This document shows positions 1 through 64,000 of a stretch of DNA of 64,000 nt, piece after piece. Positions within the stretch are counted from its first letter, which is position 1; each line of letters begins with the position of its first letter. Source of the DNA: a virus. Where the stretch lies: positions 1 through 64,000 of the IMG/VR virus record IMGVR_UViG_3300033992_001111; one strand, written 5' to 3'. Under the pieces are notes generated by a model that saw only the letters and a list, made by a program, of their open reading frames with translations, searched no databases and was not told the DNA's origin. The position numbers were made by a program, and so were the translations under genes.

Positions 1-2
1 AC

Positions 3-1685
3 ATTCGTAGTAAAGAAAGTCGTATTAATTCGTCAGGAGGATTTGCGGGTGGATTATTAAAATATTTGAAAATTGTTAATGAAGGGTTGAGATTCTTTAA
101 TCAACAAGGTAGAAGACCGGGTAGTGCTGCTATCTACATAGAACCTTGGCATAAAGACATAATGGACTTACTTGAAATCAAAAAAAATACAGGTGCTGAG
201 GAATTGAGAGCAAAAGATTTATTTACCTCAATTTGGTTACCGGACAATTTTATGAACGCAGTTAAGAACAACGATGACTGGTATTTATTCTGTCCTAACG
301 ACATTATTAAAGCGGGTATTAAACCATTACAGGAAGCTTATGGTGATGAGTATGAATCAAATTACGATAAGGCGGTTGAACTTGGTTTAGGTAAGAAAGT
401 GAAAGCTCAGACAATTTGGAATAAGATTATTGAATCTCAAGTTGAAACCGGGGTTCCTTACTTATGTTCTAAAGATAGTGCTAACAGAAAGACAAACCAT
501 CAAAACATTGGAGTGATTAAACAATCTAACCTATGTAATGAGATTTACCAATATACAGATGAGAACACTACCGCAATCTGTACATTATCATCTATGGTGT
601 TGAAGAACTTCATTATAAAAGGTGAGTTCGACTTCAACTTACTTTACAGTGAGGTTAGAAAGGTTGTTAGAGCACTTAATAAAGTTGTGGACATCAATAG
701 TTATTCAACTGAACAAGGAAGAAAAGGAGGGTTAGAACAAAGAGCAATAGCAATTGGAACTCAAGGTCTTGCAGATGTCTTTTTTTTAATGGATTATATT
801 TTTACATCTGAAGAAGCGAAAAAACTTAATAAAGATATTTTTGAAACAATCTATTTCGCGGCAATCTCTGAAAGTAGTTTTCTATGTCAAGAAGGTTTAT
901 TCCAACCATATAAGTTTTTTGAAGGTTCACCGATGTCTCAAGGAGTATTCCAATTTAATATGTGGGGAATGACTGAAGATAATTTATCAGGTCGTTGGGA
1001 TTGGAATGGATTGAAAGATAATGTTTCAAAATATGGTGTTTGTAATTCATTATTTACCGCTCAAATGCCCGTTGCGTCTTCAGCTAAAATTACAGGTTCA
1101 TTTGAAATGACAGAACCGGCTCACTCAGCGTTATTTAATCGTCGTGTAGTTGGTGGGGAAATTTTAATTGTTAATAAATATTTAATTAATGATTTTGAAA
1201 AATTAGGTGTTTGGTGTGAAGATTTAAAAAATGAAATTATTATGAATGAAGGTTCGATTCAAAATATTAACTTTAATCATTATTTAGATAATGAAGATAA
1301 GAATTACAATAAAAAAGTTAAAAGGATTGAACATTTAATACCAAAATATAAAACAATTTGGGAAATCTCTCAAAGAGAACTGATTGATATGTCAGCTGAC
1401 CGAGCACCATTTATAGACCAATCACAGTCAATGAATATCTACATGTCTGAACCAACATTATCAAAAATTTCATCATCCCATTTTCATTCTTGGGGTAAAG
1501 GGTTAAAAACTCTTTGTTATTATGTTAGAACTAAAGCAATTTCAACCGGAGCTAAACACTTAGCGGTTGATATTTCAAAAGTACAACAACCAATAGTTAA
1601 AGTCGATAAACCAAAAATAAATTTAATTGAAGAAGTTGTTAAACCAACTGATTCTGAATTTGAATGTTTTGGTTGTGGTTCATAA
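3..1685 (+). CDS. nrdA: Ribonucleoside-diphosphate reductase, large (alpha) subunit, 5'-truncated by the window
   Basis: Catalytic subunit of class I ribonucleotide reductase, which makes deoxyribonucleotides for phage DNA synthesis. The frame is open from the first bases of the window, so the TTG at 66 is not the real start. Counting from that TTG, the active-site segment N-L-C-N-E-I lies at 155-160 (Asn155, Cys157, Glu159), the partner cysteine is Cys172 in A-I-C-T-L-S-S, a Tyr-Tyr pair sits in T-L-C-Y-Y-V-R, and the tail ends C-F-G-C-G-S, the redox-relay cysteines. Bacterial NrdA is about 750 residues, so roughly the first 200 residues are missing. No small subunit gene is in view. A hairpin terminator follows directly. 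Confidence 0.95.
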   Translation: MRSKESRINSSGGFAGGLLKYLKIVNEGLRFFNQQGRRPGSAAIYIEPWHKDIMDLLEIKKNTGAEELRAKDLFTSIWLPDNFMNAVKNNDDWYLFCPNDIIKAGIKPLQEAYGDEYESNYDKAVELGLGKKVKAQTIWNKIIESQVETGVPYLCSKDSANRKTNHQNIGVIKQSNLCNEIYQYTDENTTAICTLSSMVLKNFIIKGEFDFNLLYSEVRKVVRALNKVVDINSYSTEQGRKGGLEQRAIAIGTQGLADVFFLMDYIFTSEEAKKLNKDIFETIYFAAISESSFLCQEGLFQPYKFFEGSPMSQGVFQFNMWGMTEDNLSGRWDWNGLKDNVSKYGVCNSLFTAQMPVASSAKITGSFEMTEPAHSALFNRRVVGGEILIVNKYLINDFEKLGVWCEDLKNEIIMNEGSIQNINFNHYLDNEDKNYNKKVKRIEHLIPKYKTIWEISQRELIDMSADRAPFIDQSQSMNIYMSEPTLSKISSSHFHSWGKGLKTLCYYVRTKAISTGAKHLAVDISKVQQPIVKVDKPKINLIEEVVKPTDSEFECFGCGS

Positions 1686-1704
1686 TAAAATGAATACATA
1701 TAAT

Positions 1705-1731
1705 AATCCCGGCAATGTCGGGATTTTTTAT
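1705..1731 (+). terminator. Rho-independent terminator after nrdA
   Basis: The arms AATCCCG (1705-1711) and CGGGATT (1719-1725) enclose a 7-nt loop and are followed by a T run. It separates nrdA from the baseplate operon. Confidence 0.8.
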
Positions 1732-1738
1732 TTTTAGG

Positions 1739-1746
1739 TATTTATA
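1739..1746 (+). promoter_or_regulatory. TATTTATA box upstream of the baseplate operon
   Basis: The octamer TATTTATA lies 30 nt before the gp25-like start codon and directly after a terminator, which suits a promoter element for the operon. The same sense-oriented octamer recurs before many other genes in the window. Its role is inferred. Confidence 0.5.
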
Positions 1747-1776
1747 AGAAATAATCACAAGACTATAATTATAGAT

Positions 1777-2247
1777 ATGGCAGATGGAACAACATATGGT
1801 ATTAATTTTCCTTTCAGAGATTCTGTAAAAGGGGATTATCTACAACTTACTGAGTATGAGTCGCAGGAAATTAAAGCCGATTTAATTCACTTACTTCTAA
1901 CCCGTAAAGGGTCAAGATATTATTTACCAACTTTTGGAACAAGACTCTATGAGTTTTTATTTGAACCGTTCGATGGATTAACATTTGACGCCATTGAATC
2001 AGACATTCGAGATGCTGTCGGTACTTTTATGCCTAATTTATTATTAAACCAAATAACTATAAGTCCCGCAGACCCAATGGAAGAAGTTGATTTAGCAACA
2101 GGAACTGCAACTGTTGGTTCTAGTGAATCGTCAATTTATAGATTCCCCGGTAAAGGAACTTCAGAATATACCGCAAAAATAAAAATAGATTACTCGACCA
2201 ATAATACAACTTTTGGTCCGAGTGATTTTGTTATAATTAATATTTAA
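1777..2247 (+). CDS. Baseplate wedge protein, gp25/GPW family
   Basis: A 156-residue protein of the T4 gp25 / P2 gpW lysozyme-like baseplate family (T4 gp25 has 132 residues). In T4-type tails this protein joins the wedges to the sheath and helps start sheath contraction. The family core is visible at about residues 41-95: R-K-G-S-R-Y-Y-L-P-T-F-G-T-R-L, then F-L-F-E-P-F with the conserved Glu-Pro, then a segment resembling I-R-D-A-V. The C-terminal 50 residues are Ser/Thr-rich. It is the first gene of the virion operon and sits 6 nt before the gp6-like gene, the same pairing as in T4-like genomes. Confidence 0.88.
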   Translation: MADGTTYGINFPFRDSVKGDYLQLTEYESQEIKADLIHLLLTRKGSRYYLPTFGTRLYEFLFEPFDGLTFDAIESDIRDAVGTFMPNLLLNQITISPADPMEEVDLATGTATVGSSESSIYRFPGKGTSEYTAKIKIDYSTNNTTFGPSDFVIINI

Positions 2248-2253
2248 TATCAT

Positions 2254-4092
2254 ATGGCAAATCGTAATATATCTTATACTACCAGAGATTATCAAGGAAT
2301 AAGAACTGAATTATTAAACTATGTAAGGACTTATTACCCTGAATTAATACAGGACTTTAATGATGCTTCTGTATTCTCGGTATTCTTAGATTTGAATGCT
2401 GCGGTAGCGGACAATTTACATTATCATATTGATAGAAGTATTCAGGAAACTGTTTTACAGTATGCTCAACAAAGGTCTTCAATTTATAATATTGCTAGAA
2501 CCTATGGGTTAAAATTACCGGGACAAAGACCATCAGTGTCTTTAGTTGATTTTTCAATAACCGTTCCTGCGTTTGGGGACAAAGAAGATGAAAGATACTT
2601 AGGAACATTAACAAGAGGGTCTCAAGTTGTCGGAGCCGGAATAGTCTTTGAAAACATCTATGATGTAGATTTTACTTCACCATATAATGCTCAAGGATTC
2701 CCAAATCGTTTAAAAATACCAAATTTTAATGCAAATAATGTCTTAATTAATTATACGATTACAAAAAGAGAATTAGTTGTTAATGGTATAACAAAAGTGT
2801 TTAAAAGAGTCATCACACCAAATGATGTTAAACCATTCTTCGAATTATTCTTACCTGAGAAAAATGTATTAGGGATTACTAATGTATTATTAAAAAGTGG
2901 TACTGAATATACAAATGTCCCATCAACTGCTGAATTTTTGGGGGTATCAAATAAATGGTATGAAGTCGATGCACTTGCGGAAGACCGAGTATTCATTGAA
3001 GACCCAACAAAAGTGTCAGACCAACCGGGTATTAAGGTTGGAAAATATATTCAGACATCTAATAGATTTATAACGGAATACACTCCGGAAGGTTTTAAAA
3101 AGATGACATTTGGTGGTGGTACAAATACAGCACAAGATTCTTTAGACCAATTTACCACGGTTGGTGCAACAATTGATTTACAAAGATATTCAAATAACTT
3201 TTCATTGGGTTCTGCTTTAACTCCAAACTCGACCTTGTTCATTCAATATAGAGTGGGTGGTGGTTTGGCGACAAACTTGGGAACAAATGTTATTAATCAA
3301 ATTGGTACAGTAAATTTCTTTGTTAATGGACCATCTGAATTAACTAACTCATCTGTTGTGAATTCATTAAGATGTACCAATGTTACTGCAGCCATTGGAG
3401 GTGCTGGTGTACCATCATTAGAAGAAATTAGGAATTATGTATCGTTTAACTTTTCGGCTCAAAAAAGAGCGGTTACAGTACAGGATTACGAGTCAATTAT
3501 TCGAAATATGCCGGCAGAATTTGGGGCGCCTGCAAAAGTTTCAATTACTGAAAATAACAATAAGATATTGATTCAGTTATTATCCTACGATACTTCAGGA
3601 AAACTAACAAGTATTGTTTCAGATACATTAAGACAAAATGTTGCTAATTATTTGTCGAATTATAGAATGATAAACGATTATATTTCAATTTTAACTGCTC
3701 AGGTTATTGATTTAAGTATTAATGTTCAAATTGTTTTAGATTCTGCTCAAAATTCCGGTCAAGTTATTGCGGATGTCGTTGATAGAATTTCAACATATTT
3801 CAATCCTCAAACACGGGAATTAGGTCAAAATGTTTATTTATCTGAATTGAAAAGTATTATCCAAAATCAAAATGGTGTATTAACAGTAGTTGGGGTAAAT
3901 GTATTTAATAATGTTGGGGGTCAATATTCTTCCGCGGAAACATCCATGGAATATGTTGACGCTGAGACAAAAGAAATTTCAACTGTTGATGATACTATTT
4001 TTGCTCAACCATCACAAGTGTACCAAGTTAGATACCCTAATAAAGATATTAAAGTGTCCGTTAAAAATTTCCAATCAGTTACATTCTCTTAA
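2254..4092 (+). CDS. Baseplate wedge protein, gp6/baseplate J-like
   Basis: A 612-residue protein resembling T4 gp6 (660 residues), which forms the ring joining baseplate wedges. The N-terminus (residues 5-100) has the typical Y-T-T-R-D-Y-x-x-I-R-T-E-L, Y-Y-P-E-L, D-F-N-D-A-S and a long helical stretch ending near K-L-P-G. A second conserved block around residues 385-425 (E-E-I-R-N-Y-V, Q-K-R-A-V-T-V-Q-D-Y) is the hallmark of baseplate J proteins. The position right after the gp25-like gene supports the call. The first 250 residues of the family tend to be helical and the C-terminus mixed; nothing looks truncated. Confidence 0.87.
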   Translation: MANRNISYTTRDYQGIRTELLNYVRTYYPELIQDFNDASVFSVFLDLNAAVADNLHYHIDRSIQETVLQYAQQRSSIYNIARTYGLKLPGQRPSVSLVDFSITVPAFGDKEDERYLGTLTRGSQVVGAGIVFENIYDVDFTSPYNAQGFPNRLKIPNFNANNVLINYTITKRELVVNGITKVFKRVITPNDVKPFFELFLPEKNVLGITNVLLKSGTEYTNVPSTAEFLGVSNKWYEVDALAEDRVFIEDPTKVSDQPGIKVGKYIQTSNRFITEYTPEGFKKMTFGGGTNTAQDSLDQFTTVGATIDLQRYSNNFSLGSALTPNSTLFIQYRVGGGLATNLGTNVINQIGTVNFFVNGPSELTNSSVVNSLRCTNVTAAIGGAGVPSLEEIRNYVSFNFSAQKRAVTVQDYESIIRNMPAEFGAPAKVSITENNNKILIQLLSYDTSGKLTSIVSDTLRQNVANYLSNYRMINDYISILTAQVIDLSINVQIVLDSAQNSGQVIADVVDRISTYFNPQTRELGQNVYLSELKSIIQNQNGVLTVVGVNVFNNVGGQYSSAETSMEYVDAETKEISTVDDTIFAQPSQVYQVRYPNKDIKVSVKNFQSVTFS

Positions 4093-4164
4093 CAGGTTTA
4101 TTTCTGTGACAACTAGTTTATAATTAAATATGGTGTGTATTTCTTTGAAAAATCACTCATAAAC

Positions 4165-4172
4165 TATTTATA
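4165..4172 (+). promoter_or_regulatory. TATTTATA box, 15 nt before the start codon
   Basis: TATTTATA in the 95-nt gap before the 1581-residue gene. The 15-nt spacing to ATG is the same as at 30555 and 58003. Confidence 0.55.
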
Positions 4173-4187
4173 AATTAAAAGAATTGA

Positions 4188-7100
4188 ATGGGTCAGTCAT
4201 ATAGAATTAGAACCGAATTAGGAGTAAACAAAACAATCAATGTTCAGTTAGACCAAGATTTTGAGTTTTTAGAAATCTTATCGTTAAAAATACAACAAAC
4301 TGACGTTTATAGTAGGAGTTGTTCGGAATACGGTGTTGTTGTTGGAAGAGTCACAGCAAATAATGGATTTGGTATTCCAAATGCTCGTGTGTCTGTGTTT
4401 CTTCCCGTTGAGCCAATTGATGAGTCTAATCCAATCATTTCAAGTATATATCCTTATAAATCTCCAACAGATAAAAATTCTGATGGGTATCGATATAATT
4501 TATTACCTTACGAAAAATCATATTCTGTTCACGCAGCGACAGGTACTTTACCAACAAGAAGTGATGTATTAATTGATAGTACTGTTGTTGAAATTTACGA
4601 CAAATATTATAAGTATACCACAAAAACTAATGATAGTGGTGATTATATGATAATGGGAGTACCATTAGGTTCCCAAACTTTAGTAATGGATGTTGATTTA
4701 TCTGATATTGGGGAGTTCTCATTAACACCTCAAGATTTAATTAGAACTGGATTAGCAACCGAATCACAAGTTTCTGGTAATCGATTTAAAACTTCAACTG
4801 ATTTATCATCATTACCTCAAATAATAACATTAACTAAAACTTTATCAGTTGCTCCATTATGGGGTGACCCTGATATTTGTCAAATAGCAGTTAATCGAGT
4901 TGATTTTGACCTTAGGAATGATGCAAATGTTGATATACAACCGACATCAGTTTTTATGGGTTCTATGTTTTCATCACCTGATACTTTTAGGGTTAGGAAA
5001 AATTGTAAACCAAAAGATAATTTAGGTAACTTATGTGATTTAACTACAGGCCCGGGGCAAATTTTAGGAATTAGACAAACAATACAACAAGATTCAGATG
5101 GTAATCCTATTTTAGAACAATATCAATTTGAACAATCAGGTAATATAATTGACGGTAATGGGGTGTGGTTAACTGAAATGCCAATGAATTTGGATTATTT
5201 CATTACTAATGAATTTGGGGAAAAAGTTATATCCAACGACCCAAGCGTAGGTATTCCAACTAAAGGGAAATATCGATTTAAAATTAAATGGCAACAACCA
5301 AATGATTTAACATTACAAACAAGACGACCATATTATTTAGTTCCGAATGTTAAAGAATATGGGTGGATTAACGAGAATAATGACCCATATTTTTCGGGGA
5401 CAACCGCTGATAGAGAAAAACTGGCTAGTTCATATTATTTTGGGTTAGATTGGAGTGGATACACTAATGGTTTCACTTCTCAAGAAAAAATCGACAAACT
5501 TAATGAGTCTATTAATTGTGAGGACACATTTTATGAATTCCAATTCAATAAAGTTTATACGGTTTCATCATTAATTGACCAATACAAAAAAGGAAATAAA
5601 GGTCAATTTATTGGGATTAAGGAAATTGATAATAATGATTGTGCTAATAGTGTTAATAAATTTCCGGTTAATGACGGGTTTAGAAATTTCGATTTACTAT
5701 TTTTCTTATTTTCAATTATTTTTACAATAATACAACCGGCATTTATTGGTATTTTAATTGCGATGCATATTGTCTTATTTTTATATAATATAGTGATTAG
5801 TGCTCTTTGTTCTATCTGTAATATTCGAATATTTAGAAAAAGGTGGTTTAGTTGGATTTGTCGTAGTTTAGGGATTAAATGTGATAAAAGAGATTATACT
5901 TTTAGGATACCTATGATAACATACCCTGATTGTCAGGCTTGTGATTGTAAACAAGAGACCGGAGTTCAAAGTAATAATACGTATAATGAAGGAAATCCAA
6001 ATGGTACCGGAATTCTAACTTATGTGTCTTTGCAAGAAAACTATACCGCGATGTTGGAATCTATTAGATTTTCGGGAGATACTGATACCGCGGAACAATT
6101 AAGTGATGTTTATTCACAAGTTTTGGCGGGTTATGGTAGTGTTAGTACGGTTTCAAATAATCAACGATATAAGTTACCAATTTCAAACGTGTATAGTCTT
6201 AATGGGGAGCGTATTTTGGCAAGTAAAAATTTACCAATTGGAGAAAGGATTAACTTGTTTAATCAAAGGTCAAATTATTTTACGGGGGTCAATAAGATTA
6301 AAGTTACTGTTTCTAAGAATGAAAATGTTGGAAAATATCATTACGATAATTCAATTACCGTTTTATCTCAAGAACAATATAATCCCGGGGATTTATTAAG
6401 TTTTGTTAATTTTAGTAATTCGGAGGATAAAAATTATTTATATACTGCTAATACTATATCTGGTATAACTACAGGGATTAGTGGTAGTTCATATAATGGT
6501 AGTGGACAAACAATTGTGAACATATCTTATGCTAACCCTAATGACGGCAGCCAAAATAGTAATTTAAGTACCTCTTATATCTTACCTTATGGTTCAACTG
6601 AAACAAATTATAAATTTCCTTCTGATATTGAATATTACCAAGTTATAACCGCAATTACGGTTTCTCAGGCGATATTGATATGGAATTCAGGTACAACACA
6701 ATCTTTTCCAAATATATTATCAACACCAACAGTTATTACTGAATATAAAAAAGTTTCTGGTAACATTGGTGTGGTTCAATCAGTGGTATCAATGACCGCC
6801 ACTGACTATTTGGAGGATTATGAATCTCAGTACATTTTAGTTTTACAAAGAGGTGTTGACCCTTATTCCCCGTTATATTTAAATGAATACAAATTAGGAG
6901 GTTTATTTGGGACAAATGAAAATGACTCAAATTGGTCAGTAACTGCGTCGACACGACTTAATATTCCAATTCAAAAGTTGGACAATGTTTCATTGTCAGT
7001 GCAACCTTATACCCAAAGCGGTATGTTTTACCAATCATATTTTTTTAATCCGGGAAATAAATATTCGGGATTTACAACAACAGCGACAAGATATTATAGT

Positions 7101-8933
7101 TCGTTGGATAGTAGCTTAACACCCCCATTAAAATTTCAAATTTCGGGTAATAAAGTGATATCAACAACCTCAAATGGGTTTTGGTTGTCACTACCCGATA
7201 GTTCAAAATATGATAATACTGAAAATGTATCTGGAGTTGCCGCAATGTCATCCAATGATTATAATGACCAATTAGGAAATAGTCTTTCTTTTTCATATGG
7301 GTCTTTTAATTATTTTTACTATACAAAAACTTTTACCCAAACAAATATAATGACTATTAATTCTTCGCAACAAAATGTGTTAAGGACGGATAGGCTACCT
7401 AGTTCTGACTTTTTAGATGGTGGTTCGTGGGATAATAACCCTTCTTTATTACAACAAAATAATAATTTTGGAATCTATTCAATTAATACCGAATCAGGTG
7501 TTATTTCATCACAAAGTAATACAACAGGTGCCGACCAAGTAACTGCGGATTTAACAGGATTACCTAATGACAGTACTGTTTTACGAAGTTTTGATTGTGA
7601 AGGTATGGTTAGTTTAAATTGTTATAAAGGATTTGGTGACGATTTTGATATTAACGAATCTTGTGAAAATAATGATGCTGTTGAAAATGGGTGTTATATG
7701 TTTATGAGACGACCTTTAATTGATATGTTAAAAGATATTGGAAGTTTTGCTGAATGGGGGTTTCGTTTTAGATTTTTCTATGGAATATGTCGAGGAGTGT
7801 TATCACAATCGTTTATGAATAATTGGATTAATGGTTCTCTTTACGCATTTCCGATTCAAGTGGACACTTTTTATAATAGTCAAAATAAAGCTTTACCACC
7901 AAAATTTTGTAAGGATTTATCTTATTTTGATGAGGATACTAATAATTTTTATTATAGAAGTAGTCCATACAACTACATTAGTAATAGATTTGTAGGTAAT
8001 AAGACTAATAATGATTATGGAGTTAACGTAGTTAATTTAATGTTCCCAACAACAATTATTAATTTAGGTATGAAAGATTATTTTTATTCTGAGATAACTT
8101 TTGACCCATCAACTAAGGGGTATATATTACCTAATATTAATTCAACTAGTTATGGGGATACCTCTGATTTAATTAATTTATTTGTTATTTCACGGATTAC
8201 CGATGAAGGTTTTTTGGCTCAAATAATACCATTGGGAGATAACTCATTACAACAGTTATTTTCTCGTAATGAAACCAATGACATTTTAGGTAGGCGCCGT
8301 AGAATTGATGGGGATTTAGCTCAATTAATGTCAATTAATTGTGAAATTGGTAATATTAATTTTTCACCTGAATATTATGAAACGACAGGAGGTCCACCAA
8401 CAACAATATTGGGTAATTCAGAAAATCCAACAATTGCAGTATGGTTTTCATCAACAACTGAAAATTTACAAACTAAGGATTATTTAACTCCCGGTAGGAT
8501 TAATTTTAGAGGTAACGACAATATTGGGTTTTACCCCTACCCTTATGGGATTAAATCCCAAGTTGTACCATTTTATCAATGGGAACTTGATATTCCTGTC
8601 AACAATTCCTCGTCAAATTTATTTGGAGGTCAATATAATAATTGGGCAACAGACACCGAAGACATAATCCAAAATACCCCTTACCAAGGATTAGACAGAG
8701 CTAGTTTAACAACTAAATATTTTTTGGCATCTAATGTCGACGTTAGTAGTGAAGATTTAATGGCTCGAGGATATATTTTTGGGATGGATGATAATGGTAA
8801 TTATTCAAGTAATGCTTCATTAGTTAGAAATCCTAAATTTTTAGTCGGCGCGCCATATCAATTTTATTTTGGTCCGGTTAAAGGAGAGAGTGCTTTAGAT
8901 AAATTTAAAACAAAATATTCAGTAAATGAATAA
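4188..8933 (+). CDS. Very large virion (baseplate/tail) protein with an internal hydrophobic, Cys-rich segment
   Basis: A 1581-residue protein that I cannot assign to a named family. Its place inside the baseplate operon, between gp6-like and further overlapping structural genes, indicates a virion role. Residues about 48-70 (G-V-V-V-G-R-V-T... P-N-A-R-V-S-V-F-L-P) and 145-165 (T-N-D-S-G-D-Y) look like a carboxypeptidase-regulatory/Ig-like beta-sandwich. Residues 503-543 are strongly hydrophobic, long enough for two membrane spans, followed by basic residues and a cluster of cysteines ending in C-Q-A-C-D-C. The rest is Asn/Ser/Tyr/Gly-rich, typical of beta-structured phage proteins. The stop overlaps the next start by 8 nt. 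Confidence 0.8.
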   Translation: MGQSYRIRTELGVNKTINVQLDQDFEFLEILSLKIQQTDVYSRSCSEYGVVVGRVTANNGFGIPNARVSVFLPVEPIDESNPIISSIYPYKSPTDKNSDGYRYNLLPYEKSYSVHAATGTLPTRSDVLIDSTVVEIYDKYYKYTTKTNDSGDYMIMGVPLGSQTLVMDVDLSDIGEFSLTPQDLIRTGLATESQVSGNRFKTSTDLSSLPQIITLTKTLSVAPLWGDPDICQIAVNRVDFDLRNDANVDIQPTSVFMGSMFSSPDTFRVRKNCKPKDNLGNLCDLTTGPGQILGIRQTIQQDSDGNPILEQYQFEQSGNIIDGNGVWLTEMPMNLDYFITNEFGEKVISNDPSVGIPTKGKYRFKIKWQQPNDLTLQTRRPYYLVPNVKEYGWINENNDPYFSGTTADREKLASSYYFGLDWSGYTNGFTSQEKIDKLNESINCEDTFYEFQFNKVYTVSSLIDQYKKGNKGQFIGIKEIDNNDCANSVNKFPVNDGFRNFDLLFFLFSIIFTIIQPAFIGILIAMHIVLFLYNIVISALCSICNIRIFRKRWFSWICRSLGIKCDKRDYTFRIPMITYPDCQACDCKQETGVQSNNTYNEGNPNGTGILTYVSLQENYTAMLESIRFSGDTDTAEQLSDVYSQVLAGYGSVSTVSNNQRYKLPISNVYSLNGERILASKNLPIGERINLFNQRSNYFTGVNKIKVTVSKNENVGKYHYDNSITVLSQEQYNPGDLLSFVNFSNSEDKNYLYTANTISGITTGISGSSYNGSGQTIVNISYANPNDGSQNSNLSTSYILPYGSTETNYKFPSDIEYYQVITAITVSQAILIWNSGTTQSFPNILSTPTVITEYKKVSGNIGVVQSVVSMTATDYLEDYESQYILVLQRGVDPYSPLYLNEYKLGGLFGTNENDSNWSVTASTRLNIPIQKLDNVSLSVQPYTQSGMFYQSYFFNPGNKYSGFTTTATRYYSSLDSSLTPPLKFQISGNKVISTTSNGFWLSLPDSSKYDNTENVSGVAAMSSNDYNDQLGNSLSFSYGSFNYFYYTKTFTQTNIMTINSSQQNVLRTDRLPSSDFLDGGSWDNNPSLLQQNNNFGIYSINTESGVISSQSNTTGADQVTADLTGLPNDSTVLRSFDCEGMVSLNCYKGFGDDFDINESCENNDAVENGCYMFMRRPLIDMLKDIGSFAEWGFRFRFFYGICRGVLSQSFMNNWINGSLYAFPIQVDTFYNSQNKALPPKFCKDLSYFDEDTNNFYYRSSPYNYISNRFVGNKTNNDYGVNVVNLMFPTTIINLGMKDYFYSEITFDPSTKGYILPNINSTSYGDTSDLINLFVISRITDEGFLAQIIPLGDNSLQQLFSRNETNDILGRRRRIDGDLAQLMSINCEIGNINFSPEYYETTGGPPTTILGNSENPTIAVWFSSTTENLQTKDYLTPGRINFRGNDNIGFYPYPYGIKSQVVPFYQWELDIPVNNSSSNLFGGQYNNWATDTEDIIQNTPYQGLDRASLTTKYFLASNVDVSSEDLMARGYIFGMDDNGNYSSNASLVRNPKFLVGAPYQFYFGPVKGESALDKFKTKYSVNE

Positions 8934-10623
8934 TTACACTATAATACCAAGTAACCTTAAATATAAGGGGGCGCCTTCTGTTAATGAAAATGTTTCTATC
9001 TCATTAGACCAAACAAGTCAACAAATAACGGAATACGATAGAAGTACAACTATAAGTTTGGCTCAAGTTTATGATGACGAAAGACAGTTATGTACTATTT
9101 TTAGACCAACATTTAAAGTTAAATATTTATACGATAACACATATACAGGCACAACTACTTACTTACCATTTCAATATAATTTGTATTATGTTGACCCTCA
9201 AACATCATTTAATAGTGGTACTTGGAAGGGATTCCCTCAGTTTTATGAATTTGATTTTTTTAGACCGATTACTGATAATCAACACTTTGTTTATAAATCC
9301 AAAAGTGCTTATACCTATAATTGGATGTATTATTTAACATATGCTCATGAAAATAATAACACAAAAAAATTAAACTACTATTCAGATACTTTAGGTACTA
9401 TTAATTGGGTTGCGGAGCAAGGTATTCCCTTTAGTATTGAAAATATTGAAATTAATGGGAATGGATTAATTTCTTTTAAATGTATTGGGTCTCATGGGTT
9501 AACAACAAATGAATATGTTGAATTATCATTAACTTATCGAAATTCAAACATTTTCCAAGTTTACTCATTAGGTAATGGATTATTTGGTAGTGAAGAGTAT
9601 GTTTTTAATGTTTTAAATATTGGGTATACCGGAACTACATTTGGTGATAATGTGAATGGTACTTTTAAAAGAGTCATAAACCCGGATAATTTAACGGAGA
9701 CTAAATCAAAATATTATGTGAGAGAACACAAAGTGATTACAAATTTAGATGATTTAATTGTTACTAAAATTGGGTTTGAAAAAAATGTATTTAAAGAGAC
9801 TATGAAATTCGAATACAGTTCTATCACACCAAATCATATTTCAAGAATTTCTCAAAAAACAAGTAGTAATGCATATAATATGACTTCGGCGTATGATTTA
9901 GATTTTGCGGGGTACATTGATAATCAAAAACGACCATTAAGTGAGATTTTTTTAACAATTGTTAATAAAGGATATTCAGGTTATTTTAATGAGCCGTCAT
10001 CTGGGGTCGGTTTAAAACAAGGTTGGGGGTTTAACTTAACCAAAACAGTAAATCAATATTGGGATTTAACTAATACTGACTCCAACACAACAATTCCATT
10101 ATCTTCATATACTCAAACTAGTGGCGCGACTAAGACGTTTTATTATAATAGTAATTTAGTGAAAGGAGATGTAATGGACGGTGATTTTTGTGAGTGGAAT
10201 GATTATGAACAAATTGAAAGAGTAATTTCACCTTATTACCATAAAATAAAGTATAACCAAACTATATTTCAAACATCAAATTTACCGGACACAAATTCAT
10301 TAGGTTATTATTATCAACCACATAATAAAATGACATTAAGGGTTTTTTCTGATTATGTTGAAACGGGAGATGTTAATATTATTGACCAAATCCCTAATTA
10401 TTCTTTTTATTCAAGCGCCGACCAAGAGTTTAGATGGAGGGATATATATACTTATGGTTTTACGGATAATTTAGAAAGAGGGGTTGATTACCCGTTTTTA
10501 AATACATCTCATTATCCTTTTACTGATATTACTTTTAGATTAATACCCGAAGGAATAAACTACAACGAAAGCCTATATGGTTCCGATGTTACAATTAAAC
10601 CATTAATAGATGAGTGTGAATAA
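8926..10623 (+). CDS. Putative virion structural protein
   Basis: A 565-residue protein with no recognised domain. It is Asn/Tyr/Thr-rich and predicted largely beta, like its neighbours. The start ATG overlaps the preceding stop by 8 nt and its own stop overlaps the next gene by 14 nt, so it is translationally coupled in the baseplate operon. The N-terminus (T-I-I-P-S-N-L-K-Y-K-G) resembles that of the next protein (T-I-V-P-N-G-I-D-K), which may mean the two share a docking motif. Role inferred from context only. Confidence 0.78.
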   Translation: MNNYTIIPSNLKYKGAPSVNENVSISLDQTSQQITEYDRSTTISLAQVYDDERQLCTIFRPTFKVKYLYDNTYTGTTTYLPFQYNLYYVDPQTSFNSGTWKGFPQFYEFDFFRPITDNQHFVYKSKSAYTYNWMYYLTYAHENNNTKKLNYYSDTLGTINWVAEQGIPFSIENIEINGNGLISFKCIGSHGLTTNEYVELSLTYRNSNIFQVYSLGNGLFGSEEYVFNVLNIGYTGTTFGDNVNGTFKRVINPDNLTETKSKYYVREHKVITNLDDLIVTKIGFEKNVFKETMKFEYSSITPNHISRISQKTSSNAYNMTSAYDLDFAGYIDNQKRPLSEIFLTIVNKGYSGYFNEPSSGVGLKQGWGFNLTKTVNQYWDLTNTDSNTTIPLSSYTQTSGATKTFYYNSNLVKGDVMDGDFCEWNDYEQIERVISPYYHKIKYNQTIFQTSNLPDTNSLGYYYQPHNKMTLRVFSDYVETGDVNIIDQIPNYSFYSSADQEFRWRDIYTYGFTDNLERGVDYPFLNTSHYPFTDITFRLIPEGINYNESLYGSDVTIKPLIDECE

Positions 10624-11440
10624 AGTCACTATAGTACCAAATGGTATTGATAAACAAATAAATATTCCGGTTAGACTAACTTGGGACTATTTGGGTTTAG
10701 ATATGGCAATTGATGAATATGAGTCTGATGTTATTACTGAAGTTATTGGAGTAGGTCGTGATTTTGAGATTAGTCGATTTAGTCATGCACCTGATACTAC
10801 AACAAATAACACTGAAATTAATTATGAGTTTTATTTTTATTCGGGAGGTTCGATTAATAATATTAATAATTGGAAAATAAATTATATAGGTGAGGGATTT
10901 ACTCCCCAAGATTTATATTATTATACTAATAATTTTACAAATTCATTTTTTAAATTGGATTTTTACGATAATACGGATGAGAAAAAACAAACAAATTATT
11001 TAACCGTCATTATACCAACACAACAAGGATTAAAAATGTCCACTCAAATGCAGAGGACTGTGGTAGATGTTAGGAAACCAAAATTTATTTTAGATTATGT
11101 TGGAGATAAAGAAGGGTTTTTTATTTATTGGTTAAAAAAGAGAGAGTTTTTAGATATTAATACATTTTATATGTCCGCTAAATTTTATAATGCTAAAACC
11201 GGACAATTCACTAAAATGATGACAGGTAATGGTACAGACCCATTAGACACTACTGAAGGTCCACAAGCAAATTTTGCTACAGGGGCTAATCCATATTTTT
11301 TTGATAATAACACATTTTTTTACTATACCGTAAATTTAGACTATAAAAATCAAACATATCAAGTAGTTAATACTAATGGACAAAGACTCGGGACAACAAT
11401 TCCCATAAAATGGTTTGAATATATTAACCCACCTGTATAA
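10610..11440 (+). CDS. Putative virion structural protein
   Basis: A 276-residue protein without a recognised family, rich in Asn, Tyr and Phe. It overlaps the gene before it by 14 nt and shares one base with the next (TAATG junction), so it belongs to the same operon. The first residues V-T-I-V-P-N-G-I resemble the start of the upstream protein. Baseplate or tail component by context. Confidence 0.76.
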   Translation: MSVNKVTIVPNGIDKQINIPVRLTWDYLGLDMAIDEYESDVITEVIGVGRDFEISRFSHAPDTTTNNTEINYEFYFYSGGSINNINNWKINYIGEGFTPQDLYYYTNNFTNSFFKLDFYDNTDEKKQTNYLTVIIPTQQGLKMSTQMQRTVVDVRKPKFILDYVGDKEGFFIYWLKKREFLDINTFYMSAKFYNAKTGQFTKMMTGNGTDPLDTTEGPQANFATGANPYFFDNNTFFYYTVNLDYKNQTYQVVNTNGQRLGTTIPIKWFEYINPPV

Positions 11441-12531
11441 TGGAAGATTTTTATAATATTAAAATATCACCGGAAACGATTCTTGGGGATTTATTCGTTG
11501 TTGATTATGAAGGGACACCCGTTGGTGTTTATTCTGCAATGACCCAAGTTGTTAGTTCGGGTGTTAATGGTAGTTCCTTATTAACCGGATTGACTATACC
11601 TATTTTGATTAGACAAAGTGCGGTTGATACCGGGTATTATAGTCCATTTGATGGTGCGGTATTACAAAAAAATGTTGTTGCAAATTTTATATTTTCTTCA
11701 ACAACATCATCCCCTTACCTTTACAATGTTTATAATACGTCGGATGAGTTCCAAAAATTTTTAGATTTATCTTCATATAAGATTGATTGGGGTGACGGTT
11801 CCCCAAAACAAACTATCACTAATTACGCACCTAATTCAATTAATCACACATACCCTGTTGAGAATAAAGAATATACGATTAAATTAGAACAAACAAATCC
11901 TTGGGGCATTACCAGTGTTTCAAAAACAATAACGGTTCCATTTAGTGATGTTGTAATTTACAACCCACAGGGTGAAGCATTTTTTGCTCCTTCTTCAGGG
12001 AATTGGGTTGGGACTTCGGTATCTTATGATTATATATTTTCTGGGGATGCGATTAATGAAGTATCTGCTCAAACCTCTAACAATTATGTTTCAATACCGT
12101 TTACCGTATCAGGAATTACTAAGTCGAGAATTAATGAGTTAAAAATGTATGGTAATCCAACAATTAATGAACGAATTGGGGTTCCTGTGATTAGTAATGG
12201 TCAAATATGGGGAGCAATAACAGATGTTACTTCAATTTATACTGCTTATACAATTACTGAAATTAATTACTATGATTACATTGATGGTACCACAATTTAT
12301 TTCGTACAATCATCAGGACTTACGGAAAATAATATAACTGCGGTTCCAATAACTAAAGATGAGGTATTACTCAAAGTTATTGACCAAGCACAGGTTCAAA
12401 CTAATGTTTTTGTTGAAAGAGGTAAAAACTCCGCGTATGAGAGAATACAAAGATTAGGTGAGGTAGATAACCTTGGTGACATGATTAACTATGGGTTTGG
12501 GTTCTTCAATGTCATTAATAAAGAAAATTAA
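11440..12531 (+). CDS. Putative baseplate/tail protein with a PKD-type Ig-like domain
   Basis: A 363-residue virion protein. Residues about 85-167 form a PKD-like beta-sandwich: I-D-W-G-D-G-S-P near residue 115, H-T-Y near 137 and T-I-K-L later, the signature W-G-D-G...H-x-Y pattern. PKD domains on phage tails usually mediate protein or glycan contacts; here that is inference. The C-terminal half holds no known motif. Its usual downstream partner (13334) is separated from it by an inserted HNH gene, whereas the other junctions in this operon overlap. Confidence 0.8.
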   Translation: MEDFYNIKISPETILGDLFVVDYEGTPVGVYSAMTQVVSSGVNGSSLLTGLTIPILIRQSAVDTGYYSPFDGAVLQKNVVANFIFSSTTSSPYLYNVYNTSDEFQKFLDLSSYKIDWGDGSPKQTITNYAPNSINHTYPVENKEYTIKLEQTNPWGITSVSKTITVPFSDVVIYNPQGEAFFAPSSGNWVGTSVSYDYIFSGDAINEVSAQTSNNYVSIPFTVSGITKSRINELKMYGNPTINERIGVPVISNGQIWGAITDVTSIYTAYTITEINYYDYIDGTTIYFVQSSGLTENNITAVPITKDEVLLKVIDQAQVQTNVFVERGKNSAYERIQRLGEVDNLGDMINYGFGFFNVINKEN

Positions 12532-12551
12532 CAGAAAAAAAAGAGATAAGG

Positions 12552-12559
12552 TATTTATG
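12552..12559 (+). promoter_or_regulatory. TATTTATG box just before the HNH gene
   Basis: TATTTATG lies 3 nt before ATG 12563, the tight spacing also seen before 40112, 62667, 35817 and the reverse-strand gene at 30472. This argues for 12563 as the start of the HNH gene. Confidence 0.4.
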
Positions 12560-12562
12560 AAT

Positions 12563-13330
12563 ATGGAAACAAAAGTTTGTACTAAATGTTTAATTGAAAA
12601 ATCATTGGATGATTTTTATTTAGAGAAAAAACTTTATAGGAGGAGTGAATGTAAAACGTGTAATATAAAACGTGTTTCAAAATGGATGGAACTTAATTCA
12701 GAGAAGAAAAAAGAGACAAGTCAAAATTGGTATAAAATAAACTCTGAAAAAGAAATCCAAAGAAGTAGAGAATGGAAAAAAAATAACCCTGATAAGGTAA
12801 AAGATTATAGTCAAAAATGGTATGAAAATAATTCTAAAAAATCTATTGAAAATTCATCAATTTGGAAAAAAAATAATATTGAAAAGATAAAGGAATATAG
12901 TAAACAATATAGAGAAAATAATATTGAAAAAATAATGGAATCTCACAAAAAATATCGAGAAAACAATCCTGAAAAAATAAAAGAAACCCTTAAGAAAAGT
13001 AATCAAAAACCAAAAAGAAAAATGTCAAGTAATATTAGACGAAGATTAAGTCAATATTTGAAACTTAACATTATAACTAAAAAAAATAAAACCTTTGAAA
13101 TTGTAGGATGTACTCCGGAATTTCTTAAAGAACATTTGGAAAAACAATTTAAGGAGGGTATGTCTTGGGAAAATTATGGATTATATGGGTGGCATATAGA
13201 CCACATAATACCATTATCTTCATCTAAAACTGAAGAAGAAATTTACCAACTTAGTTACTATACGAATCTTCAACCATTATGGGCTGAAGATAATTTAAAA
13301 AAAGGAAATAAAATATTAAAGACAATATAA
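12563..13330 (+). CDS. HNH homing endonuclease with N-terminal zinc ribbon
   Basis: A free-standing HNH endonuclease of about 255 residues. The N-terminus holds C-T-K-C and, about 25 residues later, C-K-T-C, a zinc ribbon. A Lys/Asn/Glu-rich linker (about residues 40-150) repeats an 11-12-residue N-x-E-K-I-K-E-x-x-K-x-Y pattern. The C-terminal nuclease core has G-W-H-I-D-H-I-I-P-L-S and ends with N-L-Q-P-L-W-A-x-D-N-x-x-K-G. Close relatives lie at 38052 and 40254. It sits between two virion genes of an otherwise overlapping operon, so it is an intruder. An in-frame ATG at 12557 is the alternative start; 12563 gives M-E-T-K-V-C, like the M-D-T-K-K-C start of the 38052 copy. Confidence 0.88.
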   Translation: METKVCTKCLIEKSLDDFYLEKKLYRRSECKTCNIKRVSKWMELNSEKKKETSQNWYKINSEKEIQRSREWKKNNPDKVKDYSQKWYENNSKKSIENSSIWKKNNIEKIKEYSKQYRENNIEKIMESHKKYRENNPEKIKETLKKSNQKPKRKMSSNIRRRLSQYLKLNIITKKNKTFEIVGCTPEFLKEHLEKQFKEGMSWENYGLYGWHIDHIIPLSSSKTEEEIYQLSYYTNLQPLWAEDNLKKGNKILKTI

Positions 13331-13333
13331 AAA

Positions 13334-14242
13334 ATGGCAATATCGTCGTATGGGACCGTCAGAGGTTCCGATGTCTCACCTGCAGATGTCGAAATTATAC
13401 TAAATTACACTCCAAGTAGGGATGTGACAGACCAATTCGTTTTAACGAAGTTGGATGCTCAAACTATTTTACGACCTTACTTTGAAAACTCAGAAACGGG
13501 TGGGAATGCCGGTGTTGAAGTTTTAGGAGGGTTATATAATTTAACTTTACCTGCAAGTCAGTTTAACGCTTTAGGGTTTTACACCCTTTATTTGAGACCA
13601 GCACAAATTAGAACAACAATTACTGATTGCGGTGTTTTGAGTTCGTTACCCAACGTCAAAGGTTTAGTTATTGATTTGGCTAATGTCCCAACTCAGTATC
13701 AAAATAAATTTGTACCCCAAGGATTGGTTGGATTTCGTATTGAATATTTAAATCCGGACGGTTCAAAAATACCAAATTTCTTTAGAGTAATTACCTCAAG
13801 TTTTTATTGTGAACCTGTCGTAACAAATGAAGTTAATACACAACAAAAGGCGATTAGATATAGATATGTTGACGGGTCTTCAAACTTATTGTTTTTAACT
13901 TTATCACCATCATCATCACCGACTAACAAACCAAACGCAACACCGTTTATTGGACAACCAAGTCAAGATATTATTATTACTAATACGTTCTTTAACCCGG
14001 TTACTGTTGAAATAGAAATGGTTGAATATGATATTTCATCTCTTGCGATTGCTCTTTATGGAAACCAAAGTAAATCAATCGACGACGGGATTTACACAAT
14101 CTATGATTCCGCAAATAACATTTTTAGACAATATAATTTATATGAGGTTAGAGACCAATTTAATGCGTTGTTATATGAAGTTAGACAGAATAGAAATAAT
14201 AATATTGATTTTAGTAAAAACTTCACAAATATAACAACTTAA
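13334..14242 (+). CDS. Putative virion structural protein
   Basis: A 302-residue protein with no recognised domain. It lies between the PKD protein and the gp7-like wedge protein and shares one base with the latter (TAATG), so it belongs to the baseplate operon. It is mainly beta-type in composition, with a Ser/Pro/Asn-rich loop near residues 195-207. Several reference T4-type operons have one or two such proteins before gp7; the match is positional only. Confidence 0.75.
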   Translation: MAISSYGTVRGSDVSPADVEIILNYTPSRDVTDQFVLTKLDAQTILRPYFENSETGGNAGVEVLGGLYNLTLPASQFNALGFYTLYLRPAQIRTTITDCGVLSSLPNVKGLVIDLANVPTQYQNKFVPQGLVGFRIEYLNPDGSKIPNFFRVITSSFYCEPVVTNEVNTQQKAIRYRYVDGSSNLLFLTLSPSSSPTNKPNATPFIGQPSQDIIITNTFFNPVTVEIEMVEYDISSLAIALYGNQSKSIDDGIYTIYDSANNIFRQYNLYEVRDQFNALLYEVRQNRNNNIDFSKNFTNITT

Positions 14243-17229
14243 TGGCAGTAACTGTAAATACGACAAAATATTTTTATCCGCCAAGACCCGGAAGTGGGGC
14301 TGCGACTTTTTCCGACAACATTGTAGGTTTACAAACGGTTGAAGGGGGAGGTCTAACGCAAGGTAATTTTGAATTTACTACTTCGGTTACAGAGAAGGTT
14401 AATAGAACTTTTAATGTAGGGGCATTTTCGGAACCCTTAAGTTTACAATCGTTAAATATAGATGATGTTAATGAGAGTAGGAGGATTATGGCAACACAAT
14501 TTAGGGTTTATCCTAATTATGATGTTTCACAAGTCCTTAACTTTTCTATGTACGGTTCATTACGTAAAAGGTTACAAGTATCTGCAACTAAGGTAATTCA
14601 TTATTTTCCAGCATCGTTAGATGTTATGTTTAGTAACTTGGAATTTGTTACAGGGTCAACCGCAATAAACATATCTTACGATTCAGTTAATGATGAAACT
14701 TATTTTGAAGTTAATGTCGACAGAATTAACAATCCTTTTGATATTGATTATTCGGTTAGTGCCTCAACAAATTTAAATTTACGAGAAATAGTAACATCTC
14801 CTTATCGAAATTTATACAATACTTATTTAGATTATTGCGTAAGTATAAATGACAATATTTTTAAAATTGTGTCATTCCAACCGTCTCAAACATTAAGTGA
14901 TGGTTATATTTCGTTTTATGTTTCAGGAGCTCCTTTTGGAATAACGGCCACAACAATAAATGAGGATTATCAAATTAGGCCAAATGATTTAATTGCTGAT
15001 AAGATTTTTGCAGAAAGTTTTGATGAAGTTGAAAAATTCTTATTAAATCGTTTAATTAGACCTGAATATACTGCGGTTTTTCAAGTACCTGCTCAAACAG
15101 AAAGTGGTGAATTTTACACGAATTACCAACAGGTTACTTGGCCTAAAGACGGTGTGTGGAATCTTGATATTCGTTCATTTTTATTTGACGATTATCTAAC
15201 CCAACTTGATGAGATTGCGGTTAATTTAGATTCATTCAAAACAAATTTAATTTCAAGATTTTTGGTAACGGACTCTTTAAAAGAGTTTGATACTATGGGT
15301 CAAAAAGTTGAGAAAATATTTCAAATTTATGGTAGAAGTTTCGACCAAATAAAACAATTTATAGATGCTTTAGCTTACATGAATTCGGTTAATTATAACC
15401 CATCCAATGATATACCATCTCAATTACTTGTTAATTTGGCTCAAACATTAGGGTGGAGTTCTAATTTTTCTCCAATAACAGATGAAGATTTCTTAAGTTC
15501 TGTTTTTGGGAATACAGCAACACCAACATATCCGGGTTACGCTAGGGCTCTTACACCAACTGAGATAAACTATTCGTTTTATCGTAATTTAATTCTTAAT
15601 GCCTCTTATCTTTTTAAATCAAAAGGAACTAGGAGGTCTGTTGAATTTATGTTGAGATTAATTGGTGCACCTGATTCATTAATTGAATTTAATGAACATA
15701 TTTATTTGGCTGACCAAAAAATTAATTTAACGCAATTTGAGACTCAGTGGGCGTCAATTTCGGGGGGGACTTATGTTAATAAAGTTCCGTCTTATTTACC
15801 TGGTGATACTTACAAAATTCGTGGTCACATATATTCAGGTTATACCTCAAATGCGACATATGAGGATGTCTCAATTAGATTATCTGATTATCCTATTGAT
15901 ATTTTTGGATATCCAAAGGCCCCTGTTAATACTGAAAATTATTACTTCCAAATTGGTGCCGGTTGGTATGAATCAACTCCACAACATAGAAGTCCTGATG
16001 AGGTGGTTATTACGGGCGCCGTTTATACCGGTCAAAATTATAATATTCAAACACAATTACAACCATTCACTTACGGACAACCTTACTTAGACCGATTTAG
16101 GGATTTCCCATATATGACAGAAGGTTTTAAATTACAAAAAGTAATTGATAATAATAAGTCGTGGTTAGAAGAAGATAATAAAATAAGAGTTTCAGTTAAT
16201 GGTGATTACAATGCTTATTATTATGTTGATAATGAGAAATTAGTCTTAAATGTTAAGAATGTTGATTTATTTTTAAATCCATCACAAGGTTTATTATACG
16301 ATGTTTGGAAAGAGTCTGTTGAATATGATTATCCGTTTCCTGAATCGGGATTAACTGTTGGTTATCCGGTTCCTGGCGGAGTGGATTGGACATATATTAA
16401 TCCTGAACCAAAAAAGAAAACATTCTTTGAATTCTCACAAACATTTTGGGAAAATATGATTAATGTTAGAAATCGACAATATATTACTGACGGTAAAACA
16501 GGCGGATATCCGGTACTCCAATCAATTTGGTGGAAATACATAGAATCTGAACAAACTGTTGGATTACCAAATAACAAATATACTTATCAAAAATTAATTG
16601 ATTATGTAAATGGTATTGGTCCTTACTGGATGAAGTTAGCGGAACAAATGATTCCTGCCACAACAATTTGGAATTCAGGTGTTAAAATGGAGAACTCTAT
16701 CTTACATAAACAAAAATTTGTTTATAGAAGACAACGAGGTTGTCAATTTATTCCGGTTCCTGTTGACCCTTGTTATATAATTTCAAACATATTCGATTAT
16801 ACTTGTACAACAGAATATGTTGATTATAATATATATGCTTGGTCAAATGGGGATGTTAATGTTGGAAACTTTAATAGTATTTTGGCGAATAGAGTTAATA
16901 ATATGATTGCTGAAAGTGGGTATACTTTAAACGATTGTATTCAAAATTCGGTTCAAACTGAATGGTACGTGGATTTAAGAATTAATGATGATTTGTTAAT
17001 TAAGGAGCCATTTTATGTTGGGTATGGATATACTGATGCCCCAACAAATATCATGTGGAGAAATGCTTTAATTGAATATCTTCCATTGTTATACGACTAT
17101 GGGTTTACATATTTTTTAAATGGAAACATTTTAACTGTCACAAGTCTAACTTGTACTCAAAGAAATATTAATGAAATACTTACATTAAATGTAGGTATAC
17201 AAATAAACATAAATTGTGATAGTATTTAA
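14242..17229 (+). CDS. Baseplate wedge protein, gp7 / phage tail protein I-like
   Basis: A 995-residue protein (T4 gp7 has 1032). Residues about 360-480 resemble the phage tail protein I (P2 gpI / TIGR02242-like) core: an acidic helical stretch, L-A-Q-T-L-G-W near 400, then Y-R-N-L-I-L-N-A... K-S-K-G-T-R-R-S-V-E-F-M-L-R-L-I-G near 445-474. In tailed phages this core sits in the wedge, next to the gp6-like protein. The flanking parts are beta-rich. The C-terminal 110 residues carry several Cys. The last base of the stop codon is the first base of the SprB-repeat protein start. Confidence 0.75.
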   Translation: MAVTVNTTKYFYPPRPGSGAATFSDNIVGLQTVEGGGLTQGNFEFTTSVTEKVNRTFNVGAFSEPLSLQSLNIDDVNESRRIMATQFRVYPNYDVSQVLNFSMYGSLRKRLQVSATKVIHYFPASLDVMFSNLEFVTGSTAINISYDSVNDETYFEVNVDRINNPFDIDYSVSASTNLNLREIVTSPYRNLYNTYLDYCVSINDNIFKIVSFQPSQTLSDGYISFYVSGAPFGITATTINEDYQIRPNDLIADKIFAESFDEVEKFLLNRLIRPEYTAVFQVPAQTESGEFYTNYQQVTWPKDGVWNLDIRSFLFDDYLTQLDEIAVNLDSFKTNLISRFLVTDSLKEFDTMGQKVEKIFQIYGRSFDQIKQFIDALAYMNSVNYNPSNDIPSQLLVNLAQTLGWSSNFSPITDEDFLSSVFGNTATPTYPGYARALTPTEINYSFYRNLILNASYLFKSKGTRRSVEFMLRLIGAPDSLIEFNEHIYLADQKINLTQFETQWASISGGTYVNKVPSYLPGDTYKIRGHIYSGYTSNATYEDVSIRLSDYPIDIFGYPKAPVNTENYYFQIGAGWYESTPQHRSPDEVVITGAVYTGQNYNIQTQLQPFTYGQPYLDRFRDFPYMTEGFKLQKVIDNNKSWLEEDNKIRVSVNGDYNAYYYVDNEKLVLNVKNVDLFLNPSQGLLYDVWKESVEYDYPFPESGLTVGYPVPGGVDWTYINPEPKKKTFFEFSQTFWENMINVRNRQYITDGKTGGYPVLQSIWWKYIESEQTVGLPNNKYTYQKLIDYVNGIGPYWMKLAEQMIPATTIWNSGVKMENSILHKQKFVYRRQRGCQFIPVPVDPCYIISNIFDYTCTTEYVDYNIYAWSNGDVNVGNFNSILANRVNNMIAESGYTLNDCIQNSVQTEWYVDLRINDDLLIKEPFYVGYGYTDAPTNIMWRNALIEYLPLLYDYGFTYFLNGNILTVTSLTCTQRNINEILTLNVGIQININCDSI

Positions 17230-19364
17230 TGAATTTTAATTATAATATAAATGTAACGGGTGATTGCACTAATAATCAAACAGGGTCGTTTAATTTATCT
17301 TTATCTGGAGCTACACCTCCATATACCGTGCAAATTATTAGCCCATATGTTAGTGGACCTGTATTAACTAATAACTCATATATCCAAACAAACTTAAGCG
17401 CGGAAACGTATGTTTTATTAGTAAACGATAGTACTCTCCCCTCAAATTACCAAGAATATATCAATATACCAATATCTAATGGGGTTTGTTGTTCAATATT
17501 AGGGGTTAAAAATACTACTTGTAGTGGAGATGATGGAATGGTTACGGGAACTTCAACTTCTAACTTCTCTTCTACTATATTTAGTGTTTACACGTCAACA
17601 GATACTTTTGTAATGTCCGCCAACACAAATGTTTCAAACATTGTTTTTGGTAACTTAAGTGCGGGCACTTATTATTTAACTTCATTGGATTTAGGAGGGT
17701 GTTTAGGTAGAAGTCCGAGTTTTATAATTGAGGAGTCAATACCTTTAAATTATGGTTTATATGTTGTCCCAAATTCAAGCTGTGGTGGAACACCTATAGG
17801 TAAAATAACTATTACAGGAACAACAGGTTCTCCCCCTTATAGTTATTTATGGAATAACGGGCAAACAGGGTCAACAATCACAGGGTTAACGGAGGGTATT
17901 TACTCTGTTAGTGTTAGTGATTCCTATGGGTGTGTGGTGACTAAAGACGGTACGATAACTAATATTAACCCAATTGGGTTTGGTGTTTTTACTGCGACCC
18001 CACCGGGTTGTTTTTCTAGCGATGGTGTGTTAAGTTTAACCATTACAGGGGGAACCTCACCATATTATTATTCGGCATCGACAGGGGATGTATCAATTTC
18101 ATATTCTAACACATTTAGTATTAGTGGTTTATCTGCAGGACCTTATTCATTTCAAGTTACCGACGCAGGGTTATGCCAGACCTTTGCGACAACGACATTA
18201 GTGTCTCCATCAGGTATCCAATCAGTTACTATTAATGGGGTTAATTCAACTTGTTCAAGTAGTAATGGACAAATTACGGTATCTGTTGTTGGAGGTTCAT
18301 CACCATTTACGTATACTTTAATTAATCCTGGTGGAAGTACTATTAATGTTAGTACTAATCAAACAACTCAAATATATACTAATTTAATTTCCGGAACTTA
18401 TAGTGTTGCAGTTAGTGATAGTTTAGGGTGTTCTTATGTTGAAGAAGTAACGATTATTGCGGAAAATAAATACACCATCTCAACTCAAGTTACGGGAACA
18501 ACTTGTGGACAATCGAACGGCTCAATTACTATAAGTACGACTTCAGGTGCTACATTACCAATTGATTACTCAATTGACAATGGTTTATATGATATTATTG
18601 ATACTAGTTTAACATCAGTGACATTTAATAATTTAGTTGCTGGTAATCATGTTGTTACTGTTTCTGACGCAACTAATTGTATTCAAACAAGTAATGTTTT
18701 AATAAATGGGAGTGTTCCATTAGATTTCTCACTTTATAGCACATCTTGTGGAACAGGGAGTTCAGGTAAAATTACTGCGTTTATTAATCAAGGTGTTCCC
18801 CCATTTAATTTTGATTGGTCAGACAATGTCCCTGGCAACCCGCAACAAATCCAAGTTTCTGGATTAACAGGGGGAACTTATAGTTTAATTCTTGTCGGTG
18901 GAAATGGGTGTTCACTATCTCGTACAACAACAATTAGTTGTTATGAAAATTTAACATCATATCAAACATATGTTATGGGGTCAGAAATTTTTAATATTAC
19001 ATCACCAACTAAATTCGGTTTATTACAAATGTTAAATGAAGGTTTTTATGATTTAACATTGGATAACACTGGATGTGAATTAAATGGGGCGACTTTCACT
19101 GCTAAAGTCTCAGTAACACCATTAAATTTAACCACAAGTGAAGAATTTTACACTTCAACGTCATTAATCGACGCTCCTCAAGATAACCTTTATTATGATA
19201 CGATAACTCAATTACTGTTGAGTATACCCGGAGTTGGAAAGGTGGAAACTAACCCAACTGAAAATTTAATTACAATTGAGACTACAAGAGGTGATAATAC
19301 ATTGCAAGGTCAAGAAATTGTAATTGATTTGATAATTGAATATGATATAATTTGTTTGACATGA
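17229..19364 (+). CDS. Tail adhesin with about seven SprB-type repeats
   Basis: A 711-residue protein built from about seven tandem modules of 65-75 residues. Each runs: Cys...G-x-(I/V)-x-(I/V)-x-(V/I)-x-G-G-(T/S)-x-P-(Y/F)-x-Y...(S/G)-(N/D)-G...L-x-x-G-x-Y-x-V-x-V-x-D-x-x-x-C. This is the SprB repeat pattern known from gliding adhesins of Bacteroidota; the clearest module is near residues 180-245 (S-P-P-Y-S-Y-L-W-N-N-G). The last 140 residues are a different domain. It starts on the last base of the gp7-like stop, so it is a virion protein and probably host-contacting. That a phage uses the repeat for adhesion is inference. Confidence 0.85.
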   Translation: MNFNYNINVTGDCTNNQTGSFNLSLSGATPPYTVQIISPYVSGPVLTNNSYIQTNLSAETYVLLVNDSTLPSNYQEYINIPISNGVCCSILGVKNTTCSGDDGMVTGTSTSNFSSTIFSVYTSTDTFVMSANTNVSNIVFGNLSAGTYYLTSLDLGGCLGRSPSFIIEESIPLNYGLYVVPNSSCGGTPIGKITITGTTGSPPYSYLWNNGQTGSTITGLTEGIYSVSVSDSYGCVVTKDGTITNINPIGFGVFTATPPGCFSSDGVLSLTITGGTSPYYYSASTGDVSISYSNTFSISGLSAGPYSFQVTDAGLCQTFATTTLVSPSGIQSVTINGVNSTCSSSNGQITVSVVGGSSPFTYTLINPGGSTINVSTNQTTQIYTNLISGTYSVAVSDSLGCSYVEEVTIIAENKYTISTQVTGTTCGQSNGSITISTTSGATLPIDYSIDNGLYDIIDTSLTSVTFNNLVAGNHVVTVSDATNCIQTSNVLINGSVPLDFSLYSTSCGTGSSGKITAFINQGVPPFNFDWSDNVPGNPQQIQVSGLTGGTYSLILVGGNGCSLSRTTTISCYENLTSYQTYVMGSEIFNITSPTKFGLLQMLNEGFYDLTLDNTGCELNGATFTAKVSVTPLNLTTSEEFYTSTSLIDAPQDNLYYDTITQLLLSIPGVGKVETNPTENLITIETTRGDNTLQGQEIVIDLIIEYDIICLT

Positions 19365-19672
19365 CACAAGTAAGAATAAATGAAATTTCGGGGGGTACAT
19401 ATCCTGTTGACATTTTCATTGCGGATGTTTATGGTAATAATAAATCTTTAATTGGTGCTATTCTTTCAGGACCAGTCCCTCCGACAGTATCTTATAATAC
19501 TGTGATTCCTTCTATTTTCGATACGGCGCCCGAAGTTATGTTATTAATGGTTGATTCTGTCGGATGTGAAGTTTTCAAAATTCTAAATTGTAGTGAGGGA
19601 TGTGCATTTGAAATTACTATAATATTGGCGGATTGTGAAATGAATGTGACTATCTCTAAGTTAAATCCGTGA
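19361..19672 (+). CDS. Small SprB-like tail protein
   Basis: A 103-residue protein starting at ATG 19361 in an ATGA overlap with the preceding stop; an upstream in-frame TTG is less likely. It begins T-Q-V-R-I-N-E-I-S-G-G-T-Y-P-V-D-I-F and has V-D-S-V-G-C, a degenerate single SprB-like module, plus more cysteines toward the end. It closes the baseplate operon and may cap or accompany the upstream adhesin. A 72-nt gap with a weak inverted repeat follows. Confidence 0.72.
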   Translation: MTQVRINEISGGTYPVDIFIADVYGNNKSLIGAILSGPVPPTVSYNTVIPSIFDTAPEVMLLMVDSVGCEVFKILNCSEGCAFEITIILADCEMNVTISKLNP

Positions 19673-19722
19673 AACTAAATTTTTAAATTCAATTTTTAGT
19701 TGCTAAATTAAAACTTTTGAGG

Positions 19723-19730
19723 TATTTATT
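19723..19730 (+). promoter_or_regulatory. TATTTATT box, 14 nt before a GTG start
   Basis: The box lies in the gap after the baseplate operon, 14 nt before the fibre gene at 19745. A weak inverted repeat (AACTAAA at 19673-19679, TTTAGTT at 19695-19701) just upstream could end the previous transcript. Confidence 0.5.
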
Positions 19731-19744
19731 ATAAAATATTAATA

Positions 19745-20719
19745 GTGGCCATATATTCAATTACCGTAATTAATACCGCGTCCGGTTGTGATAATGAAAT
19801 AGTACAAGCGTTGGCAGTAACTTCATGTTCTTCTTATCTTATTAAGGTTAGTCCGGATTCTCCGGCGTTAGGCCCTTTTGACATTTACGTTAATGATATA
19901 CTTTATTATTCCGGTGTAACATTAGAAGAAATGTTAATTGGAGTAGTTATTGAGCTTCAATGTGTGACTCCGACAACTACTCCTACTCAAACCCCTACTC
20001 AAACTCCTACCCCTACTCAAACTCCGACAAATACTCCGACAAATACTCCAACTCAAACAAATACTCCAACTCAAACAAATACTCCAACTCAAACACCAAC
20101 ACCAAGTGGGGCTGCGTTTTTAGGTTATATATTCCCTGAACCACAAGATAGTACTTCATTGAATGATTTAGGGTCATACATGTACAATACTGGTGCAACT
20201 GCATTCTTTGGGTGGGGTAACAGTGGTACACCGGCAGGTTCCAGTTATGCTGACGATATGGCTTTATACGTACAATATTCGGGATGGACTGGTTCATCGG
20301 GTAATTTTGTTACAAATATATCCACATTTTCGGGGACTATTATGCAATCATCAGGAGGTGGAACTGATTCATACGGGTGTCCTCAAAATCAATACACTTT
20401 AGGTAGTGTACCAATTTTACCATCACAAATAAATTCGTCAATACAATACACCTATACCGTTTGGATTCCGCTTAATGGAGTTGGTGGTGCTCTTAATAAT
20501 ATGACTTTAGATGTTGGTATTGGAAGTGCTTGTTCAACTTCGATAATTAATGACGGAATTCCTGATGCGGTAAATGCATCTGTCAATGTTATAGTACCGT
20601 CAGGTTGTGTTATTCCTTCAGGGGTATATCGAATATTATGGATGATTGAATTATGTTCACAACCATCGTCGCCACCATTAACAAATACCCTATGGATTAA
20701 AGGGGATATTAAATCATAA
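19745..20719 (+). CDS. Tail fibre protein with Thr/Pro-rich linker
   Basis: A 324-residue protein starting at GTG (no in-frame ATG nearby). Residues 1-75 form a small Cys-containing domain of the same style as the SprB modules. Residues about 76-119 are a low-complexity P-T-Q-T-P / N-T-P linker. Residues 120-324 are a Gly/Ser/Thr-rich beta domain with scattered cysteines, probably the receptor-contacting tip. The N-terminal-docking / linker / C-terminal-tip plan is shared with the genes at 26808, 30578 and 33367. Function is inferred from composition and location. Confidence 0.78.
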   Translation: MAIYSITVINTASGCDNEIVQALAVTSCSSYLIKVSPDSPALGPFDIYVNDILYYSGVTLEEMLIGVVIELQCVTPTTTPTQTPTQTPTPTQTPTNTPTNTPTQTNTPTQTNTPTQTPTPSGAAFLGYIFPEPQDSTSLNDLGSYMYNTGATAFFGWGNSGTPAGSSYADDMALYVQYSGWTGSSGNFVTNISTFSGTIMQSSGGGTDSYGCPQNQYTLGSVPILPSQINSSIQYTYTVWIPLNGVGGALNNMTLDVGIGSACSTSIINDGIPDAVNASVNVIVPSGCVIPSGVYRILWMIELCSQPSSPPLTNTLWIKGDIKS

Positions 20720-20742
20720 TAATTAAATAATAAAATAAAAAT

Positions 20743-22413
20743 ATGTCATTCCCTTATAAAAACCCTTTAACCTCAGCCCAATTATCCGGTACTCAAAGTG
20801 CTGATAGAACCAGTACTTTTGGTACAAATTTTTCAGTATTAAGTACTGGGGGGTATATGGAAGTTTACAATTTAAATGACCTTAATTTAATATTAACTGC
20901 ATCGACATATCCATCAAATATTCAATTATCTGCAAATACAATTCCAATAAATTTCACAAAAGGGTCTAACCCTTTATCCTCACCTGATTTTATTACTTTA
21001 AACTCAGATAATATTTCCTCAGGAAGAAGAAGACTTGGTATGTTAGTGTTTGTTCAAGAAACAAATACTGTTTACCAATATAATATACCGAATTATGAAT
21101 CTTTATGGGCTGCGGTTAGCGGACAAACACCTGTAACAGTAACTGAATCAAATTATTCGACTATTGTTAGAAGTAATACCACGGAAGGAACTGCGTTTGT
21201 CAATGCTTGGACCGCATCAACAATTGAAAATGTCAATGGTGTGTCAAGAAATGATGCTCGTTGGAAAATATTTTATGCGGGAGGAGCTCAAGTCTCAGGT
21301 GCGACTTATTTTTCCGCAACCTCAACATTAGAATTATATAATGTTACGGGAGGAACAGTACCTGTTACAGGATTTACAAGTGGTGAGATAAGTGTTTCTG
21401 CAAATACTGGGTTAGGTATTAGTGAGGGAACTATATTATATACAACCTATAATACTTTATTATCACCAACATTAGTGATGCCAACTGATGTAGGGGGAAT
21501 TCCCTCCGGAACCACAGTTAGTAGTTTAAGTGGGAATACTTTTGTCAGTTTATTTAATGACTTATTATTTCCAACAGTACTACCAACATATACAATACCG
21601 ACAATTTCAATAGGGGGGGTTTCTAATACTCTTGCTGAGGTGGGTTCAACTATCTCGTTATCATTGACGGCAACAGGTGTTAAAAATGATGCAGGACGAT
21701 ACACTCAATTACGATTATTAAGAGACGGTAATCCGATTTTCACTGACACAACTTTAACTAGTGGGTTTACAACTAATATACCTAGTCAATTCGGATATAC
21801 AGACCCCAATAATCCAAATATATCATATACTATAAGTCCAACACCTTATTCTGAAGTGTATACACTACCGGCGCCTACAGGATTAAATACAACAACCTTA
21901 ACTGTATATAAATCTGATGGTAATTATTTTACTGGATTGGCTAAACAAAATAATAAAGGCTCAACTGATGTCAGAGCTTCACAAGTTAGAAGTGTTAATG
22001 CACCACAATCCGCATCAACTAATTACGATAGTACAACATTTACTTATAATAATATATACCCATTTTTTTGGGGGGTATCCACAACACAACCGACAACTTC
22101 AAGTATTGCGTCACTTATTTCAAGTGGGAGTGCTAATAAAATTTTATTAAGTGCTGCGGGAACGATAATAATACCATTTGCTGCGGTTTCGAAATATTTG
22201 TGGTTTGCAACATTTGATAATTACCCGGATAAAACTAAATGGTATGTAGATGCGTTAAATAACGGGAATATAGGGGGGTTAACAAATTTATTTCAATCAC
22301 CGGTTTTACAATCAGTAAATAGTCCTGATGGGTATTGGTCAGGAATAAATTTTGATATATATATTAGTAATTATCAAACAACTAACACATCAATGCAATT
22401 AAGAAACTTATAA
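20743..22413 (+). CDS. Putative tail fibre / virion protein
   Basis: A 556-residue, Ser/Thr/Asn-rich protein with no recognised family. It starts M-S-F-P-Y-K-N-P and is predicted beta-rich throughout; residues about 290-350 (T-I-S-I-G-G-V...L-A-E-V-G-S-T-I-S-L-S-L-T) look Ig-like. It lies 5 nt before the giant beta-roll fibre gene and is probably co-transcribed with it, so it may be a fibre-attachment or hinge protein. Inference only. Confidence 0.75.
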   Translation: MSFPYKNPLTSAQLSGTQSADRTSTFGTNFSVLSTGGYMEVYNLNDLNLILTASTYPSNIQLSANTIPINFTKGSNPLSSPDFITLNSDNISSGRRRLGMLVFVQETNTVYQYNIPNYESLWAAVSGQTPVTVTESNYSTIVRSNTTEGTAFVNAWTASTIENVNGVSRNDARWKIFYAGGAQVSGATYFSATSTLELYNVTGGTVPVTGFTSGEISVSANTGLGISEGTILYTTYNTLLSPTLVMPTDVGGIPSGTTVSSLSGNTFVSLFNDLLFPTVLPTYTIPTISIGGVSNTLAEVGSTISLSLTATGVKNDAGRYTQLRLLRDGNPIFTDTTLTSGFTTNIPSQFGYTDPNNPNISYTISPTPYSEVYTLPAPTGLNTTTLTVYKSDGNYFTGLAKQNNKGSTDVRASQVRSVNAPQSASTNYDSTTFTYNNIYPFFWGVSTTQPTTSSIASLISSGSANKILLSAAGTIIIPFAAVSKYLWFATFDNYPDKTKWYVDALNNGNIGGLTNLFQSPVLQSVNSPDGYWSGINFDIYISNYQTTNTSMQLRNL

Positions 22414-22417
22414 TAAT

Positions 22418-25400
22418 ATGGCAATTATAATTAATGACAATTTAGAAACATTTTCACCTAAATCATTAGACACTCGATACGGACCGTGGACTAGTACCAC
22501 TGAAGCTAATAATAGTATTATTATTGCAAATAGGTATATTGGTTTATCTGTTGGTATTATAACCGGAACAACAACATATAATGGAGGTAGATATGTAACC
22601 TCTAATACAGGAATATTAGAATATTGGTATTATACAGGTATTACAAATACGGATTTAGTTATGAAAGTTAGTGCTGATACCCGTCCATCCGCGGTTATTA
22701 TATCAGGAACTGGCACTAACTCATCAGTTAGATGTGGCGTTAGTAATATCGCGTCAGGTGCTTATTCTGCGTCTTTAGGTGGAAGTGGAAACACAACAAA
22801 CGCTAGAATGTCATTTATTGGTGGTGGTAATAGAAACGTAATTCAATCACCAATAAATGAATGTTGTTCTTTGGGTACGACAATAGGTGGTGGTATTGGA
22901 CACAATACTTCAGGTGGAACATTTAATGCGACCACAGGTATTTTATCAGGAGTAATTACTTGTTGTAATGCTGGAAAATTATCAACGATAAGTGGTGGTT
23001 TAAGAAACTGTGCAACAGGATATATTTCAACAATATCAGGTGGTAATAACAATTCTGCAAGTGGAAGTAATGCAACAATTGGAGGTGGTTCTTTTAATAC
23101 TGCTTCTGGTTGTCAGGCAACAATAGGAGGTGGTAGTTCTAATAACGCTACTTCGAACCATTCATCAATTGGTGGTGGTGTATTAAATATTGCTTCTGGT
23201 TGTCGTTCAACAATTGCTGGTGGTTATTCCAATGATGCTACTGGTGCGTATTCAACAGTAGGTGGTGGTAGATGTAATTATGCTTCTGGAACAAATTCAA
23301 CAGTTGGAGGTGGTGTTTGTAATTTTACTTCTGATGGTTTTTCAACAATTGGAGGGGGAACAAATAATACCGCTTCTGCTACTTATTCAACAATTGGAGC
23401 TGGTTGTTGCAACATAACAAATTCAAGATTTTCAGTTATTGCTGGAGGACAAAGAAACATAATTCAATCCCCTACAAATCCTTATTGCTCTTTAGGGGTA
23501 ACAATTGGTGGCGGTATTGGTCATAATACTAATGGAGGAACATTTAATACTACTACTGGAAATTTAACTGGTGTAATTACTTGTTGTGATGCTGGTAGAT
23601 TATCAACTATTGGGGGTGGATTTAGAAACTGTGCAACAGGAGCTTGTTCAACAATTGGTGGAGGTAAATGTAACTCATCATCAGGTTACCAATCAACAAT
23701 TGGTGGTGGTTATCAAAACTGTGCTTCAAATACTTATTCAACAGTTGGGGGGGGATTTAATAATATTGCGTCAAATCTTAATTCTACGATTAGTGGTGGA
23801 TATAGTAATGATGCTACTGGACTTAGTTCTACAATCGGTGGTGGTTCGTATAATACTTCTTCAAATAATTATTCAACAATTGGTGGAGGTAAATGTAACT
23901 CATCATCAGGTTACCAATCAACAATTGGTGGTGGTCAATGTAATCTTTCATCCGGACAAAATTCATTCATTGGTGGTGGTCAATGTAACTCATCACTTGG
24001 GAATTGGTCAACAATTGGTGGTGGCTCGTATAATACTTCTTCAAATAATTATTCAACAATTGGTGGGGGTGTAACAAATTGTGCGTATGGTTATACTTCA
24101 ACAATTGGTGGAGGTCGTGGTAATACCGCTTCTTGTACTTACTCAACAATTGGTGGGGGTAGTTCTAATCTTGCTTATGGGGTTAATTCTACAATTGGGG
24201 GTGGTTATCAAAACTGTGCAACAGGAGCTTGTTCAACAATTGGAGGTGGCCGAAATAATACCGTATCAACTGCATATTCAACAATTGGTGGGGGTGTAAC
24301 AAATGGTGCGTCTGGTGATGGTTCAACAATTGCTGGTGGGGTTTTCAATAATACTATTGGATGTGCGTCAACAATTGGTGGAGGAAGATGTAATTCATCA
24401 CTTGGAAATTGGTCAACAATTGGTGGTGGTTATCAAAACTGTGCTTCAAATACTTATTCAACAGTTGGGGGGGGATTTAATAATATTGCGTCAAATCTTA
24501 ATTCTACGATTAGTGGTGGATATAGTAATGATGCTACTGGACTTAGTTCTACAATCGGTGGTGGTTCGTATAATACTTCTTCAAATAATTATTCAACAAT
24601 TGGTGGAGGTAAATGTAACTCATCATCAGGTTACCAATCAACAATTGGTGGTGGTTATTGTAATCTTTCATCCGGACAAAATTCATTCATTGGTGGTGGT
24701 CAATGTAACTCATCATCAGGGTTAACATCGTTTATCGGTGGCGGTTGTGGTAATACTTCTTCAAATAATTATTCAACAATTGGTGGTGGTTCTTGTAACA
24801 CTGCTTGTGGTACTTATTCAACAATTGCTGGAGGTAATTATAATATTGCAAATAATTGTTATTCGACAGTTGGGGGTGGCCAGGAAAACACCGCTTATGG
24901 TATCCGTTCAACAGTTAGTGGAGGGTTTTATAACAAGGCTTGTTGTACTCATTCAACCGTTGGTGGTGGTCGTCAAAATATTTCTAACGGATTTTGTTCA
25001 ACAATCGGAGGAGGTTTTAATAATCTTGTTTCAGGGTCTACCTCAACAATCAGTGGTGGTCGATGTAACTCATCATCAGGTACCACATCATTTATCGGTG
25101 GTGGTTATTCAAACAGAATTTTTCCATCTCAAAATTTTAATTACTCTTACCCAAGAGTAGGTGATGTTATTAATGGTGGGAATAGGAATACTATTAATAC
25201 TAATGTTTATAATAGTGTCGCAGCAAGTACTGGTGGTAATACAATATCTGGAGGTTACTGTAATACTTCAACCCCTAATATTGGTTTCACAACCATTGGT
25301 GGGGGACGATGTAATCAAACTTTCGGTGATTTCTCAACAATTGGTGGTGGTGGAGAAAACGGTACAACAGGGTATTATTCAACAATTGGTGGAGGTAAAT

Positions 25401-26797
25401 GTAACTCATCATTAGGTTACCAATCAACAATTGGTGGTGGTTATTGTAATCTTTCATCCGGACAAAATTCATTCATTGGTGGTGGTCGATGTAACTCATC
25501 ATTAGGGTTAACATCGTTTATCGGAGGCGGATATTGTAATATTACAAACGCTAAATTCTCACAAATTGGTGGTGGACAAAGAAATATAATTCAATCAACG
25601 CCTAATGAATGTTGTTCATTAGGGGCGACAATTGGTGGAGGTATTGGACATAATACTTCAGGTGGAACATTTGATGCGACTACGGGAGATTTAACTGGGT
25701 CAATTAATTGTTGTAACGCCGGTAAACTATCGACAATTGGAGGTGGATTTAGAAACTGTGCAACAGCTGGTTATACTTTTATTGGCGGAGGTAGTTTTAA
25801 CACATCACGAGGAGTTTACTCAACTATTGTCGGTGGTTGTCGTAATAGTGTGGGAGCAAGGTTCTCACAAATTGGTGGTGGACAAAGAAATATAATTCAA
25901 TCAACGCCTAATGAATGTTGTTCATTAGGCGCAACAATTGGTGGTGGTATTGGACACAATACTTCGGGTGGAACATTTAATGTAACTACAGGTATATTAT
26001 CAGGGGCAATTGTTTGTTGTAATGCCGGTAGACTATCGACAATTGGAGGTGGATTTAGAAACTGTGCAACAGGGTACTTCTCAACAATTGGTGGAGGTAA
26101 ATGTAATACCGCTTCCGGTTGCCAATCATTTGTTGGAGGTGGTAGTATCAACAGGTCTTTTGGTAATGGGTCAACAATTGGGGGTGGATATGGTAACAAA
26201 ATTGATATAATTTCCTGCTATTCGACTATCGGAGGTGGATTTCAAAATAACATTTATTCAACAAATTCATCAATACTTGGAGGTATGTGCAATACAATCC
26301 CTTCATCATTTAATAATAGTCATATTATAGGTAATAATCTTACGGCAAACAGAAGTTGTACAACATTTGTTAATAATCTTAATATTGATAAAAATAAAAT
26401 ATTTACAGTTCCAACTACTAATGGTGGTGCGGGAGAGGTCATTTACTTCGGTTCTGGCACATTAGTTGCTGGTTCGGTTTATTATTACAGTTCAGGAGGT
26501 ATTTGGACAGCAGCAAATGCAACTACTGTTTCTGGGTCGACAGGATTATTAGGTATTGCTTTAGGCACTACAGTTGCTGATGGAATATTACTACGAGGTT
26601 ATGCTAAATTTAGTACAACGTCATTTACTAGTATGACTTTAGGTTCTATACAATATGTGTCAACAACTGCGGGAGGGTTTAGCTCAACATCTCCACCGGC
26701 ATCCGGTAATAATGTTAGAATCATTGGTTATTGTACCGACGCGATAAATGATATACTCTATTTCTGTCCGGATAATAGTTGGGTTGAAGTACTGTAA
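22418..26797 (+). CDS. Giant tail fibre made of 15-residue beta-roll repeats
   Basis: A 1459-residue fibre. Residues about 1-100 are a unique N-terminal domain. Residues about 110-1300 consist of roughly 75-80 repeats of 15 residues with the core S-T-I-G-G-G-x-x-N-x-x-x-G-x-x, matching the left-handed beta-roll (YadA-head / Hep-Hag-like) type that forms trimeric shafts. Four copies of a 60-residue insertion (N-I-I-Q-S...C-C-S-L-G...T-I-G-G-G-I-G-H-N-T...C-C-N-A-G) punctuate it. Many repeats carry Cys. The last 140 residues form a tail-fibre tip-like domain (V-A-G-S-V-Y-Y-Y-S...G-L-L-G-I-A-L-G-T...L-L-R-G-Y-A). DNA repeats are 45 bp and partly identical, so unequal recombination is likely. Confidence 0.87.
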   Translation: MAIIINDNLETFSPKSLDTRYGPWTSTTEANNSIIIANRYIGLSVGIITGTTTYNGGRYVTSNTGILEYWYYTGITNTDLVMKVSADTRPSAVIISGTGTNSSVRCGVSNIASGAYSASLGGSGNTTNARMSFIGGGNRNVIQSPINECCSLGTTIGGGIGHNTSGGTFNATTGILSGVITCCNAGKLSTISGGLRNCATGYISTISGGNNNSASGSNATIGGGSFNTASGCQATIGGGSSNNATSNHSSIGGGVLNIASGCRSTIAGGYSNDATGAYSTVGGGRCNYASGTNSTVGGGVCNFTSDGFSTIGGGTNNTASATYSTIGAGCCNITNSRFSVIAGGQRNIIQSPTNPYCSLGVTIGGGIGHNTNGGTFNTTTGNLTGVITCCDAGRLSTIGGGFRNCATGACSTIGGGKCNSSSGYQSTIGGGYQNCASNTYSTVGGGFNNIASNLNSTISGGYSNDATGLSSTIGGGSYNTSSNNYSTIGGGKCNSSSGYQSTIGGGQCNLSSGQNSFIGGGQCNSSLGNWSTIGGGSYNTSSNNYSTIGGGVTNCAYGYTSTIGGGRGNTASCTYSTIGGGSSNLAYGVNSTIGGGYQNCATGACSTIGGGRNNTVSTAYSTIGGGVTNGASGDGSTIAGGVFNNTIGCASTIGGGRCNSSLGNWSTIGGGYQNCASNTYSTVGGGFNNIASNLNSTISGGYSNDATGLSSTIGGGSYNTSSNNYSTIGGGKCNSSSGYQSTIGGGYCNLSSGQNSFIGGGQCNSSSGLTSFIGGGCGNTSSNNYSTIGGGSCNTACGTYSTIAGGNYNIANNCYSTVGGGQENTAYGIRSTVSGGFYNKACCTHSTVGGGRQNISNGFCSTIGGGFNNLVSGSTSTISGGRCNSSSGTTSFIGGGYSNRIFPSQNFNYSYPRVGDVINGGNRNTINTNVYNSVAASTGGNTISGGYCNTSTPNIGFTTIGGGRCNQTFGDFSTIGGGGENGTTGYYSTIGGGKCNSSLGYQSTIGGGYCNLSSGQNSFIGGGRCNSSLGLTSFIGGGYCNITNAKFSQIGGGQRNIIQSTPNECCSLGATIGGGIGHNTSGGTFDATTGDLTGSINCCNAGKLSTIGGGFRNCATAGYTFIGGGSFNTSRGVYSTIVGGCRNSVGARFSQIGGGQRNIIQSTPNECCSLGATIGGGIGHNTSGGTFNVTTGILSGAIVCCNAGRLSTIGGGFRNCATGYFSTIGGGKCNTASGCQSFVGGGSINRSFGNGSTIGGGYGNKIDIISCYSTIGGGFQNNIYSTNSSILGGMCNTIPSSFNNSHIIGNNLTANRSCTTFVNNLNIDKNKIFTVPTTNGGAGEVIYFGSGTLVAGSVYYYSSGGIWTAANATTVSGSTGLLGIALGTTVADGILLRGYAKFSTTSFTSMTLGSIQYVSTTAGGFSSTSPPASGNNVRIIGYCTDAINDILYFCPDNSWVEVL
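23693..23995 (+). repeat. Long direct repeat, copy 1
   Basis: About 300 bp that recur 720 bp downstream (24413-24715). The first about 240 bp are identical by eye, the remainder differs at only a few bases. The offset equals 16 units of 45 bp. Confidence 0.85.
24413..24715 (+). repeat. Long direct repeat, copy 2
   Basis: Second copy of the segment at 23693-23995. The match ends where CAATG becomes TTATTG, then resumes for about 55 bp. It marks a recent segmental duplication or gene conversion inside the fibre gene. Confidence 0.85.
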
Positions 26798-26807
26798 ATT
26801 TAAATAA

Positions 26808-28325
26808 ATGACACAATTACTTAAAAAATTTGATGATGTGTTGTTAACCTCTATGAAAAGGGTTAACAACAATCTTATATCGAACACCATTAGAATTAAT
26901 GGTGTTTTATTACCAGCTCCAACACCAACGGCAACACCGACTAACACACAAACACCGACTAACACACAAACACCCACAAATACTCCAACAAATACAACGA
27001 CACCCACAAATACTCAAACACCAACAAATACACCAACAAATACACCAACACAAACAGGAACTCCAACACAAACACCAACAAATACTTCAAGTCAAACGCC
27101 AACAAATACACCAACACAAACACAAACACCAACAAATACTTCAAGTCAAACACCAACAAATACACCAACACAAACACCAACAAATACTTCAAGTCAAACG
27201 CCAACAAATACACCAACACAAACACCAACCCAAACCCCAACCCAAACACCGACAAATACTCCAAGTCAAACAGCGACTCCTACCCAAACACCAACAAATA
27301 CCCCAAGTCAAACAGGAACTCCAACACAAACACCAACACAAACACCAACACCAACTAATGTACCAATAATAAATGACGTGGATTATCTTGTTTTTAAATA
27401 TAATTTTGAAATAACATCAGGGACGGATTTAGATACTTTAACAACATTATATGTAAATGGAAATACGACGCCATATTCAAATAATAGTAATCCTGTGGGT
27501 TATTGTGTTAATGGTGTTTTAAATTCCGGTGTGTGGGTAGGCCCTAATTTATGGTGGGGGGGAGATAATAGAGGATATGGGACAGAAAGTGTTTATGTTG
27601 ACGTTGAAACTTTAAGGATTAACGGACTTGTTGATAGTATTCAAATTAATTGCGAGGCTAATTGGTTTAGTACAGTAGGTGATGGTATGATTGGATTACA
27701 AATGTTTGCTTATTCGGGAGGTACAATGGTTAGTAATGGTGATTACGGATTTAATAATGTTGGAGGAATCTTATTGGGTAATTATGATTTCCCTGATGTA
27801 GACATAACACTTTTTAATAATACATGTACCGGTACCCAGTGCGTTGGTTTATATGGGTATAATTTATTAACAGGGGTATTTACAGTTCAACCTTGTATTA
27901 TCCCGCCAACTCCTACTCAAACTCAAACTCAAACTCAAACACCAACACCAACACCAACAACGACCCCAACTCCTACAACTACATCAATAACTTCAACAGG
28001 ACAAGTTTTTATTAATAATGTTGACACTTTTGGAAGTATTGGTGATGTACAAGTAAACTCAATTTCCATTATTACAACCTCAGGAACATTTCCAGTATTA
28101 GGAGGAGAAAATGCTATAGGGAATTATGGAGGTGCAATACCAGGACTTTCTACAGTAGGGGTATTTGTTTCTGTGTCAACAGATGCTCCCGTAAATCTTT
28201 CATTAAATACTGGGTACAATGAATGTATTTTAACTCCAGGTTATGTAGAATTTATAGGAGTAGATTTATCAACAAATGCGGATATAACAATAACTCTTCA
28301 GCCTCAAGGGTCAACATGTTTATAA
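26808..28325 (+). CDS. Tail fibre protein with a long Thr/Pro-rich linker
   Basis: A 505-residue protein. Residues 1-38 form a short N-terminal segment ([10 protein letters not shown]...). Residues about 39-185 are an almost uninterrupted Thr/Pro/Asn/Gln/Ser linker with repeats such as P-T-N-T-P and T-S-S-Q-T. Residues 186-365 are a beta-type domain, residues about 366-395 a second Thr/Pro linker, and residues 396-505 a second beta domain ending with Cys. It follows the giant fibre by 10 nt. Its role is inferred to be an elongated adhesin. The Thr-rich linkers are candidate glycosylation sites given the glycosyltransferase gene two positions downstream. Confidence 0.8.
26917..27357 (+). repeat. 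Low-complexity tandem repeats coding a Thr/Pro linker
   Basis: Imperfect repeats of units such as ccaacaaatac and acaccaacacaaac over about 440 bp. Similar shorter tracts lie at about 19970-20105, 27905-27985, 30850-30925, 31500-31570, 31950-32110, 33640-33760 and 33930-34050. Confidence 0.8.
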
Positions 28326-28367
28326 TAATAAAATGGTAATCACTATGAGTGTAAAAAACATACGTAT

Positions 28368-28383
28368 TAATTAATATTAATTA
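28368..28383. repeat. 16-bp perfect palindrome upstream of the sulfotransferase gene
   Basis: TAATTAATATTAATTA is its own reverse complement and lies in the 134-nt gap between a fibre gene and the sulfotransferase. It could be an operator, but such palindromes also arise by chance in AT-rich DNA. Confidence 0.4.
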
Positions 28384-28427
28384 GAATAGAAACTGATTCT
28401 TAATTTATTTAAAATTGTTTACAATAT

Positions 28428-28463
28428 CCATTATCTTTTTATTTTTAAACAAAAAGATAATGG
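28428..28463 (+). promoter_or_regulatory. Start-codon hairpin of the sulfotransferase gene
   Basis: CCATTATCTTTTT (28428-28440) and AAAAAGATAATGG (28451-28463) are perfect 13-bp inverted arms around a 10-nt loop. The 3' arm contains ATG 28460-28462, so the RNA hairpin would hide the start codon. No T run follows, so it is not a terminator. Confidence 0.6.
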
Positions 28464-29281
28464 GTAAAACAATTTTTTTTAATTCATCACTCCCACGAGC
28501 GGGTTCAACATTATTCCAAAACCTAATTGGTCAAAATCCGGAATTTTATGTTACTCCTACTTCAGGGTTGATTGAATTAATTTTCGGAGCAAAAAATCAT
28601 TACAACAATTCCCAAGAGATTAGAGCTCAAGATGCGGATTTAATGGATAAAGCGTTTATTAATTTTTGTCGTGATGGGATGCAAGGTTTCTTTAAACCAT
28701 TAACTGACAAACCTTTTGTTTTAGATAAAAGTCGAGGGTGGGGAATACATTACCAATTAATAAATCTTTTCCAAGAAAGACCAAAAATTGTGTGTATGGT
28801 GAGAGACATTAGAAGTATCTACTCTTCAATGGAAAAAAACTTTAGAAAAAACCCAACCAAAGAAAACCATGTTCAAAACCCTAACGAACTTATAGGGACA
28901 ACCTTAAATAAAAGGATTGATATTTGGGGTGGAGGAGCACCGGTCGGTATCTCTGTTGACCGACTCCAAGATATAATCCAACAAGGATTGGATTCTAATA
29001 TCTTATTTATCCGTTATGAAGACTTAATGGATAATCCTGAAGAGGAACTTAGAAAGTTTTACAATTACATTGAATTACCTTACTATGAAGGTCATAATTT
29101 TCAAACTATTGAACAAATTACTCACGAAAATGATGTGGTACATGGAATATATGGGGACCATAAACTCCGAACAGAATTTAAAAGAAAACCGGACGATTTT
29201 AATGAAATTTTAGGTTATGAAAATTGTGAAAGAATAAAACGACATTATCAATGGTTTTACAACTATTTTGGTTATGTATAA
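28460..29281 (+). CDS. Sulfotransferase family protein (PAPS-dependent)
   Basis: A 273-residue protein starting at ATG 28460; an in-frame TTG at 28415 would add an unusual hydrophobic leader and is rejected. Residues 9-17 (S-S-L-P-R-A-G-S-T) match the 5'-phosphosulfate-binding loop, and V-R-D-I-R-S-I-Y-S-S near 115 matches the 3'-phosphate-binding R...S motif, both typical of sulfotransferases that use PAPS. R-Y-E-D-L...P-E-E-E-L-R-K-F near 192 is also a family feature. It pairs with the GT9 gene 17 nt downstream, inside the fibre locus. Acceptor unknown: a virion glycan, host glycan or other molecule. A perfect hairpin covers the start codon. Confidence 0.82.
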   Translation: MGKTIFFNSSLPRAGSTLFQNLIGQNPEFYVTPTSGLIELIFGAKNHYNNSQEIRAQDADLMDKAFINFCRDGMQGFFKPLTDKPFVLDKSRGWGIHYQLINLFQERPKIVCMVRDIRSIYSSMEKNFRKNPTKENHVQNPNELIGTTLNKRIDIWGGGAPVGISVDRLQDIIQQGLDSNILFIRYEDLMDNPEEELRKFYNYIELPYYEGHNFQTIEQITHENDVVHGIYGDHKLRTEFKRKPDDFNEILGYENCERIKRHYQWFYNYFGYV

Positions 29282-29298
29282 TTAATAAAAAATAAGAA

Positions 29299-30174
29299 AT
29301 GAATATAATATTTACTATCGATGGTGGATTAGGAAAATCCATTATGAGTACAGCGGTTTTAAGCGCAATAAAAAAACAATACTCTAATGCCTATATTATT
29401 GTTATTACTGGATATCCGGATGTTTTTATTGCAAATCCAAATGTAAATAAAGTGTTAAATCATACACAAACCAACGGGATATATAAAAAATACATAATGA
29501 ATAAAGATTGTAAGGTGTTTGTTTCTGACCCCTACAATACTAGTGATTACATTACAGAATCCAAACACTTAATTGAAATTTGGTGTGAGATGTTTGGTAT
29601 TACTTATAACGGAGAACAACCCGAACTGTTCATCTCAAAATCGGAAAGACAATATTTTGAAAATTTTTATAAGACGGACAAACCAATTTTCGCTATTCAA
29701 ACTAATGGCGGTGGAGTAGGTCAACCATTACAATATAGTTGGACTCGAGATATTCCACAAACAGTTGTTGAAGAAATTATTAGTCAATTCAAAGACAAAT
29801 ACACAATTCTTCATATTAAACGAGAAGACCAATTATCTTATCCGGATACTTTACAAGCGTTAGATTCTTTTAGAAGTATTGCAATTCTTTTAACCTTATC
29901 TGAAAAAAGGTTATTAATAGATTCAAGTGCGATGCATATGGCTCAGGCTCTTGGACTTTCATCTGTAGTTATGTGGGTAGGAACTAATCCAAAAATATTT
30001 GGATATGAAAATAACCAAAATATTGTTGCAAATGCTCCCACAAGAGAAATAAATTTAGAACATAATTATTATGCTAAACATTTGTTGTTTGAAGATTTGG
30101 GGACCATTCCTTATAACGATTTGAATGAGATGTTTGATATAGATATAATCATTAACGCAATAAAATCCTTGTAA
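29299..30174 (+). CDS. Glycosyltransferase family 9 (heptosyltransferase-like) protein
   Basis: A 291-residue GT-B enzyme resembling ADP-heptose:LPS heptosyltransferases. The N-terminal G-G-L-G-K-S-I (10-16) plus I-V-I-T-G-Y-P-D-V-F, a mid-protein A-I-Q-T-N-G-G-G...S-W-T-R-D-I-P, and the nucleotide-sugar-binding block D-S-S-A-M-H-M-A-Q-A-L-G-L (about 208-220) with W-V-G-T-N-P are the GT9 pattern. It lies 17 nt after the sulfotransferase gene, so the two probably act in one modification route. The substrate sugar cannot be read from sequence. A hairpin terminator lies downstream. Confidence 0.82.
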   Translation: MNIIFTIDGGLGKSIMSTAVLSAIKKQYSNAYIIVITGYPDVFIANPNVNKVLNHTQTNGIYKKYIMNKDCKVFVSDPYNTSDYITESKHLIEIWCEMFGITYNGEQPELFISKSERQYFENFYKTDKPIFAIQTNGGGVGQPLQYSWTRDIPQTVVEEIISQFKDKYTILHIKREDQLSYPDTLQALDSFRSIAILLTLSEKRLLIDSSAMHMAQALGLSSVVMWVGTNPKIFGYENNQNIVANAPTREINLEHNYYAKHLLFEDLGTIPYNDLNEMFDIDIIINAIKSL

Positions 30175-30231
30175 ACAATATAATTTTTAAAGATTTTAAG
30201 GGTGAAGTTAGTACATCAATGAAAAAATAAA

Positions 30232-30263
30232 AAAGGGGTAGTAGCGAGCTTCCCCCTTTATTT
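30232..30263. terminator. Bidirectional terminator between converging genes
   Basis: AAAGGGG (30232-30238) pairs with CCCCTTT (30253-30259) and has A/T-rich flanks on both sides. It lies between the + strand GT9 gene and the - strand gene at 30287-30472, and can serve both. Confidence 0.7.
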
Positions 30264-30286
30264 TGTTACCATTACTGATAACGGTC

Positions 30287-30472
30287 CTAAATGTCCTCTT
30301 TAAGAGGTTTTCGATTTTCATTAACTTTATAAAATTTTAAAAGTTTTAATGAATCAATATATTGTTTCTCAAGTCTATCTAATTCGTCAATTGACGTAAC
30401 GCCCTCACAAGCATTGTTATAATTTTCTTCAGATTCTTGAATAATTTTCTGTATCGTGGAAAGAAGTTTCAT
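30287..30472 (-). CDS. Small acidic hypothetical protein on the reverse strand
   Basis: A 61-residue protein, helical and highly charged, without a recognised family. It is one of only two convincing reverse-strand genes in the window. Support: a TATTTATA box in its own orientation 4 nt before its ATG, a terminator just after its stop, and no overlapping + strand gene. Function unknown. Confidence 0.65.
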   Translation of the reverse strand: MKLLSTIQKIIQESEENYNNACEGVTSIDELDRLEKQYIDSLKLLKFYKVNENRKPLKEDI

Positions 30473-30476
30473 ATAA

Positions 30477-30484
30477 TATAAATA
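30477..30484 (-). promoter_or_regulatory. TATTTATA box of the reverse-strand gene
   Basis: Reads TATAAATA on the + strand and TATTTATA in the direction of the 61-residue gene, 4 nt before its ATG. It shows that the octamer follows gene orientation. Confidence 0.5.
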
Positions 30485-30554
30485 TTCCCTAACCCTGTCT
30501 TTATTTGTTTTTCAATAAAACTATATTTCTTTTGTATAAAACTCACTATTGGGT

Positions 30555-30562
30555 TATTTATA
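30555..30562 (+). promoter_or_regulatory. TATTTATA box, 15 nt before the start codon
   Basis: Located in the divergent gap upstream of the 822-residue fibre gene, with exactly the spacing seen at 4165 and 58003. Confidence 0.6.
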
Positions 30563-30577
30563 GTAAAACAAATTTGA

Positions 30578-33046
30578 ATGGCTTGTAATTTTTATGACAT
30601 AACGATAGGTGCCCTTGATTTAGCGGACGCGACAGGAAATTCCGACCCATTACTTAATGGTGTTGTATTTGTTGATTATTTTAATTGTGATAATATTAAT
30701 CAGAATGGTTCATATTCCGAGGCGGGGGTTTATTTAAATAGTATATGTGCTAGTGATGTTCAAACTCCGGTAATTTATTATTATAAAGATAATTTAGGTT
30801 TAATTGCAACGAATAGTACTACGGACATACAAGGTCCTTGTGACATTGAAGTGACACCCACACCAACCACAACGACTACACCAACAAATACTCCAACCCC
30901 AACAAATACTCCAACCCCAACAAGTGGTAATATTGTTCAATTTCAAAGTTGTAGTAATCCGTTAATTAAATTTAGGTTTGTCGATTTACCCTCAATTCTT
31001 GTTATTGGTACCACTTATTTAATTACAGATACTTTATTTAATGAATGTGCAACTGTTATAACTTATGATGGTTCGGGTCCAATATATAATGGGACGGGAG
31101 TTAGTTTTGTACAAGTTTCTTCAGGTTGTGAGGATATTGCTTGTCCAACAACACCCGATTTACCTTGTCCTAATAGTATATATTGTTTTAACACAACATT
31201 ACCCGCTTTAACGGGTTACAGTGGAAATTATACTGAGACGGGATACTATAATGATAAACAATATTACTCGGGAGATTCAATTACAACATCATTTATTTAT
31301 TACACAGGAATATATTGGTGTTTAAGTGATAGTTTAGGTGGCGATTGTATTTTACAAGGTGCGACACCCTGTAAATCAATATGTCCCGACATTTCAGCAA
31401 CGGATTTCAATGTAGGAGAGTGCCCACCTCCAACTCCATTACCAATCGATTGTACGACATTTGATTTTGAAGCTTATTTTGATTGTGGTTGGGAACCAAC
31501 ACCAACATTAACCATTACTCCAACTAACACTCCAACTAACACTCCAACTAACACTCCAACACCAACAAGTAATCCTTGTTTAGGTACCGCAGTATCGTTT
31601 AGTTTAAGTGGGTATACTCCGGTAAGTCCTACTGTGACAGTTACACCTACTGTCATGCCGACACCTAACATTCCTGTTGGAGGTCAAGTAACTTTTAATA
31701 TGTTAGAAAGTGTCTTCAGTTGTGTGTCCGTTAAGGTATTAATCATTTGTGAAACAGGGGTTGAGGTATATACCTCAGATAGTTTAGTTTATATGGGACT
31801 CCCAATTAGTGTAGGTACTACAATGTTGGCGATGGTGAACGGAGAACAAAAATGTATAACATATATTAGAGATGATTTCGACTACTCATCAAATACTACT
31901 GTTGGAGATATTTACAATGTTTATGGTAATTGTAGTAATTGTTCAATATTACCAACTCCAACTCCAACCCCAACAAATACTAATACTCAAACACCTACAA
32001 ATACTCCCACCCCTACTCAAACACCCACCCCTAGCTCAACTTTTGGTACGACACCTCCCCCTACTCCAACAATAACGTCAACACCAACAAAAACCCCAAC
32101 ACCAACACCAAATTGGGTATATGTATTTCAAACTTGTCAACCGGTATTTTTCCAAACACAGAATTCAATGGTAATACAAACATTACCTCACGGTTCATTA
32201 ATTGTTGGTGAAACAATTAAAGATATTCTTGGTTCTTGTTGGACTTATCTTGGTAGATATAATACAGGATATATTCCACCTACAAATGTAATTTCAATTA
32301 CATTCCAAGGGGATAATTTTAGTTCAATAACGACTAAATTTAGTGACTGTACCTCTTGTGGAGTTCCGGTTATTATACCTTCAACTAATAAGTTTTTATA
32401 TGAAAGTTGTTATGTTATTTCAGGAAATGTTTATAAGACTCAAGTAGTTCAAACAGTACAACACCCTGGAATAACAACAATTGGGCAGGTAATTAAAAGC
32501 CCTGAGATTTTTGGGAATTGTTTTACATATTTAGGGGAAGTACCTGAAACTTATACTATTCCGGGTAATTTTGTCCCTATTGTTCAAACCGGAGATTATT
32601 TTGCAAGTTCAATTGGTGTATCTGATACTACCATATATCCTGATTGTAGTACCTGTTTTTATGTTGGTCCAATAGACCCTGGTCCGGGAGGAGGTACACA
32701 ACAAAAAATCATATGTGATTTGTTATATCACCAAGGATACTTACCTAAAGAAATTTGGGAAGCGGATGAGAAGTTTGGTAGATTGATGTTAAAAACAAAT
32801 AAAAAAGGAATGTTTGGATATTTGACTTGGGCTAAACCCGTGGTTAATTTCTTAACTAAGAACCCACAATATTCGAAATATTTCTATTTAATAACAAAAC
32901 CTTGGTCTGAACACATGGCATATATGATGGGTGTATTACCTGAGGATAATAAACTTGGAAAAGTAATACATTATTTTGGTAATAAATTCTCACTTATGGT
33001 TTATGAATTTATCACATCTAAGAAAAAAAGAAGAAAAAATAAATAA
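30578..33046 (+). CDS. Cys-rich tail fibre protein with Thr/Pro linkers and a distinct C-terminal domain
   Basis: An 822-residue modular protein. Residues 1-85 (M-A-C-N-F-Y-D-I-T-I...) are closely paralogous to the N-terminus of the protein at 33367 and probably attach both to the same virion site. Thr/Pro linkers lie at about 90-112, 305-330 and 455-515, separating Cys-rich beta modules. Residues about 710-822 are different: a helical, basic domain (I-I-C-D-L-L...W-E-A-D-E-K-F-G-R...W-A-K-P-V-V...K-P-W-S-E-H-M-A-Y-M-M-G-V-L) ending in a Lys/Arg tail. I recall similar C-termini in marine phage tail proteins, but cannot name the family. Virion fibre by context. Confidence 0.78.
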   Translation: MACNFYDITIGALDLADATGNSDPLLNGVVFVDYFNCDNINQNGSYSEAGVYLNSICASDVQTPVIYYYKDNLGLIATNSTTDIQGPCDIEVTPTPTTTTTPTNTPTPTNTPTPTSGNIVQFQSCSNPLIKFRFVDLPSILVIGTTYLITDTLFNECATVITYDGSGPIYNGTGVSFVQVSSGCEDIACPTTPDLPCPNSIYCFNTTLPALTGYSGNYTETGYYNDKQYYSGDSITTSFIYYTGIYWCLSDSLGGDCILQGATPCKSICPDISATDFNVGECPPPTPLPIDCTTFDFEAYFDCGWEPTPTLTITPTNTPTNTPTNTPTPTSNPCLGTAVSFSLSGYTPVSPTVTVTPTVMPTPNIPVGGQVTFNMLESVFSCVSVKVLIICETGVEVYTSDSLVYMGLPISVGTTMLAMVNGEQKCITYIRDDFDYSSNTTVGDIYNVYGNCSNCSILPTPTPTPTNTNTQTPTNTPTPTQTPTPSSTFGTTPPPTPTITSTPTKTPTPTPNWVYVFQTCQPVFFQTQNSMVIQTLPHGSLIVGETIKDILGSCWTYLGRYNTGYIPPTNVISITFQGDNFSSITTKFSDCTSCGVPVIIPSTNKFLYESCYVISGNVYKTQVVQTVQHPGITTIGQVIKSPEIFGNCFTYLGEVPETYTIPGNFVPIVQTGDYFASSIGVSDTTIYPDCSTCFYVGPIDPGPGGGTQQKIICDLLYHQGYLPKEIWEADEKFGRLMLKTNKKGMFGYLTWAKPVVNFLTKNPQYSKYFYLITKPWSEHMAYMMGVLPEDNKLGKVIHYFGNKFSLMVYEFITSKKKRRKNK

Positions 33047-33264
33047 TGGCAATACAAGTAACAATTAATAGTATAACAGGACAATCACCCTATAACCTTT
33101 ACATATGTCAAAGTAATGGGAGTGGTTGTTTCTATGTGACAACAATAACCACAACGCCGTATGTGTTTAATATACCATCACCATATGATACATCATCATC
33201 TTATATGTTGAAGGTGGTGGATGCAAATAACTGTACAATAAGCGGAATTGAAAGTGTAATATAA
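33046..33264 (+). CDS. Single-module SprB-like small protein
   Basis: A 72-residue protein whose ATG shares a base with the preceding stop (TAATG). It reads as one compact SprB-like unit: I-T-G-Q-S-P-Y-N-L-Y-I-C, then S-Y-M-L-K-V-V-D-A-N-N-C. It could be an accessory subunit or a cap of the upstream fibre. Confidence 0.7.
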   Translation: MAIQVTINSITGQSPYNLYICQSNGSGCFYVTTITTTPYVFNIPSPYDTSSSYMLKVVDANNCTISGIESVI

Positions 33265-33366
33265 GTCAATTAGTAGTAATAATACTATACTTGGGTTATT
33301 ATATTATCATAAAAAAAAAATAAAGTTATAATTATAAAATAAGATGAATAAAATGAATAAAATATA

Positions 33367-35685
33367 ATGGCTTGTAGTTTTTATGACATAACGATAAGTG
33401 CTATTGATTTGGCAGACGCGACGGGCAATTCTGACCCATTACTTAATGGAGTTGTATTTGTTAATTATTTTGATTGTGTTGATATTAATCAGGATGACCC
33501 ATATACTGATAGTGGGTATTACCCAAATAGTATATGTGTTAGTGATGTACAAACTCCTGTAATTTTTTATTACAAAAATAATTCAGCGTCTTTTACCACA
33601 AATAGTACTGTGGAGATGACAAACCCTTGCTCTATTGGGGTAACTCCGACACCAACTAATACCTCGACACAAACACCAACTAATACGACAACAAACACAC
33701 AAACACCAACTAATACACCAACACCAACTAATACACCAACAAACACGCAAACACCTTCAAGTCCCCCAATTATTTGCGGGTTAGGGATAACAACGGGAAC
33801 GTATTATTATACGGATTGTTGTGGTATCTTTGTTCAAGGAATCCAAATTGGTCTTGAAGTATCGTTTAATTATACTAAACCATTTGGAGGAGTAACGAAA
33901 TTAAATACGAGAACAACGGTCATTTGTTCAACCCCGACCCCAACCCCAACTCCAACAATTACACCAACAAATACTGTAACACCAACAATTACGACGACAA
34001 ATACTGTAACACCAACACCAACTAATACCTCTACCCCAACGCCATCAAATACTCCGGTAATAAGATTGAAGAATGAATGTGACGTTATCACTTTATTTGA
34101 TATGGGTATTAGTTGTAATATAATACAATCGCCAACAAATAGCAATCCGTTAGGGGGGATTTTATCAATAAATGTTACAGGTGGTACGGCACCATATTCT
34201 TTCTTTTGGGAAGGAGGTCAACGAAGTCAAACTTTATTTGGGGTTCCGGCTGGTACTTATGAAGTTGTCGTTACAGATTATGATTGGCCTGACGGTAGTC
34301 CTGATTATACCGCAACAACAATTTGTGAATTACTCGGACCAATTCCTTCATTAACTCCAACAATGACACCATCACCGACTCCAACATCACCAGTTCAATG
34401 TGTTGATTTATGTTTAATAGCAATTGGAACTGGCGTTCCAAATTTCGGTCCAATACAATTTGTTTGTAATGGAACTCAAAATGGTCGATTTAAATGGTCA
34501 AGCGTTGGGTACGATATTGTTTGGAGTATTAATAATAATAGATGGGAAATCTACATTATTGGTACAAACAATCCATTAACCTTGGGCGGTGGTGTAGTTA
34601 TTAGCACTACTGTTGATGTAATACCTGATTCTGCTTGGGTCGTATTAGGAGGGGATGAACAATATTCCATAACAATGAGTAAAGGGGGATGTCCTCCGGT
34701 AATTCCATTACAAGTTAGTGTTAGTAAAACAAACAGTTCTTGTCAAGGAACCATAAATTGTAATGGTAGTATATCAATATTTGCTCAGAATGGAACTTCA
34801 CCTTATTCATATAGTATTAATGGAGGGATAACATCTAATTCAAATAATACTTTTACCAATTTATGTCCAAACACATATACCGTAGTTGTTTATGATTCAG
34901 AAAATAATTCACAAACAACTACAGTGACAATTGGGTATGATTCGATACCTGTAACTTATCAATTGTCATTGGCGAATGTTGGTGTTGCAACAACAACTTC
35001 AGTTCCAAATGTTTCTCAAACAGTTACTCAATTGATGACTTTAGTATCTAATCCACCTTTACCGGTTGGTGTTAGTGTGACTTTTAATTTAATATCTACC
35101 GCATTAATAACGGTAAACGGTCCGGGTAGTGGTAATTCATCTGTGGTATTTAATGTGACCAAAAATGGATTACCTATAACCACAACCGTTGGTCCAACAA
35201 CTCCGGTATCTCAAGGGACAAGGCCGTTTTGTTCTCCAAATACCCAAATTATTACTTCAATTCAATATAGTAATTCAATAACAATAACCAATGGAGATAT
35301 AATACAAATAAATTCAACGACTGTGGACACAATTACTGATGGGCAAGTTGCATCTCAATCAAACTGTACGACAAATATTATAACTCAAGTTTCTTCAGTG
35401 ATATCAACACCAACAATTATTGGGGATAATTGTAGTTCTGTTATTGGAATCTCAAGACAAGTTCAAACAAATGATTTTATTTATGTACCGACAAGTACGA
35501 TACCTGTATGTTCAAGTTATCAAAGTGCACCTTATGACGAGTTTTTTGAAATAACATATATAGATTGTGATGGAGTTCAACAAACAGACACAGAGTATTG
35601 CTTAAGCACTATATGTACATATAATGTATGTGCAAGAAGTATTGTTAGTAGTACCGAAATAATGAATGTTATAGGTTCTTGTTAG
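33367..35685 (+). CDS. Cys-rich tail fibre protein with Thr/Pro linkers and SprB modules
   Basis: A 772-residue protein. Residues 1-85 are nearly the same as the start of the protein at 30578 (shared A-T-G-N-S-D-P-L-L-N-G-V-V-F-V), implying a common docking domain. Thr/Pro linkers occur at about 95-135 and 190-235, with a short one near 335. Two SprB-type modules lie at about 245-315 (G-G-T-A-P-Y-S-F-F-W-E-G-G) and 455-525 (N-G-T-S-P-Y-S-Y-S-I-N-G-G). The last 230 residues are a Ser/Thr-rich, Cys-containing beta region. It is a host-contacting fibre by inference. The 102-nt gap before it has no clear box. Confidence 0.8.
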   Translation: MACSFYDITISAIDLADATGNSDPLLNGVVFVNYFDCVDINQDDPYTDSGYYPNSICVSDVQTPVIFYYKNNSASFTTNSTVEMTNPCSIGVTPTPTNTSTQTPTNTTTNTQTPTNTPTPTNTPTNTQTPSSPPIICGLGITTGTYYYTDCCGIFVQGIQIGLEVSFNYTKPFGGVTKLNTRTTVICSTPTPTPTPTITPTNTVTPTITTTNTVTPTPTNTSTPTPSNTPVIRLKNECDVITLFDMGISCNIIQSPTNSNPLGGILSINVTGGTAPYSFFWEGGQRSQTLFGVPAGTYEVVVTDYDWPDGSPDYTATTICELLGPIPSLTPTMTPSPTPTSPVQCVDLCLIAIGTGVPNFGPIQFVCNGTQNGRFKWSSVGYDIVWSINNNRWEIYIIGTNNPLTLGGGVVISTTVDVIPDSAWVVLGGDEQYSITMSKGGCPPVIPLQVSVSKTNSSCQGTINCNGSISIFAQNGTSPYSYSINGGITSNSNNTFTNLCPNTYTVVVYDSENNSQTTTVTIGYDSIPVTYQLSLANVGVATTTSVPNVSQTVTQLMTLVSNPPLPVGVSVTFNLISTALITVNGPGSGNSSVVFNVTKNGLPITTTVGPTTPVSQGTRPFCSPNTQIITSIQYSNSITITNGDIIQINSTTVDTITDGQVASQSNCTTNIITQVSSVISTPTIIGDNCSSVIGISRQVQTNDFIYVPTSTIPVCSSYQSAPYDEFFEITYIDCDGVQQTDTEYCLSTICTYNVCARSIVSSTEIMNVIGSC

Positions 35686-35804
35686 ATATTGGAATGGTCG
35701 TAATCTCGGTACTCCAATAGGGTGTACTTAATTAGAATAGAGGTTGGGATTACCACAAATAATAAAAACCTATTTTAATAACTTAATAAGAAAATAAAAA
35801 AAAA

Positions 35805-35812
35805 TATTTATA
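35805..35812 (+). promoter_or_regulatory. TATTTATA box, 4 nt before the start codon
   Basis: It ends a 131-nt gap and lies 4 nt from ATG 35817, the short-spacing class. The upstream part of the gap contains a 7-bp inverted repeat (TATTGGA / TCCAATA). Confidence 0.45.
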
Positions 35813-35816
35813 GATA

Positions 35817-38045
35817 ATGTCATATATAATTAAAAATACTGCGGGATTGATTAACACAAGATTAACTGATGTGGGTAGAAGATATCTATCACAAGGGAAT
35901 TTTGATATTGCTTACTTTCAAATTGGTGATAGTGAGGTAAGTTATACTGCGGTTCCAAACTATAACCAAACAAATAATAACATTTTAATGCCGGCATTTA
36001 ATGCTCAAAATGATACGGGTTCCCCTCAATCAAACAAACAGAATGTCAAGTATCCATATTATGTTCAAGGTAGTAATGGAGGCACCTATGGTATTCCATA
36101 CATGGACAGTGTAGTTCAACCAATTTATAATTCTGCGGGTAACAAAGGGTTTTTTATGACAGGAGGAACTCCCGGAAATTGGAATGTTCAAATAAGTTCT
36201 GCGTATACTATGACATCAAACTATCAAGTTGATATGACTACTTTAGTTGGTCAAACAGTGATTGACATTACTTTAGATACATTAATTTGTTCACCAACTA
36301 CAGGAACACCATCAATTAATGATATCATTACAATTATTTACGATGGTAATGGTGGTTGTACTAATGTTGGAACATTTCCTGTTTTAACTTATAAAATACA
36401 AGATTTGAGCCCTACAACGGGGACTACGGGTACTACGACTTGGACATTGACTTTAGATAGGTCAGTTCCTGATTATACAGGAAAAGTTTTAGGTGGTGAA
36501 ATGGCTCGTGTTTTAGTTTACCCATCGGGGATGACAGTAATTTATGATACAATAACTCCGGCACCTTATTGGGAAACAGACGCATTTAATTTTGAAAGTC
36601 CTTGTGATGTATCACAAAGGGAAAATACTCCGATTTGGAATATGAATATTCCATGGACTGAAAGTCCTGCTGGGTTATTTAGTAATATTTATGAAAATTA
36701 CACTCAATATGGTTCTGTCAGCTACATTGGTACTAAAGAATACTTAGGGTATAATAATGCTAGTGGGCAAACTGATACGAGTTTCGTAGGTTACTATAAT
36801 TCATATCAAGAACCAATAATTGTTCCACCATCAAATCAAAAGGCAATTGCTATCATCCATTATACAAATCAAGATATTGACAATGTGTACGGTGAAAAAT
36901 TTGCAACAACACCATACGACCCTCAAAACCCAACAGATAATACAGGGTTGGCAAGACACTTTAAATTAACTATCCCTACTCTAATGTGGCATAAATCCTC
37001 GGGTAGTTCAATAGGGCAAACATTTTGGATTGACCCACCAGGTAATTATGATTTATGTGTCCCTCAATATATCAAATCGACTAAAAATCTCGATATGAAT
37101 GACCCGGGAATTAGATATTATCAATTATGGGATAACAATCCAAATACGAATGGTAAATTAAATCGGGTTGGTAAAGTTTTTCCTGACCAAGAAATTATTG
37201 TTATTGACGACGAAGAAATTATTGCTGCAATGTCGTACAAGTCAAATAGAAATTGGACTTTACCGGCACCAAAATTATCATTATTAACACCAAATATATG
37301 TTCACCTGGTGACACCCCTACTCAACCTTTAGTAACGAACATTACTCAAAATGTTTGGGTGACATATCGATTCGATTCAACAGGGTTTACAGATTCATTA
37401 CATTGTAATTATTATTCTAATATAAGGGCGGATAATACCGTAACTACTGACCCTAAAAATGTTGCAGTTAGATTTGGTTCAGAATTTAAATTTTTAAATC
37501 AACCTTTGAATACATATACAAGTGCTGATTTGAGTGGATATTCGGCTAATTCAATGAAATTATTAGTTCAAGTGACAACAGGTGACACTAGACCATTAAC
37601 AACCGCTTGGAGAGAAATTGATGTGACATCTGATTTAACAGGTAGTTCAATTAATGGGTATATTACTATGAGTGGTATTACAAATACTACTTTCCAAATT
37701 GACCGGGTTATGTATGATTCGGCACCTATCTATAATTTGGCTAATTATATTGACCTTCCACAGAATGGGCAATCAAATAATTTAAATTTTGGCGATGAGT
37801 ATTATCTGTATGCGAATCTTGAAACCGATATATCTGCGACCATATATGAAATGAAATATCTTGTAAATTTAGGTAGGAATCAGTTTTCTAATACATCGAA
37901 TCCAACTTGGATGTCAGGTACAACTTCATATGTAACGGAGATTGGGTTATATAATTCACAAAAAGACCTTATGGTTGTATCTAAATTGCAATCACCTGAA
38001 TTACGACAAGGAATCCAATCTTATGTGATAAAACTTGATTTTTAA
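35817..38045 (+). CDS. Tail fibre/collar-type virion protein
   Basis: A 742-residue protein. The N-terminus (L-I-N-T-R-L-T-D-V-G-R-R-Y-L-S-Q-G...Y-F-Q-I-G-D-S-E-V) and the C-terminus (Y-V-T-E-I-G-L-Y-N...V-V-S-K-L-Q-S-P-E-L-R) resemble phage tail-fibre/tail-collar type proteins, in which an E-I-G-L-Y segment is common. The middle is beta-rich without a named domain. It is the last structural gene before the DNA-metabolism block and is followed by an HNH gene after 6 nt. Confidence 0.72.
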   Translation: MSYIIKNTAGLINTRLTDVGRRYLSQGNFDIAYFQIGDSEVSYTAVPNYNQTNNNILMPAFNAQNDTGSPQSNKQNVKYPYYVQGSNGGTYGIPYMDSVVQPIYNSAGNKGFFMTGGTPGNWNVQISSAYTMTSNYQVDMTTLVGQTVIDITLDTLICSPTTGTPSINDIITIIYDGNGGCTNVGTFPVLTYKIQDLSPTTGTTGTTTWTLTLDRSVPDYTGKVLGGEMARVLVYPSGMTVIYDTITPAPYWETDAFNFESPCDVSQRENTPIWNMNIPWTESPAGLFSNIYENYTQYGSVSYIGTKEYLGYNNASGQTDTSFVGYYNSYQEPIIVPPSNQKAIAIIHYTNQDIDNVYGEKFATTPYDPQNPTDNTGLARHFKLTIPTLMWHKSSGSSIGQTFWIDPPGNYDLCVPQYIKSTKNLDMNDPGIRYYQLWDNNPNTNGKLNRVGKVFPDQEIIVIDDEEIIAAMSYKSNRNWTLPAPKLSLLTPNICSPGDTPTQPLVTNITQNVWVTYRFDSTGFTDSLHCNYYSNIRADNTVTTDPKNVAVRFGSEFKFLNQPLNTYTSADLSGYSANSMKLLVQVTTGDTRPLTTAWREIDVTSDLTGSSINGYITMSGITNTTFQIDRVMYDSAPIYNLANYIDLPQNGQSNNLNFGDEYYLYANLETDISATIYEMKYLVNLGRNQFSNTSNPTWMSGTTSYVTEIGLYNSQKDLMVVSKLQSPELRQGIQSYVIKLDF

Positions 38046-38051
38046 TTTATT

Positions 38052-38852
38052 ATGGATACAAAAAAATGTAATAAATGCGCCTTTGAAAAAAATGTTGAAT
38101 ATTTTTTTAAGAATAGTCGTATGGAAGATGGGTATAATAATATTTGTAAAGAATGTAGAAAAAATGTTAGTAAAAAATATTATGACAAAAATATTGAAAA
38201 AATAAAAAAATATCGAGAAAGTAAAAAAGATGTTACTAAGTTATATTTTAAAGATTATTATGTTAATAATTTAGAGGGTAGGAAAGAATATATAGAAAAA
38301 AATAAGGAAATTCTTTTAATAAAAAGGAAAGAGTATTATACTAAAAATAGGGAAATTCTTATTGAGAAGTCAAGACAAAGAAATACGAATAATAAAGAAA
38401 AAAGGGGTGAATATAATAAAAATTATAGAAAAAATAATATTGAAAAAGAAACAAAAAGATGGAAAGAATATTACGATAAAAATAAAAAAGATTTAATTAA
38501 TAAGTCGGTTACAAATTCGTTAAATAAACGAAAAAAATGTCCAATCGAAAGATTAAAACATAATCTTAGAAATAGGTTACTTTTTTATGTTAAATTAAAA
38601 GATGTAAGAAAAAATAATAAAAGTTTTAACATTATAGGTTGTTCTCCTGAATTTTTGAAAGAACATTTAGAACAAAAATTTAATGAAGGAATGTCATGGG
38701 ATAATTACGGATATTATGGATGGCATATTGACCACAAAATACCATTATCAAGTGCCAAAACTGAGGAAGAACTTTACAATCTCTGTCATTTTACTAACTT
38801 ACAACCAATGTGGGCTATCGACAATATAAAAAAAGGTAGTAAAATTATTTAA
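38052..38852 (+). CDS. HNH homing endonuclease with N-terminal zinc ribbon
   Basis: A 266-residue paralogue of the HNH protein at 12563. The zinc ribbon is C-N-K-C ... C-K-E-C (residues about 5-36). A Lys/Asn-rich linker with Y-x-K-N-x-E/K repeats spans about 45-165. The nuclease core is H-I-D-H-K-I-P-L-S near residue 223, ending N-L-Q-P-M-W-A-I-D-N-I-K-K-G. The segment from I-I-G-C-S-P-E-F-L-K-E-H-L-E to the end is close to the 12563 copy. It lies between the tail protein (6 nt before) and the RuvC-like gene (1 nt after), so it may drive homing of this junction. Confidence 0.9.
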   Translation: MDTKKCNKCAFEKNVEYFFKNSRMEDGYNNICKECRKNVSKKYYDKNIEKIKKYRESKKDVTKLYFKDYYVNNLEGRKEYIEKNKEILLIKRKEYYTKNREILIEKSRQRNTNNKEKRGEYNKNYRKNNIEKETKRWKEYYDKNKKDLINKSVTNSLNKRKKCPIERLKHNLRNRLLFYVKLKDVRKNNKSFNIIGCSPEFLKEHLEQKFNEGMSWDNYGYYGWHIDHKIPLSSAKTEEELYNLCHFTNLQPMWAIDNIKKGSKII

Positions 38853-38853
38853 T

Positions 38854-39456
38854 ATGACAAAAAACATTAAGAAAGATTCCCCAAAAGTCCTTGGATTAGA
38901 TGTGTCAACCAAAACAGTTGGAGTTGCGTTATTTGATATTCAAAGTCAAGAATTATTAGAATTAACTCATGTTTCACCGGTCCCAAAACCAAAAGTTGAA
39001 AACAAGATTGAAGAGTTAATGCTTAAAAGTGATATCTTCAAACAAAAATTGGAGAGTTATGTTGGGATGGGTATTAAATATGTTGTTATTGAGGAACCTT
39101 TATTGAACTCAAATAATGTGTATACTGTTGGAACTTTATTGAGATTTAATACCTTAGTATGTAAAGAAGTTTACGATATTTTAGGTGTCGTACCTCAATT
39201 TATCTCAACATATAATTCAAGAAAATTTGCATTCCCGGAATTAGTTCAAGAGAATGATAAAAATAAGTTTGTTCTTTTCGGTGGATTACCAAAAACTATT
39301 GACAAGAAACAAATTATATGGGACTTAGTTGCTAAAAAAGAACCTCAAATTAATTGGATATATACTAGAAATAGTACTCTCAAAAAAGAAAATTTTGATA
39401 TGACAGATAGTTACACTTGTGCGTTAGGTTATATGAAAATGATGGGAATTTGGTAG
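38854..39456 (+). CDS. RuvC-like Holliday junction resolvase
   Basis: A 200-residue RNase H-fold nuclease. The strand-1 motif L-G-L-D-V-S-T-K-T-V-G-V-A-L places catalytic Asp16; V-V-I-E-E-P gives Glu80/81; D-M-T-D-S-Y gives Asp182 and Asp185 near the C-terminus. This is the RuvC order and spacing. It likely resolves branched replication and recombination intermediates before packaging, the job of endonuclease VII in T4. It is transcribed with, and just after, an HNH gene. Confidence 0.85.
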   Translation: MTKNIKKDSPKVLGLDVSTKTVGVALFDIQSQELLELTHVSPVPKPKVENKIEELMLKSDIFKQKLESYVGMGIKYVVIEEPLLNSNNVYTVGTLLRFNTLVCKEVYDILGVVPQFISTYNSRKFAFPELVQENDKNKFVLFGGLPKTIDKKQIIWDLVAKKEPQINWIYTRNSTLKKENFDMTDSYTCALGYMKMMGIW

Positions 39457-39480
39457 ATTGAAAAAAATGTTATATCTTTG
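39449..39480 (+). promoter_or_regulatory. Bacteroidota-type host promoter (TTTG-N20-TATCTTTG)
   Basis: TTTG at 39449-39452 and TATCTTTG at 39473-39480 are separated by 20 nt and match the -33 TTTG / -7 TAnnTTTG vegetative promoter known from Bacteroides and Flavobacterium. The start of the next gene lies 19 nt downstream. The -33 element overlaps the end of the RuvC-like gene. Confidence 0.7.
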
Positions 39481-39499
39481 CCGAACAAATTAATGTGAA

Positions 39500-39904
39500 G
39501 TGAATGATTTTGACAGAATGAATACAATTCGAAGAGATACTGAAACCAAAAATCTTAGAAAAACAATTTTAAAATATTCGAAAGACATCCCTGTTGTTGG
39601 AAAACGATATAGGGGTGTCTTTTCCATTACGGGATATAGGGTTTATGATACAACACCTAATTCTTGTTATAATGAAATTGATGTAGTGTTTGATGGTGAA
39701 TTAAATGTGGTGGTTGTAACTTCTGCAAATCAAAGTAAATGGTATAGGTCGGATATAAAAACAGATAAATCTCATAAGGTTTCACCGATTAAACTTGGTA
39801 TCTTTTTGAGAAATAGTTTATTAACGGACATTAATCAACATCTGGCTTATTTTGCGGTAAGTATTGATAATAATTGGAAAATAAAAACAATAAAATGGAA
39901 ATAG
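39500..39904 (+). CDS. Hypothetical protein
   Basis: A 134-residue basic protein without recognised domains. GTG 39500 is the first possible start after the promoter; ATG 39518 is an alternative that shortens it by six residues. The middle (K-R-Y-R-G-V-F-S-I-T-G-Y-R-V-Y) and several short strands suggest a small beta fold. It overlaps the small membrane protein gene by 10 nt. Confidence 0.7.
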   Translation: MNDFDRMNTIRRDTETKNLRKTILKYSKDIPVVGKRYRGVFSITGYRVYDTTPNSCYNEIDVVFDGELNVVVVTSANQSKWYRSDIKTDKSHKVSPIKLGIFLRNSLLTDINQHLAYFAVSIDNNWKIKTIKWK

Positions 39905-40041
39905 TATTTTTTATAATTTGGTGTGTAATTGCGTTGTCATGGTTATTAATTTTTCCAATAGACAAACGGATTGAAAAACTTAATGACAATAGTCGTTTAA
40001 AAAAATGGTGGAAGAAACACATTGTAGATTTGGAACCATAA
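39895..40041 (+). CDS. Small single-span membrane protein
   Basis: A 48-residue protein that starts within the end of the preceding gene (10-nt overlap). Residues 3-21 are hydrophobic (I-V-F-F-I-I-W-C-V-I-A-L...), followed by a charged tail with K-K-W-W-K-K. One transmembrane segment with a cytoplasmic basic tail is likely. Function unknown. Confidence 0.6.
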   Translation: MEIVFFIIWCVIALSWLLIFPIDKRIEKLNDNSRLKKWWKKHIVDLEP

Positions 40042-40100
40042 TTAGGGTAAATTAAATTAATTTTATTATAAAAAAAATGATACTTTAACAAAAAGTAATA

Positions 40101-40108
40101 TATTTATT
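40101..40108 (+). promoter_or_regulatory. TATTTATT box before the RHH-HNH cassette
   Basis: It lies 3 nt before ATG 40112, the same tight spacing as at the other RHH-endonuclease cassette (62655). Confidence 0.45.
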
Positions 40109-40111
40109 GAA

Positions 40112-40270
40112 ATGGGACGTAAACAAATAAAGTTAGAAGAAAAGAAAATTAGGATGTCTATCACTATAGACCCTAATATTGAAAAAATTGTTAGAGATAA
40201 ATCTATTAATTTGTCGTCATTGGTTAATAAATTATTAATAAAGTATTTTAGTAATGAGAAAAATATGTAG
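40112..40270 (+). CDS. Small ribbon-helix-helix-like DNA-binding protein
   Basis: A 52-residue basic protein. A beta strand R-M-S-I-T-I-D is followed by two short helices (P-N-I-E-K-I-V-R-D-K, then N-L-S-S-L-V-N-K-L-L-I-K-Y-F), the layout of Arc/MetJ-type ribbon-helix-helix repressors. Its last 17 nt overlap the start of the HNH gene, so the two are probably translationally coupled. An equivalent gene precedes the LAGLIDADG endonuclease at 62812 with an identical 17-nt overlap. It may repress the cassette or assist target binding; both are inference. Confidence 0.72.
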   Translation: MGRKQIKLEEKKIRMSITIDPNIEKIVRDKSINLSSLVNKLLIKYFSNEKNM

Positions 40271-40943
40271 TAAATGTTTAATTGAAAAAGATGTTTGTGA
40301 ATTTCATTATCATATTAGGGAGAAAGATGGACGATATTATCAATGCAAAGAATGTCGTAAAATTATTAGTAAGAAGGAATATCATACAAATAGGAAAAAT
40401 AAAAAGATTGTTATAAATAGTAAAACTTGTTCTATTTGTTTAATTGAAAAAGGTGTTGGTGAATTTCATAAACATATTAGTAGTAAAGATGGTTATAGGT
40501 CTGTCTGTAAAAAATGTCGTAGTGATAAATTTAAATATAATTATAATAATTTTTCAGGGTTTTCTGAGACACATAAAAAAAGAGTTAAAAACTATTCGAA
40601 AAATAATCATGAAAAACTTAACGAATACTACAAAAAAAGATATATTAGGTACCCTCACATATATGCTTGGAGAAGTATGTTAGGTTCGGTTATTAGACGA
40701 CTTGGCAGTAAAAAAGAGTCATCTACCTACGATATTTTAGGATATTCAGCGGTAGAATTAAAAAATCATCTGGAAAATTTATTTACTGAAGGAATGTCTT
40801 GGGATAATTGGGGTAAGTGGCATATTGACCATATAATCCCTGTTAGTAAGTTTGAAAAAGGTTCTGACCCTAAAATTGTGAATTCGTTAAATAATTTACA
40901 ACCTTTATGGGCTACAGATAATATACGTAAAGGTAATGATTAA
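40254..40943 (+). CDS. HNH homing endonuclease with two zinc ribbons
   Basis: A 229-residue member of the same HNH family as 12563 and 38052, but with two N-terminal zinc-ribbon units: C-S-K-C-L-I-E-K...C-K-E-C (about 4-35) and C-S-I-C-L-I-E-K...C-K-K-C (about 60-93). The linker is shorter and less repetitive. The nuclease core reads G-K-W-H-I-D-H-I-I-P-V-S and ends N-L-Q-P-L-W-A-T-D-N-I-R-K-G. It starts inside the RHH gene (17-nt overlap). The duplicated C-x-x-C-L-I-E-K unit points to internal domain duplication. Confidence 0.9.
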   Translation: MRKICSKCLIEKDVCEFHYHIREKDGRYYQCKECRKIISKKEYHTNRKNKKIVINSKTCSICLIEKGVGEFHKHISSKDGYRSVCKKCRSDKFKYNYNNFSGFSETHKKRVKNYSKNNHEKLNEYYKKRYIRYPHIYAWRSMLGSVIRRLGSKKESSTYDILGYSAVELKNHLENLFTEGMSWDNWGKWHIDHIIPVSKFEKGSDPKIVNSLNNLQPLWATDNIRKGND

Positions 40944-40948
40944 ATTAA

Positions 40949-40979
40949 TTTGGATAATGGTGTTTTATTCTTATAATTG
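40949..40979 (+). promoter_or_regulatory. Putative host-type promoter of the primase gene
   Basis: TTTG (40949-40952), a 19-nt spacer and TATAATTG (40972-40979), one mismatch from TAnnTTTG. The primase ATG follows only 5 nt later, so the transcript would be almost leaderless. Confidence 0.5.
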
Positions 40980-40984
40980 TGTTT

Positions 40985-41881
40985 ATGGTAGATGATAAAG
41001 ACATACTTTTAGATATTTTATGTGAAATTTTGGGAGACCCTGAAAAGACGTATGATTCAAAATTACAATATGGGTATAATTGTCCTGAATGTGGGGTTGG
41101 TCAAAAAAAAGGTAATTTGGAAATTTCATTAGAAAAACATTTATTTCATTGTTGGTCTTGTGATGATGAAAATAATATGCACGGACCTCTGGGTAGATTA
41201 TTTGATAGATATGGAACTAAAGAACAAAAAAAGATTTATAACTTAGTAAAACCCGAGGAATTAAAAATTAAAGAATCCAAAAAAACTCAATTAAAACTTC
41301 CTGAGGGGTACACCCAATTCAAAGATTCCAACCCAAGATTCATTCCACACGCGGAGGCTTATAGATATTTAACTTCTCGAGGGATTACGGATGAAATAAT
41401 TGAGAAATATCAAATAGGTTATACAGTGAGTGGTGAATTTGCGTATAGAGTTATCGTGCCATCATTTGATAAAAATAATAAGTTAAATTATTTTGTTGCT
41501 CGTTCGTGGGTTAATGGTAGAATGAAATATAAAAATCCAACGGCTGAAAAAAATCAAATAATTTTTAATGAAAATCGTATTGATTGGTTTAAAGATGTTT
41601 ATCTGGTTGAGGGAGCTTTTGATGGATTTTTCTTGGATAATTCAATAGTGATGTTAGGTAAGCAAATGAGTGATTTATTATTTGAAACTTTATATGAGAA
41701 GGCATTGGGTAAAATTATTATTTGTCTTGATGAAGACGCTTTTCAAGATGGATTAAAATTATATCACGAACTCAATGGCGGTCGATTGTATAATAAAATA
41801 AAAATAATTAAACCACCTAAAGATATGGATGTTGCGGACTTAAGAGGTCAAATTGATGAATATTATTTTGAAATATTATAA
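40985..41881 (+). CDS. DnaG-type DNA primase
   Basis: A 298-residue primase from ATG 40985 (an upstream GTG at 40979 falls in the putative -7 box). A CHC2-like zinc finger is formed by Cys33, Cys36, Cys56 and Cys59 (C-P-E-C...C-W-S-C). The Toprim domain has the V-E-G-A-F-D-G motif near residue 208 and L-D-E-D-A-F-Q-D-G near 250, which hold the metal-binding acidic residues. It makes RNA primers for lagging-strand synthesis. At about 300 residues it lacks the DnaB-binding C-terminal domain of cellular DnaG, and a helicase gene is not in the window. Confidence 0.88.
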   Translation: MVDDKDILLDILCEILGDPEKTYDSKLQYGYNCPECGVGQKKGNLEISLEKHLFHCWSCDDENNMHGPLGRLFDRYGTKEQKKIYNLVKPEELKIKESKKTQLKLPEGYTQFKDSNPRFIPHAEAYRYLTSRGITDEIIEKYQIGYTVSGEFAYRVIVPSFDKNNKLNYFVARSWVNGRMKYKNPTAEKNQIIFNENRIDWFKDVYLVEGAFDGFFLDNSIVMLGKQMSDLLFETLYEKALGKIIICLDEDAFQDGLKLYHELNGGRLYNKIKIIKPPKDMDVADLRGQIDEYYFEIL

Positions 41882-41887
41882 GAAATA

Positions 41888-41919
41888 TTTGGAAGTATAA
41901 AAAAAATGTTGTTAATTTG
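41888..41919 (+). promoter_or_regulatory. Putative host-type promoter
   Basis: TTTG (41888-41891), a 20-nt spacer and TTAATTTG (41912-41919), one mismatch from TAnnTTTG, 23 nt before ATG 41943. Confidence 0.5.
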
Positions 41920-41942
41920 TACCATAAATAATAAAAATAACT

Positions 41943-42107
41943 ATGTCAAATACACTTTCAGTTGATAAATCAACATTTTCAAGATTAAAAAACGAGTATC
42001 AAAACGCCGTTAATACTTCAAAAGATACTTTCATGTTTGATGGTCACGAATTATTAACTAACTACGCAAAATATCTAATTGAGTATTTTACACCAATGTT
42101 TAAATAA
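41943..42107 (+). CDS. Small hypothetical protein
   Basis: A 54-residue protein preceded by a host-type promoter and followed after 6 nt by the PD-(D/E)XK nuclease gene. It looks helical, with no recognised motif. The good start context and codon use match its neighbours, so I accept it as a real gene of unknown function. Confidence 0.6.
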   Translation: MSNTLSVDKSTFSRLKNEYQNAVNTSKDTFMFDGHELLTNYAKYLIEYFTPMFK

Positions 42108-42113
42108 AAAAAT

Positions 42114-42959
42114 ATGATAGAATTAAAAACTATTGCACAAGAAATAAGAGAATTAGTCGCTCAAAGACAAAAATCATTGGGATTGACGTTTGAGGAGGAA
42201 GAGCACATTTATACAATGAATGGTAAAACTGATTACCCTTCGGTGTCAAAAGTGTTAAAGAAGTTTTATACTGAGTTTCCTGTTGAGGAGGCGTCCTACA
42301 CTAAAGCCAAGGGCGACCCACAAAAACAAAAAGAATTACTTGAGGAGTGGGCAGCAGCGGGACTCTATTCGACCAATATGGGTAGTAGAGTTCATTATGA
42401 ACTTGAAAAAGAGCTCATCAATAGAAATGGCTCGTATAAAGAAGTCCGACAACCAATTTTTGAATGTGACAATGTCCAATTATTTAAAAGTGATAATATG
42501 ATTGTTGCGGGAAAAAAGTTTCTTGATTTGATGGAAGAACGTGGTGCTGTCTTACTTGATACTGAGATGATATTGGGTGACCCGGAATTGGGGTACGTAG
42601 GTCAGCCTGATAAAGCGTGGTTAATTATGAATATTCATCAAAATGAATTTGGTTTAGTTATTACTGACTACAAGACTAACAAACCAAAAAACTTCCTTGA
42701 GACAAGATACACAAAAAGAATGTTGGAACCATATCAAAAACAACCTGACAATGCGTTGGGGCACTACTTTGTCCAATTACCATTATATGGTAAATTACTA
42801 ATCAAAATGTTGGAAGGTACTAAATACGAAAATATTAAGTTATATGGGTGTATTGTAACTCACTTAAAAGAAGATGCGGAATTTGACGAATATCGGGTTC
42901 CGAAAGAAGTTATTACAACAACTTTGGAGATGGATACAAACAAATATTTGGGTAAGTAA
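42114..42959 (+). CDS. PD-(D/E)XK superfamily nuclease (RecB/Cas4-like)
   Basis: A 281-residue nuclease. The catalytic signature is visible as G-Y-V-G-Q-P-D-K near residue 159-166 and V-I-T-D-Y-K-T-N-K near 183-190 (Asp...Asp-x-Lys), the order in PDDEXK_1 / RecB-type nucleases. An upstream block, Y-P-S-V-S-K-V-L-K-K-F (about 41-51) and G-S-R-V-H-Y-E-L-E near 90, is also usual for the family. It probably processes DNA ends during recombination or host DNA breakdown. It is downstream of the primase and may share a transcript with the 54-residue gene. Confidence 0.82.
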   Translation: MIELKTIAQEIRELVAQRQKSLGLTFEEEEHIYTMNGKTDYPSVSKVLKKFYTEFPVEEASYTKAKGDPQKQKELLEEWAAAGLYSTNMGSRVHYELEKELINRNGSYKEVRQPIFECDNVQLFKSDNMIVAGKKFLDLMEERGAVLLDTEMILGDPELGYVGQPDKAWLIMNIHQNEFGLVITDYKTNKPKNFLETRYTKRMLEPYQKQPDNALGHYFVQLPLYGKLLIKMLEGTKYENIKLYGCIVTHLKEDAEFDEYRVPKEVITTTLEMDTNKYLGK

Positions 42960-42977
42960 AAAACTTATTTACCTTTA
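42947..42977 (+). promoter_or_regulatory. Putative host-type promoter
   Basis: TTTG (42947-42950), a 19-nt spacer and TACCTTTA (42970-42977), one mismatch from TAnnTTTG, 20 nt before ATG 42998. The -33 element overlaps the nuclease gene. Confidence 0.5.
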
Positions 42978-42997
42978 TCTCCACTAAATAAATAAAC

Positions 42998-43885
42998 ATG
43001 TCAAAAATAGATGAATTAAAAGTTAAGTATTGGTCGTTAAAGATAGAAACTTTCAATAGATTAGTTAATGGTGATAAAACACCAACAAGAAAATATACCG
43101 AATTTTTATTAAAATCTTGGACTCACCGAAATAGTAACGGGTGTGTTAGAACAATTGATATGTTAATTGATTTGGTTAATCGATTTGATGAGGTATTACC
43201 TTATATTCAAGACAAAGACATCTACGATAAAAAATATGGTCATATTCCTACTTTAAAAGAAATTGTGGATAAAGCAGAAACTGATAAAGAATTAAAAGGG
43301 TTCTGTCGGGAAGAACATGCTGAAGTTTTATATGAAGACGATAAAGTTCTTTTTATTATTCCAAAAACACATAAAGGTTCATTAAAATATGGTGCGGGAA
43401 CTAGATGGTGCACTGCATCAAAAAATGACATATCAACATTCAATAACTACTCAAAAAATGCTTTACTCGCTTATTTGATTGATAAAACTGATGATAAAAC
43501 AATATCGTATAGAAAGATTGCTTTTTATATGAAATGGTCAGAGACAGGAATTAACAGTCCTGTCGTTATTTACAATGCTAGTGACAATACTATTGATGAT
43601 AAATCAATAATTAGATATGGTTGGGATGAAGAATTACTTTTTAAATTGATGACAATTTATCGAGTTAGATTTATAACTTATAAGAAAATTAAAGATTCTG
43701 TTGACGCTATTAATGCGTTTAGTCGTACATTGAAGAATTTAAATTTCGATTTGTTAAAAGATAGTTTGGAAAAACTTGAAGAATCGGTAGAACCTTCGTA
43801 TATTTCTAATCTAAAGGAAAACATTGATGGTTTTCTTAAAAAACTTAATACAAAACAATATGGAATTACAACAACCGAAAATTAA
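42998..43885 (+). CDS. Phage protein with a G-x-R-W-C-T-A motif, function unknown
   Basis: A 295-residue protein. Residues about 125-165 contain Y-G-A-G-T-R-W-C-T-A-S-K followed by F-N-N-Y-S-K-N-A-L-L-A-Y-L-I, a signature I associate with a conserved domain of unknown function in many large phages. The N-terminal 100 residues are helical, the C-terminal 80 are charged and helical. It heads a gene run that leads to SbcD and SbcC, so a part in DNA metabolism is possible. It overlaps the next gene by 26 nt. Confidence 0.72.
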   Translation: MSKIDELKVKYWSLKIETFNRLVNGDKTPTRKYTEFLLKSWTHRNSNGCVRTIDMLIDLVNRFDEVLPYIQDKDIYDKKYGHIPTLKEIVDKAETDKELKGFCREEHAEVLYEDDKVLFIIPKTHKGSLKYGAGTRWCTASKNDISTFNNYSKNALLAYLIDKTDDKTISYRKIAFYMKWSETGINSPVVIYNASDNTIDDKSIIRYGWDEELLFKLMTIYRVRFITYKKIKDSVDAINAFSRTLKNLNFDLLKDSLEKLEESVEPSYISNLKENIDGFLKKLNTKQYGITTTEN

Positions 43886-44096
43886 TTTAAAAGAGTGTCC
43901 AACGATAAAATGTGAGTCTTGTGATGGAATTTACTTTAGAGAGGTAATCTTCCTAAAGAGAGTCCCAAAACTAATGACAGGTTCAACGGAAGACACTACA
44001 GTACCGTTCCCAATTTACAAATGTGATTCTTGTGGACATATAAACAAAGGGTTTAATCCATTTGAGGAAGAAGAAAAAATTTTAATTAAAGAATAA
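43860..44096 (+). CDS. Small zinc-ribbon protein
   Basis: A 78-residue protein from ATG 43860; the longer frame would run deeper into the gene before. Two knuckles, K-C-E-S-C-D-G and K-C-D-S-C-G-H, are about 36 residues apart and would bind one zinc ion. The C-terminus is acidic. It overlaps the preceding gene by 26 nt and shares one base with the SbcD start, so it is translated with the recombination nuclease genes. Role unknown. Confidence 0.75.
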   Translation: MELQQPKINLKECPTIKCESCDGIYFREVIFLKRVPKLMTGSTEDTTVPFPIYKCDSCGHINKGFNPFEEEEKILIKE

Positions 44097-44881
44097 TGAT
44101 AAACAGAATTATACATTTCTCTGATTTACACCTCAAACTATTTAAAGACCACGATTTATACCGTGAAATTCTTCAATTAGCACTGAACGAGTGGAAAACA
44201 TTACAACCGGACAGAATTACCTTCACCGGAGATTTACTACACTCAAAAAATCAACTAACGCCTGAAGTAATTGAGGTTGCGTCTTGGTTATTGACCGAAT
44301 GTGCTAAGATTGCGAAAACTGTATTGATTGCGGGTAATCATGATGCTCTTATTAATAATAATGATAGATTGGATAGTTTAACCCCGATTATTTCTAACTT
44401 AAATAACCCTAATATTGTTTATTATAAAGATAGGGGGATTTATGAAGATGAGAATGTGTCTTGGTGTGTATATTCACAATTCCAAGGAAACATTCCTCCG
44501 GAAATTGATACTGCGACTGGATTTAAAATAGGGTTATTTCATGACCCGGTTGTAGGATTAACTACGGATTTAGGGTTTGACTTTGGTTCTCATGCATACG
44601 ATATTGAAAAATTTAATGGGCTAGACCTTATTCTATGTGGAGATATTCACAAACGTGCGACCTTTAATATCCCAAATGGGAAAAGAGGTGTTATGATTGG
44701 GTCAACAATACAACAAAATTTTGGTGAGAGTGTTGGTAAACATGGATACGGAGTTTACGACATTGATACTGATAAGTACTCTTTTGTTGATTTACCTAAC
44801 TCAAAACCATATCTTAAATTTTCGATAGACTCGTTTGACTGTATTGAAAAAGGAACTGAAAAACTTATGAATAATGGATAA
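44096..44881 (+). CDS. SbcD/gp47-like recombination nuclease subunit
   Basis: A 261-residue calcineurin-type metallophosphoesterase, the nuclease partner of the SbcC/gp46-like ATPase at 47071. All metal-binding motifs are visible: D-L-H-L-K (Asp10, His12), G-D-L-L-H (Asp46, His49), G-N-H-D (81-83), F-H-D (149-150) and C-G-D-I-H-K (His185). T4 gp47 works with gp46 in end resection, recombination-dependent replication and host DNA degradation. It overlaps the next gene by 8 nt. Confidence 0.9.
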   Translation: MINRIIHFSDLHLKLFKDHDLYREILQLALNEWKTLQPDRITFTGDLLHSKNQLTPEVIEVASWLLTECAKIAKTVLIAGNHDALINNNDRLDSLTPIISNLNNPNIVYYKDRGIYEDENVSWCVYSQFQGNIPPEIDTATGFKIGLFHDPVVGLTTDLGFDFGSHAYDIEKFNGLDLILCGDIHKRATFNIPNGKRGVMIGSTIQQNFGESVGKHGYGVYDIDTDKYSFVDLPNSKPYLKFSIDSFDCIEKGTEKLMNNG

Positions 44882-45428
44882 CAAGATTTACGAATACATA
44901 AGAAATGGTATTACAATTGGTGGTAATCCAACTGATGGGTATAAGGTTTTTACAATTCCAACTCAATGGTTTCATATTGATAGTTTACATCAATTAACTC
45001 CGGAAACTTTTGAAAGAGAAATTAAAAAACAAAAAGAACACGATGAATTAACTTCTGAGATATTCAAAGAAGTTCAAAAAGAAATTGACCAAGAGATTCT
45101 AAATCAATTACGAGGTGGTGAACCGAATCCGGATATTATTCCGATGAATACAACAGATAGGTTATTTCACACATTTTTGGATACTCCTGACCCGGATGCT
45201 GACCCCGATTTAATTTGGGATAAATGGCAATTTATTGATAAATTATTATTTGACGATGACTTCTACCAAAAGTGGGGTGGGAATTGTTGTGAGGAATTGA
45301 CTTACGAAGAAAGATATAGGAAATGGTTTGGTAATAACTATCAAACTGGGATGCAATATACACCAACTATCGAACCTGATTGGGATAATGATTATTATGA
45401 GCCAACACCTAAAAGAAAATTAAAATGA
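44874..45428 (+). CDS. Hypothetical protein
   Basis: A 184-residue acidic protein, rich in Trp, Tyr, Pro and Asp toward the end (P-D-P-D-A-D-P-D-L-I-W-D-K-W). No known motif. It overlaps SbcD by 8 nt and the next gene by 4 nt, so it is part of the sbcD-sbcC operon. Function unknown. Confidence 0.7.
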   Translation: MDNKIYEYIRNGITIGGNPTDGYKVFTIPTQWFHIDSLHQLTPETFEREIKKQKEHDELTSEIFKEVQKEIDQEILNQLRGGEPNPDIIPMNTTDRLFHTFLDTPDPDADPDLIWDKWQFIDKLLFDDDFYQKWGGNCCEELTYEERYRKWFGNNYQTGMQYTPTIEPDWDNDYYEPTPKRKLK

Positions 45429-45943
45429 ATATCAATCTTGAACTAACCTCCGGAGAACACAAGGACTTATTAAGTTATTGTAAACTTAATAAGTTTAACC
45501 CTGAAGAGATTATTAAGAAATGTTATTCAGAAGGATTTTCAATTGAGAAGTACGGACTATTGTCAGGTTCGGGGAATGTTTTTGAAAAAGAAGTTATCAA
45601 AGAAGTTATCAAGTATGTTGAGGTTCCTGTGGTTGAAGAAAAAGAAGTTGTCAAGATTGAATATGTTGAGATTGAGAAACTTGTTGAAGTGATAAAAGAG
45701 GTTCCGATAGAAAAGATAGTTGAGGTAAATAAAGAAGTTATTGTTGAAAAAGAGACATCCGACAATAAATTAAAACTTAAATTAGATGCTCTCCAAAACA
45801 CAGTTGAAAAATTAAAACTTGATAATATTGAGAAGGACCGAACAATAAAAGAATATGAGAAAACAATTCAAGATATTCAAAAATATAATGAAGGAACCAA
45901 AGCGATGTATTTGAAAGGTTCAAATTTAGATAATAAAATTTAA
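45425..45943 (+). CDS. Coiled-coil hypothetical protein
   Basis: A 172-residue protein. Residues about 53-112 are a Val/Glu/Lys repeat of the type E-K-x-V-E-V-x-K-E-V, and residues about 113-160 a heptad coiled coil. The first 45 residues form a small helical domain. Such stalk-like charged proteins may oligomerise or bridge complexes; no family was recognised. It overlaps the previous gene by 4 nt. Confidence 0.7.
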   Translation: MNINLELTSGEHKDLLSYCKLNKFNPEEIIKKCYSEGFSIEKYGLLSGSGNVFEKEVIKEVIKYVEVPVVEEKEVVKIEYVEIEKLVEVIKEVPIEKIVEVNKEVIVEKETSDNKLKLKLDALQNTVEKLKLDNIEKDRTIKEYEKTIQDIQKYNEGTKAMYLKGSNLDNKI

Positions 45944-45959
45944 AAAAAAAATAGAAAAT

Positions 45960-46304
45960 ATGACTAACATTTTAACTTGGTTCATTTTAAGTTACGGGCT
46001 TATGAATATTATGGTATACGGGTCAATCTTTCAAGGGGTTAGGGACTTCTTTAAAAAATGGGGTGATAATATATACACACCACTCAATGGATTAGGACAC
46101 TTCATCTCAGGTATATTAACCTGTCCAATGTGCTTTTCTTTTCACGGAGGTTGGTTCCTATCATTAACCGTATTCTCACCAACATCTGTATTGTTTGGAA
46201 CTCCACTATGGATTGGTTGGTTTTTTGACGGGATTCTATCATCAGGTGCGGTATGGGTGATAAACGCAATAGTAGAATGGTTTGAAGAGAACCGACCAAA
46301 ATAA
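45960..46304 (+). CDS. Membrane protein with about three spans
   Basis: A 114-residue hydrophobic protein. Segments at about 2-22, 44-66 and 75-100 are likely membrane spans. It has C-P-M-C-F-S-F-H-G-G-W near residue 58 and reminds me of the DUF1360 group of small membrane proteins, with low certainty. It sits in the sbcD-sbcC operon, 1 nt before the next start. Confidence 0.7.
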   Translation: MTNILTWFILSYGLMNIMVYGSIFQGVRDFFKKWGDNIYTPLNGLGHFISGILTCPMCFSFHGGWFLSLTVFSPTSVLFGTPLWIGWFFDGILSSGAVWVINAIVEWFEENRPK

Positions 46305-46305
46305 G

Positions 46306-46833
46306 ATGGAAAAACTAAATGAATTTATTATAAAACAACTTAGCGATAGTAAAGTCCAAAGATGGATTATTAAAGCAACCGATTTGTTTGCTTTATGTAA
46401 TAACATGGGAATTCTTGATGATGATGAACTTATGATTGACATTATCGAGTATTTGGAGAATAATGAAATTGATATTAATTTTATAGGTGGTGACCAATTT
46501 TACAAAGATTTTGTTCGACTTGAGAATAAAGTTAAGATGGGTCGAATGTTAAGAGGAAGTAAAACAGAAGTCCAACTGATGATTGAAAAAATAGATTCAA
46601 TTAAAGTCCCGGAAAGACCGACATGGTTAAATAATTACATGGATGATGAAGAGGACCCTAATAAAAAGGCAACAATTAACGAGGATAATAATCAGTATCA
46701 AAGAATTACTGATATGTTAACTCAAAGACTTCGAGACCAAGTTGAGAATGAACCGGGAATAACTTTAGAGGATTTACAACGAGAAATTGATAATGAAATT
46801 AACACAGGTGATATAACCGGTGAAGGATTTTAA
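46306..46833 (+). CDS. Hypothetical protein
   Basis: A 175-residue acidic helical protein from ATG 46306, which directly follows the preceding stop; a longer start in the upstream gene is unlikely. The C-terminal region (I-T-D-M-L-T-Q-R-L-R-D-Q-V-E-N-E...) looks like an amphipathic helix bundle. No family recognised. Confidence 0.7.
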   Translation: MEKLNEFIIKQLSDSKVQRWIIKATDLFALCNNMGILDDDELMIDIIEYLENNEIDINFIGGDQFYKDFVRLENKVKMGRMLRGSKTEVQLMIEKIDSIKVPERPTWLNNYMDDEEDPNKKATINEDNNQYQRITDMLTQRLRDQVENEPGITLEDLQREIDNEINTGDITGEGF

Positions 46834-46869
46834 CTTAGAAAAAATAAACATTAATAAATAAAAACAATT

Positions 46870-47064
46870 ATGGGAGTATCGAAAAAAAGAGGTGGAGTAA
46901 GGGCTCACGCAAAGAAAGTTCAAGAGAGAAATAATAGACTTAAAGGGGAATCAAAAGCATTTCAAACAATCATGAATCAACAAATGGAAGAGTTGAAGAA
47001 GAAATATGCTGAAGCTCAAGCCCAAAGTGGAAACACTCAAAATGTTGAGTTAGTATCACAATAA
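46870..47064 (+). CDS. Small basic hypothetical protein
   Basis: A 64-residue protein, strongly basic at the N-terminus (K-K-R-G-G-V-R-A-H-A-K-K) and helical with Gln/Glu/Ala later. It lies 6 nt before the SbcC-like gene. A nucleic-acid contact is conceivable from charge alone. Confidence 0.65.
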   Translation: MGVSKKRGGVRAHAKKVQERNNRLKGESKAFQTIMNQQMEELKKKYAEAQAQSGNTQNVELVSQ

Positions 47065-47070
47065 TAAACT

Positions 47071-49443
47071 ATGGATTTATTCAATCCACCACCAATTTTT
47101 AATTTAAAAGAAATGCAACACAATTTAGATGTGGATACATTAGATAATCCATACATTCAGGTTGTTTGGGAAGATACACCGGAAAACTTCACTCAAGAGA
47201 GAATTAAGTCGACAAAACAATACTTTACCAAAAAGTATAACTCAACCAATGTGAATGTAATTACGAAGGTTAAAACGACCGAGGACACTCAACAAACGAT
47301 TGATGTGTCTGTAAATATCCTGGATAAGAACTATCAAAAGGAACTTATCAAATCATTACTTGAAAGTAAGGGTCAAGAACAATACTTGGACCAAGTAATG
47401 AGTATTGATAGTATGGTTGAAAACCGAATGGCAGCCAACGAAGTTGAGGTGACACCATTTAAAAAATGGTACATCAAGAAAATTGAGTTTAGTAATTTCT
47501 TATCTTATGGAGATAATCAAGTTATTGATTTTGATAAGTGTGAGGGAATTACGGTGGTGGAATCCGACCCCCCAAACTTTGGTGGTAAAACGGTTCTAAC
47601 TGTGGATTTACTATTGTTCTTATTCTTTAACACAACAACTAAGACACAGAAAGCCGAAGAAATCTTCAACAGGTTTACCGACAAGAACAAAGTTAGTGTT
47701 CGTGGGGATATTCTTATCGATGGTGAGGAGTATATCATTGCTCGTCAAATTGAAAGAAAGATGTCCAAGGCTGGCGAATGGAATGTAAAGACGGAGTTAG
47801 AGTTCTTTAAAAAACTATCTGATGGTCAATTACAAAATTTCACTGGTGAGCAAAGGAGAGAGACGGAAGCGTTTATGAAAAGGTCTATTGGGACAATGGA
47901 CGATTTCTTAATGACCATTCTAACCACGGCATCTAACTTGGAGGACTTATTGGAGTCAAAACCAACTGCGAGAGGTCAGGTATTATCAAGATTCCTGGGA
48001 CTTGAGTTCTTGAAAAAGAAAGAAGAAACCGGAAAAGAAATCTATTCAGAGTTCTCGAAAGGGATGATTTCCAATGTATATAACACGGAGACCCTGAAAC
48101 AAGATAATGAGACATCAACGACTGAAATCGAAAGATTAAAGGGTGAGATTACAACAGCAACCGAAAGTATTGGTGAAGTAGATAATTCATTGAAAAAAGG
48201 TCAAGATTATAAAGATGGATTATTGAATTCAAAACATGCTGATTTGAGTCAGGAACTTATTATTTTGGACCCGGTTAAACTACAGACAGAGATTACCACT
48301 TATGTTTCAAATAGTAAAACCATCCAACTACAAATTGATAATATTAAGGTTGTTGAACCAAGTGGGTATTACCATGAGGATAAACACGATGCGGTTAAAG
48401 AATTATTAACCAATCATAAGATTCAATTAGGAAATACAACACATAAGGTTGGTGAAATTGAAGACCTTGTTAAAAAGTTTGGTGACGGTATTCAATGTGA
48501 GCATTGTGGGATTAAATTGATGGACGCTGAAATCACCAAAAAGAAGATTGGGGAACTTGACGGAAGAAAAGAAGAAGTTAAAATTCTTAATGGGTTGATT
48601 GAAGAATTGGATAAAGAAGAAAAGACTTATGTCCAACTTAAGAAAGAATTCGATGAGTATGAAAGAAACAAACTTATTAAAGAGAAACATGAAGTGTCTT
48701 TGGAGTCAAATAACTTGAAATTAGAGGCGATAAGGTTGAAACTAACAAGATACGAAGAAGTTCAGGATAAGATTAAACAGAACAACGATATTGACTCCAA
48801 ATTGATTAAGGCGAACCTTCGTATTGATGAGTTGATTAGTCAAAAGAGAGGGTATGAGAAAATTCAAAGTACCAATCAAAATCAAATTGATAATCTCTTG
48901 TCTCGTATTGAAAAGAACCATGGTCTTGTGTTAAAGATTGCCGAAGAATTTGAAAAAGAAAAAATCTATAAAATCTATAATGAGATTTTTGGAAAGAATG
49001 GTATAAGTAAGATTATTATGAAGACAATGATGCCAGTGATTAACGCTGAACTTCAGAGGTTACTTCAGGATTCTTGTTTATTCAACTTAGAGATTCGAAT
49101 TAACGATAAGAATGAGGTGGACTTTATTATGATTGATAACTCTACCGGAATTGAACGACCAATTACATCAGGTTCGGGTTATGAGAAGACGGTGGGGGCG
49201 TTGGCCATCCGGGCGGTGTTGTCCAAAGTCTGTTCTTTACCAAAACCACAATTATCGGTTTACGATGAGGTTTGGGGTAAGGTTGCGAATGATAATCTCG
49301 ATATGGTTGGGGAATTTTTTGATAAATTAAAAACCTACTTTGAAAAGATATTTGTCATATCACATAACCCAATGATATCAAATTGGGCCAATACGGTCGT
49401 CAAGATTACAAAAACAGAAAATGTTTCAAAAGTCTCCCAATAA
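47071..49443 (+). CDS. SbcC/gp46-like recombination ATPase
   Basis: A 790-residue Rad50/SbcC-type ATPase, partner of the SbcD-like protein. The Walker A region is degenerate, D-P-P-N-F-G-G-K-T near residues 166-174. A long coiled coil (about 340-640) is interrupted by a zinc hook C-E-H-C (476-479). The ABC signature region is S-G-S-G-Y-E-K-T near 705 and Walker B is L-S-V-Y-D-E near 729-734, followed by the H-loop V-I-S-H-N. About 130 residues precede the ATPase start (K-K-I-E-F-S-N-F-L-S-Y-G), which T4 gp46 (560 residues) does not have. Terminator arms overlap its stop codon. Confidence 0.9.
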   Translation: MDLFNPPPIFNLKEMQHNLDVDTLDNPYIQVVWEDTPENFTQERIKSTKQYFTKKYNSTNVNVITKVKTTEDTQQTIDVSVNILDKNYQKELIKSLLESKGQEQYLDQVMSIDSMVENRMAANEVEVTPFKKWYIKKIEFSNFLSYGDNQVIDFDKCEGITVVESDPPNFGGKTVLTVDLLLFLFFNTTTKTQKAEEIFNRFTDKNKVSVRGDILIDGEEYIIARQIERKMSKAGEWNVKTELEFFKKLSDGQLQNFTGEQRRETEAFMKRSIGTMDDFLMTILTTASNLEDLLESKPTARGQVLSRFLGLEFLKKKEETGKEIYSEFSKGMISNVYNTETLKQDNETSTTEIERLKGEITTATESIGEVDNSLKKGQDYKDGLLNSKHADLSQELIILDPVKLQTEITTYVSNSKTIQLQIDNIKVVEPSGYYHEDKHDAVKELLTNHKIQLGNTTHKVGEIEDLVKKFGDGIQCEHCGIKLMDAEITKKKIGELDGRKEEVKILNGLIEELDKEEKTYVQLKKEFDEYERNKLIKEKHEVSLESNNLKLEAIRLKLTRYEEVQDKIKQNNDIDSKLIKANLRIDELISQKRGYEKIQSTNQNQIDNLLSRIEKNHGLVLKIAEEFEKEKIYKIYNEIFGKNGISKIIMKTMMPVINAELQRLLQDSCLFNLEIRINDKNEVDFIMIDNSTGIERPITSGSGYEKTVGALAIRAVLSKVCSLPKPQLSVYDEVWGKVANDNLDMVGEFFDKLKTYFEKIFVISHNPMISNWANTVVKITKTENVSKVSQ

Positions 49444-49459
49444 TGGGGGACTTTTTTTT
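49428..49459 (+). terminator. Strong terminator at the end of the recombination operon
   Basis: Arms AAAAGTCTCCC (49428-49438) and GGGGGACTTTT (49445-49455) enclose a 6-nt loop and run into eight or more Ts. One G-U pair is included. The 5' arm lies within the last codons of the SbcC-like gene. Confidence 0.85.
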
Positions 49460-49487
49460 GTTTTATCAAAATATTTTTGTATTTTAG

Positions 49488-49552
49488 TATTTATAATTCA
49501 TATAAAAATACAAATATAGTTGTATTTATCATGAATAATAACTATATTTATA
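49488..49552 (+). promoter_or_regulatory. Three TATTTAT boxes before the restriction-modification gene
   Basis: TATTTATA at 49488-49495, TATTTATC at 49523-49530 and TATTTATA at 49545-49552. The last is 17 nt before ATG 49570, matching the long-spacing class. The cluster follows directly on a terminator. Confidence 0.55.
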
Positions 49553-49569
49553 GTATAAAATTAAAATTT

Positions 49570-51873
49570 ATGAGCGAAGCGAAAACTGAAAGAATATTTG
49601 AAAGAATAGTTGATATTAATTTAACTAATGATGATTTGATTATTGAATATCAAACATCAAATTATGAAAGTATTAGAAATTTACTAAAAGGTGCGTCAAA
49701 AACAAATAAAGGTGGTACCGGAAAACCGGAACACATTATACAACATAAGCTAACACCCGATTTATTAATTATTACTGAAGGAAAAAAAAATAATTTAAAA
49801 CATGAAAGTAATGAATTAAATTACCCTGTAGAATACGCGGTTGACGGAGTTATTCATTATTCATCATTTGTTTCTAAAGAATACGATGTAATCTCAATTG
49901 CGTTTTCAGGAGATAAAGAAAGTAATTTAAAGATAAGTTATTTTTTTCAACCTAAAAATTGTAAAATAGAAAAAATTGAAACAAATGTACCATTAACAAT
50001 AGAAGAATTAATTCAAAATTATAAAAAAAGTGAGTATAAACTATCTCAAGATTATGATAAGTTATTAAAATATTTAGGTGAACTGAATAATCAACTACAT
50101 GGTAAGAAAATCATGGAAATGCAGAGAAGTTTTTTAATTTCCGCCGTTTTAATTGCTTTGGACAATAAAGAATTTAGAGATAATTTTATATGTTATAACG
50201 AAAATCTTCCTGACCTTTTAATTCAATCTGTTGATTTAATATTAGGTAAATTAAAGATTAATGATTTTCAAAAACAAAAATTAATATCTCATCTTAATTT
50301 TATTAAAGATGATGGGTTATTTAATTATTCAATCTTAAAAGACATTATTATTGGTGTTGAAAAAAATATTAAAAGATATGTTGAAACTTATAAATATAAT
50401 GACATATTAATGGACTTTCATAATCAAACTCTACAATATGCTAATAATGAAAAAGGTCTTGGAATTGTTTTAACTCCTCATCATTACACTGATTTTTTAT
50501 GTGATATTCTTGATGTTAATGAAAATTCAATATTACTTGATGGATGTTGTGGAACTGCAGGATTTTTAATTAGTGGATTAAAAAAAATGAGGACTCAAAA
50601 TCCAAATAAACCACTTGAAGAATTTAGTGAAAATTTTATTGGAATCGAGTATCAACCACATATATGGGCTTTATCTATGTTTAATTTTATATTACATGGG
50701 GTTATATCACCATATATTTACAGTGGAGATACTTTCGATGAGGAAATCATAAAAAAAGTCTCAAAGATAAAACCAGACATTGGATTCCTTAATCCTCCTT
50801 ATAAATCAGATAAAAAAAATGATAGAGAGGAATTAGAATTTGTTATAAATCAATTAGAGGAAATGAGAAGTGGTGGTGTTGTTGCTGCGGTTTTACCTAT
50901 GAGTAGTGCTTTAAATCCAAATGGAAAAATTACGGAGTTAAAAAAACGATTATTATCTAAACATAAACTGTTGGCTTGTTTTTCAAATCCGGATGAACTT
51001 TTCTATAATACAACTGCAACTGTTGTTACTTGTGTTATGATTTTTCAGGCTCACATTCCACATCCAAAAAATTACAAAACTTTCTTTGGGTATTTTAAAG
51101 ATGATGGGTTTGAAAAAAGAAAAAATAAAGGAAGGATTGATGTTAATAAAAAATGGGAAAAAATAAAAGAATTTTGGGTTAGTACTTATAGAAATAGAGA
51201 AGAGAAGTTAGGTATATCTGTTTTTAAAGAAATTTCGTTTGATGACGATTGGTGTGCTGAAGCTCACTTACCTACAGATATTTCTAAATTAAATAATAAT
51301 ATCTTTAGTCAAAGACTTCGCAATTACCTTTCTTTTTTAATTAAAGAAAATCATTTTGATTTGTTTGACAATATTGCTATAAGTTCACAATTGGATGAAA
51401 TTTGTATTTCTGGAGTAAAATCTTGGAAAGAATTTAATTTATCTGATTTATTTGAGATTAATAAAGGAAAAAGGTTAACTAAATTTCAAATGAATCCTGG
51501 CAATAATTATTTTATAAGTTCTTCGGAATTTAACAATGGGTTGACAGGTAAAATTTCTGAAGAACCAATTTTCAGTGGTAATTGTTTGACTGTAAATTAT
51601 GATGGTTCAGTTGCGGAGTCTTTTTACCAACCTTTCAATTTTTGGGCACTAGATAGTGTTAATGTGTTATACTCAAAATTTGAATTAAATACTCTAAGAG
51701 GTATTTTTATTTCATCCATAATAACAAATGAAAAGTTTAGATTTAACTATGGTAGGAAATGGACAAGTGGGTTAATGAAAAAAAGTAAAATATTTCTTCC
51801 ATCAACTAACGGAGATGTCGATTTTGAATTTATTGATGAGTTTATGAATAATTTAAATTATAGGAAAAGATGA
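49570..51873 (+). CDS. Type IIG-like single-chain restriction-modification enzyme
   Basis: About 767 residues from ATG 49570; ATG 49531 and TTG 49477 would start within or before the putative promoter boxes. Three functional parts appear in one chain. An N-terminal nuclease-like motif, P-D-L-L-I-I-T-E-G-K (64-73), fits a PD...E-x-K site. An N6-adenine methylase domain has L-T-P-H-H-Y near 303, motif I G-C-C-G-T-A-G-F near 324 and motif IV N-P-P-Y at 408-411. A C-terminal HsdS-like target recognition domain begins W-K-E-F-N-L-S-D-L-F-E-I-N-K-G near 620. It may protect phage DNA, attack competitors, or act only as a methylase if the nuclease motif is not functional. Confidence 0.82.
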   Translation: MSEAKTERIFERIVDINLTNDDLIIEYQTSNYESIRNLLKGASKTNKGGTGKPEHIIQHKLTPDLLIITEGKKNNLKHESNELNYPVEYAVDGVIHYSSFVSKEYDVISIAFSGDKESNLKISYFFQPKNCKIEKIETNVPLTIEELIQNYKKSEYKLSQDYDKLLKYLGELNNQLHGKKIMEMQRSFLISAVLIALDNKEFRDNFICYNENLPDLLIQSVDLILGKLKINDFQKQKLISHLNFIKDDGLFNYSILKDIIIGVEKNIKRYVETYKYNDILMDFHNQTLQYANNEKGLGIVLTPHHYTDFLCDILDVNENSILLDGCCGTAGFLISGLKKMRTQNPNKPLEEFSENFIGIEYQPHIWALSMFNFILHGVISPYIYSGDTFDEEIIKKVSKIKPDIGFLNPPYKSDKKNDREELEFVINQLEEMRSGGVVAAVLPMSSALNPNGKITELKKRLLSKHKLLACFSNPDELFYNTTATVVTCVMIFQAHIPHPKNYKTFFGYFKDDGFEKRKNKGRIDVNKKWEKIKEFWVSTYRNREEKLGISVFKEISFDDDWCAEAHLPTDISKLNNNIFSQRLRNYLSFLIKENHFDLFDNIAISSQLDEICISGVKSWKEFNLSDLFEINKGKRLTKFQMNPGNNYFISSSEFNNGLTGKISEEPIFSGNCLTVNYDGSVAESFYQPFNFWALDSVNVLYSKFELNTLRGIFISSIITNEKFRFNYGRKWTSGLMKKSKIFLPSTNGDVDFEFIDEFMNNLNYRKR

Positions 51874-52397
51874 AACAACTAACATATAATAGAAAAGGGG
51901 AGTCACATACTCCCCTCCTTTACTGGCAAACTGATGATAAAACAACAATTGCAATTTATCAAGGTGTTAGAGGTGAGAACCCGGACCTTGATTTTATTGT
52001 AAAATACAAGGAGGAGGGTAAGAGATTAAGAACTCCATCCCACACTCATTGGATTGTCGATTTACTTGTTAAGTGTGAATATAATAAGACGATTGTTTTA
52101 AATTATGTTAATGATTTGATTGAGTTGTACGATAATACCGTACCTGTGAGTTCTGTTCAAGAGAGGGATGAGTATGTTTTGAGACATCATACGGTTGCTA
52201 ATGATAAGTATAACGTATTGAATCAACATGGGTATTATAGCGTTTCAACACTAACGGCTTTCATTGAATTATTTTCAATATGTGAAAAACAAACAACGGG
52301 AGCATTTATGTTCAGAGGATTACTAACATTAGTAAAAGAATACTGTGAAGGAAAGAAAGATTTTTACCAAATTGTTGGGTATTCCAAAAGAGTTTAA
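51870..52397 (+). CDS. Hypothetical protein coupled to the RM gene
   Basis: A 175-residue protein whose ATG overlaps the RM stop (ATGA). The sequence is mixed alpha/beta with H-T-H-W-I-V-D-L-L near residue 58 and L-R-H-H-T-V-A near 108. No family recognised. It could be a functional partner of the RM enzyme or an older phage gene that the RM gene landed beside. Confidence 0.7.
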   Translation: MKQLTYNRKGESHTPLLYWQTDDKTTIAIYQGVRGENPDLDFIVKYKEEGKRLRTPSHTHWIVDLLVKCEYNKTIVLNYVNDLIELYDNTVPVSSVQERDEYVLRHHTVANDKYNVLNQHGYYSVSTLTAFIELFSICEKQTTGAFMFRGLLTLVKEYCEGKKDFYQIVGYSKRV

Positions 52398-52406
52398 TTA
52401 CCTTTG
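52374..52406 (+). promoter_or_regulatory. Host-type promoter before the acidic protein and sigma factor
   Basis: A perfect -7 element TACCTTTG (52399-52406) with a weaker -33 GTTG (52374-52377) 21 nt upstream. The next ATG (52431) follows 24 nt later. Confidence 0.55.
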
Positions 52407-52430
52407 TCAAATAAAATTAATACAATAAAT

Positions 52431-52964
52431 ATGAATTACTACTTATTATCTGTCACCGATAATTTTGCGTCTGAAGAGATGTGTAAAGAAATTGCCTTAT
52501 CGATTAGTCCAATTGTTGACTCACCGAATTTAAAGTTTCATTATACAAGAAACCAAATTATATTTTCGTTTGGAACTGAAACACCAAAAGACGAAATATT
52601 TGAATACATTAAGGGAATTCTACATGGTCTTGTTGAAATATTTATTTTAACTGAAGTTGTTGATGATTTTTCAATATCTTTACCTGATGACATTAAAGAC
52701 CATCTTTTTGATTTAGAAAATGTCGGTGAAAACGTAACAATGAAATTAGATATGGAACGAATAAAGAAAAATTTAGATTTTTCTTTTGATGATGAAGACG
52801 ATGATGAAGACGATGCTGCTGATATTATGTCATTAATCTTCAAAAATAAAACCACTGACCCCAACCCTACCTTAGACCAAATATTAGACAAGTTATACTC
52901 GGAGGGAATTGATTCCTTGAGTTCAAAAGAAAAAAATATATTAGAAACTTATAGTCAAAACTAA
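52431..52964 (+). CDS. Hypothetical protein with acidic tract
   Basis: A 177-residue protein from ATG 52431; the in-frame TTG at 52404 lies in the -7 promoter box and is rejected. Residues about 120-133 are an uninterrupted Asp/Glu run (D-D-E-D-D-D-E-D-D), flanked by helical segments. It precedes the sigma factor gene by 3 nt, so it could act on transcription, for example as a sigma partner; this is inference. Confidence 0.72.
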   Translation: MNYYLLSVTDNFASEEMCKEIALSISPIVDSPNLKFHYTRNQIIFSFGTETPKDEIFEYIKGILHGLVEIFILTEVVDDFSISLPDDIKDHLFDLENVGENVTMKLDMERIKKNLDFSFDDEDDDEDDAADIMSLIFKNKTTDPNPTLDQILDKLYSEGIDSLSSKEKNILETYSQN

Positions 52965-52967
52965 ATT

Positions 52968-53765
52968 ATGAAGGAAAAAGCAGGGATGCCAATCAATCAG
53001 GAAGAAATTAGTCATTATCTTAAGGATATCCGTAAGATAAAGGTTATGACACCTGAAAGAGAACGACACTTATCCGAAAGAATACTATCGGATAATATCA
53101 CGGAAAGTGAAATAAAAAAAATCCATAAGGAGTTATTGGAGGGTAATTTGAGATTTGTTATTACCGTTGCAAAACAGTATCAAAACCAAGGATTAGATTT
53201 TCCGGATTTAATTGCGGAAGGGAATCTTGGTCTTATGAAGGCAATTGAAAATTTTGATTGGTCTAAAAAATTAAGGTTTATCTCTTACGCTGTTTGGTGG
53301 GTGAGACAATCGATATTACAATCGTTAAATGAAAATGCCCGTACCATTCGTCTCCCGGTTAATGTGGTTCAAGAGTTACATAAAGCGAAAAAAGAGTTAG
53401 AGAGAGGTGGAATGGAATTACCTGATAAATTTGCGAATTTACCTTATACCATTAATTTGGATAACCCACTAAATGAGGAAGGTGATACTTTGGTTGATAT
53501 CTTGAATAATCCAAATGCTGAGGCTCCGGATGCGGGTCTATCAACAGAGGACACTTTAAAGGATAAATTATTGAATATGTTGGATGTATTAGACGATAGA
53601 GAGAAGACAATCATACAAGATTATTTCGGGTTATCGGGTTCGACAAGAACATTAGAGGATATTGGTAATGATTTTAATTTAACAAAAGAGAGGGTACGAC
53701 AGATAAAAGAGAAATCCCTTAGAAAATTAAGGAATGAGACTGCGGACTTATTTGAATACTTATAA
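52968..53765 (+). CDS. Sigma-70 family RNA polymerase sigma factor
   Basis: A 265-residue sigma factor of RpoD/RpoS type with regions 1.2 through 4. Region 1.2 begins S-H-Y-L-K-D-I. Region 2 contains L-R-F-V-I-T-V-A-K, D-L-I-A-E-G-N-L-G-L and W-W-V-R-Q-S-I-L-Q-S-L (2.3/2.4). Region 3 begins R-L-P-V-N. Region 4.2 has the helix-turn-helix T-L-E-D-I-G-N-D-F-N-L-T-K-E-R-V-R-Q-I. It is larger than T4 gp55 (185 residues). It probably redirects host RNA polymerase, plausibly to the TATTTATA class. Host-type promoter upstream, terminator directly after. Confidence 0.9.
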   Translation: MKEKAGMPINQEEISHYLKDIRKIKVMTPERERHLSERILSDNITESEIKKIHKELLEGNLRFVITVAKQYQNQGLDFPDLIAEGNLGLMKAIENFDWSKKLRFISYAVWWVRQSILQSLNENARTIRLPVNVVQELHKAKKELERGGMELPDKFANLPYTINLDNPLNEEGDTLVDILNNPNAEAPDAGLSTEDTLKDKLLNMLDVLDDREKTIIQDYFGLSGSTRTLEDIGNDFNLTKERVRQIKEKSLRKLRNETADLFEYL

Positions 53766-53773
53766 AATAAATT

Positions 53774-53802
53774 AAAGGGTGTATTTATATGATACACCTT
53801 TT
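53774..53802 (+). terminator. Terminator after the sigma factor gene
   Basis: AAAGGGTGTAT (53774-53784) pairs with ATACACCTTT (53792-53801) with one bulged G and a 7-nt loop, followed by TTTT. The loop and 5' arm contain a TATTTATA (53782-53789), 45 nt before the next ATG, so the site may serve both functions. Confidence 0.65.
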
Positions 53803-53834
53803 ATATTTAAAGATAAATAAAAAAAAACATACTT

Positions 53835-54119
53835 ATGAAAAATTTCATTCAAAAAAACTTCATTGTTATTGTGTTAGTAATTACACTTCTAACCTTCTTT
53901 AAAGGATGTGGAGACTCAAGAGAATTATCTAAACTAAGAAAAGAAGTTGAAACTATTAATGATTCTACTTACACTAAAAAAGAATTAAACATTGAATTAA
54001 AACTTATGGGATTAGAAGCTGAAAAGAGAATGATTCAAGCAACTGACCGAAAACTGCTGGACGTTCAAAGACAAACTCAAATCGAGGAAGAGATAAAAAA
54101 ACTAAAAACAAACAAATAA
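53835..54119 (+). CDS. Small membrane-anchored coiled-coil protein (lysis module?)
   Basis: A 94-residue protein. Residues 8-23 are hydrophobic and lead to F-F-K-G-C-G-D, followed by a charged helical domain. It could be a single-span periplasm-facing protein or a lipoprotein at Cys25, although the lipobox is poor. Its ending shares one base with the next start. The position at the head of a cluster with an amidase suggests a lysis-linked role, such as an inner-membrane spanin, but this is inference. Confidence 0.7.
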   Translation: MKNFIQKNFIVIVLVITLLTFFKGCGDSRELSKLRKEVETINDSTYTKKELNIELKLMGLEAEKRMIQATDRKLLDVQRQTQIEEEIKKLKTNK

Positions 54120-54862
54120 TGAATTGGTTTCAAAAAAATTTTAAATCGATAATTTATGTTGCGTTCTTAGTACCGATACTAACAGTCGCATTCGTTTCAA
54201 TATCACATGTTACTTCGTGGTATGGTTTATCGAACCCTTTTAGTTGGGCAATTTATTTATCTGTTGGTATTGAGATTGCTGCGTTGTCCGCTCTTGCAGC
54301 AATATCTGCACAGATGGGTAAAAAAGTTTATTTCCCATTTGGAATTGTGACCTTAATTCAATTTATTGGTAATATTTTCTTCGCTTATCAATATATTAAT
54401 GTTGACTCTCAATCTTTTAAAGATTGGATGGATTTAGTTGACCCTATTGTAAGTTTCTTGGGTGTTGAATCAGGAGACCCTCTTGGTCATAAAAGATTCT
54501 TATCATTATTTTCCGGGGGAATGCTCCCAATAATCTCATTGTCTTTTTTACATATGTTAGTAAAATTTGAAGAAGAAGATAAAAAAAAAGAAGTTCACCC
54601 CCCAAAAGAAATTAATATTGAGGAGTTAAGTACTGTCATTGGTAAACAAGAGGCTGAGTTTGATAAAGAAAAATATACTCCAACCATAGAAGAATTGGAG
54701 AAATTGGAAATTGAGTTAATAAAATTAAATGAACAAAAATTTGGAGTTCTTGAAGAAGGACCAATTGGGAATAATGATTCTGATAATTCGTCTCTTTTTG
54801 AAGTAGGGGAGATTCCAACTAATGAAATTAAAAGATTAAGTTATTTAAGAAGGGATGCCTAA
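54119..54862 (+). CDS. Multi-span membrane protein, holin candidate
   Basis: A 247-residue protein with about four hydrophobic segments (about 11-30, 44-64, 73-93, 133-152) and a long charged, Glu/Lys-rich cytoplasmic tail (155-247). It lies directly upstream of the amidase gene (8-nt overlap). Holins are often beside endolysins, but this one is longer than most, so the holin call is tentative; another membrane function is possible. Confidence 0.65.
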   Translation: MNWFQKNFKSIIYVAFLVPILTVAFVSISHVTSWYGLSNPFSWAIYLSVGIEIAALSALAAISAQMGKKVYFPFGIVTLIQFIGNIFFAYQYINVDSQSFKDWMDLVDPIVSFLGVESGDPLGHKRFLSLFSGGMLPIISLSFLHMLVKFEEEDKKKEVHPPKEINIEELSTVIGKQEAEFDKEKYTPTIEELEKLEIELIKLNEQKFGVLEEGPIGNNDSDNSSLFEVGEIPTNEIKRLSYLRRDA

Positions 54863-55460
54863 CATAATCCAATTTGGAAATTTTATACCAAAAGGTAAAC
54901 AAAAAAGGAAAAAACAAATAATCCTGTGTCATACTACGAGGGAGGTTCAAGAATATTTAACCTCCCTTAAACATAGGTATAATGGTCATTATGATAAAAT
55001 ACCGAATTATGTTTTAACTAGAAAGGGTGAGATACTACAACTATTACCCGACAATACCTATTCAAACTATACCAATAATGAACAAATTAATAAGAACTCA
55101 ATTATTATCTGTTTGGAAAATTTAGGTTGGTTAGAAAAGAAACCATTAACAAACTATTATATTAACTGGAAAGGAAGTATTTATAATGAGAAAGCGTTTG
55201 AAAAAAAATGGAGAGATTTCTTTTTTTGGCAACCATATACACCGATTCAGATAGAAATGACTGCTGAGTTATGTAAACATTTGTCAGAATCCCTTAACAT
55301 TGAAAAAAGATGTGTTGGTCACAATACCCGGTTCGAAGGGGTGTCTAACTACGAGGGAATTGTAAGTAAGAGTAATTATGACTCAACCTATACGGATTTA
55401 AATCCATCATTCAATTTTGAAACCTTTATAAAACATTTAGAAAATGAGCAATTTAATTAA
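54855..55460 (+). CDS. N-acetylmuramoyl-L-alanine amidase, putative endolysin
   Basis: A 201-residue Amidase_2/PGRP-type enzyme that would cleave the amide bond between MurNAc and L-Ala. Zinc ligands are suggested by I-I-L-C-H-T-T near His26 and by V-G-H-N near residue 155; a Tyr in H-Y-D-K-I-P-N-Y-V and G-E-I-L-Q-L-L-P also fit the fold. There is no signal peptide, so release would need a holin; a membrane protein gene overlaps just upstream. The family residue after the second His is not clear, hence less than full certainty. Confidence 0.78.
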   Translation: MPNIIQFGNFIPKGKQKRKKQIILCHTTREVQEYLTSLKHRYNGHYDKIPNYVLTRKGEILQLLPDNTYSNYTNNEQINKNSIIICLENLGWLEKKPLTNYYINWKGSIYNEKAFEKKWRDFFFWQPYTPIQIEMTAELCKHLSESLNIEKRCVGHNTRFEGVSNYEGIVSKSNYDSTYTDLNPSFNFETFIKHLENEQFN

Positions 55461-56019
55461 CGAAAGATACGATGAAATGAAATCTCTGTTACAAAAATCA
55501 AGAATGATTATAGAACAGGGCGGACAAATAAATGTTGCGAAAGATGTGGAATCACGTCTTCAACAAGACCAAGAATATGAAACTGCGGACAATGGAGTTG
55601 AAATAGGTGATGAAATATCGTCACCAAGAGATAAACAACAGAAATATAGAATATCAGGAGGGATATTGGCTCTTCACGGGAAAGACCGAAGTGAATTAGA
55701 TATAACTACTGATGAGAAATTGGCGTTTCAAGAAACTATGGATGAATTTCTTGATGAAGTATCCGGACTTGTAGATTTTAATACTTTGAATGTTTATCCT
55801 ATTAATGTTGAATGGTCCGGTAAATTAATTGATGAAGATATTGACTTTATTTTTACAATTGGTGAAGATAGTGGGGTGTATATTAATGGTCAAATGATTA
55901 AATTAGATAAAGACTTCATAGATACAATTAATAAACTTCAACAATATTACCAAAAATTCAAATCTAAATGGGGTAGAGTTTTGTCTAATAGAAAGAAAAC
56001 ATCAGAATCACCTGAATAA
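55444..56019 (+). CDS. Hypothetical protein
   Basis: A 191-residue protein, acidic and mixed alpha/beta. The N-terminus is helical (N-E-R-Y-D-E-M-K-S-L-L-Q-K-S). A central domain has G-G-I-L-A-L-H-G-K-D-R-S-E-L. It overlaps the amidase by 17 nt and the next gene by one base. No family recognised. Confidence 0.7.
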   Translation: MSNLINERYDEMKSLLQKSRMIIEQGGQINVAKDVESRLQQDQEYETADNGVEIGDEISSPRDKQQKYRISGGILALHGKDRSELDITTDEKLAFQETMDEFLDEVSGLVDFNTLNVYPINVEWSGKLIDEDIDFIFTIGEDSGVYINGQMIKLDKDFIDTINKLQQYYQKFKSKWGRVLSNRKKTSESPE

Positions 56020-56366
56020 TGAAAGATATTGTAAGTAATAACAAGCAAAATATATTATTAATTATCGTTATTGTGTTGGCGGGATGGAATATTTTGACAA
56101 CTAATGGTGTTAAAACAGATGTTAAATTATACAAAAAACAGATTGAATCAATCCAAAAGGATGTTGATTCTGCTAAGGCGGTTAATAAAGGAATTGATAT
56201 TAAAATTGATTCGGTAAAAGGTAACGTGTTTAAAATTACAAAAGAAATTCACCAAATAGATAATAACATAACAATAATTAAAAAACAAACGAATGAAAAA
56301 GTTAATAGTGTTGACACTCTTACTACTAACGAGCTTGAGCAGTTTTTCACAAACAGATACGACTAA
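56019..56366 (+). CDS. Spanin-like protein, N-terminal anchor and coiled coil
   Basis: A 115-residue protein with one N-terminal membrane span (about 11-27, I-L-L-I-I-V-I-V-L-A-G) followed by a periplasmic-type coiled coil, the layout of an i-spanin. The next gene begins 74 nt before this one ends, in another frame, which resembles the overlapping Rz/Rz1 arrangement. Candidate for outer-membrane disruption at lysis. Confidence 0.68.
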   Translation: MKDIVSNNKQNILLIIVIVLAGWNILTTNGVKTDVKLYKKQIESIQKDVDSAKAVNKGIDIKIDSVKGNVFKITKEIHQIDNNITIIKKQTNEKVNSVDTLTTNELEQFFTNRYD

Positions 56367-56697
56367 GGTTAGGTTAAAAGTTCCGGTTGCTAAATTAGCA
56401 ATAAAAGATATTATTAAAGGTGATGGATGTCAGTTGGAGTTGAAAGAAACTCAAAAAAAATTAATCAAAACGGAAGAAAGAGAAAAAGAAAAAGATTCTC
56501 ATATTGTTTTTCTTGAAGAGAAAGATAAGAATAATAATTTTATGTTAGGTAAAAAAGACGAACAATTAAAAGTGTCTGAAGAATTAACAAATAGTTTACA
56601 TAAAGAACTTAAAGGCCAGAGAAATAAAACTTTCTTATGGAAAGTTGGGACTTTTCTTGGAGTTATAACAACAACATATCTAATAATAGTTAAATAA
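56293..56697 (+). CDS. Spanin-like protein with signal peptide and C-terminal span
   Basis: A 134-residue protein. A signal peptide (M-K-K-L-I-V-L-T-L-L-L-L-T-S-L-S-S-F-S) is followed by a polar region, a Lys/Glu coiled coil (about 50-110) and a C-terminal hydrophobic segment (about 115-132). This is like a unimolecular spanin except that no lipobox Cys is present. The gene starts inside the upstream gene (74-nt overlap). Confidence 0.68.
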   Translation: MKKLIVLTLLLLTSLSSFSQTDTTKVRLKVPVAKLAIKDIIKGDGCQLELKETQKKLIKTEEREKEKDSHIVFLEEKDKNNNFMLGKKDEQLKVSEELTNSLHKELKGQRNKTFLWKVGTFLGVITTTYLIIVK

Positions 56698-56699
56698 TT

Positions 56700-56945
56700 A
56701 TGGCGTTAACAACCACGGATAAGAAAGAAATTGAGACAATGATTCGTAAAGAAATTAGAGACTTTATGGGTAATAGTACTTTAAAACAATTTGAGGACAA
56801 ATTGTTGGATAGAATTGGTCGAGAAATAAAACGAGGAAAGCTCGAAGGTGATGTTAAAGACATCACATTAAGAATGTTCCGTGAGTTCTATCAATTTATG
56901 TGGATGAATAGAAGTTATTGGGAACCAAGATTAAAAAATGCGTAA
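56700..56945 (+). CDS. Conserved small phage protein
   Basis: An 81-residue helical protein (K-K-E-I-E-T-M-I-R-K-E-I-R-D-F...M-F-R-E-F-Y-Q-F-M-W-M-N-R-S-Y-W). I recall near-identical patterns in marine T4-like phages, where it is an uncharacterised conserved protein. It overlaps the next gene by 8 nt. Possibly a small virion or assembly factor. Confidence 0.75.
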   Translation: MALTTTDKKEIETMIRKEIRDFMGNSTLKQFEDKLLDRIGREIKRGKLEGDVKDITLRMFREFYQFMWMNRSYWEPRLKNA

Positions 56946-57999
56946 CATGGATTCATCAGCTAATTTATTTAAAAAAAGTTTGGAAAAGGCCTATACCAGT
57001 CCGGGGATGTCATTAAATAGTGATACAATGAAAGATATAACAAAATACAAACAATCATTCAAAGAGAATGACGATGAAGGAGAAAAAGAAACAAAATATT
57101 TAGACATTCAAGATATGATACCTTTATTAAGAAAACAACTCATGAAAGGTACTAAGGTTGACCAAGAACAAAAAAAAGAAAGGGCTAAATCTAAAGGGGA
57201 ACCTAATGAAGCTACTGGCTCAGGCTCATCAGGGGCTTATTCAGCTCCAATGTTTTCTGGGGAAGAACCTAATTTAGATAAAGTTGAAACAAAGGAATCT
57301 CCAAATGGACGTATAAGCCCTATTGGGTTTTCTGATGAATATATTAAGAAAAGTAATTCTGAGAAAAAAGGAGTTACTGAGGACCTTGGGCGATGGTTTA
57401 AAGAAAAATGGGTTGATGTTAGTAAAAAAGTTGATGGTAAACATCCTCCTTGTGGGAGAAAAGATGCTGACGGTAAGTCATACCCTAAATGTAGACCATC
57501 TAAAAAAGTATCCAAAGATACTCCAAAAGTCGTATCATCCTATGATAAAGATGAGAAAGAAAAAATGACTCAACAAAAAAGAAGAGCGGAGAGAAAAAAC
57601 CCAAAAATTGGTAAAGGTAACAAACCAACCATGACTCATTATGATGAGTCAATCAATGTTAAAGAACAAATTGAAAAGGTCGAAGCAACAGAAGCGACAG
57701 GTTCAGGTTCAAGTGGTGGTTATGAGAGTCCCGCTATGTGGGCAAAATCGACTAAGAAAAAAGATTGGGGACCAAGTAGAAAGACTCAAATACCTGGTGG
57801 GGGTTTTGTTAAAGTTAAGAAAAAGTGTACTAAGTTCCCATATTGTAACCAAGGGGATATCAACGCACTTAAAATAACTAAAAATGAATCAGTTAAAGAG
57901 GCTATCAAACAAGTTGCAAGTAAAATGGGGGTTAATGAAAACATTATTATAACTATTTTGGAACACGAATACGAAAAAGTTAATAAAAGACACAAATAA
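56938..57999 (+). CDS. Charged phage protein with DUF5872-like segment
   Basis: A 353-residue Lys/Ser/Glu-rich protein. Residues about 150-235 (L-G-R-W-F-K-E-K-W-V-D-V, P-P-C-G-R-K, Y-P-K-C-R-P-S-K-K-V) match the pattern I associate with DUF5872. Two copies of E-A-T-G-S-G-S-S-G followed by an aromatic/Pro segment lie near 91-107 and 250-268, perhaps linker or processing sites. The last 45 residues are helical. Likely a virion or head-assembly protein, but that is inference. Confidence 0.7.
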   Translation: MRNMDSSANLFKKSLEKAYTSPGMSLNSDTMKDITKYKQSFKENDDEGEKETKYLDIQDMIPLLRKQLMKGTKVDQEQKKERAKSKGEPNEATGSGSSGAYSAPMFSGEEPNLDKVETKESPNGRISPIGFSDEYIKKSNSEKKGVTEDLGRWFKEKWVDVSKKVDGKHPPCGRKDADGKSYPKCRPSKKVSKDTPKVVSSYDKDEKEKMTQQKRRAERKNPKIGKGNKPTMTHYDESINVKEQIEKVEATEATGSGSSGGYESPAMWAKSTKKKDWGPSRKTQIPGGGFVKVKKKCTKFPYCNQGDINALKITKNESVKEAIKQVASKMGVNENIIITILEHEYEKVNKRHK

Positions 58000-58002
58000 A
58001 GA

Positions 58003-58010
58003 TATTTATT
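58003..58010 (+). promoter_or_regulatory. TATTTATT box, 15 nt before the start codon
   Basis: Lies in the 26-nt gap before the 375-residue gene at the same 15-nt spacing as at 4165 and 30555. Confidence 0.55.
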
Positions 58011-58025
58011 AAATAAAATACACGA

Positions 58026-59153
58026 ATGGATAATTTTAAAAATCATATTGATAAGTTAGTTTCAAAAGTACTTAATGAGGAAATTGAAAGTAAAGTTAAA
58101 CAAATCACCCAAGAGATGAGTGGGGAATGGACTGAAATTGAAATGGGAGAAGGTCTTAAAGGTGGTCAAAAGAAACTTGATGTTGCAAAACCAAAAGGTA
58201 AAATAACAGGGGCTGATTTTAAAAAACTTAGAAAAACTAAGGAATCTGAAGTTAGTAAGAAATATGGTGGTAAATACGGTATGGGAGAACAAGAAACAGA
58301 AGAAGGAAACGCTTTTTCAGGGGCTTTGGCAGATGCAAAGAAAAGCGGTAAAGATTCTTTTGAAGTTGACGGTAAAAAATATTCGGTTAAAGAAAATAAA
58401 GGGTCGTTGAAATTAACTGAAAATGAGTTAATAGATATGATTGAAAAAATAGTAATGGAACAGAAAGTTAAGGATATTGATGAGAAAGAAAATATTAGTA
58501 AAAAAACACCTCAAGGATTAAAAGACACTGATAGAGTTTTAACACAAAATAAAAAGGTAAATGATGACCACACAAAGGAAGTTGTTAAAAAGATGAAAGA
58601 ATATCTTAAAGATATGACTAAAGCGGATTACAATGAGAATCCTGAAGATTTCCCACGAAGTAATTATGATATTGACAAAGATGAAAAGGTTATGAAATAT
58701 AATCCATCGGATGCGGTTGAAGAATATATTGAAGCGTTTTCATATCCTGGTATGACAAATCTTGTTTATGATGAAATTAAACCGGATGATGAAAAGATAG
58801 ATAAATACCTTAAGGGTGACTCAACAACTGGAAACGCTGTAACAGATAAAGATGGTAAGGCTTTGGGTAATGTTACTAAAAGTAAAGTTGGGGATAGATT
58901 TAAAAAGAACTATGATGAAAACTTATATGGGGCGGAACAAATGAACGGTTCGTATAAAAGAGTGCCACAACCTGTAGATGTTGCTGGTGAAAAAACTGAA
59001 AGTGGTTCGTTAAGTTCAAAAAAAGGTTCAGTTGCTAAGGCTAATAGTATTTTAAACAAACTCGAATCAACTGAAAACAAAAAAGACAAAATTGTTTCTG
59101 AAGAGATGGCTAAGATGAAAAACTTAATCGGGTACAATAGAAAAACACAATAA
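58026..59153 (+). CDS. Charged, low-complexity phage protein, putative virion protein
   Basis: A 375-residue very hydrophilic protein, rich in Lys, Glu and Asp. Motifs: L-T-E-N-E-L-I-D-M-I-E-K-I-V near 130 and G-N-A-F-S-G-A-L-A-D-A-K-K-S-G near 95, a type of segment seen in other large-phage proteins. It has its own TATTTATT box and strong terminator, so it is a single-gene unit and may be expressed late. A scaffold or internal head protein would fit the composition; not proven. Confidence 0.7.
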   Translation: MDNFKNHIDKLVSKVLNEEIESKVKQITQEMSGEWTEIEMGEGLKGGQKKLDVAKPKGKITGADFKKLRKTKESEVSKKYGGKYGMGEQETEEGNAFSGALADAKKSGKDSFEVDGKKYSVKENKGSLKLTENELIDMIEKIVMEQKVKDIDEKENISKKTPQGLKDTDRVLTQNKKVNDDHTKEVVKKMKEYLKDMTKADYNENPEDFPRSNYDIDKDEKVMKYNPSDAVEEYIEAFSYPGMTNLVYDEIKPDDEKIDKYLKGDSTTGNAVTDKDGKALGNVTKSKVGDRFKKNYDENLYGAEQMNGSYKRVPQPVDVAGEKTESGSLSSKKGSVAKANSILNKLESTENKKDKIVSEEMAKMKNLIGYNRKTQ

Positions 59154-59181
59154 AAATTCACATTTCGAATGATTATACTAT

Positions 59182-59216
59182 ATTCTCCATAGATGACCTC
59201 TATGGAGAATTTTTTT
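59182..59216 (+). terminator. Perfect 12-bp terminator hairpin
   Basis: ATTCTCCATAGA (59182-59193) and TCTATGGAGAAT (59199-59210) with loop TGACC, followed by TTTTTT. An ORF frame passes through it, which is why the downstream start is placed at 59223. Confidence 0.9.
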
Positions 59217-59222
59217 AATTAT

Positions 59223-59660
59223 ATGACCAAGACAATACCAAAAGACGAAATAATAATTTGGTTTAATATACATAATATGTATTATGAAAAAATCGAATTA
59301 TATGGTGACATATTTAAATCACTAAATTATATTATTGTTGGGACTTATATGGGAGATGAGCACCGTGAAACTAAAATTATCTTAACTAAAGAAGATAATG
59401 AAAATCATTTTGCATGGTGTTGGATTAAAATGATTGATGATTTTCGTAAAGAAAATATTATAATTGATGAGTATGGTGAACATAGAGACTATTTTATATC
59501 TTTTTTCCATGACACTTTTTATAATCAATCAGATAAAAAAGTTCGAGAGTCTATTGATACTTTTTTAATAGATATTTTTAATGTTGATAAAACTTTTGTT
59601 AAACCTGATTTAGATATATTAACTGAATTTTATAAAATACTCCAAAGGTATGTTGATTAA
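59223..59660 (+). CDS. Hypothetical acidic protein
   Basis: A 145-residue protein from ATG 59223; an in-frame ATG at 59193 lies inside the terminator hairpin and is rejected. It is rich in Asp, Ile, Phe and Tyr, with no recognised motif. It stands alone between a terminator and the 81-nt gap before the Hc1-like gene. Confidence 0.68.
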   Translation: MTKTIPKDEIIIWFNIHNMYYEKIELYGDIFKSLNYIIVGTYMGDEHRETKIILTKEDNENHFAWCWIKMIDDFRKENIIIDEYGEHRDYFISFFHDTFYNQSDKKVRESIDTFLIDIFNVDKTFVKPDLDILTEFYKILQRYVD

Positions 59661-59741
59661 AAAAAAACCTTATTGGTATTTACACCAGAGTAAAAAAACT
59701 TAATATTCCTCTATAACAATAAACAAAATAACTTTTTAAAA

Positions 59742-59927
59742 ATGGAAACATTAGAAAAAATCAAAGCGTTGACAGAACAATTATCAGTAGACGCGACAAA
59801 ATTCTATAACGGAAATAAAAGTGCTGGTACAAGAACTAGAAAATCCGCTCAAGAATTAAAAACCTTACTTCAAGAATTTAGAATTGAGATACTTGAACAT
59901 AGTAAAAAAGGGGATGTGAATGCATAA
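59742..59927 (+). CDS. Histone H1/Hc1-like nucleoid protein
   Basis: A 61-residue helical protein. The sequence G-N-K-S-A-G-T-R-T-R-K-S-A-Q-E-L-K-T-L-L-Q-E-F closely follows the Bacteroidota Hc1/histone H1-like pattern (G-N-K-A-A-G-T-R-A-R-K...E-L...L-x-K-E-x-R). Host versions are small DNA-binding nucleoid proteins. A phage copy could compact phage DNA or alter host chromatin. It lacks the long Lys/Ala tail of many host versions. It overlaps the next gene by 8 nt. Confidence 0.8.
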   Translation: METLEKIKALTEQLSVDATKFYNGNKSAGTRTRKSAQELKTLLQEFRIEILEHSKKGDVNA

Positions 59928-60105
59928 TATTGAAACAATATATCTTTTTATATTTGTGTTTACAATATTGGTGGTGTTAAAAAACATCACAAAGTTTATA
60001 AGAGCCCTGTTATCATCAGAACCAAAACTATTGGTTTATAATAATAGGGAACTTATTTTCCTTGGATTATCATTAAGTTATTTAATTACATACATATTAC
60101 AATGA
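59920..60105 (+). CDS. Small two-span membrane protein
   Basis: A 61-residue protein with hydrophobic segments at about 6-22 and 45-60 and a basic loop between. It overlaps both neighbouring genes (8 nt and 4 nt), so it is translated in the same run. Function unknown. Confidence 0.68.
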   Translation: MHNIETIYLFIFVFTILVVLKNITKFIRALLSSEPKLLVYNNRELIFLGLSLSYLITYILQ

Positions 60106-60560
60106 GTTTTTATAAAGAATTAGCGCCATTTGTGCAATACATACATTCAATAAGAAAATTAGAGAACTATTTGAGTTTCGACATGGTATTTCCAACTAAA
60201 TGGTCATTACCTAAAAGTATAATTGAAGAGGGGCAATCAATTTCATTTAATGTTGAGAACCAAAATTCAAAAGGAATAACTTTTGTTTCTCAGATTAATG
60301 AGAATGATATTTCAACGATGTTGATTAAAATTGCTAAAATAATTAAATTGAACAAGGAAAGAGAGTTGAAAGAACAACTTTTTAAACAGACAATTGACCA
60401 ATTAAAACAAACATTTGAGAAAAATGATTTGGATAAATTACAAAATCTTTATTTTGATTTTGAAACGGATACCACACCAAATTTAGATTTAGATGAGCAA
60501 AACGGACAAGAGCCAACAACTATTGAATTGGTTGACGAGCGAGAAGAAGAAGGACGATAG
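60102..60560 (+). CDS. Conserved-looking hypothetical phage protein
   Basis: A 152-residue protein. The N-terminal domain contains M-V-F-P-T-K-W-S-L-P and I-S-F-N-V-E-N; a helical middle (about 85-120) and an acidic C-terminus follow. It resembles small conserved proteins in other large Bacteroidota phages by general pattern only. It overlaps the following gene by 68 nt in another frame. Confidence 0.7.
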   Translation: MSFYKELAPFVQYIHSIRKLENYLSFDMVFPTKWSLPKSIIEEGQSISFNVENQNSKGITFVSQINENDISTMLIKIAKIIKLNKERELKEQLFKQTIDQLKQTFEKNDLDKLQNLYFDFETDTTPNLDLDEQNGQEPTTIELVDEREEEGR

Positions 60561-60687
60561 ACAACTTGAAAATAGTAAGAAACGACTTATTTGGGAGATT
60601 AAAAATATAAAGAAAGAGGATATGTTTCCTCAACCTAAAAAAATAACATTATGGACGAAAATAAAAATATTGCTCTTGGGGAGTTAG
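60493..60687 (+). CDS. Small basic hypothetical protein
   Basis: A 64-residue protein starting inside the preceding gene (68-nt overlap). K-R-L-I-W-E-I-K-N-I-K-K-E-D-M-F-P and P-K-K-I-T-L-W-T-K-I-K-I near the end look conserved-domain-like. A shorter start within the overlap cannot be excluded. It overlaps the next gene by 37 nt. Confidence 0.65.
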   Translation: MSKTDKSQQLLNWLTSEKKKDDRQLENSKKRLIWEIKNIKKEDMFPQPKKITLWTKIKILLLGS

Positions 60688-60881
60688 AAAAATTGGCGTT
60701 AATTGCTGAGTCATGTCAATCTATTTTTAGTGGGAAAGGGACGATAGTCTTTGAATTACCAATCGGTGAGTACACTAGCGTAATTAATCATTTTAGAGAA
60801 ATAGATAGGCATCACAAACAATTTTCCTTAGACATTTCCGGAACCGAATTCCATTTTATTTTGACTGAAGTGGAGAAGTAA
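60651..60881 (+). CDS. Hypothetical protein
   Basis: A 76-residue protein with two helices and a short beta hairpin (T-I-V-F-E-L-P-I-G-E-Y). It overlaps the preceding gene by 37 nt and converges on the reverse-strand gene with a 26-nt tail-to-tail overlap. No family recognised. Confidence 0.68.
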   Translation: MDENKNIALGELEKLALIAESCQSIFSGKGTIVFELPIGEYTSVINHFREIDRHHKQFSLDISGTEFHFILTEVEK

Positions 60882-61500
60882 ATTTTCGATATAATATTTT
60901 CTTATCAATACCATAAGATTCTAACACACTAAAAAGGTATTTTCTTTGAGCGGAGGAGTGGTCTTTAACAAAAAGACAATCTCCTCTTTTTATTTTAAAA
61001 AAGTACGATGAAAGACTATCGATAAATCTTAACGATTCGAATTCCGATTTTAAAGTGAAAAGGTTAATTTTCTCATCCTCTTGGATAATAATTTTATTAT
61101 TGAGACTTGATATCATTTTTAACCCATCTCCTTTTAAATAAGTTTTAATTAGTTGTTGAGTAGTTATTTTTTTGTTTTTAGTTAAGTCATAAACCCTTTC
61201 TTCTTTTTTATAATACCCAATATTAAATAATGTCATCCCATCCTCTTCAAGTTTAACTTTAGAACTTCTACCATATTCGTCAGTCATATATACAGGGATA
61301 AATTGATTATCGCTCAACTCAATTAAACCTAATTCATATCTGGTGTCCATACCATTTTCAATTTCAACATTAAAAATGACATCATTTGATTCTTTTAATA
61401 ATTTGTCGTAATATTGTTTAGCTCGTGAAAAGGTTACGAACTTATTTATTATTTTTTTACGTTTCTTATTTTTAAACAAGACAACAACATAGTTTACCAT
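60856..61500 (-). CDS. Conserved-looking hypothetical phage protein on the reverse strand
   Basis: A 214-residue protein from the second in-frame ATG (ends at base 61500); the upstream ATG at 61548 would start inside the divergent dnaJ gene. It has V-T-F-S-R-A-K-Q-Y-Y-D-K-L near residue 22, Y-E-L-G-L-I-E-L near 55 and D-E-Y-G-R-S-S-K-V near 75, a pattern that I have seen in other T4-like phages without a known function. Its start and the dnaJ start are 2 nt apart. Confidence 0.75.
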   Translation of the reverse strand: MVNYVVVLFKNKKRKKIINKFVTFSRAKQYYDKLLKESNDVIFNVEIENGMDTRYELGLIELSDNQFIPVYMTDEYGRSSKVKLEEDGMTLFNIGYYKKEERVYDLTKNKKITTQQLIKTYLKGDGLKMISSLNNKIIIQEDEKINLFTLKSEFESLRFIDSLSSYFFKIKRGDCLFVKDHSSAQRKYLFSVLESYGIDKKILYRKFTSPLQSK

Positions 61501-61502
61501 AT

Positions 61503-62426
61503 ATGAAAGATTACTACAAAATTTTAGAAGTTGAAGAGAAAGCTTCACAACAAGATATAAAAAAGAGTTATCGTACTCTATCTAAGAAATATCACCCGGA
61601 TATAAATCCTGAGGGTGGAGAACAATTTAAAGATATTGCTGAAGCTTATGATATAATAGGTGATGTGCAAAAACGGGCGCAATATGACCAAACTAAGAAT
61701 AATCCATTTGCAAATACCGGAGGTCATACATTTGAAGACATATTTAATCAAATGTTTAATCGAGGTAACGCTCAAAGAACTCGAAGAAAATCTGTACCTG
61801 ATAAACTAGTTAAAGTGTTTATAGACCCCATTGAATCATATCAAGGGATTGAAAAGAAAATACAATATTTGAAGGATATCCAATGTGGGGGATGTAGTGG
61901 TAATGGTGGACAACAACAAACTTGTACCGGATGTAACGGTGCCGGATTTCAAATTAAAACATTTGGAACCGGATTTATGGTTCAACAAATAAGACAATCA
62001 TGTACGAGTTGTGGTGGTCGAGGTTATACTTTAGTCCATAAATGTCAAACTTGTAATGGACATGGAACTAAGAGTGAAATGAGTACCGTTAATTTTAAAT
62101 TACCTAAAGGGGTTGATAGTGGTCAATTTTTAAAATTAGAAAACTTTGGGGATTTTAAAAATGGAGAAATTGGTGACTTAGTTATTCAAATAGAATTAAT
62201 TGAAAAAGATGGGTTTGAAAAAATGAATAATGACTTAATTTATAGTCTATTTCTTGACTTAGAAGGAATAAAAGACGATAAATTAAAAGTACCTCACCCG
62301 GATGGTGAATTAATGATAGGTCAACCTAAAATATTTGATACGTCAAAACCATTAAGACTGAAAGGTAAGGGATATAATGGCGGTGATATGTATGTTAAAC
62401 TAAATGTGAAATTTGAAAGAAATTAA
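61503..62426 (+). CDS. dnaJ: DnaJ co-chaperone
   Basis: A 307-residue type I DnaJ. The J domain has the essential H-P-D at 31-33. Four zinc-binding C-x-x-C-x-G-x-G motifs (C-G-G-C-S-G-N-G, C-T-G-C-N-G-A-G, C-T-S-C-G-G-R-G, C-Q-T-C-N-G-H-G) occupy about 128-195. A C-terminal substrate-binding part follows with L-P-K-G-V-D-S-G. The Gly/Phe linker is short and the protein is smaller than host DnaJ (about 370). No dnaK is in view, so it probably works with host DnaK, for replication or virion folding. Confidence 0.93.
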   Translation: MKDYYKILEVEEKASQQDIKKSYRTLSKKYHPDINPEGGEQFKDIAEAYDIIGDVQKRAQYDQTKNNPFANTGGHTFEDIFNQMFNRGNAQRTRRKSVPDKLVKVFIDPIESYQGIEKKIQYLKDIQCGGCSGNGGQQQTCTGCNGAGFQIKTFGTGFMVQQIRQSCTSCGGRGYTLVHKCQTCNGHGTKSEMSTVNFKLPKGVDSGQFLKLENFGDFKNGEIGDLVIQIELIEKDGFEKMNNDLIYSLFLDLEGIKDDKLKVPHPDGELMIGQPKIFDTSKPLRLKGKGYNGGDMYVKLNVKFERN

Positions 62427-62427
62427 T

Positions 62428-62619
62428 ATGGAAACAGTTGAAGGAAAAATTATTGAAGAGAACGAAGTTAATCGAGATGGTGGAGGATGTTCATCTTGTA
62501 AACAAAAAGGTATTAAAAAGGGGCAAATGGGGTCAGTTATTTTAGGAATTTATATTATGGGTGCTGCGGTTTATGGTACTATTGTGATGATAAAAAATTT
62601 ATTATCGTTGTTTAATTAA
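62428..62619 (+). CDS. Small Cys-motif membrane protein
   Basis: A 63-residue protein from ATG 62428, 1 nt after dnaJ. G-G-C-S-S-C-K-Q-K lies near residue 20-28 and one membrane span (V-I-L-G-I-Y-I-M-G-A-A-V) at about 37-56. Function unknown; co-transcribed with dnaJ. Confidence 0.68.
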   Translation: METVEGKIIEENEVNRDGGGCSSCKQKGIKKGQMGSVILGIYIMGAAVYGTIVMIKNLLSLFN

Positions 62620-62654
62620 TTTACTTTTTAACGCACTTTTACTATACTTTGTGA

Positions 62655-62662
62655 TATTTATA
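62655..62662 (+). promoter_or_regulatory. TATTTATA box before the RHH-LAGLIDADG cassette
   Basis: 4 nt before ATG 62667, the tight-spacing class also found before the RHH-HNH cassette at 40112. Confidence 0.5.
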
Positions 62663-62666
62663 ATAT

Positions 62667-62828
62667 ATGGGAAAGATAGGACGACCTAATAAAGAAGACA
62701 AAGATAAAAAAGTTAAATATGGGATAAGTATTGACCGATATCTTTTCGATAAAATGAAAAACGAGGGGGGTAGTATCTCCAAGTTTATTCAAAAATTAGT
62801 TAAAGAGTATTATGAGAAAATTGACTGA
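62667..62828 (+). CDS. Small ribbon-helix-helix-like DNA-binding protein
   Basis: A 53-residue basic protein: G-R-P-N-K-E-D-K-D-K-K lead, strand V-K-Y-G-I-S-I-D, then helices (Y-L-F-D-K-M-K-N-E, and S-I-S-K-F-I-Q-K-L-V-K-E-Y-Y). This is the ribbon-helix-helix layout. It overlaps the LAGLIDADG gene by 17 nt, exactly as the RHH gene at 40112 overlaps its HNH gene; both overlaps start ATGAGAAAA. Putative repressor or partner of the endonuclease. Confidence 0.7.
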   Translation: MGKIGRPNKEDKDKKVKYGISIDRYLFDKMKNEGGSISKFIQKLVKEYYEKID

Positions 62829-63591
62829 AATTGATTGTAGTCGTATTTGTGATGATTATTTGTTAGGTTTGTCCTATAATTTATTATCAGAAAAATATAA
62901 TATTTGTACTTGGAGTATTGGTAATGTTTTAAGAAAAAATAATATTAAAAGTCGAATCCGTAAACATAGTTGTAATGAAAATTATTTTGAAAAAATAAAT
63001 AGTAATGAGAAGGCGTATTGGTTAGGTTTGTTATTTGCGGACGGGTGTGTTAGAAAACGAAAACAATTTAATGGGAAACACAAACAAGGTGGAATTGTTG
63101 GGATATCATTAAAAAATGGGGATGAATATTTGTTAGAGAAATTAATTATTGACTTGGAGTCAACATATAAACTCACTAAACAAATTAAAGATGAATTTTT
63201 AAGTTATAAGTTAGAAGTTAATAGCTCAAAAATGACCGATGATTTGATTAATTTAGGTTGTGTCCCAAATAAAAGTTTAGTATTATTACCCCCTAATTTA
63301 ACTGATGATTTTATCCCTCATTTTATTAGAGGTTATTTTGACGGTGACGGGTCTATTGGTAGATACAATGGAAGACTTAAATTTAGTTTATTGGGGACAA
63401 ATGATTTGTTAAGTTGGATTTTAAATTTTTTTAAAAATAAAGGAATGAAAACAACCCCCAAAATTAGTAAAAATAAAAATATCCATTCAATTCAAGTAAA
63501 TTCAAAATCGGATATTGAACTAATTCAAAATATTTTATATACTTCATCTAATGATTATTACCTAAAAAGAAAAAAAGAAAAATTTAAATAA
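62812..63591 (+). CDS. LAGLIDADG homing endonuclease
   Basis: A 259-residue free-standing homing endonuclease. Two LAGLIDADG helices are visible: W-L-G-L-L-F-A-D-G-C near 70-79 and I-R-G-Y-F-D-G-D-G-S near 172-181, each with the catalytic acidic residue. An N-terminal region of about 50 residues (D-Y-L-L-G-L-S-Y-N-L-L-S-E-K-Y-N-I) resembles a helix-turn-helix DNA-binding unit. It starts inside the RHH gene and ends 1 nt before an adenine methylase gene. Confidence 0.88.
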   Translation: MRKLTEIDCSRICDDYLLGLSYNLLSEKYNICTWSIGNVLRKNNIKSRIRKHSCNENYFEKINSNEKAYWLGLLFADGCVRKRKQFNGKHKQGGIVGISLKNGDEYLLEKLIIDLESTYKLTKQIKDEFLSYKLEVNSSKMTDDLINLGCVPNKSLVLLPPNLTDDFIPHFIRGYFDGDGSIGRYNGRLKFSLLGTNDLLSWILNFFKNKGMKTTPKISKNKNIHSIQVNSKSDIELIQNILYTSSNDYYLKRKKEKFK

Positions 63592-63592
63592 T

Positions 63593-64000
63593 ATGTGTGT
63601 ATCTTATGTCGGGGGTAAATCTAAAATCGCCCCACAATTAATAATCCCAAATATTCCAAAAGATATTGAAATATTTGTTGAACCTTTTAGTGGTCAATTT
63701 TGGACATTTTTTAAAATGAAATTAGAAGATTATCCAAATCTTAAAACAGTAGTTTATAATGATTTTAATCCATTAAATTATAATATGTATCAATGTTTAC
63801 AAAACCATCAAAGATTGTTAGAAGAATGTGAAAAACTAATAGTTCAAGAAAAAGATGTATTCCCAACAAATCCAATCTGTGAGGAGACGTTTATTAGGTT
63901 TCAGTCTGAAATATTTGATGAAAATTTTAAAGTACATCCTTACGATTACGTTGTTGCTGCAAAATATGTTTATGTTTTAACCCAAGTATTTTCAGGTGCT
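63593..64000 (+). CDS. D12-class (Dam-like) adenine-N6 DNA methyltransferase, 3'-truncated by the window
   Basis: The first 136 residues of a class D12 adenine methylase. Y-V-G-G-K-S-K-I-A-P near the N-terminus is the family start motif, F-V-E-P-F-S-G-Q-F-W (about 28-37) is motif I, and Y-N-D-F-N near 57 is the following acidic loop. The D-P-P-Y catalytic motif would lie beyond the window. It is 1 nt after a homing endonuclease stop, so the endonuclease may target this gene in other phages. It would methylate GATC-like or other sites for protection. Confidence 0.82.
   Translation, partial: MCVSYVGGKSKIAPQLIIPNIPKDIEIFVEPFSGQFWTFFKMKLEDYPNLKTVVYNDFNPLNYNMYQCLQNHQRLLEECEKLIVQEKDVFPTNPICEETFIRFQSEIFDENFKVHPYDYVVAAKYVYVLTQVFSGA

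Follow-up and report, generated by a model that had tools for sequence, protein, structure and literature searches.

Among described systems, the nearest known mechanism appears, by analogy, to be the autorepression of I-TevI of phage T4, the best-studied phage homing endonuclease. According to the available text of PMC2988022, this endonuclease itself represses transcription at a late promoter, with an operator that resembles its homing site, and RNA structure restrains it as well. As at the locus studied here, where repression is putative, a repressor at a late promoter keeps the amount of a phage homing endonuclease low; the difference is that I-TevI is both endonuclease and repressor, whereas here a separate small protein would serve unrelated nucleases. 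The free-standing seg and mob endonucleases are likewise intergenic nuclease genes in T4-like phages, and in the same available text seven free-standing T4 endonucleases appear to be promoter-less, whereas the cassettes described here bring along a promoter-like box, a putative operator, and a ribbon-helix-helix (RHH) gene. The pairing of an antitoxin-like gene with a homing endonuclease is partly in print already. One paragraph in the accessible part of the ‘moraphages’ paper (PMC12619734, Arch Virol 2025) describes antitoxin-like genes beside PacI-like putative homing endonucleases and offers two possible explanations, namely regulation or an advantage in fitness that the antitoxin would provide. 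Moraphages are likewise large aquatic phages whose hosts are predicted to be mostly Bacteroidota; the accessible part mentions no LAGLIDADG or NUMOD3/TnsA-like partners, shared module, operator, frame-locked overlap, nuclease swapping, or empty sites. No paper was found on LAGLIDADG together with ribbon-helix-helix, the available portions of PMC7468147, PMC8987985, and PMC10853773 contain no RHH-homing-nuclease module, and no report of a constant module, operator, or nuclease swapping was found in a literature whose coverage was thin for subscription papers and preprints.

The window, i.e., the whole 64,000-nucleotide stretch analysed here, is part of a 98,585-base virus record and carries two cassettes, both on the plus strand. 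In cassette 1, a putative RHH operator, TGATACTTTAAC (40078..40089; ACTTT at 40082, 19 nt before the box), precedes a TATTTAT promoter-like box, probably of late type and common to other genes of these phages (40101..40107), a 52-aa RHH gene of subtype KKIRMSIT (RHH1; 40112..40270), and a gene for a free-standing HNH (endonuclease VII-like) nuclease of 229 aa (40254..40943), which precedes primase. In cassette 2, the putative operator ACGCACTTT (62631..62639) and the TATTTAT promoter-like box (62655..62661) are followed by a 53-aa RHH gene of subtype KKVKYGIS (RHH2; 62667..62828) and a gene for a free-standing LAGLIDADG nuclease of 259 aa (62812..63591), between a dnaJ-like region and an adenine-methylase-like (dam) gene. 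The first-pass annotation had reported these two pairs with a shared 17-nt overlap, which we confirmed (40254..40270 and 62812..62828, respectively); both overlaps begin with the nuclease start ATGAGAAAA. The TATTTAT box that it placed 3–4 nt before the RHH start codon is present in both cassettes, at distances of 4 and 5 nt. Its assignment of the nucleases to different families agreed with the Pfam and PHROG matches: the LAGLIDADG protein matched LAGLIDADG_3 above the Pfam cut-off, and the HNH protein fell below it (19.6 vs 21.4 bits) and matched a PHROG endonuclease VII at 6e-28. A homing-type nuclease motif is present in the cassette nucleases by Pfam and PHROG, for the window HNH via this strong PHROG match. 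A third HNH-type gene in the window (38052-38852), 6 nt after the preceding large gene, has no RHH and no TATTTAT box immediately upstream.

The two small proteins are likely ribbon-helix-helix proteins. AlphaFold monomers, a check that had been suggested earlier, yielded the two helices (21-30/34-51 and 24-32/37-52 in RHH1 and RHH2, respectively), after an extended basic KKxKxxxS stretch, and no strand; an RHH strand is expected in the dimer only. Fold searches with these models gave nothing significant, three of the four RHH2 matches (E 3.6–5.4) being CdbA, which we take to be an RHH protein. Pfam CcdA matched 17 of 33 RHH family members (best E 8.8e-6), BrnA antitoxin 8 of 33, and RHH_9 1 of 33, all at E<=0.1; the RHH1 protein itself lay under the Pfam cut-off (19.5 vs 22.4 bits), and RHH2 had no match in Pfam. 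A sequence search of the PDB found no relative, the named phages gave no match to the RHH of locus L138 and only weak matches for RHH1 and the RHH of L015, and none of 286 pattern matches in prokaryote genomes was confirmed as a relative.

Searches of IMG/VR with both RHHs retrieved 270 relatives of RHH1, the best 80 of which were kept, and 61 distinct RHH2 loci. A complete overlapping downstream ORF was present in 127 of these 141 loci, comprising 70 members of one HNH-type family, 52 LAGLIDADG, 3 NUMOD3/TnsA-like, and 2 methylase ORFs, counts that are not independent because many loci are closely related; most loci were found via the RHH. The Pfam labels of the nuclease families were taken from 20 representative partners (E<=0.01: HNH 8, LAGLIDADG_3 7, NUMOD3 1, TnsA-like 1, methylase/intein 1). 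Across the collected loci, 240 RHH ORFs (109 distinct) were surveyed for overlap; RHH ORFs upstream of homing nucleases, which the first-pass annotation had proposed to look for in other phages, were found, with 103 of the 109 distinct ORFs overlapping a downstream ORF. The pairing thus recurs across IMG/VR loci and is not a chance feature of one genome. Starting instead from the nuclease, 28 of the best 80 of 573 HNH relatives had an RHH and 52 did not; thus, the RHH is not obligatory for the HNH. The RHH matches in L282 and L285 were rejected as false, as they fall within the HNH frame itself.

The relative frame of the overlap was the same in all 103 distinct RHH ORFs, and its length was 8, 11, 14, 17, 20, 23, or 29 nt. 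The identical 17 nt in the two window cassettes is therefore a coincidence; the frame, not the length, is constant. This frame-locking (103/103) would suit an RHH frame that acts as a translated leader, bringing ribosomes to the nuclease start with a product that matters little, yet the RHH is under purifying selection (median dN/dS about 0.07–0.085) and co-varies with an upstream element described below, which leaves that explanation scarcely plausible. Selection on the RHH also appears tighter than that on the nuclease, according to a rough estimate (median dN/dS 0.08 vs 0.19, from 11 and 40 usable pairs, respectively, with dS near 1).

The RHH module is found with unrelated nucleases. One RHH (46/46 aa) heads LAGLIDADG nucleases of two groups (L119/L121 and L127/L128) and an HNH nuclease (L129), and another RHH sequence heads a NUMOD3/TnsA-like protein (L015/L016) and an HNH protein (L021/L022). 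The DNAs of such swapped pairs are almost identical over a stretch that begins ~50 nt ahead of the RHH and ends at the nuclease ATG; on either side of it, identity is at background level. Together with the lower dN/dS of the RHH, this strongly supports the earlier suggestion that the RHH module is the constant part. The module can also be exactly absent, since in four loci an HNH gene lies a few nt after a uvsX-like gene, at ATGGAAACTAAAG, without box or RHH; two of the four, L331 and L337, are alike in the compared stretch.

The same exchange bears on what the RHH does for its partner. The first-pass annotation had offered, as one option, a DNA-targeting partner, here taken as a subunit directing the nuclease to its target. 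RHHs bind DNA and the two genes are tightly coupled, which speaks for such a subunit, but the unrelated partners of one RHH (HNH and two LAGLIDADG groups) and of another (NUMOD3/TnsA-like and HNH) make this role highly improbable; moreover, nuclease relatives without RHH exist, and the NUMOD3 nuclease already contains a DNA-binding motif. An antitoxin that neutralises the nuclease by binding, as in a CcdA-like toxin-antitoxin pair, draws on the weak CcdA/BrnA Pfam matches, the overlap of the two genes in this order, and the accessible part of PMC12619734, which labels such genes antitoxin-like. CcdA/BrnA-type antitoxins do share the RHH domain and the small overlapping two-gene unit with our cassettes, but the RHH here ends a few residues past the second helix, too early to include a toxin-binding tail (with one exception, the 130-aa RHH of L377). 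Its last residues vary between cassettes with different nucleases, one RHH is paired with unrelated nucleases, and the partners are nuclease families rather than CcdB or BrnT, with no toxin model among the 20 representatives. Lacking a tail and having unrelated partners, the RHH is thus very unlikely to be an antitoxin.

Loss of the nuclease was also observed. Intact RHHs stand ahead of deleted or broken nucleases in L097/L136, L098, L103, L105, and L075, all from RHH-based searches. A preferential retention of the RHH as the nuclease decays was considered and rejected, as five nuclease remnants at the dam site, from a survey not started from the RHH, keep no RHH match. The methylase of L023 and L024 was likewise rejected as a further cargo: the C5-methylase is the usual downstream gene, the nuclease has been lost, and the methylase contains an intein. 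In L023 (322-2457) and L011-L014, an intein-bearing C5-methylase lies directly behind the RHH module after nuclease loss, the intein being detected by Pfam in L023.

Regarding insertion sites, 55 RHH2 cassettes precede a dam-like gene (51 LAGLIDADG and 4 HNH), and RHH1 cassettes lie mostly after a uvsX-like gene and before a 5'-3' exonuclease-like or C5-methylase gene, or before primase; neighbour gene names were read from the sequences without family search, except for the Pfam-labelled C5-methylase. Nuclease tags in the dam-site and neighbourhood surveys came from simple patterns that mislabelled a few RHH1 HNHs, and families were taken from the 141-locus classification. As mostly the same few sites hold varying cassettes, the swapping is largely seen among alleles of those sites. 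Insertion is clean and intergenic, with empty alleles in relatives from which RHH and nuclease are jointly absent. Of the 34 loci retrieved through similarity to primase, five (L165-L168 and L170) lack the cassette but contain its flanking genes, and four, all the window's virus or near-identical to it, carry the RHH1+HNH cassette. In L177, a TATTTAT box is followed directly by an HNH, with no RHH, and L169 retains an operator-like remnant only: a solo ATGATACTTTTACAAAAAGTAATC, which is an imperfect inverted repeat accompanied by neither RHH nor nuclease, before primase (about 2790-2890). Among 37 loci collected by dam similarity, 12 had RHH and nuclease, 5 had nuclease remnants only, and 20 had neither by the queries used; one of the five remnants, L214, still has ACGCACTTT.

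The TATTTAT box shows no enrichment in the window (43 matches vs 58.6 expected from shuffles), and its significance rests on position rather than frequency. TATTTA lay 3–10 nt before the RHH ATG in 101 of 108 distinct cassettes with enough upstream sequence; in the remaining seven the box was nearer or farther, one of them being an orphan RHH without a clear box. The box was also found 3–25 nt before 75 distinct non-cassette starts, commonly 14–19 nt from the ATG and sometimes at only 4–7 nt, so the short gap is not unique to cassettes. In the window, it lies 16 nt before the starts of large genes at 4165, 30555, 58003, and elsewhere. Because it precedes so many other genes, TATTTAT was rejected as an RHH-specific operator and is best described as a general promoter-like box, likely a late-type promoter class of this phage group. 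The box of T4 late promoters is TATAAATA; the TATTTAT box, predicted here from sequence, is alike in style and differs in its letters. Leaderless RHH messages were rejected as a rule, since the box-to-ATG gap is 15 nt in 7 of 17 cassettes of a third RHH subfamily. T4 late promoters have an 8-bp TATA box roughly one turn of the helix upstream of the transcription start, and the available part of PMC2988020 reports no conservation at -35; the conserved element that we found at a -35-like position is therefore unusual.

This element, about 20 nt upstream of TATTTAT and consisting of ACGCACTTT or an ACTTT variant, is the cassette-specific signal and the likely operator. Each of the 61 RHH2 loci has a single ACGCACTTT in the 80 nt ahead of its RHH, and there is no further copy on either strand of these loci (337,838 b). 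Combined with the box, it marked four distinct sites in 22 larger records, each just before an RHH2 gene, and a reversed-pattern control marked none. It was invariant over 31 dereplicated RHH2 cassettes, a set drawn from 59 of the 61 loci and entered by having the element, as all 61 do; identity in the same cassettes was 46% at RHH fourfold sites, 61% in the spacer, and 59% upstream. More generally, 71 of 75 dereplicated cassettes (RHH1 39/43, the exceptions being L010, L011, L015, and L020; RHH2 32/32) have ACTTT 9–21 nt upstream of the box, as against 5 of 75 non-cassette TATTTAT sites scanned at 5–24 nt (Fisher p 4.6e-31, sequences not independent). The distances cluster at 19–21 and 9–11 nt, with RHH1 variants usually at 19–20 nt and some short RHH2 distances due to a second upstream box. 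The third RHH subfamily (33 loci, 17 distinct cassettes) was scanned after the element rule had been formed, its query and a few members having been seen earlier. ACTTT stood at 19–20 nt in 15 of the 17 and was absent in two, a second ACTTT at 11 nt was present in 11 of the 15, and all 17 had an overlapping HNH ORF in the same frame. The ACTTT-box spacing is kept while the box-to-ATG gap varies (5–6 nt in 10 cassettes, 15 nt in the other 7), so the promoter, not the start codon, is what the element is tied to.

The element also tracks the RHH subtype. Identity in the 4 nt before ACTTT was 0.79 within and 0.33 between RHH groups (0.50/0.41 and 0.56/0.49 in control blocks), the groups being defined by a rough pattern that splits some subtypes; some co-variation is expected simply because the element adjoins the RHH and is co-inherited with it. 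Four RHH2+HNH cassettes (L096, L102, L104, and L129) carry ACGCACTTT, so the element goes with the RHH and not with the nuclease, which argues against self-repression by the nuclease of the I-TevI type. Such co-variation is only indirect evidence for the putative sequence-specific binding of DNA by an RHH dimer.

A protein bound at this position could also be an activator or timing switch that recruits polymerase and turns RHH and nuclease on together. Most small RHH proteins that stand alone in operons of this kind are autorepressors, and 70 of the 75 non-cassette TATTTAT sites have no element and seven of eight RHH-less boxed HNHs have no ACTTT; the promoter thus seems usable without it. The -35-like place of the element, 19–21 or 9–11 nt from the box, speaks for activation, as does the available account of T4 late promoters, where an extra element could aid recruitment given the lack of a conserved -35 (PMC2988020). 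On balance, we regard activation as unlikely. ACTTT can occur without a linked RHH, as in the eighth boxed HNH and at TTACACTTTT followed by the box, which was found at three sites in two records, none beside a detected RHH. Two of these sites are the dam promoter in L212 and L216, where TTACACTTTT, with ACTTT 15 nt before TATTTAT, lies just before dam (about 2960-3000) without an RHH; it may be what is left of a cassette, or a promoter under control in trans.

Taken together, these observations probably describe a mobile homing-type nuclease cassette, in which a constant 5' module with an RHH autorepressor and its operator is joined to a variable, translationally coupled nuclease. The module spans ~195 nt and would comprise the operator-like element (ACGCACTTT or another NNNNACTTT variant), TATTTAT, the RHH gene, and the embedded nuclease start, whose codon sits inside the 3' end of the RHH frame. 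We infer that the phage transcription machinery uses the TATTTAT box and that ribosomes finishing the RHH restart at the overlapping nuclease ATG, which would tie nuclease output to RHH output. An RHH dimer would then bind its own element beside the promoter and shut the operon down, so that, with coupling, nuclease expression would be brief and low-level. Such a dose might be enough to cut cassette-free alleles in co-infection, leading to homing, and would limit harm to the carrier. The self-regulating cassette envisaged by the first-pass annotation thus remains the best-supported mechanism, given an element that is conserved and tracks the RHH subtype; repression itself is a presumed step, and its likely operator lies upstream of TATTTAT rather than at the box. 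In this group of large uncultured aquatic phages, the short promoter and RHH module resembles a built-in brake to which different cutters can be attached. It heads at least three unrelated kinds of nuclease, beside recombination, replication, and DNA-modification genes, and opens two general questions to testing: by what means a selfish nuclease brings along the control of its dosage, and in what way nucleases without common ancestry are exchanged behind a shared control unit. The combination of a ~50-aa RHH, an ACTTT element, and a TATTTAT box also provides an annotation rule for finding such nucleases.

Several cassettes can occur in one genome, which would be possible if each RHH subtype had its own element. 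An RHH profile search of 24 records gave a match in 15, and the three records with the window's cassettes (100% RHH identity) had five strong RHHs each. A 309-kb relative (G003) carries five cassettes with five pairs of RHH strand and element: KYGIS with ACGCACTTTT (LAGLIDADG, dam), IRMSIT with TGATACTTT (HNH, primase), and VKIGVS with TTCTACTTTT, TKVSVA with TCACACTTTT, and IKFAIS with GTATAACTTTT (all HNH). In the larger records, TCACACTTTT followed by the box was found at three sites, all before TKVSVA-type RHHs. Differing elements within one genome would fit insulated autoregulation and yield candidate orthogonal repressor-operator pairs. A more speculative extension, to which we assign a small chance, is an immunity system in which RHH subtype and operator define a group, a resident RHH silences incoming cassettes of the same group, different groups coexist, and the nucleases are exchangeable payloads. 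If so, homing elements would compete via repressor specificity as well as target-site choice.

Two LAGLIDADG nucleases (L099:1947-2789 and L141:3146-3988) have an N-terminal CxxC stretch resembling that of the HNH family and are apparent chimeras, with the stretch fused in front, behind the same RHH. In L377 (around 1501), the RHH is lengthened by a second stretch, and the overlapping HNH gene is still present downstream.
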